A DNA stretch of 39,852 nt from Campylobacteraceae bacterium (GTDB taxonomy: Bacteria; Campylobacterota; Campylobacteria; Campylobacterales; Campylobacteraceae), in contig JAIROK010000013.1 of assembly GCA_031257555.1 (NCBI GenBank), forward strand, positions 1 to 39,852, written 5' to 3'. The notes below the pieces were generated by a model. That model searched no databases. It saw only the letters and a list, made by a program, of their open reading frames with translations, and was not told the origin of the DNA. A program made the translations under genes and the position numbers. Positions 1 through 39,852 of the stretch are shown here, piece after piece; position 1 is the first letter of the stretch; every line of letters begins with the position of its first letter.

Positions 1-153
1 TGGACGCTTTGGCTTGGCGTGTTTTTTGGCATAGGCGCGGCTGTGAAAAATGTGCATATCGCGTATAAAAAACAAAAAAAGAGTTACGACGAGCTCAAAA
101 ACGAACCGCGCTACAAATACCAAGCCGACGAAGACGATGATGATAAATATTAA
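1..153 (+). CDS. AtpZ/AtpI-family protein, C-terminal fragment (5' end outside window)
   Basis: The frame is open from base 1 and ends at TAA 151-153, giving the last 50 residues of a small protein. It begins in a hydrophobic stretch (WTLWLGVFFGIGAAVKNV) and ends in a charged cytoplasmic tail rich in Lys and then Asp (QADEDDDDKY). A membrane hairpin followed by a charged tail is typical of the AtpZ/AtpI accessory protein of F-type ATP synthase, which in this phylum is a small gene often placed apart from the atp operon. The identification rests on the C-terminal part only. The next gene starts inside its 3' end, so the two are probably translationally coupled. Confidence 0.6.
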   Translation, partial: WTLWLGVFFGIGAAVKNVHIAYKKQKKSYDELKNEPRYKYQADEDDDDKY

Positions 154-613
154 ACTCATAGCGGCTGTTTTTTTGACGCTTGATTTGTTGGTTATTTTAT
201 TTTCTTTATATGTGGGATTTGATTGGCTTATAAATACGCAAGCTGGATTTATCGGTTCTTTAACGGTTGTTGCCCTTTCGCTGTTTGGCTATAAACGAAT
301 GGTGGAAAGCAAAGTGCATGATGGAAGCGGGCGTGATGTGATAGATAAGATAGAAGACCCGTATGAACTTTATGACGAGGAAGAAACAGAGCAAAAAGGC
401 TCAAAATTCAAGGAAAATGTCAAGCATATAAAGACCTCAGCGCGCGGCTATTTATCTATATATAGAATAGGCGGATATGTTGTCTTTTTTGTTTTATTTT
501 TGATTCTTGTGAAAAACAGATATTTTGCTTTTTTGCCCTTCATAACCGGTATTAGTATAATACCAATCAGCACACTGTTTTATACGGTTTTCCAAAGTTA
601 CAAAAAAGTTTGA
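137..613 (+). CDS. Conserved four-helix membrane protein of unknown function
   Basis: A 158-residue integral membrane protein. I place the start at ATG 137 (or ATG 140), overlapping the previous gene by about 15 bases; the 29 residues readable upstream come from the overlapping gene in another frame and do not look like protein. A hydrophobic pair lies near the N-terminus (about residues 5-27 and 36-50). A charged middle follows with a DPYELYDEEE acidic patch, then two more hydrophobic segments (about 108-124 and 130-150). No catalytic motif is visible. The gene lies 6 bp before lpxB. Similar small membrane proteins beside hemL/atpZ/lpxB-type genes are known in Campylobacterota, so a membrane or envelope role is likely but unproven. 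Confidence 0.65.
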   Translation: MMINIKLIAAVFLTLDLLVILFSLYVGFDWLINTQAGFIGSLTVVALSLFGYKRMVESKVHDGSGRDVIDKIEDPYELYDEEETEQKGSKFKENVKHIKTSARGYLSIYRIGGYVVFFVLFLILVKNRYFAFLPFITGISIIPISTLFYTVFQSYKKV

Positions 614-619
614 AAAATA

Positions 620-1648
620 ATGAAATTATTAGTAAGCGCATTAGAGCCGTCGGCAAATCTACATCTAAAACCTGTCATCGACAACATAAAGGAGTGTGAG
701 TTTTTTGGCATTTTTGATCAGAAGTTCGGCAAACCGTTTTTAAGTTCAGATGAGTTTTCGGTGATGGGTTTTTCGGATATTTTTTTTAAAATCATAAAAG
801 CAAAAAAAGCCATTAAAAAGATGGCATTATTAAGTCTTGAAGTAGATCATGTTTTGCTGATAGACTCACCTGCGTTTAATTTGCCGTTAGCAAAAGAGAT
901 ACGGCAAATCAACAAAAATGTTCCGATAACCTGGTATATTTTGCCAAAAGTTTGGGCTTGGAGAAGAGGGCGTGCGAAAAAGGTCGAAAAATACTGCACA
1001 AATTTAGCTTCGATATTTCCATTTGAAGATAGATTTTTTACACGCTCGGTTTATGTCGGAAATCCTCTTTTGGATGAGATAGAAAAACAAAAAAAGAGTT
1101 TGGACAAAAGCAATAAAATCGTATTTATGCCGGGCTCTCGCAAGAGTGAAATAAAAGCCCTCATAGATATATTTAAACAAACAGCAAAAGTGCTTAATAA
1201 AAAGAGCGTTATAGTTATTCCAAAACATTTTAATGAAGACGATATAAAGTCTTTGTATGGCGATTTAGATGGTTTTACTATTTCGCGCGATACGTATGGC
1301 AGTTTGTATGAGTCGGAGTTTGCTTACGTGTGTTCAGGCACGGCAACGCTTGAAGCAGCGCTTATAGGAGTGCCTTTTGTTCTTTGTTATAAAGCAAAGA
1401 AATTTGATTATTCTGTAGCAAAGAGATTTGTAAAATTAAAACATGTAGGACTTGCTAATATAATATTTGACTTTTATAATGAGCGTCCATTGCATACAGA
1501 GTTGTTGCAGCAAGATGTTAGCGTGCAAAATTTACTTAGAGAATATGAGCAGATGGACAAGGAGAGTTTTTTTAAGCACTCTCAAAAATTAAAAGAGATA
1601 TTAAAGCACGGCAGTTCAAAAATAGTGGCTAAATTATTGTATAATTAA
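620..1648 (+). CDS. lpxB: Lipid-A-disaccharide synthase LpxB
   Basis: LpxB joins UDP-2,3-diacylglucosamine to lipid X (2,3-diacylglucosamine-1-phosphate), releasing UDP and forming the beta-1',6-linked lipid A disaccharide on the inner face of the cytoplasmic membrane (GT19 family). The 342-residue protein opens with MKLLVSALEPSANLH. It carries a membrane-surface patch (WYILPKVWAWRRGR, about 105-118), a VGNPL motif at 146-150, the nucleotide-sugar loop PGSRKSEI at 171-178 and a C-terminal CSGTATLEAAL motif, all characteristic of the family. It is somewhat shorter than the roughly 380 residues of the E. coli enzyme, as is usual in this phylum. The LpxH-like hydrolase that makes its substrate lies about 1.5 kb downstream in the same run. 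Confidence 0.93.
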   Translation: MKLLVSALEPSANLHLKPVIDNIKECEFFGIFDQKFGKPFLSSDEFSVMGFSDIFFKIIKAKKAIKKMALLSLEVDHVLLIDSPAFNLPLAKEIRQINKNVPITWYILPKVWAWRRGRAKKVEKYCTNLASIFPFEDRFFTRSVYVGNPLLDEIEKQKKSLDKSNKIVFMPGSRKSEIKALIDIFKQTAKVLNKKSVIVIPKHFNEDDIKSLYGDLDGFTISRDTYGSLYESEFAYVCSGTATLEAALIGVPFVLCYKAKKFDYSVAKRFVKLKHVGLANIIFDFYNERPLHTELLQQDVSVQNLLREYEQMDKESFFKHSQKLKEILKHGSSKIVAKLLYN

Positions 1649-1676
1649 AACTTTTATTATAATTATGGAGATGAGT

Positions 1677-2162
1677 GTGAAAAAGGAACCTATGACGCTT
1701 TTTGGGTTTACCAAGTTAGAAGCCGAACTTAATGATTTTAAAAAGGTGCAGCGTCCGCAAATCGTTATAGAGATAGATATAGCAAGAAGCCATGGCGATT
1801 TGAAAGAGAATGCCGAATATCACGCAGCTCGCGAAAAACAAGCATTTATTGAAGCAAGAATAGCAGAATTTACGGATATGATTTCACGAGCGCAGATAAT
1901 TGACCCAACCACATATGAACACACAAAAGTGTTGTTCGGTTCAACGGTCAAGTTAGAGGATTTAGATAGCGGTGAAATTGCCGTATATACGATAGTAGGA
2001 GCTTTCGAGAGCAATCCTGACAAGGGGCTTATCTCTATATCTTCACCTCTTGCAAAACAGCTTATTGGTAAAAAAGCTGGAGATGAGGTAGATGTGGTTC
2101 TTCCAAATGGCAAAGTCACATATGAGGTACTTGAAGTCTATTTTGAACCTATAAAGTTTTAG
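1677..2162 (+). CDS. greA: Transcription elongation factor GreA
   Basis: GreA enters the secondary channel of RNA polymerase and stimulates cleavage of backtracked transcripts. The coiled-coil hairpin carries the conserved SHGDLKENAEY tip, whose acidic residues act at the polymerase active site, followed by HAAREKQAF. The C-terminal globular domain ends the protein. The reading frame is open from ATG 1665 and ATG 1671, but I prefer GTG 1677: a GGAG ribosome site (1667-1670) lies 6 bases before it, and the resulting MKKEPMTLFGF start resembles the family. This gives 161 residues. Two TATAAT-like hexamers (1640-1645, 1658-1663) lie just upstream, so greA may have its own promoter at the end of lpxB. 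Confidence 0.93.
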   Translation: MKKEPMTLFGFTKLEAELNDFKKVQRPQIVIEIDIARSHGDLKENAEYHAAREKQAFIEARIAEFTDMISRAQIIDPTTYEHTKVLFGSTVKLEDLDSGEIAVYTIVGAFESNPDKGLISISSPLAKQLIGKKAGDEVDVVLPNGKVTYEVLEVYFEPIKF

Positions 2163-2170
2163 GAAAATTT

Positions 2171-3181
2171 ATGAAAAAAATAAATGTTGCGATAGTGGGT
2201 GCCAGCGGTTATACGGGACTTGAATTGATAAAGCTTTTGATTAATCACCCAAATTTTAATTTGTCATACGTTGGAACGAGCGAAGGCGGTATGAATATCA
2301 GCGATCTGCACCCAAGTCTTTTAAACACAGTAAACATGAGAGTGCAAAAAAGCAAACCAAAAGAGATAGCAAAAGAGTGTGAACTTGCTTTTTTGGCTTT
2401 GCCTCACAAAACTGCCATGGAGTTTGCAAAAGAGCTTTTGAAACTTGGCGTTAAAGTGGTCGATTTATCTGCCGATTATAGGCTCTCTTTGGAAAATTAT
2501 GAGAAGCATTATGGTGCGCATTTAGATAAAGAGCATCTGAAAAATGCGGTTTACGGATTGCCCGAAATCAATAAAGAGAAGATAAAAAAAGCATCTTTGG
2601 TGGCAAATCCTGGTTGTTATCCTACTGCTTCCATTTTGGCATTATTGCCGTTTAAATCTTTTATCAAGGAGAATACGCCGATTTTCATAGATGCTAAAAG
2701 CGGAGTTTCCGGACGCGGAAAAAAGGTTAGCGAAAATGAACACTTCGTACATGTAAATGAAAATTTTATCTCATACAGTGCCCTAAAACATAGACATGAG
2801 CCGGAAATCGCTGAAGTTTTAAACCAAAACGGCATAAAAAACAGCATATATTTTGTTCCTCACCTTTTGCCTTTGACAAGAGGAATGCTAATTAGCGCAT
2901 ATATACAAGTAAAAGAAGCTATAGATGCGAAAAAGGTATTGACAAAATTTTATGAAAATGAGAAATTTATCAGGATAAGAGATGAGGCTGTAAGTATCAA
3001 AATGACAGCAGGAACAAATTTTTGCGATATTTTTGCAGAGAGTAAAGATGATATTGTATTTGTCAGCTCAAGCATTGACAATCTTTTGCGCGGAGCTTCG
3101 TCACAAGCTTTAACAAATGCAAATTTGATGTTTGGATTTGATGAGGATTTGGGAGTTCCGAAAATCGGATATGTTCCATAA
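2171..3181 (+). CDS. argC: N-acetyl-gamma-glutamyl-phosphate reductase ArgC
   Basis: Third step of arginine/ornithine synthesis: NADPH-dependent reduction of N-acetylglutamyl phosphate to the semialdehyde. The 336-residue protein has the N-terminal Rossmann loop GASGYTG (10-16) and the catalytic cysteine C149 in ANPGCYPT. A later KHRHEPEI segment supplies the conserved active-site histidine. Length is normal for the family. It starts 8 bp after greA. Its last 11 bases overlap the start of the next gene, indicating co-transcription and probable translational coupling. Confidence 0.95.
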   Translation: MKKINVAIVGASGYTGLELIKLLINHPNFNLSYVGTSEGGMNISDLHPSLLNTVNMRVQKSKPKEIAKECELAFLALPHKTAMEFAKELLKLGVKVVDLSADYRLSLENYEKHYGAHLDKEHLKNAVYGLPEINKEKIKKASLVANPGCYPTASILALLPFKSFIKENTPIFIDAKSGVSGRGKKVSENEHFVHVNENFISYSALKHRHEPEIAEVLNQNGIKNSIYFVPHLLPLTRGMLISAYIQVKEAIDAKKVLTKFYENEKFIRIRDEAVSIKMTAGTNFCDIFAESKDDIVFVSSSIDNLLRGASSQALTNANLMFGFDEDLGVPKIGYVP

Positions 3182-3896
3182 TATAAATACCCAAATCAAT
3201 TTAAAAGAAGGAGCCGTTTTTATCGCCGATGCTCATGAAAATGGTGTAAATAGAAAGGATTTTACTCTATTTTTAAAAAAAGTAGAGTTTGGAGAGATAA
3301 AAACGCCGCAGCTTTTTTTGATGGGCGATATGTTTGATTTTTTATCAAAGGGTGCAAAATATACTCTTTTATTGCATAAATATGAATTAGAAATGCTGGA
3401 TAAAATCGCTGAAAATACAGATGTTTATTATCTTGAGGGCAATCACGATTTTAATCTAAGCGGTATTTTTAAACATGTAAACGTTATACCTGTCAAAAAT
3501 CAGCCTCTTTACGCAAAAGCTGATAAAACCTATGCCATTTCGCATGGTGATTTATATGTGGGGTTTTTTTATAATATCTATACAAAAATCATTAGAAGCA
3601 AGAGTGTAATTTTTTTATTAGATAAACTTGGCATTTGCGGGTTGATAACAAAAATTGTATTAAAAAGCCAAATAAACAAAAAAATTTGTCAAAAAATGGA
3701 AGATTTTGAGAGCAAAATAACACCAAAGTTAAAAAGATATAAAAATTGCGATATGATTTTGGAGGGGCACTATCATCAAAATCAAACCATCTCATATGGG
3801 CATATAAAATATATAAATTTTGCCTCATTTGCATGCGATAAACTCTTTTATCGCTTTGAAAAATCACAGTTTAATGCTTTTTTATTTCAACCATAG
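3171..3896 (+). CDS. lpxH: LpxH-like UDP-2,3-diacylglucosamine hydrolase (metallophosphoesterase)
   Basis: A 241-residue calcineurin-like phosphoesterase. The metal-binding series is complete: DAH at 20-22, GDMFDF at 52-57, GNHD at 90-93, SHGD near 124-127 and EGHYH near the C-terminus. In this phylum the protein cleaves the pyrophosphate of UDP-2,3-diacylglucosamine to give lipid X for LpxB. Specificity is inferred from family and from lpxB in the same gene run, so a generic phosphodiesterase cannot be excluded. ATG 3171 is chosen because it overlaps the argC stop and yields a normal N-terminus; a longer reading from 3132 would only translate argC in another frame. Confidence 0.8.
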   Translation: MFHNINTQINLKEGAVFIADAHENGVNRKDFTLFLKKVEFGEIKTPQLFLMGDMFDFLSKGAKYTLLLHKYELEMLDKIAENTDVYYLEGNHDFNLSGIFKHVNVIPVKNQPLYAKADKTYAISHGDLYVGFFYNIYTKIIRSKSVIFLLDKLGICGLITKIVLKSQINKKICQKMEDFESKITPKLKRYKNCDMILEGHYHQNQTISYGHIKYINFASFACDKLFYRFEKSQFNAFLFQP

Positions 3897-4293
3897 TTTT
3901 TACTATTAATATTTTTATAAAAATAAGTGATTTTTGAATTTATAAATTGACTTTTTTGATTAAATGGGCACGATATTTATTTTAAAGTTTTTAAACTGTT
4001 TTGTATGATTTTTTATCATTTTAGCACACCAAATAAAACGTATATCGCAAAGTTTAAAATCCTTAAAGCTGCCTGTAGTTTTGAAGTAATAATGCGGGAA
4101 TTTTTATTATTCTTGCGCAAAAGATGATTTTTCTAAAATCGTGTCGGATTTTTCTTGTAGCATTCCTCATTGCTTCCTTTATACTGTTTCTACACATAGC
4201 ATTAAGTTTTACAGAAACATAATATATGTAGAATCCTATTTTGTCCGTCATTTCTACGCTACCCATTTACGTCATTCCCGTACGTCTTTTTAC

Positions 4294-4318
4294 GTCATTC
4301 CCACATAAGCGGGAATCC
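4294..4318. repeat. Palindromic repeat, family A copy 1
   Basis: GTCATTCCC, an 8-base spacer and GGGAATCCA form a short imperfect hairpin (ATTCCC 4297-4302 pairs with GGGAAT 4311-4316). A half copy, CGTCATTCCCGTACG, lies just upstream (about 4270-4284). The outer sequence resembles the GTCATTCCCGC...GCGGGAATCC dispersed repeats seen in many bacterial chromosomes. Confidence 0.6.
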
Positions 4319-4409
4319 ATAAAAATAATATGGAAACAAAGAGATGAGATTATTTTATTTATCATACACGATACGTGTTTTGTTTGTTGTAAAAACAATA
4401 AAAGAAGAT

Positions 4410-4476
4410 GGATTCCCGTTTTCAAGGAAACATTTTGCTTTCGTAAAAACGCTTTGCTTGTTTTCACGGGAATGAC
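4410..4476. repeat. Palindromic repeat, family A copy 2 (inverted, expanded)
   Basis: The unit starts with GGATTCCCG and ends with CGGGAATGAC, enclosing about 48 bases that themselves contain related half-palindromes (GTTTTCAAGG / CTTGTTTTCACG). Its orientation is opposite to the copy at 4294-4318, so 4294-4476 as a whole is bounded by GTCATTCCC and GGGAATGAC in inverted orientation, like a tiny non-coding mobile element. Confidence 0.55.
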
Positions 4477-4584
4477 AGAGAGAAGTCATACCTGTGTAGG
4501 CTGGTATCTCGTCTTTATATAAATGAGATAAAATCTACACATTTTTTATTTTTTTATATTTCAATTTTTTTTAAATTTTTTTAA

Positions 4585-4609
4585 ATTCCAGCCTGCGCGG
4601 GAATGACGT
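4585..4609. repeat. Palindromic repeat, family A copy 3 (degenerate)
   Basis: ATTCCAGCCTGCGCGGGAAT followed by GACGT is a third, eroded version of the same unit. A still weaker relative (GTGCGGGAGTGATA) lies near 4663-4676. The decreasing match between copies suggests an old, inactive family. Confidence 0.5.
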
Positions 4610-4970
4610 AAAGAAGCTCTCGCAATTTATCGCGAATATCGTTTCTTTTAGAAACTCTTCGTTTGTGCGGGAGTGATACAAGGGGATTCTCGCATTCCTT
4701 ACTAATATTATTTCTTTGAAATAAAAAATAAAAAAATGATAAAATATTTTGCATAAATGACAAAAAAGCAAAAATACAAACAATTTTTTTGCTATATTTA
4801 TTATGATGATTTTTTGGATTTTAATGACAGATATAATATGTGAAATAAACCACAAGTTTTATGAAACAAAAAAGATATATTATTGTAATGGCAACAGAAA
4901 AATAAAAGCCTAAAAAACCAAAAGATTTTTTAAAAATTTATGCTTATGCAGAAAATTTGCGTGTAAACTG

Positions 4971-5864
4971 CTAATTTAAAAGTTTATCTAAAAGTGAGAA
5001 ATTATTTGCACCCATGATATGTATTTTTGGATGGAAATCTGTTAAATTTTTCAAAATAGTTTTTGAGAGTTCAAATCCTGTTTCAAACTCTTTTTCTTCA
5101 CTTATCTTTTTTGCATTTTCAAGTTTTGATATCCACTCTTGCGGAATGCAAATTCCGGGTACATGTGAGTTTAAAAACTGTGCAGTTCTTAATTTTGTAA
5201 TCGGGAAAAAACCTAAAATAAGTTCTGCTTGATCATTTTTGGATTCGTTTTTTGCATCATCAAATATCTCTTTTAATATTTTTGCATTTTGTATAGAATA
5301 AATTGGTTGAGATATAATGCCAAGCGGTGAAAATTTGAGCTTTGCAGTTATCTTTTTTTGCAAAGATTTTTGATGATTTGTCGCAGAGTTGCAGACACAA
5401 AAAGCTGATATTGGTTTTGGCAAACATGAAAACGGTTTTCCTGAATAATCAATGCCTGCATTGAAACATTTGATAATTTCCAAAAGCAGTGTAGAATTTG
5501 CTTCAAAAACACCTTTAACTTTTGGCTGATCGCTTGAAGATGCGCTGTCTCCTGTTAGTGCTAAAATGGAGTTTATCCCAAGCTCATTTGCACCGAGCAA
5601 ATCAGATTGCAAGGCAATTTTATTTCTATCTCTCATTGATATTGTGGCAATGGTTAATTTTTTGAAATGATTTTGCAATTTCGAAGCTGTTATGATGGAA
5701 TTTGATTTTAGCCTTGCCAAAGGACTGTCAGGAACTATAAAAGCATCTATTTTATCTATTAGTTTTATGTTTTCAATTTTTTTTATGATGTTTTCACTTC
5801 CAGCTCCATGCAAAGGAATAACTTCTAAAGTGAGAAAATTTTGTTTTTTTATTAAGGAATACAT
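4971..5864 (-). CDS. Methylenetetrahydrofolate reductase family protein
   Basis: A 297-residue TIM-barrel flavoprotein of the MetF family. It shows the strand-1 glutamate in LTLEVIPLHG (E14), the SMRDRNKIALQSDLLGA segment (76-92), and the ALTGDSA loop (102-108) that contacts flavin/folate. MTHFR reduces 5,10-methylene-THF to 5-methyl-THF for methionine synthesis. The sequence looks divergent from classical MetF, and Campylobacterota can carry more than one MTHFR-like protein, so I give no symbol. It is transcribed divergently from serB, 78 bp away. A link between serine-derived one-carbon units and this enzyme is plausible but inferred. Confidence 0.75.
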   Translation of the reverse strand: MYSLIKKQNFLTLEVIPLHGAGSENIIKKIENIKLIDKIDAFIVPDSPLARLKSNSIITASKLQNHFKKLTIATISMRDRNKIALQSDLLGANELGINSILALTGDSASSSDQPKVKGVFEANSTLLLEIIKCFNAGIDYSGKPFSCLPKPISAFCVCNSATNHQKSLQKKITAKLKFSPLGIISQPIYSIQNAKILKEIFDDAKNESKNDQAELILGFFPITKLRTAQFLNSHVPGICIPQEWISKLENAKKISEEKEFETGFELSKTILKNLTDFHPKIHIMGANNFSLLDKLLN

Positions 5865-5942
5865 ATTTTTTATCCGACTTTTAATCCAAATGAGATATTA
5901 TATCAAAAATTACAAATTAAACTTATTTAAAGAACAAAAATA

Positions 5943-6566
5943 ATGATAAAACTTGGAGCATTTGATTTTGATTCAACGCTTATGGATGGCGAAACTATCG
6001 ATATTTTAGCTGATAGTTATGGTGTAGGAGATGAAGTTTCGAAGATAACAGCTTCAGCTATGAGAGGCGAGATAGATTTTTTCGAAGCATTAAATAAAAG
6101 AGTTGCTCTTCTAAAAGGTATGAGCGAGAAAAAAGTGATAGACATATGTCAAAATTTAATTTACATGAATGGCGCCAAAGAATTAATCAAAGAGCTTAAA
6201 TCACGCGGTGTTACCGTTGTAGTTTTTAGCGGTGGATTTAGATATGCTACAAGTTATGCTAAAAATATTTTGGGATTTGACGCTGATTTTTCAAATATTT
6301 TGCATGCTAAAGACAATGTCCTTACAGGGCTTGTTGGTGGAGATATGATGTTTGGTTTTTCAAAAGGCGATATGCTGGGGCGAATACAAAATCTGCTTAA
6401 TATATCAAAAGATGAGACTATGGCTGTTGGAGATGGAGCTAATGATTTATCCATGTTTGCATTGGCAAATACAAAAGTGGCATTTTGTGCTAAAGAGATT
6501 TTAAAAGAAAGTGCTGACATAATTATAAATGAAAAAAATTTAGCAAATATTTTGACACATATTTGA
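5943..6566 (+). CDS. serB: Phosphoserine phosphatase SerB
   Basis: HAD-superfamily phosphatase that performs the last step of serine synthesis. The 207-residue protein has motif I DFDSTLMDGE (nucleophile D8, acid/base D10), motif II SGG near 96-98, and motif III/IV GDGANDLSMF near 157-166. The N-terminal ACT domains of longer SerB proteins are absent, as in other Campylobacterota. It starts at ATG 5943 and is followed 19 bp later by the tal-pilT fusion on the same strand. Confidence 0.9.
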   Translation: MIKLGAFDFDSTLMDGETIDILADSYGVGDEVSKITASAMRGEIDFFEALNKRVALLKGMSEKKVIDICQNLIYMNGAKELIKELKSRGVTVVVFSGGFRYATSYAKNILGFDADFSNILHAKDNVLTGLVGGDMMFGFSKGDMLGRIQNLLNISKDETMAVGDGANDLSMFALANTKVAFCAKEILKESADIIINEKNLANILTHI

Positions 6567-6585
6567 TAGCAAAAGGTAAATAAAA

Positions 6586-9033
6586 ATGGCAATCGGTTTA
6601 AATAATTTTTCTGTTTGGTGCGATTTTTTAGAGAGAGATTTTTTACAAAATCAATTCAGTAATTTGGTGGATTCGGGAATTGTAAGCGGTATCACAAGTA
6701 ATCCTGTTATTTTTAAAAATGCTATTTTGAGCTCAAAAGCTTACAATGAAGATAAGATAAAAAGTTCGGAATTTTCTCCCGAAGAGCGATATGAGTTAAT
6801 GGCTATTGATGATATCAGAAGCGCTGCCAAAACCCTTTTGCAAACACATACGGCAAATGAACTTGATGGATTTGTCAGCATAGAGGTTAATCCTTTATTT
6901 GCAAATAATGCAGCCAAAATGACAGAAGAGGCAAAAAGACTTTTTAAAACTATCAATATGCCAAATGTAATGATGAAAATTCCTGCTACTGTAGATGGAT
7001 ATGAGACGATAAAAGATTTGATATCAGAAGGTATAAACGTAAATGCTACCCTTGTTTTTTCTCCTCTGCAAGCTGGCAAATGTCTACAAGCTATAGAAAA
7101 TGGTTTTTATATATTTCAAAGACGAAACCCAAAAAAGCTCTTTCCAAAAGCCGTAATTAGTGTTTTTGTGAGCAGATTTGATAGAAAATTGGATCCTATT
7201 TTGGAAGCCAACGGCATGGAGAAGATGAAGTTTGGTATCATGAATGCCTCTTATATATATCAGCTTGTAAAAGAGCAGAAGATTTCAAGCGTAAGATGTC
7301 TTTTTGCAAGTACGGGAGTTAGTGATGCTGGCGTTAAGCCATCTTACTATATCACAAAACTTCTTTATCAAAACGCTATCAATACAGCTCCTTTAAAAGC
7401 CATAGAAAGCTTTATGGAGAGTTTGGACACAGATGAGAGAGCTTGTCCCAGCAAGCAGAGCATACAGGAGTATTTTGAAGAGGTTAAATCCAAAGGTGTA
7501 AACATTAACAATGTTTATATGGAGCTTTTAAATGATGGATTGGAGCAATTTAAACAGGCATTTAATGAGATGATAGATAGTTTGAAGATTTCTAAAAATA
7601 CAACAGATGGGATAAAGCAAAGCATAAAGACAGATGGAAATCAAGAGCTTGAAAATACGGCTGTAAAACAACAAATTACAGCAAAAGACCAAGTAGAGAA
7701 TAAAATCATATCAAAAGAGGTCAAAAGCGTAGATAGAGCCAACGTAAAACCGGAAAGAAATATTCAATCCAACGAGAAATATGCAAAAAATATACTCAAA
7801 GAGAAAGTCGCCGAAGCTATAGGCATCATCGAAGCTGATATATATGCCATAACATTTTTAAAAAAATGTCTTGAGAATTTGATAAGCTACAATGGGAGCG
7901 ATTTGCATATCAAATCTGATGCCATTGTCAAAGGACGTGTGAATGGTGAGATTATAACGGTAGATAATGATATTTTTACAAAAGATGATGTAGAAATTTT
8001 AGCCCAAGAACTTTTACAGGATAGATACGAAGAGTTCACAAAAAAGAAAAATATAGATTTTATATATAAGCTCAATAAAAATTATAGATTTCGCGTAAAT
8101 ATGTTTTATCAAACAGACGGTATATCCGCAGCATTTCGTGTAATTCCTCTAAGCATTCCGACGCTGGAATCTTTGGGGCTTCCAGAGGTCATCAAAGATT
8201 TTGCTTCAAAAAGACGCGGTTTGATACTCGTTACGGGACCTACTGGCTGCGGAAAAAGTACAACTCTTGCTACTATCATAAATATTATAAATCAAACCAG
8301 TCAAAAACATGTCATAACTATCGAAGATCCTATAGAGTTCATCTACAAAGATGAACAAAGTATTATAAATCAACGCTCTGTTGGGCAAGATGCCGTAAGT
8401 TTTTCGGATGCCTTGATATCATCTTTAAGAGAAGATCCGGATGTAATTATGGTAGGGGAGATGAGAGATATTGAGACTATCAGGACTGCTATAAGGGCAG
8501 CAGAAACAGGACATTTGGTGCTTTCTACTTTACATACTTTGGATGCTAAAGAGACGATAGGGCGTATCATAAGCATGTTTCAAGGTGGCGAACAGGTTCA
8601 AATCAGACAATCTCTCTCATCTGTCCTTGAAGCGGTCGTCTCTCAAAGATTGGTAAGAAGAAAGGGCAGCAAAGGAAGAGTTGCTGCTGTTGAAATTTTA
8701 ATAAAAAATGCGAGAATAGAAGCCATGATATCTCAAGGCAGAGAGAGTGAGATAAAAGATTCTATAGAAAAAGACAGAGATGTATATCGAAGTCAAAGCT
8801 TCAACCAAGCACTGCTTGATTTGTACACTAAGGGTGCTATAAATTATCATGAAGCGCTGTATGCGGCAACATCACCTGCGGATTTGAAAATATTGCTTGA
8901 TAATTATGATGTCGAAAAAAGTAAAAAACCAGAGATTGCTAAAAACACTTATGCAAACAAAAATAGTTTGGAGCAAAATTTAAATATAGTTATAGATATG
9001 AATGATATAGAAATTTTGGATTTAAAAAGATAA
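6586..9033 (+). CDS. Transaldolase-PilT fusion protein
   Basis: One uninterrupted 815-codon frame holds two complete enzymes. Residues 1 to about 335 are a transaldolase: GITSNPVIFKN near the start, the Schiff-base lysine K131 in MMKIPATVDG, and ASTGVSDAGVKPSYY. This is the pentose-phosphate enzyme that moves a dihydroxyacetone unit. Residues about 336-410 are a polar, low-complexity linker. Residues about 410-765 are a type IV pilus retraction ATPase: GSDLHIKSD (437-445), Walker A GPTGCGKST (551-559), Asp box ITIEDPIEF, Walker B DPDVIMVGEMRD (617-628) and His box AAETGHLVLSTLHT (638-651). A roughly 50-residue tail follows. No in-frame ATG exists between codons 329 and 506, so an independent PilT start is hard to find. 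Tal and PilT are normally separate proteins. Ribosome site AAAGG precedes ATG 6586. Confidence 0.92.
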   Translation: MAIGLNNFSVWCDFLERDFLQNQFSNLVDSGIVSGITSNPVIFKNAILSSKAYNEDKIKSSEFSPEERYELMAIDDIRSAAKTLLQTHTANELDGFVSIEVNPLFANNAAKMTEEAKRLFKTINMPNVMMKIPATVDGYETIKDLISEGINVNATLVFSPLQAGKCLQAIENGFYIFQRRNPKKLFPKAVISVFVSRFDRKLDPILEANGMEKMKFGIMNASYIYQLVKEQKISSVRCLFASTGVSDAGVKPSYYITKLLYQNAINTAPLKAIESFMESLDTDERACPSKQSIQEYFEEVKSKGVNINNVYMELLNDGLEQFKQAFNEMIDSLKISKNTTDGIKQSIKTDGNQELENTAVKQQITAKDQVENKIISKEVKSVDRANVKPERNIQSNEKYAKNILKEKVAEAIGIIEADIYAITFLKKCLENLISYNGSDLHIKSDAIVKGRVNGEIITVDNDIFTKDDVEILAQELLQDRYEEFTKKKNIDFIYKLNKNYRFRVNMFYQTDGISAAFRVIPLSIPTLESLGLPEVIKDFASKRRGLILVTGPTGCGKSTTLATIINIINQTSQKHVITIEDPIEFIYKDEQSIINQRSVGQDAVSFSDALISSLREDPDVIMVGEMRDIETIRTAIRAAETGHLVLSTLHTLDAKETIGRIISMFQGGEQVQIRQSLSSVLEAVVSQRLVRRKGSKGRVAAVEILIKNARIEAMISQGRESEIKDSIEKDRDVYRSQSFNQALLDLYTKGAINYHEALYAATSPADLKILLDNYDVEKSKKPEIAKNTYANKNSLEQNLNIVIDMNDIEILDLKR

Positions 9034-9054
9034 CTTATATAAGTTTTATCTAAA

Positions 9055-9083
9055 AAGAGGTATAATCCTCCTCTTATTTTTTT
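9055..9083 (+). terminator. Terminator-like hairpin overlapping a -10 element before rplY
   Basis: AAGAGG (9055-9060) pairs with CCTCTT (9070-9075) around a 9-base loop, followed by a run of seven T (9077-9083). This is a weak intrinsic terminator for tal-pilT. The loop begins with a perfect TATAAT (9061-9066), 31 bases before the rplY ATG, which could equally be the -10 box of an rplY promoter. Either or both uses are possible. Confidence 0.45.
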
Positions 9084-9096
9084 AAAGGACAGTAAT

Positions 9097-9633
9097 ATGT
9101 TAGAAGGCATCTTAAGAGAGAGTATCGATAAAAAGGCGCTCAAATCGCTTAGACGAGATGGTTATCTTATAGCCAATATTTATGCTAAAGGCTTTAACAA
9201 TATCCATGCTGCGTTTAAGGAAAATGAGTTTATTAAAGAGGTTCGCAAAAAAGAGAATCTAATTTTTCCCGTAAAAGTAAACGGTGAAGTTTATAATGTA
9301 ATAATACAAGAGTATCAAAGAGATCCTGTTGCAAATAAAATTTTACACGTAGACTTAAGAGTAGCTGTTTCGGGAGTTGTTGCAAAATATTTTGTTCCAG
9401 TAACTGTAAGCGGTATAGCAAAAGGCATTAAAGATAAAGGCGTTTTGGTGCAATCAAAAAGAAGACTTGTGGTCAAATGTGCTCCTGAGTTTTTGCCAAA
9501 CTCTTTTGTGCTTGATGTAAGCAATTTGGAAGTAGGTCAAACACTACTCGTAAGAGATATCAAGCTACCGGACAATGTTCAGATTGTAGATGCACATAGG
9601 GTTGCTGTTGTGGGCGTAGTAAAAGCCAAATAA
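9097..9633 (+). CDS. rplY: 50S ribosomal protein bL25 (general stress Ctc type)
   Basis: bL25 binds 5S rRNA on the large ribosomal subunit. The 178-residue protein is the long Ctc/TL5 form. It has an N-terminal 5S-binding beta-barrel ([20 protein letters not shown], then ANIYAKG) and a C-terminal domain with [20 protein letters not shown], as in most bacteria outside the enterics. The start has an AAAGGA ribosome site 8-13 bases upstream. It heads the rplY-pth-lptG run conserved in Campylobacterota. Confidence 0.92.
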
Positions 9634-9638
9634 CACAA

Positions 9639-10208
9639 ATGTTTCTTTTTGTAGGACTTGGTAACCCTACTGAAAAGTATGCTTATACAAGACATAATAT
9701 AGGTTTCATGGTTATCGACTGTTTGGTCGGTAACCATGATGCATTTTCTATTTCAAAAGCCCAATTTTGCGGCGAATTATATAAAAGTTCCCAAAATCTG
9801 TTTTTAAAACCGCTCACATATATGAATAACTCCGGTAAAAGCGTAAAAGCTGTTTTTGATTTTTATAAACCTGATGAAATTGTTGTTATCCACGATGATA
9901 CAGCCATACCATTTGGAAGCATACGCATAAAAAGAGGAGGCTCAAGCGGCGGACATAACGGATTAAAGTCTATAGATTCATATTTGGGGAATGATTATAT
10001 AAGAATTCGTATAGGTATCGGCGCACCTGTAAATTTACAAAATATGGCAGATTTTGTTTTGGATAATTTTTCAAAAGAAGAATTTGCATGTGTAAAAAAA
10101 CTCATAAATTACAGTACAAAAATTGTTGAAGATTTACCCAATAAAGACTTAAATGCTATAATATCTTGTTATACATCGAAAAAAGGGATCTGTAGCGATA
10201 ATGATTAA
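9639..10208 (+). CDS. pth: Peptidyl-tRNA hydrolase
   Basis: Releases tRNA from peptidyl-tRNAs that drop off the ribosome. The 189-residue protein has the family start VGLGNPTEKYAYTRHNIGF with N9 and catalytic H19, the KPLTYMNNSG motif, and HDDTAIPFG followed by GGSSGGHNGLKS. It lies 5 bp after rplY and overlaps the next gene by 8 bases. No clear ribosome site precedes it, which fits translational coupling to rplY. Confidence 0.95.
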   Translation: MFLFVGLGNPTEKYAYTRHNIGFMVIDCLVGNHDAFSISKAQFCGELYKSSQNLFLKPLTYMNNSGKSVKAVFDFYKPDEIVVIHDDTAIPFGSIRIKRGGSSGGHNGLKSIDSYLGNDYIRIRIGIGAPVNLQNMADFVLDNFSKEEFACVKKLINYSTKIVEDLPNKDLNAIISCYTSKKGICSDND

Positions 10209-11265
10209 AATATATCAACGTTATATTATATTATTATATCTTAAAAATTTTTTCATCATCTTTTGTGCATTAGAATTTTTTTATGTTGGTGTTGATTTTA
10301 TAACAAATTATAACAGTCTGCCAAATTCCGCTAATTTACAACTTTTATACATTGCATTTAATTCTATGAGCGCGGTAAATTATACTCTTCCTATTTCAAT
10401 AGTTTTTGCTATGATAGTTTCAAAATTTTCCATGATACGCTCAAATGAACTTCTTTGTATGTATTCTGTTGGAATTAGTAAAAATGCACTGATTTTACCT
10501 ATATTTTTCGGTGCTATTTTTTTGGTTTTTATCTATATATTTTTAAATTTTACCTCTTTTGCTTATGCATATGAATATAGAAGTAATCTTTTAAAATACA
10601 GTCAAATTATTCGCTCTTCTTCAAATCTATTTTTAAAGTACGAAGGCAAATATGTATATTTTGGCGAATTAAATCCATTAAAACAAGAGACTTCCGATAT
10701 AAAGATTTTTGATATTGCTGACAATGAATTGCAGGAGATAATTACTGCCAAAAAAGGTGTTTTTAAAAATGATACATGGTTGCTTGAAGATGTTGAAGTG
10801 ATAAAAAAACCAAAAATCGAAGCTGGAAAAGATGCAAATATTATTATAGAAAAATTTGATGTTTTTCAAACATTAGATAGATTTCGTCCTAAAATTATTG
10901 AAAATGCACATCTTGGAAGCCAATCTTTATCGATTCTTGATGCATTAGATGCAATGAAATTTTTTGGAAACCAAGGAATAAACACGAATTCTATAAAAAC
11001 AAATCTATATTTTTTAATATTTTTTCCATTTTTTGCACCATTTATCGTGGTGATTTTTTATTATTATCTGCCGCTTTCGGGTAGATTTTTTAATCTTGCT
11101 TTAATGAATTTTGGGTTTGTTTTTGCTGCACTTACAAGTTGGGGAGTACTTTTTGCATTAGGCAAATTTGCTTCAAATTCTATCATTTCACCCGAGATTG
11201 CCATTTTAGCTCCTATAATTTTTTTGGGTATTTTTGCCCTTATTTTGTATAGAAAAAACAGATAA
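10201..11265 (+). CDS. LptF/LptG-family permease (lipopolysaccharide export)
   Basis: A 354-residue YjgP/YjgQ-family permease. It has a cluster of N-terminal membrane helices, a periplasmic beta-jellyroll-like middle (about 130-240, with KYEGKYVYFGELNP and GVFKNDTWLLEDVEV) and a second cluster of helices at the end. LptF and LptG form the transmembrane part of the LptB2FG transporter that extracts LPS from the inner membrane. From sequence alone I cannot decide between LptF and LptG. It overlaps pth by 8 bases, and the same neighbour pair occurs in Campylobacter as I recall. Confidence 0.8.
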   Translation: MIKIYQRYIILLYLKNFFIIFCALEFFYVGVDFITNYNSLPNSANLQLLYIAFNSMSAVNYTLPISIVFAMIVSKFSMIRSNELLCMYSVGISKNALILPIFFGAIFLVFIYIFLNFTSFAYAYEYRSNLLKYSQIIRSSSNLFLKYEGKYVYFGELNPLKQETSDIKIFDIADNELQEIITAKKGVFKNDTWLLEDVEVIKKPKIEAGKDANIIIEKFDVFQTLDRFRPKIIENAHLGSQSLSILDALDAMKFFGNQGINTNSIKTNLYFLIFFPFFAPFIVVIFYYYLPLSGRFFNLALMNFGFVFAALTSWGVLFALGKFASNSIISPEIAILAPIIFLGIFALILYRKNR

Positions 11266-11520
11266 AATGTTTAAAAAGCAGTTTATATATAGTGAAAATA
11301 ATTCATATAAAAGGCAAAAGTTACCAATAGTAACATTTTACATATTTTTAATAATGTTTTATTAGTGCGTAGTTTAGGGTACAAATAAAGAATATTAATA
11401 TTTTATAAGATAAGAAAATAGGATTTTTAACAAGATTTATTGTTTTAACTTAGATTTTAATGATATTTATAGAGCTTTTTGATAAAATAGTAGTTTAATT
11501 TCAGCAATGAGAGGTTCAAG
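11266..11520. promoter_or_regulatory. AT-rich leader region before lysA
   Basis: 255 bases without a gene. A -10-like GATAAAAT lies at 11481-11488, and a GAGAGG ribosome site at 11509-11514 precedes the lysA ATG. I see none of the conserved helices of a lysine riboswitch; the sequence is very AT-rich and unstructured by eye. Confidence 0.4.
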
Positions 11521-12738
11521 ATGGATTTTAAAAGTCTTGCTTTAAAATATAAAACGCCGCTTTATGTTTATGATTTTGGACATATAAAAGAGCAGTTTGA
11601 AAGTGTACAAAAAGCTTTTCATGCAAGAAAATCGCTTATTTGTTATGCTGTTAAAGCAAATTCAAATTTAAGTATTTTAAGATATTTAGGTAAGCTTGGA
11701 GCAGGATGCGATTGTGTATCTATCGGAGAGATAAAAAGAGCTTTAATAGCTGGAATATCAAAATATAAAATAGTTTTTAGTGGTGTAGGAAAAGATGACA
11801 GTGAGATAGCTTATGCTTTAAGGCAAGATATTTTAATGCTGAATGTTGAAAGCGAAGAAGAGCTTAAACGCATAGAGGATATAGCAAGATATATGGGCAT
11901 AAAAGCCAGGATAAGTGTACGTATAAATCCTGATATAGATGCCAAAACACACCCTTACATTTCTACCGGACTTAAGAAAAATAAATTTGGTGTAGACATT
12001 GATACCGCCAAAAAACTATATATATACTCTAAAAAATCTGAATGGCTTGATCCTGTTGGAATACATTGCCACATAGGAAGTCAGATTTTGGATCTGAAAC
12101 CATACGATGAGGCAACCAAAATAACGGCAGAACTTTTAAAAAGCTTAAAAGCTCTTGATATCAATATAAAGTTTTTTGACGTTGGCGGCGGTATAGGTAT
12201 ACGCTATAAAGATGAAATTACTATAAAACCTTATGAATTTGCCCAAACTGTTTTAGCAAATCTTGAAGGCGCAGATGTTACTGTGATATGTGAATTTGGG
12301 CGGTTTTTAGTTGGGAACAGCGGTTATTTGCTTACAAAAGTGTTATATGAGAAAAAAAACGGCAAAAAGAGATTTGTTATAGTCGATGCAGCTATGAATG
12401 ATTTGATACGCCCGGGATTTTATGATGCATATCATGCGATTGAAAAAATAGATAAAAAAGATGAAAAATTCTCAAAAGCAGATGTGGTAGGACCGGTTTG
12501 TGAAAGCAGTGATTTTTTGGGTAAAGATGTACTGTTGCCGCAGTTAAACTATGGCGATTTATTGATAGTAAAGAGCGTTGGGGCATACGGATTTAGTATG
12601 AGCAGTAACTATAATACTCGCCCAAGGTGTGCTGAGGTTGCTTTCACGGAAAATAGGTATCGTCTTATTAGAAAGCGAGAGACATTTGAGAATTTGATAG
12701 AATGCGAAACAGAGTGTCTTGTCAGAGGAAATTTATGA
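11521..12738 (+). CDS. lysA: Diaminopimelate decarboxylase LysA
   Basis: PLP enzyme (alanine-racemase fold) that decarboxylates meso-diaminopimelate to L-lysine. The 405-residue protein carries the PLP lysine K45 in CYAVKANSN, HCHIGSQI, the glycine-rich phosphate loop FDVGGGIGI, and the partner-site cysteine motif GPVCESSDFLG. The C-terminus has GAYGFSMSSNYN. The stop codon overlaps the pheA start (ATGA), so the two are coupled. Confidence 0.96.
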   Translation: MDFKSLALKYKTPLYVYDFGHIKEQFESVQKAFHARKSLICYAVKANSNLSILRYLGKLGAGCDCVSIGEIKRALIAGISKYKIVFSGVGKDDSEIAYALRQDILMLNVESEEELKRIEDIARYMGIKARISVRINPDIDAKTHPYISTGLKKNKFGVDIDTAKKLYIYSKKSEWLDPVGIHCHIGSQILDLKPYDEATKITAELLKSLKALDINIKFFDVGGGIGIRYKDEITIKPYEFAQTVLANLEGADVTVICEFGRFLVGNSGYLLTKVLYEKKNGKKRFVIVDAAMNDLIRPGFYDAYHAIEKIDKKDEKFSKADVVGPVCESSDFLGKDVLLPQLNYGDLLIVKSVGAYGFSMSSNYNTRPRCAEVAFTENRYRLIRKRETFENLIECETECLVRGNL

Positions 12739-13805
12739 AAGAGATAGAAACCTTAAGAAAAGCGATAGACAAAATCGACGATGAGATTTTAAAGCTTTTA
12801 AATAAACGTATGGAGTTTGTAAAAGAGATAGGCATACTAAAACATACAAGCGGCACTTCCATATATAAACCAGAACGCGAAAAAGAGATTTTAAATAGGC
12901 TCAAAAAACTTAGCAGCGGAAATGTAAAAAACGGAGCAATTGAAGCCATATACTCTGAAATCTTTGCTGTTAGCAGAAATATAGAATTGCCTGAAAAGAT
13001 AGCATTTTTAGGACCAGAGGGGACTTACTCTCACCAAGCTGCTCAAAGCAGATTTGGGGCGCAAGGAAGCTATTTGGCATTAAATTCCATAGAGGCTGTT
13101 TTTCAAGTTTTGGCAAACAAAGAGGCAAAATATGGTGTTGTGCCGATAGAAAACAATACCGAAGGTGTTGTAGGTATCACGCTTGATTGCCTTGGAAAGC
13201 ATGAAGAGATAAAAATAGCAGCCGAACTTTACATGGATATACATCACTCTTTTGCAACATTTGCAGAAGATGTGAAAGATGTGAAAGTTATATATTCTCA
13301 TCCGCAAGGGTATAACCAATGCAGACAGTTCTTAGATACTCATCTTTTAAATAATATCGAGTTTATACCTACAAAATCAACATCTCAAGCGGCAAAAATG
13401 GCAAGCGAAAACAAAGAAGCAGCAGCCATTTGCTCACATATAGCGGCAAAATTATATAAAGTTCCGACACTTTTTGCCAAGATAGAAGATAATTTGGCAA
13501 ATAGAACACGCTTTGTTATATTGAGTGATTTTAAAAATGCCAAAGGGGCAAAAAACAAAACATCTGTTTTGGCTAAAACATATGATAAACCGGGCGGACT
13601 TTTAGCATTATTGCAGCTTTTCAATGATGCAAAGATAAATCTTACCAAGCTTGAATCACGTCCGACAAAAGGAAGAGACTTTAAAAGAATATTTTATCTT
13701 GACTTTGAAGGACATATAGATGATGAAAATGTTCAAAGCGTATTAAATGGAAAAGGTAAGAATTATGATATCATATGGCTTGGAAGTTACATATCTGAGG
13801 ATTGA
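12735..13805 (+). CDS. pheA: Bifunctional chorismate mutase / prephenate dehydratase (P-protein)
   Basis: Makes phenylpyruvate from chorismate. The 356-residue protein has an AroQ-type chorismate mutase helix bundle at about 1-85 (LRKAIDKIDDEILKLLNKRM), a prephenate dehydratase domain (AFLGPEGTYSHQAA, PIENNTEGVV, then NRTRFVIL) at about 90-270, and an ACT regulatory domain at the end. The ACT domain holds ESRP, which fits phenylalanine feedback inhibition. ATG 12735 overlaps the lysA stop; the reading from 12702 merely translates the lysA end in another frame. Confidence 0.95.
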   Translation: MKEIETLRKAIDKIDDEILKLLNKRMEFVKEIGILKHTSGTSIYKPEREKEILNRLKKLSSGNVKNGAIEAIYSEIFAVSRNIELPEKIAFLGPEGTYSHQAAQSRFGAQGSYLALNSIEAVFQVLANKEAKYGVVPIENNTEGVVGITLDCLGKHEEIKIAAELYMDIHHSFATFAEDVKDVKVIYSHPQGYNQCRQFLDTHLLNNIEFIPTKSTSQAAKMASENKEAAAICSHIAAKLYKVPTLFAKIEDNLANRTRFVILSDFKNAKGAKNKTSVLAKTYDKPGGLLALLQLFNDAKINLTKLESRPTKGRDFKRIFYLDFEGHIDDENVQSVLNGKGKNYDIIWLGSYISED

Positions 13806-13808
13806 TTG

Positions 13809-14906
13809 ATGAAATTTAACAAAGTGCTTGAAAGTTTAGTAAATTATGAAGCAGGCAAGCCAATAGAACTTGTTGTAAGAGAGCATGGTATTGAAGCCAA
13901 AGATGTAATAAAAATAGCAAGCAATGAAAACCCTTACGGGTGTAGCCCTAAAGTAGTTAAAGCGATACAAAACGAAGCTTTTAAAATGTCGCTGTATCCT
14001 GATGACAGTATGTATGAGTTAAAAGAAGCGCTTGCTGAAAAATATGGTGTTGAGAGTGAAAATATCATTATAGGTTCAGGCAGTGATCAAGTGATAGAGT
14101 TTTCACTTTTTGCAAAAGCAAATCCATCCAATAAAATATTAGTAGCAAAAACTACTTTTGCAATGTATGAGATTTATGGCAAACGCACCGGAACCACTAT
14201 ACTTAAAACGCCTTCTCATGGGCATAACATACAAGAACTTTCTGATATTTATAAAAACAATAAAGATGTAGCTGTTATATTTTTATGTTTGCCAAATAAT
14301 CCGCTTGGGGAATGTTTGGATAAAGACGATGTTTTCGGATTTTTGAAAGAGATTTCAGACGATACATTAGTAGTGATAGACGGCGCCTATCAGGAGTTTG
14401 CAAGCTTTAAAGATAAAAATAAAAAGATAGATCCCAAAGAACTTATAAATACATTTGCCAACACTATATATCTTGGCACGTTTTCAAAAGCTTACGGGCT
14501 TGGCGGAATGAGGGTGGGGTATGGTATAGGAGATAAAGAGATAATCAAATCTTTGCACAAACTTCGCTCGCCATTCAACATTACTACTTTAAGCTTAAAA
14601 GCCGCTATAGAGGCGTTAAAAGATGAAGAGTTTATAAAGAGTTCTATTGTCAGTAATTTTGAAGAGATGGTAAAATATGAAGAGTTTGCCAAAAAGCTTG
14701 ATATTGAATTTATTCCAAGTTATACGAATTTTATTACATACAAAGTAAAAAAAGATTCTTCATTTATTTGCGAAGAACTTATGAAAAGAGGAATCATAAT
14801 AAGAAATCTCAAAAGTTATGGATTAAATGCTGTGCGTATTACAATAGGTACCAAAGAGCAAAATGACAGATTATTCAAAGTTTTTGAGGATATTTATAGA
14901 GGCTAA
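13809..14906 (+). CDS. hisC: Histidinol-phosphate aminotransferase HisC
   Basis: Class I/II PLP aminotransferase. The 365-residue protein has [11 protein letters not shown] near the start, [15 protein letters not shown] and the PLP lysine K227 in [16 protein letters not shown]. It acts in histidine synthesis, and HisC enzymes can also transaminate aromatic keto acids, which fits its place after pheA. ATG 13809 is preferred over TTG 13806 because a GAGG site (13797-13800) lies 8 bases before it. Only 3 bp separate it from dxs, where Campylobacter has fliF-fliG-fliH. Confidence 0.93.
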
Positions 14907-14909
14907 AAT

Positions 14910-16736
14910 TTGGATATAAAAAATTTCAAAGTTGAAGAGCTGGAGAATCTTTGCGGCGATATACGAACTAGAATCATCGAAGTTGTAAGCCGCAATGGCG
15001 GACATTTAAGTTCAAATATGGGTGCTGTAGAATTAACGGTTGCCATGCACTATGTATTTGATGTTGCAAAAGATCCGTTTATATTTGATGTTAGTCATCA
15101 ATCTTACGCCCATAAACTTTTAACAGACAGATGGGATAGATTTGATACTTTGCGTCAAACAGACGGCATTAGCGGTTATACAAAGCCTTCAGAATCCCCG
15201 TATGATTATTTTGTTGCAGGACATAGCTCTACTTCCATATCGTTAGCAGTTGGCGCTGCTAAGGCTATTAGATTGAAAGGGGAAGAGGGCATGCGTATAC
15301 CAATAGCCTTGATAGGTGATGGGGCTATGAGCGCAGGTATGGTGTATGAAGCATTAAATGAGCTTGGCGATAGAAAATATCCCGTTGTTATTATACTCAA
15401 CGACAATGAAATGAGCATCTCAAAGCCTATAGGCGCTATAAGCAAATACCTTTCTCAAGCTATGGCAGGACAGTTTTATCAAAAGATAAAGCGTAGGGTT
15501 GAACGTTTGCTTGATTATCTGCCCGAATCTGCCACTTATATGGCAAAAAGATTTGAAGAAAGCTTCAAATTAATAACTCCGGGAATGCTTTTTGAAGAAC
15601 TTGGTTTAGAGTATATAGGTCCTGTTAATGGACACAATTTGCATGCATTAATCAGTGCTTTAAAAACAGCCAAAAAACTTAAAAAACCAGTTATCATACA
15701 CACTCAAACAGTAAAAGGCAAAGGTTACGTAAAAGCTGAAGGGCGGTTTGAAAAATGGCATGGAGTAGCTCCTTTTGATGTGGAGAGTGGAGAGCCTATT
15801 TTGACAAAAATGTTAAACAAGAGTGCCACTGCACTTTTTAGTGAAGCACTTTTTGATTTAGCCAAAAAATATGAAAATGTTGTCGGAGTAACAGCGGCGA
15901 TGCCAAGCGGAACTGGCATGGATAAGCTTATAAAAGAACTTCCTGATAGATTTTGGGATGTAGCAATCGCAGAACAACATGCCGTGACATCTATGTGTGC
16001 TATGGCAAAAGAGGGTTTTAAACCATTTGTTGCGATATATTCCACATTTCTGCAAAGAGCATATGACCAAATTATACATGATGCTTGTTTGATGAATTTA
16101 AATGTTGCATTTGCTATCGATAGAGCAGGAATTGTCGGAGAAGACGGCGAAACTCATCAGGGTGCTTTTGATATCTCATATCTTAATGCAATTCCAAATA
16201 TAACCCTTTTTGCACCGCGTGATGATGTTGGCATGAAACATGCTGTGGATTTTGCTTATACAAATAAAGGTGTGTGTGCATTTAGATATCCAAGGGGAAG
16301 TTTTATCTTATGCAAAAAGGCAAAATCAAAACCATTTTCATTGGGAATAGGTGAGATTTTGCGCAAAGGCAAAAGCAATATCGCATTTGTAGGGTATGGA
16401 AACGGCGTAGGTAAGGCATACAAGTGTGCCGAACTTTTAGATGAAGATATTACTATAGTGGATTTGAGATTTATCAAACCTTTGGATAAAAAACTGTTAA
16501 AAACGTTAGCTGCTACATGTAAAATGTGGTATGTATTTAGCGATAGTGCAAAAAGAGGTGGAGTAGGAGAGATACTGTCTGGTTTTTTATCAGAGCAAAA
16601 AATAGATGGCATTAACATTGAGAGTTTTGAATACGAAGATGATTTTATTCAGCATGGTGATAATTTAAAAATTGAAGAAAAACTTGGTATATCTGTTGAA
16701 AAAATAGTTAAAAAAATAATAAAAATAAAATCATAA
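14910..16736 (+). CDS. dxs: 1-deoxy-D-xylulose-5-phosphate synthase
   Basis: Thiamine-diphosphate enzyme that condenses pyruvate and glyceraldehyde-3-phosphate, the first step of the MEP isoprenoid pathway. The 608-residue protein has NGGHLSSNMGAVEL, VSHQSYAHKL, the ThDP/Mg motif GDGAMSAG with NDNEMSIS, and IAEQHAVTSMCAMA with the catalytic glutamate. Length and domain order are normal. The start is TTG 14910 with AGAGG (14898-14902) at good spacing. Lys148-type and C-terminal transketolase regions are intact. Confidence 0.94.
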   Translation: MDIKNFKVEELENLCGDIRTRIIEVVSRNGGHLSSNMGAVELTVAMHYVFDVAKDPFIFDVSHQSYAHKLLTDRWDRFDTLRQTDGISGYTKPSESPYDYFVAGHSSTSISLAVGAAKAIRLKGEEGMRIPIALIGDGAMSAGMVYEALNELGDRKYPVVIILNDNEMSISKPIGAISKYLSQAMAGQFYQKIKRRVERLLDYLPESATYMAKRFEESFKLITPGMLFEELGLEYIGPVNGHNLHALISALKTAKKLKKPVIIHTQTVKGKGYVKAEGRFEKWHGVAPFDVESGEPILTKMLNKSATALFSEALFDLAKKYENVVGVTAAMPSGTGMDKLIKELPDRFWDVAIAEQHAVTSMCAMAKEGFKPFVAIYSTFLQRAYDQIIHDACLMNLNVAFAIDRAGIVGEDGETHQGAFDISYLNAIPNITLFAPRDDVGMKHAVDFAYTNKGVCAFRYPRGSFILCKKAKSKPFSLGIGEILRKGKSNIAFVGYGNGVGKAYKCAELLDEDITIVDLRFIKPLDKKLLKTLAATCKMWYVFSDSAKRGGVGEILSGFLSEQKIDGINIESFEYEDDFIQHGDNLKIEEKLGISVEKIVKKIIKIKS

Positions 16737-16776
16737 AAAATATTATTTAAGAAAATATATTATTTTTTAATTTTAT

Positions 16777-16790
16777 TTATTATATAATAA
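16777..16790. promoter_or_regulatory. Perfect 14-bp palindrome upstream of perR (candidate operator)
   Basis: TTATTATATAATAA is its own reverse complement and lies 28 bp before the perR start. Fur/PerR boxes in this phylum are AT-rich inverted repeats of similar form (the C. jejuni type has TTATAAT half-sites), and perR is often autoregulated. The surrounding DNA is so AT-rich that chance is a real alternative. Confidence 0.3.
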
Positions 16791-16818
16791 TTTAGAAACA
16801 TATTTTGAGAGGGTTATT

Positions 16819-17229
16819 ATGGATTTTATTTCTTTGCTTAAAAGTAAGAATTTAAAAGCTACACCACAAAGATTATCGGTATTAGAAGTTTTAAATAAAA
16901 ATGAACATCCTACCATAGAAGAGCTTTATGATGAGATCAGAAGAGAGTTTCCATCTATATCTCTTGCTACTGTTTATAAAAATATTAATACATTAAAAGA
17001 GAGTGATACTGTTATAGAGATAAATACTCAAAACGGCAAAACAAGATATGATATTTATGTAAAACCACATACGCATATCATATGTAAAAAATGCGGTTCT
17101 ATAAGAGATGTTGATTTTTTAGATTCTGTACATGAGTATCAACAAGAAATCGAAAAAAAATGGTACTACAACATTAAAAGAATAGATGTTACTGCTATGG
17201 TGGACAACTGTCCTTTTTGCAACTCATAA
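16819..17229 (+). CDS. perR: Fur-family peroxide regulator, PerR-like
   Basis: A 136-residue winged-helix metalloregulator. It has an N-terminal LKATPQRLSVLEVL segment, the recognition region SLATVYKNINTLKE, and the C-terminal dimer domain with HTHIICKKCG plus DNCPFC. The two CxxC pairs form the structural zinc site. PerR senses H2O2 by iron-catalysed histidine oxidation and represses ahpC/katA-type genes in Campylobacter. Assignment to PerR rather than Fur or Zur comes from the dxs-perR neighbour order and the nearby ahpC, and is an inference. It is preceded by a GAGAGGG site. Confidence 0.8.
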   Translation: MDFISLLKSKNLKATPQRLSVLEVLNKNEHPTIEELYDEIRREFPSISLATVYKNINTLKESDTVIEINTQNGKTRYDIYVKPHTHIICKKCGSIRDVDFLDSVHEYQQEIEKKWYYNIKRIDVTAMVDNCPFCNS

Positions 17230-17487
17230 AAAAACCATTTTTGCACAATTAATATATCTATATTCTAATAAAATTTAATTGCAAGTCATTAAGATAAAAT
17301 ATTTACAAAAATTCCAACTTTAAAACAATCACTTTGCGATATTTTTAAATACAATTATTTATTTTAAAAGATAAAAATGCTAAAAAGTATTATTTTAAAT
17401 ATGCAAATATTATATTCAAAAAATAACACAATGTGCTATCAACAAATATGGGTTATTTGTCAAAAAAGTTAAAATAGAATTTAGAGT

Positions 17488-18660
17488 TTATCGATAGTTG
17501 CTTACAAAATTTTTGGCGTATTCTATAACGCACATTACTCCATATTTTTTATGCGTGTTTATAGCAGCTGCAGCATGATTGTACTCTTTATGCATTATAT
17601 TGTCTCTATGACCTCTTGATAGCACTCCGTCGTCGATTAAGAGTCCAATTACTATCTCACGCCCGGTATTTGGCTTATAAGCGATATTTTCTCCCGCTGT
17701 CAAATATGTTCCATATCTTTTTATTCTATCAAACGGTGTACTTCCATCGCTTCCGTCATGACCCACTTCGCCTGTTTTGCTTTGATCTAAAGCATGATCT
17801 TTTGCAGCTTGCCAGAGTCCTTTGCTTGGCATCAAAAGCTGTACGGGAGACATTTTAGATAAAACATCGTAACACTCTTTTGCTGCTTTTATTCCCTCTG
17901 CTGTTTTTACGGGTATTTTGTCTGGTGGAGAGTAGATATTGCTATTGTAGTATGACAACATTGGTTTTATGTATAAATCTGCATACTTTTTTGGATTTGA
18001 GCGGACTTTATTCATCTCTAAAATAACATCTTTTTCAATGGGCGTTAAGTACTTAACATCTTTTGCAGTATCTAAAAGTGCTAAATTCCAATCTTCATGA
18101 TTATTTTCTCTTTTGTCTGCAATAGGTGCATTTTCACTTAAAATAGCTTCTGTCCACTCTTTATCAGTTGCATTGTATTGCGTTTGAAATCTGATTTTTG
18201 TTATGAAGTGGTCTTTTGAATATTTCATATCATGATTTTTATCCTCAAAATTCCAATTGATATTTCCAAGATTGTTTATCATGTGCTCTTTTACTTCAAA
18301 AAATAGATTTAGTATTAGCGTATAAGACAGAACATACTCATTAGTGTTTTTTTTAAGTTCAAGCTGTATTATTTTGTATATTCCGCTATCCAAGTTTTTT
18401 AAATAGAACAAGCCGTTTTCATCTGAAAATGTTTCGTAAGTTATGCCGTTTTTATTGTTTTGTATGATAATTTTAATACCTTCATTATCATTATATGTTT
18501 TGTTGTCAAAATCTGTTTTGAAATTGATTTGTCCTATAGCAAGCGTATCGTTTTGTGAAATGATAATACTTTTTAGCTGATTTGAGGGTTGTTTTTGTAG
18601 GTTTAAAGATATGATAAAAACAGCTGTTAAAAATAATAAAATGCCCAATATAATTTTCAT
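17488..18660 (-). CDS. Secreted or membrane-anchored CAP-domain protein
   Basis: A 390-residue protein with an N-terminal signal/anchor helix (about 3-20). A beta-rich middle (about 45-130) includes TYETFSDENGLFYLKNLDSG, resembling a carboxypeptidase-regulatory/prealbumin-like fold. The C-terminal CAP/SCP domain spans about 205-390. The CAP signature residues are visible: LWQAAKDHALDQ, GHDGSDGSTPFDR, AGENIAYK, and SRGHRDNIMHKEYNHAAAA. Bacterial CAP proteins are usually extracytoplasmic with poorly known function; some bind lipids or cut peptides. It stands alone and converges on perR across 258 bp of AT-rich DNA. Function is not assignable. Confidence 0.8.
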   Translation of the reverse strand: MKIILGILLFLTAVFIISLNLQKQPSNQLKSIIISQNDTLAIGQINFKTDFDNKTYNDNEGIKIIIQNNKNGITYETFSDENGLFYLKNLDSGIYKIIQLELKKNTNEYVLSYTLILNLFFEVKEHMINNLGNINWNFEDKNHDMKYSKDHFITKIRFQTQYNATDKEWTEAILSENAPIADKRENNHEDWNLALLDTAKDVKYLTPIEKDVILEMNKVRSNPKKYADLYIKPMLSYYNSNIYSPPDKIPVKTAEGIKAAKECYDVLSKMSPVQLLMPSKGLWQAAKDHALDQSKTGEVGHDGSDGSTPFDRIKRYGTYLTAGENIAYKPNTGREIVIGLLIDDGVLSRGHRDNIMHKEYNHAAAAINTHKKYGVMCVIEYAKNFVSNYR

Positions 18661-18725
18661 ATCTAATCCAAATAATTTTTCAATGATGTATTATACTAAA
18701 ATATCTTGATATCAAGTAAGAAAAC

Positions 18726-18756
18726 GCAGAGTAAGAAGGGGGAGTACTTACTCTGC
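18726..18756 (-). terminator. Perfect 10-bp stem-loop downstream of ahpC
   Basis: GCAGAGTAAG (18726-18735) and CTTACTCTGC (18747-18756) are exact reverse complements around an 11-base loop with a G5 run. On the minus strand the hairpin is followed by GTTTTC, a short T tract, about 30 bases after the ahpC stop. An intrinsic terminator of ahpC is the simplest reading. Confidence 0.7.
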
Positions 18757-18784
18757 AAAAGAAATGAAATAATGAAAAATTTGT

Positions 18785-19381
18785 TTATAGTTTTTCTGCG
18801 TTTTTAGAAAGATATTCGGCTATACCTTTTGTATTTGCCTTGATACCCTCGTCGCCTTTGTTCCAGCCGGCAGGGCAAACTTCACCATACTCGTTAGTGT
18901 AAAGCATAGCGTCCACTACTCTTAACAATTCGTCCACATTTCTTCCTAAAGGAAGGTCATTTATCACTGCGTGTCTTACGGTGCCGTCTTTGTCAATCAA
19001 AAACGAACCTCTCAAAGCTACACTGTTATTTAAAAGCACGTCAAAATCGCGCGCTATCTGTTTTGTTATATCAGCTACGATAGGAAAACGCACATTTCCG
19101 ATACCGCCGTTTTTAACTTCGGTGCTCTTCCATGCAAAGTGCGTAAATTGAGAATCCACAGAGACCGCTATGACATTGATACCGCGCGCTTTAAATTCAT
19201 CAAGTCTATGGTCAAACGCAATGATTTCAGACGGGCAGACAAAAGTAAAATCCATAGGATAGAAAAATACCACTGTTCCTTTTTCACCGAAATTTTTATA
19301 GAGATTAAAATCTCCAACTATTTGATTGTCTCCTAAAACCGCAGCGGCTGTGAAATCAGGCGCTTTATTTGTTACTAACAT
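18785..19381 (-). CDS. ahpC: Alkyl hydroperoxide reductase AhpC (2-Cys peroxiredoxin)
   Basis: Thiol peroxidase that reduces H2O2, organic peroxides and peroxynitrite. The 198-residue protein has the peroxidatic cysteine C49 in DFTFVCPSE and the resolving cysteine C169 in GEVCPAGWNKGD, so it is a typical 2-Cys enzyme. Length equals that of Campylobacter/Helicobacter AhpC (TsaA). An AAGGAG site lies just before the ATG. It is divergent from the ferredoxin gene, 230 bp away, as in Campylobacter. Control by PerR (2 kb away) is likely from family knowledge, but no operator was proved here. Confidence 0.95.
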   Translation of the reverse strand: MLVTNKAPDFTAAAVLGDNQIVGDFNLYKNFGEKGTVVFFYPMDFTFVCPSEIIAFDHRLDEFKARGINVIAVSVDSQFTHFAWKSTEVKNGGIGNVRFPIVADITKQIARDFDVLLNNSVALRGSFLIDKDGTVRHAVINDLPLGRNVDELLRVVDAMLYTNEYGEVCPAGWNKGDEGIKANTKGIAEYLSKNAEKL

Positions 19382-19611
19382 AAAATTCTCCTTACTATAA
19401 TAAAATTTATTAATTCAGAAATTATATCAGCGTAGTTATAAATAACAGTTTAATTCAAAAAATTATTTTTTAAAATTTTTATATATTTAACTATTATATT
19501 AAAGCAAAGAAAGAGTCTATGCAAAAACTCATTTAATATTTCTTTTTAATAACTATTTAAATAAGAGTTTGATATAGTCCTAAGCTCTATATTATATTTA
19601 AGGAGATTAAC

Positions 19612-19890
19612 ATGGCAGTTAAAATTACCGATGTCTGTATTAGCTGTGGTGCTTGCATAGATGAGTGTCCTGTGAGCGCTATTGTTGATGATAGTGATAA
19701 TCCGACAGGCGATAGCACATATTATGTTTTTGCTGACAAGTGTGTTGAGTGTATTGGGCATAATGATGAACCGGCATGTGCTTCTGCATGTCCTACAGAT
19801 GCCTGTATCGTTTGGGATGCGGCTGGAAATACTTTGCGCGATGATATAACAAGCGATATGAGAGAAGGCAATACTGCTGTCGTATCGTAA
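19612..19890 (+). CDS. 2[4Fe-4S] ferredoxin, Alvin/FdxA type
   Basis: A 92-residue ferredoxin. Cluster I is CISCGACIDECP. The second site is CVECIGHNDEPACASACP, with the insert between cysteines typical of the Alvin-type ferredoxins of proteobacteria. The role is low-potential electron transfer in the cytoplasm, and in this phylum the likely partners are pyruvate/2-oxoglutarate:ferredoxin oxidoreductases. AAGGAG precedes the ATG. Its position divergent from ahpC matches fdxA of Campylobacter, where the gene responds to iron/oxidative stress. A hairpin terminator follows. Confidence 0.9.
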   Translation: MAVKITDVCISCGACIDECPVSAIVDDSDNPTGDSTYYVFADKCVECIGHNDEPACASACPTDACIVWDAAGNTLRDDITSDMREGNTAVVS

Positions 19891-19895
19891 ATAAT

Positions 19896-19937
19896 AAAAG
19901 TAGGTTCAAAAATTTTTTAGTTTTTGACTTACTTTTT
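19896..19937 (+). terminator. Intrinsic terminator after the ferredoxin gene
   Basis: AAAAGTAGGTTCAAAAA (19896-19912) pairs with TTTTTGACTTACTTTT (19921-19936) with one bulge and a mismatch, closing on an 8-base loop and running into T-rich DNA. It begins 5 bases after the ferredoxin stop. Confidence 0.7.
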
Positions 19938-19960
19938 ATATTAAATAAAAAAAATTCTGC

Positions 19961-19966
19961 TATAAT
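19961..19966 (+). promoter_or_regulatory. Extended -10 element of the ndk-fabH operon
   Basis: TATAAT preceded by TGC (an extended -10 box) lies 58 bases before the ndk ATG, after the ferredoxin terminator and a T-rich upstream stretch. It is a good sigma-70-type candidate; -35 boxes are weak in this phylum. Confidence 0.55.
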
Positions 19967-20023
19967 TCTACGCTTATTTTTAACATATCTGTTTTTATCA
20001 AAATTATTCAGGAGAAGAAGCTA

Positions 20024-20437
20024 ATGGAACAGACGCTATCTATTATTAAACCGGATGCGGTTGCTAAAAATGTAATCGGAAAAATTATCGATAGATTTGA
20101 GAGTAACAATCTTCGCATAGCTGCTATTAAAAAACTTCAGCTTACAAAAGAAGATGCTGCAAAATTTTATGCAGTTCATGAAAAAAGACCATTTTTTAAT
20201 GACTTAATACAATTTATGACAAGCGGACCGGTAGTAGTTCTTGTGCTTGAGGGCGAAAATGCCGTAGCTAAAAATAGAGAACTTATGGGTGCAACAAATC
20301 CCAAAGAAGCTAAAGAAGGCACAATTAGAGCTGATTTTGCCGAAAGTATAGATGCAAATGCTGTTCATGGCAGCGATAGCTTGGAAAATGCGGCTATTGA
20401 GATAGCTTTCTTTTTTGCAAAAAAAGAGTTGGTCTAA
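20024..20437 (+). CDS. ndk: Nucleoside diphosphate kinase
   Basis: Transfers gamma-phosphate from ATP to NDPs through a phosphohistidine. The 137-residue protein has [10 protein letters not shown] at the start, the [10 protein letters not shown] strand, and the active-site H115 in [13 protein letters not shown] ribosome site precedes ATG 20024. It is the first gene of a tight operon (ndk-DUF177-rpmF-plsX-fabH) conserved in Campylobacter. Confidence 0.96.
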
Positions 20438-20440
20438 GAT

Positions 20441-20815
20441 TTGGAAATAGCATTTAAAAAAGTTAGCAAAGAAGGACTTGATTTTTCACTTAAACATGAT
20501 ACAATCAGTTTCTTTGGTAAACTTTATCAAAAATCACCAATGATAGTTTTGCTCAAAGGCAAAATAGAGGGTGAACTTGAACATAGATGCGACAGATGTG
20601 CTGAAGATATACGTCTAAGAGTTGATGAAAAAATAGAGATGCTAATCTCAGACGGAATTTATAAAACAACCGAAGTTGATGGGTTTGTGAACGAAAATAA
20701 TCTCGCAGTTGTAGAGATTTTTGACGGGCTTATCAATTTTGATGAAATTTTGCAAAGTGAGATTGAGCTTTACAAAAGCGATTACCACTATTGCATTACA
20801 TGCAAAAGCCAGTAA
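20441..20815 (+). CDS. YceD/DUF177 family protein
   Basis: A 124-residue protein from TTG 20441, 3 bp after ndk. It shows the family pattern [20 protein letters not shown] in the middle and a second cysteine pair CITCKSQ at the end, suggesting a metal site. DUF177 genes almost always precede rpmF; in plants and bacteria the family has been tied to 23S rRNA accumulation or large-subunit assembly. The location 10 bp before rpmF fits. Confidence 0.85.
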
Positions 20816-20825
20816 AGGAGATAAA

Positions 20826-20975
20826 ATGGCAGTACCAAAAAGACGAGTTAGTAAAACAAGAGGCGCTAAGCGTAGAACACACTATAAAGTTACTTTAGCT
20901 GCACCTGTGAAAGCAAGTGACGGAAGTTGGAAGTTACCACACCGCATAAACAAAACTACCGGTGAGTATAAATAG
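20826..20975 (+). CDS. rpmF: 50S ribosomal protein bL32
   Basis: A 49-residue basic protein starting [20 protein letters not shown] after the initiator Met, typical bL32. AAAGGAG lies 6 bases before ATG 20826. Longer open reading upstream in the same frame is only the out-of-frame shadow of DUF177. The zinc-binding cysteines of some L32 proteins are absent (C-minus form). Confidence 0.95.
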
Positions 20976-20979
20976 ATAT

Positions 20980-21972
20980 ATGTTGAAAATTGCTATTGAT
21001 GCAATGGGCGGTGATTTAGGTGCCGCACCCATCATAGATGGAACCATAAATGCGCTTAATGAGTATAATTTTCACGCATTGCTTGTAGGTAAAAGCGATA
21101 TAATCAAGCCCGTCATTCCGACATCATTGCAACACAGAGTTACATATATTGAAGCTGATGATGTGTTTGATATGCATGAAAGTGCCACCGATGTTTTAAA
21201 ACGTAGAGATTCTACAATATATAAAGCTGTAGATTTAGTGCGTGAAGGTAGCGCCGATGCTGTAGTTTCAGCCGGTCATAGCGGAGCTACCATGAGTTTG
21301 GCTACACTTCGTATTGGCAGAATAAAAGGTGTGGCAAGACCTGCTATAGCTACATTGATGCCCACAACAGCTAAAGGAGTGTATTCATTAGTATTAGATG
21401 TTGGAGCAAATGTTGACTGTAAAGCTGAACATCTTTTTCAATTTGCAGTTATGGGTGAAGCGTATGCAAAAAATGTTATGGGGATAAAAAAGCCTAAAAT
21501 AGGGCTTTTATCAAATGGCGAAGAGGCAAGCAAGGGAAATGAAGCTACAAAAGAGGCTTATACTTTGATGTCTAAGATGAGCTCATTTGTTGGGAATGTA
21601 GAGGGCAATAATATATTCGATGCTTCTGTTAATGTATTGGTTTGCGATGGTTTTGTGGGAAATATCCTTTTAAAAACCAGCGAAGGTGTAGCAGAATCTA
21701 TCACAAATATCATAAAAACAAACGTAAAGCACTCTCCTATGGCAATTGCAGGAGCAGCGTTAATGAGAAAAGTTTTTAAGATTTTAAAACAGCAGGTTGA
21801 TTATGCCGAATATGGTGGTGCACCGCTTTTAGGCGTTAAGGGTTGTGCCATCATAAGTCATGGTAAAAGTAATGCCAAGGCGATAAAAAATGCTATTTCT
21901 CAAGCTATTAATTTTGCAAATTCAAATGCAAACCATACTATAGAAGAGGAGCTTAGGAAATTTGAGCAATAA
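20980..21972 (+). CDS. plsX: Phosphate acyltransferase PlsX
   Basis: Converts acyl-ACP to acyl-phosphate for phospholipid synthesis. The 330-residue protein begins [17 protein letters not shown] and contains [42 protein letters not shown], and [11 protein letters not shown], all PlsX hallmarks. ATG 20980 is preferred to GTG 20962 because it gives the standard N-terminus and avoids overlapping rpmF. It overlaps fabH by 11 bases. Its acyl-phosphate product is used by PlsY, which is encoded 13 kb away. Confidence 0.95.
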
Positions 21973-22954
21973 AATTTTTGCAAGTCTAAAATCCATAGGA
22001 GCTTATGCGCCTAAAAAAATTCTAAGCAATAAAGATTTAGAAAAGATGGTAGATACAAGCGATGAGTGGATAGTCCAGCGGACAGGCATAAAAGAACGAA
22101 GAATAGCTTTAGATGATGAACTTACAAGTGATTTGGGGGTAAAAGCTTCTAAACTTGCTATCAAAAGAGCAGGATTAAAAACACGCGATATAGATGCTGT
22201 CATTTGCGCGACTCTTACACCTGATTTTTTGTGTATGCCTGCAACTGCTTGTATTATAGCTTCAAAGCTTGGCATCAAAAACGTTTTGGCGTTTGACGTG
22301 AGCGCTGCTTGCAGCGGTTTTATATATATTTTATATCTTGCAAAGTCTCTCATTGAATCCGGAGTTCATAAAAATATTTTGATTGTAGGTGCAGAAAAAT
22401 TAAGCAGCGTTTTAGACTACACCGACAGGAGTACATGTATACTTTTTGGAGATGGCGCCGGCGCTGCAATCATCGGAACAACAGAAAATAAAAAAGAGGC
22501 TATACTTGATATCCAAATAAGCGCTGATGGGGATTATGCACATCTTTTGATGACGCCGCGATCCAGAGCAACTTACCCAAAAGATGAGAAGATTTTGCAG
22601 TATTTGCAGATGGCAGGAAATGAAGTTTTCAAAGTAGCCGTTAAGACTCTTACAAATGATGTAGTTGAGATTTTGAGTAAAAATAATATGCGCTCTTCAC
22701 AAATTGACCATTTTATTCCGCATCAAGCAAATTTGAGAATAATAAGTGCTGTTCGTGAAAAGCTTGATTTTCCTATCGAAAAAACCGTACTTACAGTGCA
22801 CAAATACGGCAATACTTCTGCTGCTTCAATACCTATGGCTATGAATGAAGCCTATGAGGATAAGAAGATAAAAAGAGGTGATTTATTACTTTTAGATGCT
22901 TTTGGCGGAGGGTTTACCTGGGGGAGTTCGCTAATCTATTTTGGCGGCGAGTGA
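21962..22954 (+). CDS. fabH: 3-oxoacyl-ACP synthase III (KAS III)
   Basis: Starts fatty acid synthesis by condensing acetyl-CoA with malonyl-ACP. The 330-residue protein starts at TTG 21962 inside the plsX end. The catalytic Cys-His-Asn triad is visible: C117 in [11 protein letters not shown] in [10 protein letters not shown], and N in KYGNTSAAS. The C-terminal [12 protein letters not shown] is typical. It is the last gene of the ndk operon; 174 bp of AT-rich DNA then separates it from a convergent gene. Confidence 0.95.
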
Positions 22955-23128
22955 AAAACAGAAAAACTTACTATTTTTAAATTTTAGATATTTTAAAAAT
23001 TAGTTATATTAAGACTGTTGGCTGCTAAAAAGAGTTGCGACGAATATTTCTAAAATCAAAATCACATTTTTTATCATTTCAGGCATGTGATGTCATAGCA
23101 TTTGCCAAAAATTTTTTATAATAAAAAA

Positions 23129-23872
23129 TTATGATATATAATGATTTTCACAAAGTAATTCATCGCAAACATTTACAATCATTCTTTCAATTCCTTTGCC
23201 TTTTGTTTTTCTTCTTACTATCACTTTGCCGATTTTTGATGTTTTATCTACATGCATACCGCCGCATGAAATTATAAAATCACCGCATTTCCAATCCCAC
23301 GCATCTTCAATCCCGTTATGTTTAAAAGTTTCTATAGGCATATTTGCTTCTATTATTTGTGCAACTTCGGTATTTATATTTTCCATATCAATATCCGAAA
23401 ATCTATCCTGTGAGGCAAAATCCAATCTTGCCGAGTCAGTAGTTATGCTGCATCCTTTTATATATTCGACTATATCGGGTCTATATTTTTTTGCAGCCAT
23501 TAATGCCAAATGTATAGCGCTGTGATGGATTGTAGTTTTTATTCTATGCAAAATATCTATTTCAATTACGACTTTATCTCCCGCAAAAAATTTATTTGCA
23601 TCTTGTGGATTCATCTTGTGGATTACCGGTGTATTTATCTGTATGAGTGGAAAGTCTTGTATTACAAGTGGTGTGCCAATACCTTTAAGTGTATCAAAAA
23701 ACGGTATTTTGATACCATTTTTTATAACTACTCCCATATCCCCTATTTGTCCGCCGCCCTCTGGAAATGCAACCGTCCTGTCTGTTATGATGCCATTTTC
23801 ACGCACAGCAGTAACTACTGCTTCACAATTTGCTAAATACATATTTTGATAATACAGTTTTTCAGTTATCAT
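23129..23872 (-). CDS. AlaX-type alanyl-tRNA editing protein
   Basis: A 247-residue trans-editing hydrolase related to the AlaRS editing domain. It removes Ser or Gly wrongly attached to tRNA-Ala. The N-terminal domain has FPEGGGQIGDMG. The zinc motif is HHSAIH (HxxxH), completed by CGGMH near 205. With both subdomains it resembles the longer AlaX forms. Its start overlaps the EamA stop by 4 bases (ATGA), so it is the last gene of the cysK-cysE-eamA-alaX operon. The link of an editor against serine mischarging with a serine-consuming operon is suggestive. Confidence 0.82.
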   Translation of the reverse strand: MITEKLYYQNMYLANCEAVVTAVRENGIITDRTVAFPEGGGQIGDMGVVIKNGIKIPFFDTLKGIGTPLVIQDFPLIQINTPVIHKMNPQDANKFFAGDKVVIEIDILHRIKTTIHHSAIHLALMAAKKYRPDIVEYIKGCSITTDSARLDFASQDRFSDIDMENINTEVAQIIEANMPIETFKHNGIEDAWDWKCGDFIISCGGMHVDKTSKIGKVIVRRKTKGKGIERMIVNVCDELLCENHYIS

Positions 23873-24753
23873 TTGCCGTTCTCCTTTGCCAAATATACGC
23901 CTGTAAGCACAATAAATATTCCTGCTATCTCTACCAAAGATAATATTTCAGAAAAAATAATAAATGAATAAATCGCTGCTATTGCCGGTTGAGTTAAAGT
24001 TACAACAGATGAAAGCGAAACATTTACTTTTCCCAAGCAAAATGACAATAATCCTTGACCAAAAATCTGCGAAACCAATGCTAATCCGATTAGCGGCAAT
24101 AACTCTTTTATGGTACATGGAAAGTAAAACCCCTCCACGATATATGCAATTATTGCAAGGACTGCTAAAGAACCAAAAGCGCTGATTGTCATTATGACAT
24201 TGCTTCCAACGCCATCTCTTAATTTATAAACACTTACAATAAAACCTGCGTAAAAAATAGATGTAAGAAGACTTAACGCATCTCCTTTGAAATTGTCCAT
24301 ACTTGGGTGAATTTTTCCTGATAACAGTACTATAACGCCAATTATAGTTATAGCTGTTCCAATAAAAAACAGTTTTGGAATTTTTTCTTTAAATATAAAA
24401 TATGCTATAGGAATTACAGTAAATGGAGTTAAGTTTGCCAATAAATTAGCATTGGCGACTGTGGTGTATTGAAATGACATATTCCATAAAGCCAAATCAA
24501 GCGCTAAAAATACGCCCGCAAGCAAAATAACAAAAAACTCTTTTTTGCTAACTTTCGTTATTTTATTAAATGTAAAAGGCAATAAAAAAGGCAGAGAAAA
24601 TAAAACTCTGTAAAAAGCAGTATTTATAGGTGGGAGTTCACTCATTTTAACAAAAATACCACCTGTAGCCAAAAAGCATATCGCCAGCAGCATGAGTAAA
24701 ACATGGATTGTGCTGTTATCTCTTGTTGAGTGTTTAAAATTTATCAATCTCAT
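23869..24753 (-). CDS. EamA/DMT-family transporter
   Basis: A 294-residue inner-membrane protein with about ten hydrophobic segments arranged as two EamA repeats (about 18-145 and 160-290), as in drug/metabolite exporters. FYRVLFSLPFLLPF and SLSSVVTLTQPAIAAIYS are typical repeat segments. Members of this superfamily export amino acids, including cysteine/O-acetylserine in E. coli EamA (YdeD). That specificity is only suggested here by the neighbouring cys genes. An AAGGAAA site lies directly before the ATG at 24753, 9 bases after the cysE stop. Confidence 0.8.
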   Translation of the reverse strand: MRLINFKHSTRDNSTIHVLLMLLAICFLATGGIFVKMSELPPINTAFYRVLFSLPFLLPFTFNKITKVSKKEFFVILLAGVFLALDLALWNMSFQYTTVANANLLANLTPFTVIPIAYFIFKEKIPKLFFIGTAITIIGVIVLLSGKIHPSMDNFKGDALSLLTSIFYAGFIVSVYKLRDGVGSNVIMTISAFGSLAVLAIIAYIVEGFYFPCTIKELLPLIGLALVSQIFGQGLLSFCLGKVNVSLSSVVTLTQPAIAAIYSFIIFSEILSLVEIAGIFIVLTGVYLAKENGK

Positions 24754-24762
24754 TTTCCTTTT

Positions 24763-25653
24763 TTAACTAATGATATCAATATTTAATTCTGTTTTAGTCT
24801 CTTTATATTTAAAGCAGATAATTATTTTATTATTATTTTCTTGCAATGAACACATAGGAAATGATAGTTGATTTTCAGATATATTTATATTGTTGATTTC
24901 TTGTTCATTGCAAATGATATATATGTTGTCCATTGTAAGCAAATTGCAATCTTGAAAAAATATATTTATAGTGTCATTGGTTATATAATAGCCTGTGTAT
25001 TTTACTTTTAGGTTGTTTTTTTCTACTTGTAATATAGAAGTTACAATAACGCGTGTATTATTGTCTATATCTTTTTTGATAATTGCTCTTGGACTTATTT
25101 TTACATCGTCTCCTATTGTTATACAGCCGTATAAACAAGCAAAGCCACCTATTTCAACACGATTTCCTACAGCAGGATGCCTTCTTTGTCCAGCCTTATT
25201 GTTTGCAATCTTGCCTGCACCAAGTATAACTTCTTGCAAGATATAGCAGTCATCACCTATGATTGCAGTTTCTCCAATAACTGTTCCCACTCCGTGATCC
25301 AAAACGAAATTTTTACCTATGATTGCTGCTGGATGAATTTCTATATTTGTCAAGATCTTTGAATATTCCGAAAGTTTTGTTGCTAAATCTATATGATTTT
25401 TTAAATAAAAATAGTGAGCTATTCTATATATAAGCACAGCTTTATAAGATAAACTACAATTTAATATTCTTAGCTTATCTCCTTTATAGCTTGGATCTTT
25501 TTTGGCATAACTATATAAATCCCCATAGGAGATTTTTAGTAGTTCGGTAATATTTAAATTTTTTATAGAAACACCGAACAATAAAATAATCTGTTCTATT
25601 TTATTATAAATTAATTCTTCGATACTAATTTTATTTATTGAATATTTTGTCAT
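24763..25653 (-). CDS. Serine acetyltransferase-like protein with C-terminal extension
   Basis: A 296-residue CysE-like enzyme that should acetylate L-serine with acetyl-CoA to O-acetylserine. The N-terminal helical part covers about 1-115. The left-handed beta-helix (about 118-200) shows EIHPAAIIGKNFVLDHGVG, with the Asp-His pair of the active site, GETAIIGDDCYILQEV, and GQRRHPAVGNRVEIG. After about residue 205 a roughly 90-residue tail, Asn/Ile-rich and probably all-beta, has no counterpart in ordinary CysE. I start at ATG 25653, 4 bases after the cysK stop; a longer start at 25695 would overlap cysK. Confidence 0.78.
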   Translation of the reverse strand: MTKYSINKISIEELIYNKIEQIILLFGVSIKNLNITELLKISYGDLYSYAKKDPSYKGDKLRILNCSLSYKAVLIYRIAHYFYLKNHIDLATKLSEYSKILTNIEIHPAAIIGKNFVLDHGVGTVIGETAIIGDDCYILQEVILGAGKIANNKAGQRRHPAVGNRVEIGGFACLYGCITIGDDVKISPRAIIKKDIDNNTRVIVTSILQVEKNNLKVKYTGYYITNDTINIFFQDCNLLTMDNIYIICNEQEINNINISENQLSFPMCSLQENNNKIIICFKYKETKTELNIDIIS

Positions 25654-25657
25654 TGTT

Positions 25658-26580
25658 CTAGTTCTCAAGATAACTTCGCCCGCTATCAGGTGCAATAGTT
25701 ACAATAATCTTTTCTTTATCTAATTCGCAAGCTTTTTTAAAAGCTGCTAAAATATTGGCTCCAGATGATATGCCAACAAAAAGCCCTTGTTTTTCGGATA
25801 AATATTTTCTTATCTGTTGTACTTCATCAAAATCAATATCTATCATCTCATCAATGATTGAAAAATCTACAAATGAGCCAACTTTTCCGACTGCGGTAGC
25901 CTGTATTTTATGCGGTATATAAACACCGTTTTTAATATCGCATCCTTTTGGCTGAACGCCAATGATTTTTACATTTACAATATTTTCTTTCAATCTTTTG
26001 CCAATTCCCATTATAGTTCCACCGCTGCCAATTGATGACACAAAATAATCTATCTTATTTTGTAACTTTTGGGTAATCTCCTGTCATGTTCCGCAATAAT
26101 GTGCTTTGGGATTAGATAAATTTGCAAATTGATTTAAACAAATGTATTCAGGGTGTTCTTTTTGTAGTTCAATAGCTTTTTGGATATGGCAATCATTGCC
26201 CTTTCTATGGTCGACTAAAACTATTTGTGCTCCGTAAGCTTTTAGAGTTTTCATTTTTTCACTACTGAAGTGATCGGGGATAGTTAATATAAGTTTGTAT
26301 CCTTTTATGGCAGCTCCTATAGCTAAACCTATTCCGGTATTACCGCCTGTGGGTTCAATAAGCGTCTTCCCTTTTTTAATCAAATTACTATCTTCAGCAT
26401 CTTTTATCATTTGTAGCCCAACTCTTGATTTGATGCTTCCTCCAATATTAAATTCCTCTAATTTTACAAATACTTGTGCACCATTTTTAGTTAAACAGTT
26501 ATTGATTTTAACTAACGGTGCATTTCCTATGGCGCTACTCGCATTATCAAATATTTTTTATACTCTATATATTTTTTCAA
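25658..26580 (-). pseudogene. Cysteine synthase (cysK-like), disrupted by a nonsense codon and a probable start-proximal frameshift
   Basis: PLP-dependent O-acetylserine sulfhydrylase remnant. Conserved parts are readable in one frame from about 26557: NASSAIGNAPLVKIN, the PLP-lysine motif GGSIKSRVG, EPTGGNTGIGLA, LNQFANLSNPKAHY, SSIGSGGTIMGIGKRLKE and VGISSGANILAA. Two lesions are visible. An in-frame TGA at 26084-26086 stands where the family has Gly (GT-G-xEI), with the frame continuing normally. No ATG/GTG/TTG precedes the catalytic lysine in this frame; an upstream TTG reading (from 26580, KKYIEYKK) would join it if one A were restored in the A6 tract (26554-26559). The longest ATG product lacks the lysine. 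It stands 4 bp before the cysE-like gene. Confidence 0.85.
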
Positions 26581-26707
26581 AAACACATTTTAATAAAGAT
26601 GGCTTTTTGTTTGGCTAAAATTTATATATTATAGATTAAGATAAAGATAAATATAAGAAAATAAGTCAAGATTATCTTTATTGAAATGATTCCAATCTCG
26701 CACATGT

Positions 26708-26713
26708 TATAAT
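26708..26713 (+). promoter_or_regulatory. Extended -10 element of yaaA
   Basis: TATAAT preceded by TGT (extended -10) lies 24 bases before the yaaA ATG, and AAAGGA follows as ribosome site. Confidence 0.5.
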
Positions 26714-26736
26714 ACTTGCCATAAAGGATAGAAAAG

Positions 26737-27483
26737 ATGCTAAAGATTCTGTTTTCACCAAGTGAAGATAAAAGTGTTACTTCTCCATATAAAAATATAT
26801 TTAAAGATTCTTTGTGGGCTTGCGAAAAATTTCAAAATAGAAAAGAGTGTATAAGCATTTACAATAAAATTCTTTTCGACAAAAATGAAAAAGAGTTGCA
26901 AAAACTCTTTGGTCTTAAAAATAAAAAAGAGATAAATGAGTTTTTGCCTGTAGATTTTGCTGTATGCAAAACTCAAAAAGCTGTTTTAAGATACACGGGT
27001 GTTGCGTATGCTAATTTGGAATATGCCTCTTTGGATATAAATGCGCAAGAGTTTATAGATAAAAATGTGATGATTTTTTCAAATCTTTTCGGTCCTGTTT
27101 TAGCAGGTGATAAGGTGCCTTATTATAAATTAAAACAAGGCGAAAACTTAAGAGGGTTTGATACGGCTTTGCATTACAAAAAGGTTTTTTCTGATAAGAT
27201 AGATGAGTGGATAGAAGAAGATTTTGTAGTTGATCTAAGAGCTGTCTTTTATGGGAAATTTTACTCTTTAAAAAAACCTCATGTCACAATAAAATTTTAC
27301 AAAAACGGCAAGATTTTAAGCCATTTTGCAAAAGTTTACAGAGGAATTGTTTTGCGAGATTTAGCTGTGCATAAACCGCAGAATATATCTGATTTTGAGC
27401 AAATCAATTTCGAAAATCTGTATATAAAAGAGATAAAAAAGACTACTTTAAAGACTGAATACTCATTTGAAATAAAAGGCTAA
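26737..27483 (+). CDS. yaaA: YaaA family protein (peroxide stress, UPF0246)
   Basis: A 248-residue YaaA/DUF328 protein. It opens MLKILFSPSEDK and contains the family signatures RYTGVAYANLEYASL, FSNLFGPVLAGDKVPYYKLKQG and KPHVTIKFYKNGK. In E. coli YaaA lowers intracellular free iron and protects DNA during H2O2 stress, and the fold is a DNA-binding helix-hairpin type. Here it stands alone with its own promoter and converges on tyrA, with 7 bp between the stops. Confidence 0.82.
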   Translation: MLKILFSPSEDKSVTSPYKNIFKDSLWACEKFQNRKECISIYNKILFDKNEKELQKLFGLKNKKEINEFLPVDFAVCKTQKAVLRYTGVAYANLEYASLDINAQEFIDKNVMIFSNLFGPVLAGDKVPYYKLKQGENLRGFDTALHYKKVFSDKIDEWIEEDFVVDLRAVFYGKFYSLKKPHVTIKFYKNGKILSHFAKVYRGIVLRDLAVHKPQNISDFEQINFENLYIKEIKKTTLKTEYSFEIKG

Positions 27484-27490
27484 AAGCACA

Positions 27491-28318
27491 TTAGAGGATT
27501 TTATGTAGCGTAGTGGCATTTTTCATCCAATCTTCAAGCTCTTCCCATTGATTGTTTTCGACCATAATACGACATTTTTCAAGTTCTGCTTGAAAGATTT
27601 CTACGGCTTCTAAAAAATTTTCTCTGTTTTGTTTGAAAATATTACTCCACATGACAGGCGAGCTTTTGGCTACACGACTCATATCCCTAAAACCGCCGCC
27701 GGCTAATATCAAAATGCTTTTAGGATTTTCCTGACGCATAACGCTGTTGGCAAGCGCATAACTTAAAGCGTGAGGCATATGTGATATATAAGAAGCATGT
27801 TTGTCATGCTCTTTGGGGTCCATAAAAAATATTTTCATTCCTATGTGAGAAAATATCTGCACGGCACGCGTAAGATGAATATCTTCTATCTCTTTACCTT
27901 TACAGATAACCACTGTGCCGCCGTTATAAAGCGTGGCAAAGGCAGCGCTTGGACCGAACTTTTCAGTGCCTGTCATGGGGTGAGCCGGGATAAACTGTTT
28001 TTTTAAATTTTGTGGTGTTTTTTGTACTATCTGTTCTTTCGTGCTTCCCAAATCTATAATAGTAGTTTCACTTGAGATATCCGTTAGATTTTGCATAACT
28101 TTTATAATTGCATCTACAGGAATTGCTAAAAATATAACATCGCACTTTTTAATATCATCAAAATTTACTATCTCATGAACCAAATTTAGCTTTAGAGCCT
28201 CTTCGCAGTGTGCTATATTATTATCAAAACCAACTATTTTTTTGACAAGTTTTGTATTTTGCAAAGCCAGCCCCATAGAGCCTCCTATAAGCCCTAATCC
28301 GATAATGCCTATTAACAT
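27491..28318 (-). CDS. tyrA: Prephenate dehydrogenase TyrA
   Basis: Oxidative decarboxylation of prephenate to 4-hydroxyphenylpyruvate for tyrosine. The 275-residue protein has the NAD loop GLGLIGGSMG (6-15), the DLGSTKEQIV segment, and the substrate region IPAHPMTGTEKFGPSAA with the conserved His. A later SHMPHALSYALAN contains a second substrate-binding His. No chorismate mutase or ACT domain is attached. It is divergent from bamA (86 bp), an arrangement also found in Campylobacter as I recall. Confidence 0.93.
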   Translation of the reverse strand: MLIGIIGLGLIGGSMGLALQNTKLVKKIVGFDNNIAHCEEALKLNLVHEIVNFDDIKKCDVIFLAIPVDAIIKVMQNLTDISSETTIIDLGSTKEQIVQKTPQNLKKQFIPAHPMTGTEKFGPSAAFATLYNGGTVVICKGKEIEDIHLTRAVQIFSHIGMKIFFMDPKEHDKHASYISHMPHALSYALANSVMRQENPKSILILAGGGFRDMSRVAKSSPVMWSNIFKQNRENFLEAVEIFQAELEKCRIMVENNQWEELEDWMKNATTLHKIL

Positions 28319-28354
28319 GTATGCCTCTTGATTTGATTATTAGTTTTAAAATGG

Positions 28355-28360
28355 TATTAT
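28355..28360 (+). promoter_or_regulatory. Extended -10 element of bamA
   Basis: TGG-TATTAT lies 45 bases before the bamA ATG, in the 86-bp tyrA/bamA divergent spacer. Confidence 0.4.
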
Positions 28361-28404
28361 ACACATTTTGTTTGATAAAATTTTATCTTTAATGGAATGG
28401 ATTG

Positions 28405-30627
28405 ATGAAAAAAGTTTTACTCCCATTTATTTGTGCGGCTGTTTTGGCTAATGTGTCTATCGCAAAGACGATAGAAGCTGTAAAGTTTAACGGACTGGTT
28501 TATCTTTCTCAAGAGACGGCTATGGACATGATAGGACTACATCCGGGGCAGGAGATAGATATAGAAAAAGTAGACGAGGCTGTGCGTATTCTGTTTCGTC
28601 AACAATATTTTGATGACATTTGGATAGAAGAAGATAACGGTACTCTAATTATCAATGTGAAAGAAAAGCCTATTATTGCAAAAGTTGAATTCTCAGGCAT
28701 AGGTGAAAATGATAAGGACTCTATAAATTCTTTTACAAATGTGAAAAAAGGTGAGATATACGACCAAACAAAGATAGAGTTTGCCAAAGAGCAATTGAAA
28801 AAATTCTATGAGCTAAAAGGTTTTTTCGACACTGTGGTTGATGTTGAAACAAACAGCTTGAACGATAAAAGTTTAGAGGTGAAGTTTTTAATCAACAGAG
28901 GTGAAAATATTATCATAAAAGATTTGGAAATTTACGGCTTAGATGAGTTGAAATACAGAGATTTTGAACCCTACATTTCAAATAAAGAGCGCGAGTTTAT
29001 GGGATGGTTTTGGGGCAGAAATGACGGCAAGGTAAATCTTTTTGAGTTAGAATCCGATTCTGCTAAAATCAAAGACATATATTATAAATACGGTTATTTG
29101 GATGCAAATATAAGCTCTCCTTATTTGAGGGTCTATTTTGATAACTACAATGCTAAATTGCAGTATAGGGTAGAAGAGGGACAAAGATATAAAATAGGTA
29201 ATATAACTATAGAAATACCAAGCGGATTTATAGATACGGACAAAATGCAACAATCGTTTTCTTTGCAAAACAAAGATACGTTTAATATATTAAAACTAAG
29301 ACGAGATGTTAAGTATCTGGAAGATACGATAGCTGATAAAGGATATGCGTATGTAAAAGTTTATCCTGATATCAAAAAAGATGAGCAAAATCATATAGTA
29401 GACGTAATTTATAAAGTAGTTCCTGGAGATAAAGTATATATAAGAGATGTAAGAATCATGGGCAATAGTATGACGATAGACAGAGTTATACGACGTGACG
29501 TGTTTTTAGCGCCAAGAGACTTATATAGCAGAACAGACCTTGCGGAATCCAGAAATGCTCTTAGACGAACAAGTTATTTTGAAGATGTAACCATAAAAGA
29601 AGAGAGAGTTTCAAAAGATGAGGTGGATTTGATAGTAGACGTCAAAGAGAGGCAAACAGGAGCCATTGGTGGAGGTATAGGATACGGTTCATCGGATGGA
29701 TTTTTGATCAATGCATATTTGTCGGAGACAAATGTGCTTGGAAGCGGAATAAGTGCGTCTGTGAATGTAGAAAGAACCGATAAGGAGCTTTCAGGGTCTA
29801 TTTCGGCTACAAATCCGCGAATATTTGATTCTGTTTACAGTCTTGGAGGAAGCATTTATAGACGGGATTATGATTATTATGACTATGATGAGATTTCTAC
29901 AGGTTTTTATGTAACTCTTGGAAGAAGGATAGGCAGATACGTGTCTGTTTCAGGAAGATACACATATGAGCAATCAGAACTTAGCGATTTGACCGAATCT
30001 TTAAAATATGACAAATCCGGACTTTTGGAAAAGTCAATAAAAAGCTCTGTCACACCAAGTATCTCTTATAATGATACAGATGATTATTATTTGCCGAGAC
30101 GCGGAATAACTGCCAGTACATCGCTTGAGTTTGCAGGAGCAGGCGGAGATCAGAAATTTTTAAAGAGCATTAGTAGATTTGCAACATTTTACGGACTGGA
30201 AGATGCTATAGGATATGATTTGATTTTGCGCTATAAAGCACAGTTTGGGTGGATTAAAGAGAATGGTTATTTGCCATATAATGAAAAACTCTATCTTGGC
30301 GGTGTAGGTTCTTTAAGAGGTTTTGAGTCAAATTCTATTGCGCCGATGAATAGCAATGGTTCTTTGACAGGCGGTAAAATATCGTTTTTAAATTCTGTTG
30401 AGGCAAGTTTTCCTTTGGTAGATAGGATAAAAATGAGAGCTTCTTTGTTTTTTGATTATGGTATGATAGGCGAAAGCGGTTTTGATAAAAAAAGAGCAAG
30501 TGCGGGTATAGGCATAGAATGGATGTCTCCAATGGGTCCTATACAATTTGTATTTGCAAAACCTGTTATTAAAGAAGACGGTGATAGAACAAGCAGCTTT
30601 GAATTTACCATGGGAAGACAGTTTTAA
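28405..30627 (+). CDS. bamA: Outer membrane protein assembly factor BamA
   Basis: Omp85-family insertase that folds beta-barrel proteins into the outer membrane. The 740-residue protein starts with a signal peptide (MKKVLLPFICAAVLANVSIA). Five POTRA domains follow (about 22-400, including KVEFSGIG and RDVRIMGNS). The 16-strand barrel has the lid-lock motif GVGSLRGFESN near 635 and ends in MGRQF with a terminal aromatic Phe, the expected barrel signal. ATG 28405 is preferred over TTG 28402. It is probably essential and monocistronic, with a strong hairpin just downstream. Confidence 0.94.
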   Translation: MKKVLLPFICAAVLANVSIAKTIEAVKFNGLVYLSQETAMDMIGLHPGQEIDIEKVDEAVRILFRQQYFDDIWIEEDNGTLIINVKEKPIIAKVEFSGIGENDKDSINSFTNVKKGEIYDQTKIEFAKEQLKKFYELKGFFDTVVDVETNSLNDKSLEVKFLINRGENIIIKDLEIYGLDELKYRDFEPYISNKEREFMGWFWGRNDGKVNLFELESDSAKIKDIYYKYGYLDANISSPYLRVYFDNYNAKLQYRVEEGQRYKIGNITIEIPSGFIDTDKMQQSFSLQNKDTFNILKLRRDVKYLEDTIADKGYAYVKVYPDIKKDEQNHIVDVIYKVVPGDKVYIRDVRIMGNSMTIDRVIRRDVFLAPRDLYSRTDLAESRNALRRTSYFEDVTIKEERVSKDEVDLIVDVKERQTGAIGGGIGYGSSDGFLINAYLSETNVLGSGISASVNVERTDKELSGSISATNPRIFDSVYSLGGSIYRRDYDYYDYDEISTGFYVTLGRRIGRYVSVSGRYTYEQSELSDLTESLKYDKSGLLEKSIKSSVTPSISYNDTDDYYLPRRGITASTSLEFAGAGGDQKFLKSISRFATFYGLEDAIGYDLILRYKAQFGWIKENGYLPYNEKLYLGGVGSLRGFESNSIAPMNSNGSLTGGKISFLNSVEASFPLVDRIKMRASLFFDYGMIGESGFDKKRASAGIGIEWMSPMGPIQFVFAKPVIKEDGDRTSSFEFTMGRQF

Positions 30628-30643
30628 AATACTAAGTTATCTT

Positions 30644-30683
30644 TTTTATAAGCTTTTTTGCAAAAGCAAAAGAGCTTATAAAA
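30644..30683. terminator. Bidirectional terminator between bamA and ppx/gppA
   Basis: An 18-bp stem with one mismatch (30644-30661 against 30666-30683, core TATAAGCTYTTTTGC) closes on an AAAA loop, with T runs on both strands. It lies 16 bases after the bamA stop and contains the ppx stop codon (30676-30678), so the convergent genes share it. Confidence 0.8.
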
Positions 30684-32136
30684 CAATAGCAAAAGATTCC
30701 GGCTTATTTATATTTTTTATTGCTGATTTTACCAAGTAAGATGGTTTTGGATATATGACATGAAGGAAGTTGCCTTCAAGTTCAAACTTTATATCTTTAA
30801 AAACGCCGTTTGCGAAAAGCAGTTTTGCAAAAGAGAGTATAAATACAAGCCAATTTATCTCTTTAACAGACGGCAATAACTCTTTGTATTGGCGTATGTC
30901 GTTTTCGCTGACTTTTTTGTTGTGAAATTTGATTATTGTTGAAATGAGTACTTTATCTTTGTGTGTGAAGCCATAATTTAAACTGTTTAAAACAAAATAC
31001 GCGCTATGCAGGTGTTCTTGATAAAATCCAAGCGATCTGCCCGTGCAAGCAAGCCGTGCTGCTGTGACAAGTGGATATAGAAAATCATCATTTAATTTGT
31101 GAAGCGGTTTTAATTTCAAGAAAAGCTCTTCAGAGGTTTTAATTATGAAACCCATTTCTTGCTTATCCGGCGAAAATCTTGTTTTTAAGCTCTCAAGACT
31201 TAAGTTGAAATTTTCAGGAAACTTGCCGCCGCTTGAACGCAAAATATCGCTTAGATAGACACCCTCTCTAATACCCACGCCGCTTGTTATTATCCTCTTG
31301 GCATCAAGTTTTTCTATGAGTTTGGCAAAAATAGCACAACCCTCGCGTATGGTATCGTATCTATCTTTTTTTATGCCTATCGATTTTAGATTTAAAACGC
31401 TCGAAGAGGCTATTTTGCGTATCAAATCAAGAGATGATTTTGTGCTGTACTCAAATCCGTGTATGGTAGAGAGCGGATAGTTGACTTTTGACATAAAAAG
31501 CTTTCCTAAAGCTCTTGTTGTACCGCCTATGCCAATTATTGTATTTGCGCAAAAATCTTTGTCAAGCAATGAGAGTTTTTTCAGTATAAACGTATTTACT
31601 TCATTGCCGAGTTTTTTATTATCAAAAAACAGCTCTTTTAAACGCACTGTTCCTATATCAAGCGAGATAGTTTTGATGATATTGCCGTTTTTAATTTTTA
31701 CAAGTTCCGTTGAACCTCCGCCTATGTCTACGGTTATGGCATCATTTAGCTTAGGAAGCATATTTATAACTGCCAAGGCGCCGTAATATGCTTCTTTGTT
31801 GCCATCTATGATGCGCACTTTGATATCTAATCTTTTTTTTATTTCACCAATAAATACATTTGCATTAGGTGCATCTCTAACTGCCGAAGTAGCTACACAA
31901 ATAATCTTTTTACATTGAAGATTTTTTGCTATTTGTGAGAAATCGCTCAAGGCATCAATTGCACGTTTGAGAGCAAAATCTTGTAATTGCCCACCGTTTT
32001 CATAAGCACCTTCGCCTATTCTCACGCGGCTTTTAACTTCTTTAACCAAATGAAAAGCAAAGCGTGAGCTTTTTTCATAAACTGCCATTCTGGCGGAGTT
32101 TGAACCTATATCTATTATAGCTGTGCGTTTAGCCAT
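30676..32136 (-). CDS. Ppx/GppA family exopolyphosphatase / pppGpp phosphatase
   Basis: A 486-residue ASKHA-fold phosphatase. The N-terminal domains show DIGSNSARMAVYE (near 9-21), TSAVRDAPN, TVDIGGGSTELVKI and IGIGGTTRALGKL. The C-terminal part (about 305-486) is an HD-like helical domain as in long Ppx/GppA proteins. It degrades polyphosphate and/or converts pppGpp to ppGpp; Campylobacter has two such proteins and the sequence alone does not decide which activity dominates. It overlaps the ferredoxin stop by one base (TAATG), a typical coupling. The stop codon lies inside the shared terminator. Confidence 0.88.
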   Translation of the reverse strand: MAKRTAIIDIGSNSARMAVYEKSSRFAFHLVKEVKSRVRIGEGAYENGGQLQDFALKRAIDALSDFSQIAKNLQCKKIICVATSAVRDAPNANVFIGEIKKRLDIKVRIIDGNKEAYYGALAVINMLPKLNDAITVDIGGGSTELVKIKNGNIIKTISLDIGTVRLKELFFDNKKLGNEVNTFILKKLSLLDKDFCANTIIGIGGTTRALGKLFMSKVNYPLSTIHGFEYSTKSSLDLIRKIASSSVLNLKSIGIKKDRYDTIREGCAIFAKLIEKLDAKRIITSGVGIREGVYLSDILRSSGGKFPENFNLSLESLKTRFSPDKQEMGFIIKTSEELFLKLKPLHKLNDDFLYPLVTAARLACTGRSLGFYQEHLHSAYFVLNSLNYGFTHKDKVLISTIIKFHNKKVSENDIRQYKELLPSVKEINWLVFILSFAKLLFANGVFKDIKFELEGNFLHVIYPKPSYLVKSAIKNINKPESFAIVL

Positions 32137-32387
32137 TACTCTCCGTCTTGAAGCTGCTCGAACTTGAATCTAAGCTCTTCAACACTCTCCACATTATCAG
32201 GGTCAGAGACTATGCATTCTACAGGGCATACCGCAATACATGAAGGTTCATCATAATATCCTATACACTCTGTACATGTATCCGGATCAATTATATAGAT
32301 GGGGTCAGACTCTTCTATCGCGCCATTCGGACATTCGTCTCTGCAAGCATCACACGCTATGCACTCTTCCGTTATCATTAATGACAT
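32136..32387 (-). CDS. 2[4Fe-4S] ferredoxin, YfhL-like
   Basis: An 83-residue ferredoxin with CIACDACRDECP as first cluster motif and CTECIGYYDEPSCIAVCP as second; the acidic C-terminal tail (ESVEELRFKFEQLQDGE) is typical of the YfhL/FdxB group. Partners are not known. It is a second ferredoxin, distinct from the one at 19612. Its place between the regulator pair and ppx matches the cosR-fdxB-ppx order in Campylobacter, except that a kinase gene lies upstream here. Confidence 0.88.
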   Translation of the reverse strand: MSLMITEECIACDACRDECPNGAIEESDPIYIIDPDTCTECIGYYDEPSCIAVCPVECIVSDPDNVESVEELRFKFEQLQDGE

Positions 32388-32538
32388 ACTTAACCTCTTA
32401 GGATAAATTAAAGTCGTGTTATACCCTAAAACAACTTTAACAAAATTTAAAAATGTAATTTATAGATAAATCTTTATAGTTTAATATATTTTCTTACTTA
32501 TTTATAATATGTAAATCAAATGAATAGCAAATGAAATA

Positions 32539-33843
32539 CTATATTTTTTGAACATTGGGTATGAAAAGAGTTGCTACGGCTCCGCTTTTACCGTCTTTTC
32601 TATTTCTTAAAGATATAGATGCTCCCATAGCATCAGCTGCTCCTTTTGCCAAAAACAGTCCGAGTCCTGCTCCGCTTTTATTGCCAAATCGTCTAAATGG
32701 TGCAAAATAGTCCTTGCTCTCATCTATTCCATCTCCATCATCTATAACTTCTATGTAAAAGCCATTTTTGGAAGAGTGTGAAATTATAGTGATGCTGCTG
32801 CCATCTTTTGTAAATTTCAGTGCATTTTGAACAAAATTTTGCAAAATATGTATTAAAAGCGTAGGCTGAATAGTGATTTTGTAGCTTTTGGGACTAAATT
32901 TGGTTAAAATCTTTTCGTCTTTATTTGTGCTAAGTGCAAAAATTTTAAAATCTTCCACTTTTTCATTCAAGAACTTAATCAAATCTATCTTTTCACTCTC
33001 TTCAAACTGTGCTCCCTCTTGCCTGCCTATTTCGAGTACGGAATTTATCATTTTGTTCATTTCGTCAATTTTATCGTTACTTTTTTTTATCGTTTCAGCG
33101 TAAGCGTCAAAATCCCTTTTTCTTAAAAGTGTAACTTCATTTTTGGTTTTCATAACAGCAAGTGGAGTTTTAAGTTCATGTGCTATACCGATAAAAAGCT
33201 CTCTTTGGTATTTGATAAACGTCTGTATTCTATTGATAAGCTTATTTATGGCTTCTCCAAGCGAAGAAAATTCTTCAGGAAGAGATGAAGTGTCTATGGG
33301 TTTCAAAAAATTTTCATTCATATCAGACAGTTTATAATTGAGTGTTTTTATAGGCACTAAAAGTATACGTGATAGCAAAAATGCGTGAAAAATAACTAAA
33401 AAAATTGCCGAACAATTAATAATCATTACACTAAAAAGAATCTCTCTTAAAACTATATTTGTATGCGTTATATCGTAGGTTAATTTTAAAAAAACGGAGT
33501 CATTTTTGTCATATGGATACAGTACCGATAAAAAGTCTCTTCCATCTTTACTTTGTGTTTCAAATATCGTCTCTTGCTGACCCTCTTTTTTCTCAACGAA
33601 TTCTAATCTGCCTTCGTGTCCGCTTTGACTTTGAAATACTATCTCTTTTTCATGTTTGATGGCTTCGATTCCATACTCATCTATAATACCTGTAACCTCT
33701 TTTGTGAGCGAACCTGTTAAATTGTGATGTATAGAGACTTTTATATAGGTATAAAGAATTATAGAAAATATTATAATTAGTGCCGCAGAAGACGGCACTA
33801 ATTGTGTGATAAATTTAACCCTTATGCTTTTTTGGGAAAGCAA
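32539..33843 (-). CDS. Sensor histidine kinase paired with the CosR-like regulator
   Basis: A 434-residue membrane kinase. Two hydrophobic helices (about 15-35 and 133-158) enclose a roughly 100-residue extracytoplasmic sensor domain with charged sequence. A HAMP-like linker runs to about 215. The phospho-acceptor is H222 in GIAHELKTPLAV. The ATPase domain has the N box NFVQNALKF (N340), G1 DDGDGI and G2 GAGLGLFLAKG. All catalytic boxes are intact. Start TTG 33843 overlaps the regulator by 22 bases, indicating tight coupling and a cognate pair. Campylobacter CosR and Helicobacter HsrA are, to my knowledge, orphans without such a kinase. Confidence 0.88.
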   Translation of the reverse strand: MLSQKSIRVKFITQLVPSSAALIIIFSIILYTYIKVSIHHNLTGSLTKEVTGIIDEYGIEAIKHEKEIVFQSQSGHEGRLEFVEKKEGQQETIFETQSKDGRDFLSVLYPYDKNDSVFLKLTYDITHTNIVLREILFSVMIINCSAIFLVIFHAFLLSRILLVPIKTLNYKLSDMNENFLKPIDTSSLPEEFSSLGEAINKLINRIQTFIKYQRELFIGIAHELKTPLAVMKTKNEVTLLRKRDFDAYAETIKKSNDKIDEMNKMINSVLEIGRQEGAQFEESEKIDLIKFLNEKVEDFKIFALSTNKDEKILTKFSPKSYKITIQPTLLIHILQNFVQNALKFTKDGSSITIISHSSKNGFYIEVIDDGDGIDESKDYFAPFRRFGNKSGAGLGLFLAKGAADAMGASISLRNRKDGKSGAVATLFIPNVQKI

Positions 33844-34493
33844 AATCGATAACCGCGTCTTCTTACTGTTTCTATAGTTGATATACCAAGAGGTTTATCC
33901 ATTTTTTGACGAATTTGATTGATAGCTACCTCTATCACATTTGGAGTTACCAATTCAGGTTCTTCCCAAATGGCATCCAACAACTGCTCTTTTGATACTA
34001 TTTGATCAGAATGGCGTGCCAAATGAGTTAAAACTTCAAACGGTTTACCTTTTAATTCAATGTCTGTGCCCTTGTAAATAATCTTCTCTTCATCAGGGTC
34101 TATAGTCAAATCATCTATTTTGATAACGTTTGTGCCGCCAAATCTTAGTCTTGCTTCAATTCTTGCAACCAAAACATCAAAATTAAAAGGTTTTTTAATA
34201 TAGTCATCCGCACCGGCTTTAAGAGCTTTTACTTCACTGTCTTTGTCATCTTTTGCAGATAAGATGATAACTGCTGTTTTAGATGTTTTTTGTTTTATTA
34301 CATTTACCAAATCAATTCCATCGCCATCAGGCAGCATCCAATCTGCCAAAACCAAATCATAATTTCTAATGCCGATAAAGTATTCGGCGTCCTTGAAGTT
34401 TTCTGATGTATCGGTTTGATAACCAAACTCTTGAAGACCTTCTGAAATGGTCTTATTCAGGGTTACTTCATCTTCAACAATCAATATTCGCAT
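33822..34493 (-). CDS. cosR: CosR/HsrA-like OmpR-family response regulator
   Basis: A 223-residue regulator very similar to Campylobacter CosR and Helicobacter HP1043/HsrA. The C-terminal winged helix has LKGKPFEVLTHLARHSDQIV, WEEPELVTPNVIEVAINQIR and RRRGYRFCFPKK. The redox-sensing cysteine reported for CosR (C218) is present. Unlike CosR, whose position 51 is Asn, the receiver here has D51 (LADWMLPDGDG) with acidic residues E7/D8, so it should accept phosphate. CosR is essential and controls oxidative-stress genes such as ahpC and katA, and HsrA controls central respiration. The kinase downstream overlaps it. Confidence 0.9.
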   Translation of the reverse strand: MRILIVEDEVTLNKTISEGLQEFGYQTDTSENFKDAEYFIGIRNYDLVLADWMLPDGDGIDLVNVIKQKTSKTAVIILSAKDDKDSEVKALKAGADDYIKKPFNFDVLVARIEARLRFGGTNVIKIDDLTIDPDEEKIIYKGTDIELKGKPFEVLTHLARHSDQIVSKEQLLDAIWEEPELVTPNVIEVAINQIRQKMDKPLGISTIETVRRRGYRFCFPKKA

Positions 34494-34574
34494 TGTTTGT
34501 ATTCCTTGCTAAAAAAAGTTTAAGCGTGATTATAGCACTTTTTTAGAAATTTTTAAAGTTTTTTTTAGAAATTT

Positions 34575-34913
34575 TTAAAAAAATTTATCTATCTGTGCTC
34601 CCACAAGCCTATTTTCAAGGATTGAGGGCTTTAGTATTTTTAGATAAACTCTGCATATCCTTGGAGATATCTTTGCGATTTTTTTACTTATATATACTAA
34701 AGCTTCCTCTATAGTAAAAAAATTTTTACTTTGCAGGCTGTTTTTTATAATATCACATATAAGCACGTAATCTATCAGCGATTTTTTGCTGTATTTTATC
34801 TCCACTCTTGCTTCGACTTCAACTTTTTGAGGTATCTTTCGCTCTTTTTCAAGCAATCCTATGATAGCTTCAAATTCGAACCCTTCAACCAAAAGTGTTA
34901 TTTTTTCAGACAA
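34575..34913 (-). CDS. folB: Dihydroneopterin aldolase FolB-like
   Basis: A 112-residue small enzyme of folate synthesis (dihydroneopterin to 6-hydroxymethyl-dihydropterin). The pattern VEGFEFEAIIGLLEKERK matches the family's conserved G(x)5-8 E(R) region, followed by DYVLICDIIKNSL and FFTIEEALVYISK. The sequence is divergent, but gene order (plsY-folB-cosR) supports it. It overlaps plsY by 8 bases. Confidence 0.78.
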   Translation of the reverse strand: MSEKITLLVEGFEFEAIIGLLEKERKIPQKVEVEARVEIKYSKKSLIDYVLICDIIKNSLQSKNFFTIEEALVYISKKIAKISPRICRVYLKILKPSILENRLVGAQIDKFF

Positions 34914-35553
34914 CTTTGCTTTCCTCTTTTTTGATAAGTCTGATAATGTTTGGGATATGCTTGTAAAATATTATAAATACTATAAAAACAAGCGGTGTAA
35001 AGCTGTTCACTTCAGGGATTGTTCCATCTATCAAAATAACAGAAATAATCAATGCTGCAACTGCCAAAAGTGAAGCAACAGAAGAGATTTTTAAAATCCT
35101 GCCGGCAATAAACCAGACGACTATAGCTATTAATGTTTCTTTCGGCAGTAAAAACATCATCACGCCAGCACCGGTAGCAACCCCTTTGCCGCCTTCAAAT
35201 TTAAGATACGGACTAAAGCAGTGTCCTGCTATTGCCATGATAGCGATTAACCACAAAACATTTGTATCAAATTCAAGCAATTTTCCTAAAATAAGCATGA
35301 AAACGCCCTTGAGTGCATCTAATACTACTGTTGCAATGGCAAGTTTTTTTGCCAAAGAGGGGTTTTTTTCTTTTACTACTCTTAGCACATTTGTGGCTCC
35401 TATGCTTTGGCTTCCGGCGTCTTTTAGATTAACATCAGCAAATTTTTTTGCTAAAATCAAGCCAAATGGAATGCCACCCACAAAAAAGCTTATAATGTAA
35501 AATATGAAATGTATATTTGTAACAAGTCCTGCTAAAATATCAAATATCGGCAT
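34906..35553 (-). CDS. plsY: Glycerol-3-phosphate acyltransferase PlsY
   Basis: Inner-membrane enzyme that transfers the acyl group from acyl-phosphate (the PlsX product) to glycerol-3-phosphate. The 215-residue protein has several hydrophobic helices and the PlsY signatures GGIPFGLILAKKFADVNLKD, GSQSIGATNVLR, HCFSPYLKFEGGKGVATGAG. Length is normal. It is the first gene of the minus-strand block running to ppx. Confidence 0.94.
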   Translation of the reverse strand: MPIFDILAGLVTNIHFIFYIISFFVGGIPFGLILAKKFADVNLKDAGSQSIGATNVLRVVKEKNPSLAKKLAIATVVLDALKGVFMLILGKLLEFDTNVLWLIAIMAIAGHCFSPYLKFEGGKGVATGAGVMMFLLPKETLIAIVVWFIAGRILKISSVASLLAVAALIISVILIDGTIPEVNSFTPLVFIVFIIFYKHIPNIIRLIKKEESKVV

Positions 35554-35642
35554 GAAAGTCCTTTTTTAAAGTGTATCTGAAGTTGGATATTTTATCAAAA
35601 AAGAGTTATAAAAAGCTTTTAGCGCTAATTTGTAATTAGCAA

Positions 35643-35678
35643 ATTGTGAAACTCCAACCTTTGGATTACAGTTTATAA
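35643..35678 (+). repeat. IS left inverted repeat
   Basis: 36 bases identical to the reverse complement of 36645-36680. The terminus reads ATTGTGAAACTCCAACC inward. A separate GCTAATT-TGT-AATTAGC palindrome lies just outside it (35624-35640). Confidence 0.9.
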
Positions 35679-35704
35679 TGTTAAAAAATTATAAGGAGTA
35701 AGCG

Positions 35705-36625
35705 GTGTTTGGAAAGGAACAACAAAGAGAAATAAATCGCAAATTGAAAATATTAAAAGAGGCAGAAAAGTGCAATAATATCTCCTTCGCATGCAGGCAT
35801 TATGGTATCTCAAGAGTTACTTTTTATAGATGGCAAAGACACTACAGGCAGTGCGGGGACAAGGGTTTGATAAACTCAAAGCCTTGTCCCCAAAATATTA
35901 AAATACGAGTTTGTGCCGAAACAGAAAAGCAAATTATATTTTTAAGAAAAACTTTTCTTTTCGGTCCCATGAGCATATCTTGGTATCTTGATAAATATTT
36001 TAACATTAAAGTGTCTCAAAACGGCGTACGCGGAGTGCTGTTGAGGCACAACATGAACATACTGCCTAAATATATAACCAGACACAGTCAAAGAGTATTT
36101 AGACGATATGAAAAAGAAACTCCCGGACATCATGTACAAGTTGATGTTAAATTTCTCTTTTTCCAAAATAAATACAATGAAAAAATTAAAAAGTTTTAAT
36201 ACACAGCCATTGATGATTGTACGCGGATTAGAGCACTTAAAATATATGATAAGCATACACAGAATAACGCTATTGATTTCATAAATTATGTTGTTGAAAA
36301 ATTTCCTTTTCGCATTAATGTTATTCGCACTGATAGCGGGCATGAGTTTCAAACAAAATTTGATTTATATGTTCAGGACTTAGGAATGGAACATGTTTAT
36401 ATTAAACCAGGCACGCCTCGCTTAAATGGTAAAGTAGAACGTTCACATTTAACGGATAAAAGAGAGTTTTATCAACTTTTGGAGTATAAAAACGATGTTG
36501 ATATTGAAGAAAAACTTAAAGAGTGGGAAAATTTCTATAACTTTTACAGACCTCACAGAAGCCTGCAAGGTAAGACCCCTTATCAAGCGCTAATGGATAA
36601 AGTTGCTTTAATAAAATATGTGTAA
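35705..36625 (+). pseudogene. IS transposase, interrupted by an in-frame TAA
   Basis: GTG 35705 with an AAGGAG site starts a frame of 307 codons including one stop. The N-terminal helix-turn-helix has SFACRHYGISRVTFYRWQRHY. The DDE catalytic residues are all present: D147 in HHVQVDVKF, D in VIRTDSGHEF and E in LNGKVERSHL. TAA at 36197-36199 falls in KIKKF-stop-YTAIDDCTR, where relatives have Gln (CAA to TAA is one change), and the frame resumes directly, so no frameshift is involved. The C-terminal FYRPHRSLQGKTPYQAL is intact. The element is probably inactive unless the stop is read through. Confidence 0.88.
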
Positions 36626-36644
36626 TAATCACAAAATTTTTCAG

Positions 36645-36680
36645 TTATAAACTGTAATCCAAAGGTTGGAGTTTCACAAT
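36645..36680 (-). repeat. IS right inverted repeat
   Basis: Exact reverse complement of the left end. The reading frame of the downstream gene is open from inside this repeat (after TAA 36655). Confidence 0.9.
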
Positions 36681-36702
36681 TCTTCAAAAATTAATTAATG
36701 TA

Positions 36703-37620
36703 TTGACGAATCACGATAAGTATAAAAAAAGAAGCATAAAAACCACTTATGGCGAAGACAATCCTGATAAAACTTTTTATATCATAAGAATACCTCAAGA
36801 TACCGTAGGACTATTTTCAATTATATTAACAAACTTAACACATATTACTTATGCTGTTAAAAACGGATATATTCCTGTAGTTGATTTAAAAAATATCAAA
36901 AATCTATATTCAGATGGTAAAAGTAATGCGTGGGAGCTTTTTTTCGAACAGCCAATGGGATATGATTTGGATGATATAGCTGCAAGCAAAAATATTATTT
37001 TAAGTAGTTTGGAGCGTATACATGAAACTTACTCAATGAATGTTAATGAAATATATTATAATCAGTACAAAGATAAGTTTCTTGTCTTTAAAGATATCTA
37101 TAAGAAATATATTAAAGCCAACCAAAGTTCACTAGAGTATATTCAAACGGATTTTAACGCTGTATTTCAACATGGAAGAAGAGTGCTCGGCGTTTTATGC
37201 AGGGGTACGGACTATACTTTGAAAAAACCAAAAGGTCACCCAATTCAGCCTGAAACAATAGATATAATTAAAAAAGCAAAAGAAATTATAAAAAAATACA
37301 ATTGTTCACATATATATTTAGCTACGGAAGACGAGAGTGTATATGAACTTTTCAAATCATACTTTAGAGATATACTATTAACAAACAGACAAAAGCGTTT
37401 TACTAACGAAGAACTTAAAGATGTCAGATATCTTGCTCAAATTAACCGTGACAGAGAAGATGATAAATACTTGACTGCGCTTGAATATCTGTCTTCGATA
37501 AATATACTCTCAAAATGTAATTGCTTTATGGGAGGCAGAACTTCCGGTACAGCAGGAGTGTATTTTATGAGTGATGGTTTTGAATATGATTATACTTGGG
37601 ATATAGGGGTGTATCAATAG
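36703..37620 (+). CDS. Fucosyltransferase-like glycan protein, 5' end probably removed by the IS
   Basis: A 305-residue cytosolic protein. Visible motifs are NPDKTFYIIRI near the N-terminus, GVLCRGTDYT (like the HxRxTD nucleotide-sugar motif of O- and alpha-1,6-fucosyltransferases), HIYLATEDESVYELF, and GGRTSGTAG. Proteins like this occur in LPS/capsule clusters and are usually annotated hypothetical or alpha-1,6-fucosyltransferase-like. The only start is TTG 36703, 22 bases after the IS end, with no ribosome site, and the frame is open into the IS repeat. I infer that the original start was cut away. It has no glycan-gene neighbours. Confidence 0.6.
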   Translation: MTNHDKYKKRSIKTTYGEDNPDKTFYIIRIPQDTVGLFSIILTNLTHITYAVKNGYIPVVDLKNIKNLYSDGKSNAWELFFEQPMGYDLDDIAASKNIILSSLERIHETYSMNVNEIYYNQYKDKFLVFKDIYKKYIKANQSSLEYIQTDFNAVFQHGRRVLGVLCRGTDYTLKKPKGHPIQPETIDIIKKAKEIIKKYNCSHIYLATEDESVYELFKSYFRDILLTNRQKRFTNEELKDVRYLAQINRDREDDKYLTALEYLSSINILSKCNCFMGGRTSGTAGVYFMSDGFEYDYTWDIGVYQ

Positions 37621-37968
37621 CTTTGTTTGCATAAAAAATCAATTGTCTGTAAAAATAATATCGCTTTTTAAATTGCTGCCAAAATAAAACAGCAAGTGAT
37701 TATCTCTCTTTTGTCATAAGCTTGGAATTCACAACATGAAGCGTTCATAATCCTCCTCCTTTCGTCAGTGTAGCAAGTCCAATTATGAATGAAGTACGAT
37801 AAATAAAAACTATGGATTGTTGTGTTGCGCTTACAACAACGGAGCATGACATTTATCCATACAAAAAGCAATAAGAGATATATCCAACATTTTAATTGAC
37901 CTTTACATCTATTTGTCTTTATCAGATTTGCACGCATGATATAATACCAAAAACCACAAGGGAAATTC
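37621..37968. other. Spacer with an eroded palindromic element
   Basis: 348 bases without a credible gene; the open frames on the minus strand here run into the next gene's antisense. TATGGAT (37813-37819) and ATCCATA (37857-37863) flank an inner TTGT...ACAA palindrome. The segment GGATTG...CGGAGCATGA resembles the repeat at 39301-39340 (GGATTG...CGGAGCATGA), so this may be a degenerate relative of repeat family B. Confidence 0.5.
37940..37945 (+). promoter_or_regulatory. Extended -10 element of the gamma-carbonic-anhydrase-like gene
   Basis: TATAAT preceded by TGA lies 24 bases before the ATG; AAGGGA follows as ribosome site. Confidence 0.5.
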
Positions 37969-38496
37969 ATGATATATGATTTTAAAAAAACTACACCGCA
38001 AATAGGCAAAAATGTTTTTATGGCAAAAAGCGCTGATGTCATCGGAGATGTCAAGATAGGAGATGACAGTTCCATATGGTTTAAGACCGTGATAAGAGGC
38101 GATGTGCACAATATCCGCATAGGAGAACGTACAAGCATACAAGACGGCAGTATTATACATGTTACGCACTATAAACTTGACGATAAAAGCGACGGATATC
38201 CCACCATCATCGGTGATGACGTAACTGTCGGACATGGAGTGATATTGCATGGCTGTACAATCGAAAATGCCTGCCTTATCGGTATGGGAGCCGTAATATT
38301 GGATGGTGCAAACATAGGCAAAGAGTCGATAGTCGGCGCGGGGTCTTTAGTTACGCAGGGGAAAAGTTTCCCGGCACGGTCTCTTATAATAGGCTCTCCT
38401 GCCCGCGCGGTGAGAACGCTGAACAATGAAGAGGTAAAAGAGTTGTATGCTTCTGCGGCGCGTTATGTAAAATTTAAAGATGAGTATTTGAAGTAA
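37969..38496 (+). CDS. Gamma-carbonic anhydrase family protein (YrdA/PaaY-like)
   Basis: A 175-residue left-handed beta-helix protein of hexapeptide repeats (IGDVKIGDDSSIWF, VIRGDVHNIRIGERTSIQDG). Metal-ligand histidines are in IIHVTH and VGHGVILHG, as in gamma-class carbonic anhydrases. Many YrdA/PaaY members have weak or no carbonic anhydrase activity and act as thioesterases or are of unknown role, so I give no symbol. It has its own promoter and stands between the IS region and the repeat cluster. Confidence 0.85.
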   Translation: MIYDFKKTTPQIGKNVFMAKSADVIGDVKIGDDSSIWFKTVIRGDVHNIRIGERTSIQDGSIIHVTHYKLDDKSDGYPTIIGDDVTVGHGVILHGCTIENACLIGMGAVILDGANIGKESIVGAGSLVTQGKSFPARSLIIGSPARAVRTLNNEEVKELYASAARYVKFKDEYLK

Positions 38497-38818
38497 AAAT
38501 AAATTTTATTTTGTAAATTCAAGCAACAATAAAACCCAATGATAGGGATATTCTCATCGCTTATTATTATTTTAATTCGGCAGAGAGTTTTTGTTGTGAT
38601 ACGACTTTGGGCATAAACTCATGAATGTTTCAAGAATGGATTTGCTGTAATCGTTTACTGATTTTTATTTTTTATAGCGGCATTCATAACGATGAGCGTA
38701 AGCCACTTCGAAAGCCTCTTTTTGACATATGAGCAAAGAAAGTGTTTTAAAAAATAGTCCGTTTCGAAAAGCAGCATATTTGTCCGTATGTTATTTTTGA
38801 GATGAAAGAGATATGATA

Positions 38819-38854
38819 GATTGCCGCGTCATGCTTCGCACTCTTCGCAATGAC
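38819..38854 (-). repeat. REP-like repeat, family B copy 1
   Basis: GATTGCCGCGTC...CTTCGCAATGAC, with inverted ends GATTGC/GCAATG; the orientation is opposite to copies 2 and 3. Confidence 0.7.
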
Positions 38855-39041
38855 AAAAGAGGTGAATATTAATTTCGATAGAATAACTTTTAATACTTTA
38901 TTGTAATCTTCCGCCATTGCTGTATCGATTTCATTAGCTACAATTACGTAAAAGAATTGATTAAATACAATGATAAAAAAACCATCCCATTCTGTCATTA
39001 TAAGCGAAATACGACACTACAATTTAAAGACGATCGTTCCT

Positions 39042-39076
39042 TGTCATTGCAAGGAGCGTTAGCGACGCGGCAATTC
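39042..39076 (+). repeat. REP-like repeat, family B copy 2
   Basis: TGTCATTGCAAGGAGCG followed by TTAGCGACGCGGCAATTC matches the widespread GTCATTGCGAGGAGCG...GCGACGCGGCAATCC dispersed palindrome of many bacterial genomes. Confidence 0.75.
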
Positions 39077-39138
39077 AGTAATACGAAGTGTTTGCAATCA
39101 ATCACAATTCCTCCTCCGTTATTGTGGCATTTTCATCC

Positions 39139-39172
39139 GTCATTGCGAGGAACGAAGTGACGAAGCAATCCA
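39139..39172 (+). repeat. REP-like repeat, family B copy 3
   Basis: GTCATTGCGAGGAACGAAGT then GACGAAGCAATCCA, the best preserved copy in the window. Confidence 0.78.
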
Positions 39173-39290
39173 GCCACATTTTTTCTCTGTCATTGTAAGT
39201 ACGTCAATCCATATGTGCTACAAACAAAGAATAATTTTTATTCTCTCAAAATATTAAACTCTTCGTATTTTTAAGACTGCTACACTGTGC

Positions 39291-39518
39291 TTATAACGCT
39301 GGATTGCCACGCCGCAAGCGGCTCGCAATGACGGAGCATGAAATGAAAGGGTATGTTTTGTTCGAAATGAGTCTTGTGTGCGATATGAGTTTGGCAAAAA
39401 TTTCTGTCAGCTCTGCTTTCAAAGCGTTTTTAGCCGCGGCTACAAGTTCAACAAACTCTTTGTGCGTTTTGTCCATCTGTTCAACTCCAAGCTCAAAGTC
39501 TTTTCGCCATTCCATCAT
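39291..39518 (-). pseudogene. Bacteriohemerythrin gene truncated by a repeat
   Basis: The first 45-50 residues are a clear bacteriohemerythrin start: MEWRKDFELGVEQMDKTHKE, with the first iron-ligand His (DKTHKEF), and continue to FAKLISHTR. Full proteins run to about 130 residues with further HxxxE and HxxxH ligands. Here homology stops after about residue 50. The last 15 residues (CSVIASRLRRGNPAL) are simply a translation of the family B repeat at 39301-39332, ending at TAA 39291-39293. Most of the four-helix bundle and most O2/iron ligands are missing, so it should be non-functional. An AAAAGG site precedes the ATG. Confidence 0.82.
39301..39332 (-). repeat. REP-like repeat, family B copy 4
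   Basis: GGATTGCCACGCCGCAAGCG then GCTCGCAATGAC, reverse orientation relative to copies 2 and 3. It forms the artificial 3' end of the hemerythrin remnant. Confidence 0.75.
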
Positions 39519-39634
39519 CAACCTTTTCTATTTTTACGTAGATATGCAAAATTCGTTCCTCTTTAAAATATAAAATTTTAAGTCCTTATTGGTTAAAATT
39601 CACCTCTTACTTGCTTTTAAAAGGACTTACTACT

Positions 39635-39852
39635 ATGCGAGGCTACAAAGTATTTGCAGGAACAGCCAATGTTGAATTTGCCAAACAGGTGGCAAAAAAC
39701 CTCTCTCTCCCGCTCTCCGACGCGCAGGTTCATACTTTCAGCGATGGCGAGATAAGCGTTCAAATCAGCGAAAGCGTACGCGGAAAAGATATATTTATCA
39801 TACAATCTACCTGTTCTCCCGCAAACAACAATCTCATGGAACTTCTTATACT
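39635..39852 (+). CDS. prs: Ribose-phosphate pyrophosphokinase Prs, N-terminal part (3' end outside window)
   Basis: The first 72 codons of PRPP synthetase. MRGYKVFAGTANVEFAKQVA is followed by FSDGEISVQISESVRGKDIF and IIQSTCSPANNNLMELLI, which are standard for the family. The enzyme transfers pyrophosphate from ATP to ribose-5-phosphate for nucleotide, His and Trp synthesis. AAAGGA lies about 10 bases before ATG 39635. The frame is open to the window end. Confidence 0.93.
   Translation, partial: MRGYKVFAGTANVEFAKQVAKNLSLPLSDAQVHTFSDGEISVQISESVRGKDIFIIQSTCSPANNNLMELLI

Follow-up and report, generated by a model that had tools for sequence, protein, structure and literature searches.

Among PilT-family ATPases, PilT proteins share a conserved AIRNLIRE motif that is missing from PilU, a paralogue that depends on PilT and may form its own hexamer beneath it (PMC6762196). 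Transaldolase, for its part, is known in a two-enzyme protein, the bifunctional transaldolase/phosphoglucose isomerase PRK09533, in which an N-terminal transaldolase of the family treated here is followed by a second enzyme. Both domain families and the fusion of operon neighbours are already known; the pairing of a transaldolase with a pilus motor is unreported in the literature that we searched, a limited open-access library in which no Tal-PilT fusion was found. Here we describe such a pairing in a stretch of 39,852 nucleotides from a Campylobacteraceae bacterium (hereafter the window), a contig of a metagenome-assembled genome (MAG) of 1.48 Mb in 136 contigs, 63% complete. We searched 14 genomes of the window's genus, 153 of its family and a sample of 299 from its order. 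The named counterparts are MAGs that bear the title 'Campylobacteraceae bacterium' and host-coded isolate names; judging from this naming, they appear to come from termite guts, like the MAGs reported in PMC9137090. Gene structure, conservation, selection and motifs were read directly from the sequences.

Two complete domains in one frame

The tal-pilT fusion gene (6586..9033, + strand) starts with ATG and translates without a stop into 815 residues, and 13 other genomes hold an orthologue that is likewise a single frame. A ribosome-binding-like site, AAAAGG (6571..6576, +), precedes it, and most fusion orthologues have an AAAGG-type site before their start as well. Upstream lies a serB-like phosphatase gene (5943..6566, +), in the operon order seen in relatives such as L046, and downstream rplY/ctc, encoding 50S ribosomal protein L25 (9097..9633, +; same order in L046), followed by the peptidyl-tRNA hydrolase gene pth (9639..10208, +). 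Elsewhere in the window, a short and apparently truncated ORF (35705-36199) resembles the N-terminal part of a helix-turn-helix transposase. In the window protein, hmmscan placed TAL_FSA at residues 10-332 (E 2e-70) and T2SSE at residues 422-702 (6e-52). Translation, Pfam and NCBIfam all confirm the sequence-only reading of this gene as a single 815-codon frame holding a complete transaldolase and a complete PilT-family ATPase, and the positions that it gave for Lys131, Walker A (551-559), Walker B (617-628) and the His box (638-651) are all correct.

Profile matches, alignment to PDB entries and invariant residues delimit a transaldolase domain of the tal_mycobact/PRK03903 type (residues 1-333; 6586..7584, +), and the PilT-family ATPase domain spans residues 424-772 (7855..8901, +). 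The linker between these boundaries (residues 334-423; 7585..7854, +) is predicted to be disordered from 349 to 416; a joining polar linker had indeed been described, but its length is about 90 codons rather than 75. The absence of any ATG between codons 329 and 506 had also been observed, correctly. In-frame GTG and TTG are likewise absent between codons 333 and 432, which leaves the PilT half of the window protein without a start that it could use, and an internal start, which we considered, is ruled out. Some relatives have in-frame ATGs with purine-rich sequence upstream, none of them conserved genus-wide. The alignment further delimits a variable C-terminal tail (8902..9030, +), which ends in a conserved hydrophobic-x-LK peptide, DIEILDLKR (9004-9030), with similar ends in most separate tal-linked PilTs; this kind of peptide may be a docking motif.

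The transaldolase half scores 400.7 bits against NCBIfam PRK03903 (cut-off 344; residues 6-333), and Foldseek matched it to Neisseria transaldolase. Residues D13, N39, E100, K131, N153 and T155, which we take to be the transaldolase active-site positions, align with PDB transaldolases and are invariant in 14 fusions, among them the Schiff-base lysine Lys131 (6976..6978, +; aligned to 3clm/7bbw). This invariance makes it very probable that the half is an active enzyme. The residue aligned with Cys38 of the Neisseria-type NOS redox switch is Ser34 in the window. A single transaldolase gene was detected per genus genome, and it is the fused one (in G001 the gene is split by contig ends). Transketolase exceeded its cut-off in 9 of the 14 genus genomes, the other assemblies being incomplete.

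The PilT half belongs to the PilT/PilU family TIGR01420 (412.8 bits, cut-off 319.1, residues 425-766), and its Foldseek matches are PilT4, PilT2 and PilU. Translation and alignment show the motifs of the family: Walker A, GPTGCGKST (551-559; 8236..8262, +), an Asp box, Walker B, DPDVIMVGEMRD (617-628; 8434..8469, +), with the catalytic Glu625, and the His box. Residues K557, E580, D581, E625, R627, H643 and H650 are invariant across the fusions. A conventional PilT is encoded as a separate gene on another contig of the same genome (L069:9071-10141). Its score against Geobacter PilT4 is 368 bits, and the best PDB PilT for the fused protein, that of Aquifex, reaches 293 bits. The C-terminal motif region reads NPAISNLIRED in the conventional PilT and KNARIEAMISQG in the fused PilT; at the place of AIRNLIRE the separate paralogue has AISNLIRE, and the fusion NARIEAMI. 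In the tree, which is subject to long-branch caveats, the fused PilTs and the tal-linked ones make up a clade apart, and characterised PilTs group with the canonical paralogue, not with the fused PilT. By sequence, then, the fused PilT is a PilT-family paralogue and not the genome's conventional PilT. To call it a retraction ATPase, as had been done, is too strong for a protein without an AIRNLIRE-type motif in a genome where the conventional PilT is separate.

Three weak matches aside, and uncorrected for phylogeny, a tal-linked PilT was present in 194 of the 299 order genomes, 185 of these 194 also having a conventional PilT; a conventional PilT alone was found in 32 of the 299. This order-wide linkage to tal and the near-exclusive co-occurrence with conventional PilT make an accessory, PilU-like motor the most likely identity of the fused PilT, a reading that rests on the missing AIRNLIRE motif together with that co-occurrence. 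The search for further pilus genes that the sequence-only reading had advised proved fruitful: the window's genome carries an MSHA-type type IV pilus cluster (L073 8765-17566) with PilM/N/O-like, PilB-like and PilC-like proteins, an AAA ATPase and an MshL secretin over its cut-off. MshL is present in 13 of the 14 genus genomes, and the genus thus shows MSHA-type type IV pilus genes along with a conventional PilT encoded separately. A T2SS cluster lies at L074 of the window's genome.

Distribution and origin of the fusion

The fusion architecture occupies one open frame in 13 of the 14 species of the window's genus (802-906 codons stop to stop); in the fourteenth genome the locus is cut by a contig end. 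A second genus supplies a fusion of 770 residues (G023, L068). The proteins of the 13 genus members and G023 measure 770-869 residues, and orthologues are 59-81% identical to the window protein. The two arrangements that had been proposed for searching were both found, the fused one in these genomes (n=14) and separate tal and pilT neighbours elsewhere. No stop codon occurs in any of the 14 fusion linkers (52-142 codons), and shuffled linkers yield a stop-free frame by chance with a probability of at most 0.008 each. A stop or frameshift missed in assembly or sequencing might come to mind for a contig of a 63%-complete MAG. However, 14 separately assembled genomes share one architecture with differing linkers; because they carry an orthologous fusion, assembly error is refuted, and we regard the chance of such an artefact as negligible. 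Further candidates for independent fusions (G328, G073, G056 and others), for which long open frames had been reported, were rejected, as the opened loci consist of two ORFs split by a stop.

Outside the two fusion genera, tal lies directly upstream of pilT as a separate gene at every family and order locus that was opened, with the full order serB-tal-pilT-rplY at L046. In the closest relatives with separate genes (L046, L051, L052 and L053), pilT is in the frame of tal with exactly one stop codon between them, so that changing this one codon would be enough to fuse the two. The genes are also in frame at L063, apart from a further stop-to-stop gap a few codons long, and in several relatives the tal stop overlaps the pilT start (TGATG, TAATG). 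In the maximum-likelihood tree, the fused PilTs form one clade (support 100/100) within the tal-linked PilT clade, with G023 at its base; their grouping in one clade indicates one fusion event. The earlier proposal that adjacent genes fused by loss of a stop thus finds strong support in the one-stop, in-frame relatives and the single fused clade; we place this single event in an ancestor shared by the window's genus and a sister genus.

Other tal-linked PilTs have been altered in their own ways. Five genomes of genus g4 (G106, G144, G138, G118 and G114, at L067, L070, L071, L115 and L118, respectively) were examined as possible fusions for their PilT frames of ~760-797 codons and rejected, tal being separate in all five. 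Their tal-linked PilT bears an N-terminal extension of its own of ~390 residues, which in the three that were read (G106, G138 and G144) is acidic, of low complexity and unlike transaldolase. Together with the tal fusion, these extensions indicate that N-terminal additions were gained at least twice in this PilT lineage. Elsewhere (L092, G222; L094, G308), the tal-linked pilT is broken by an in-frame stop in one complete genome and divided into two pieces ~0.8 kb apart in another; these interruptions suggest that the gene is dispensable in some strains. In one assembly (L066, G024) its last third contains a frameshift.

Linker evolution and possible functions of the fusion

Pairwise dN/dS was 0.03-0.07 for the tal part, 0.03-0.06 for the pilT part and 0.09-0.46 for the linker, which argues that the linker is translated and constrained, less tightly in the window's branch (0.33-0.46 in the window's species, where it is disordered and fast-evolving). 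By this measure both halves are under strong purifying selection, with their catalytic residues kept. AlphaFold2, run on single chains, predicted both domains of the window protein with high confidence, with a pLDDT below 50 for residues 349-416 and a pTM of 0.48, from which no fixed arrangement of the two halves is predicted. In nine species (G002, G003, G004 and G007-G012) the linker is rich in E, K, R and A, of ER/K type, and opposite charges recur at i+3/i+4 more than chance would give (z 3.3-4.4), a pattern known from single alpha-helices; the linker of L042 was modelled by AlphaFold2 as one helix of 81 residues, from 337 to 417. No such charge pattern was found in the linkers of the window, G005, G006, G013 and G023. 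That the linker became a helix in the nine species suggests that the physical distance between the halves is important there.

The explanation that we favour, and consider probable, is a stop-loss fusion that yields a working, tethered transaldolase and an accessory, PilU-like hexameric motor. In Campylobacterales, loss of one stop codon from the ancestral operon serB-tal-pilT2-rplY created a genuine two-enzyme protein, in which the transaldolase would work normally while tethered and the PilT half would assemble into a hexamer, serving as an accessory retraction motor beside the conventional PilT. Such a hexamer would bear as many as six transaldolases, held on spacers that would keep the motor ring unhindered and that differ between species, being either flexible or helical. 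The join would fix a 1:1 ratio and co-localise the halves, each doing its own job. Ring formation, the two activities and the accessory role in the pilus are steps that we infer; the enzyme-decorated hexamer first suggested for this gene is plausible given that both halves are intact. The halves could also be separated by proteolysis in the linker.

The fusion may also be neutral, or constructive-neutral: a chance stop loss leaving independent halves without functional coupling, and a linker that only prevents interference. It occurred once in the order, a single stop-codon mutation is enough, the linker of the window's species is disordered and evolves fast, and the PilT of g4 relatives tolerates an unrelated N-terminal extension of ~390 residues. 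We nevertheless hold this account to be rather unlikely, since none of 13 species has reverted, at a dS close to 1 or higher; the charge-patterned helix conserved in nine species also speaks against it, but weakly, because a helix serves mere spacing too. The neutral fusion with a flexible linker that the sequence-only reading had offered agrees with the linker of the window protein, but the conserved helical, charge-patterned linker of these nine sister species weakens it. A metabolically gated motor, in which sugar-phosphate binding or turnover by the transaldolase alters how active the PilT ring is or where it sits, would draw on the order-wide adjacency of tal and pilT2, the genus-wide fusion, the status of the fused gene as sole transaldolase and the nine species with helical linkers. 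If true, it would tie pilus dynamics to pentose-phosphate flux. However, the window's linker is disordered with no defined domain contact in the AlphaFold2 model, flexible linkers are poor signal transmitters, and the open-access library searched held no supporting literature. We find such gating very improbable, and equally so the version in which an accessory type IV pilus ATPase responds directly to the state of the sole transaldolase, the helix of the nine species serving as a rigid lever or spacer. The data can be explained without a regulatory role of the transaldolase.

Comparison with described systems

It is unusual to find the only transaldolase of a cell, an enzyme of central carbon metabolism, stably joined to the ATPase of a pilus motor, and the history of this pairing amounts to a natural experiment: genes separate across the order, one fusion, and linkers that then diverged, some being flexible and others a single helix. 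The fusion further points to an uncharacterised PilT paralogue that adjoins tal throughout the order. The separate tal (PRK03903/tal_mycobact) and tal-linked PilT of other Campylobacterales are the same genes, in the same serB-tal-pilT-rplY order and with the same catalytic residues as the fusion, but they make two polypeptides, with a stop between them and often an overlapping stop and start or a 9-nt in-frame gap. In PRK09533 the transaldolase is partnered by a metabolic enzyme from a connected pathway, whereas here the partner is a motor ATPase, and the window protein scores 210.8 bits against that family, below the cut-off of 712. Thermus PilT2 (5fl3), whose tree position is uncertain on a long branch, has the same altered C-terminal motif region as the fused PilT and is a high structural match (TM 0.87 to target), without a fusion. 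PilU, a structural match (9n32), is like the fused PilT a PilT-family paralogue that lacks AIRNLIRE and occurs together with a conventional PilT. Unlike PilU, the fused PilT is not adjacent to pilT, carries a transaldolase and is no closer to PilU by phmmer score (235 bits to 9n32, against 242 for the conventional PilT and 293 for its own match to Aquifex PilT).
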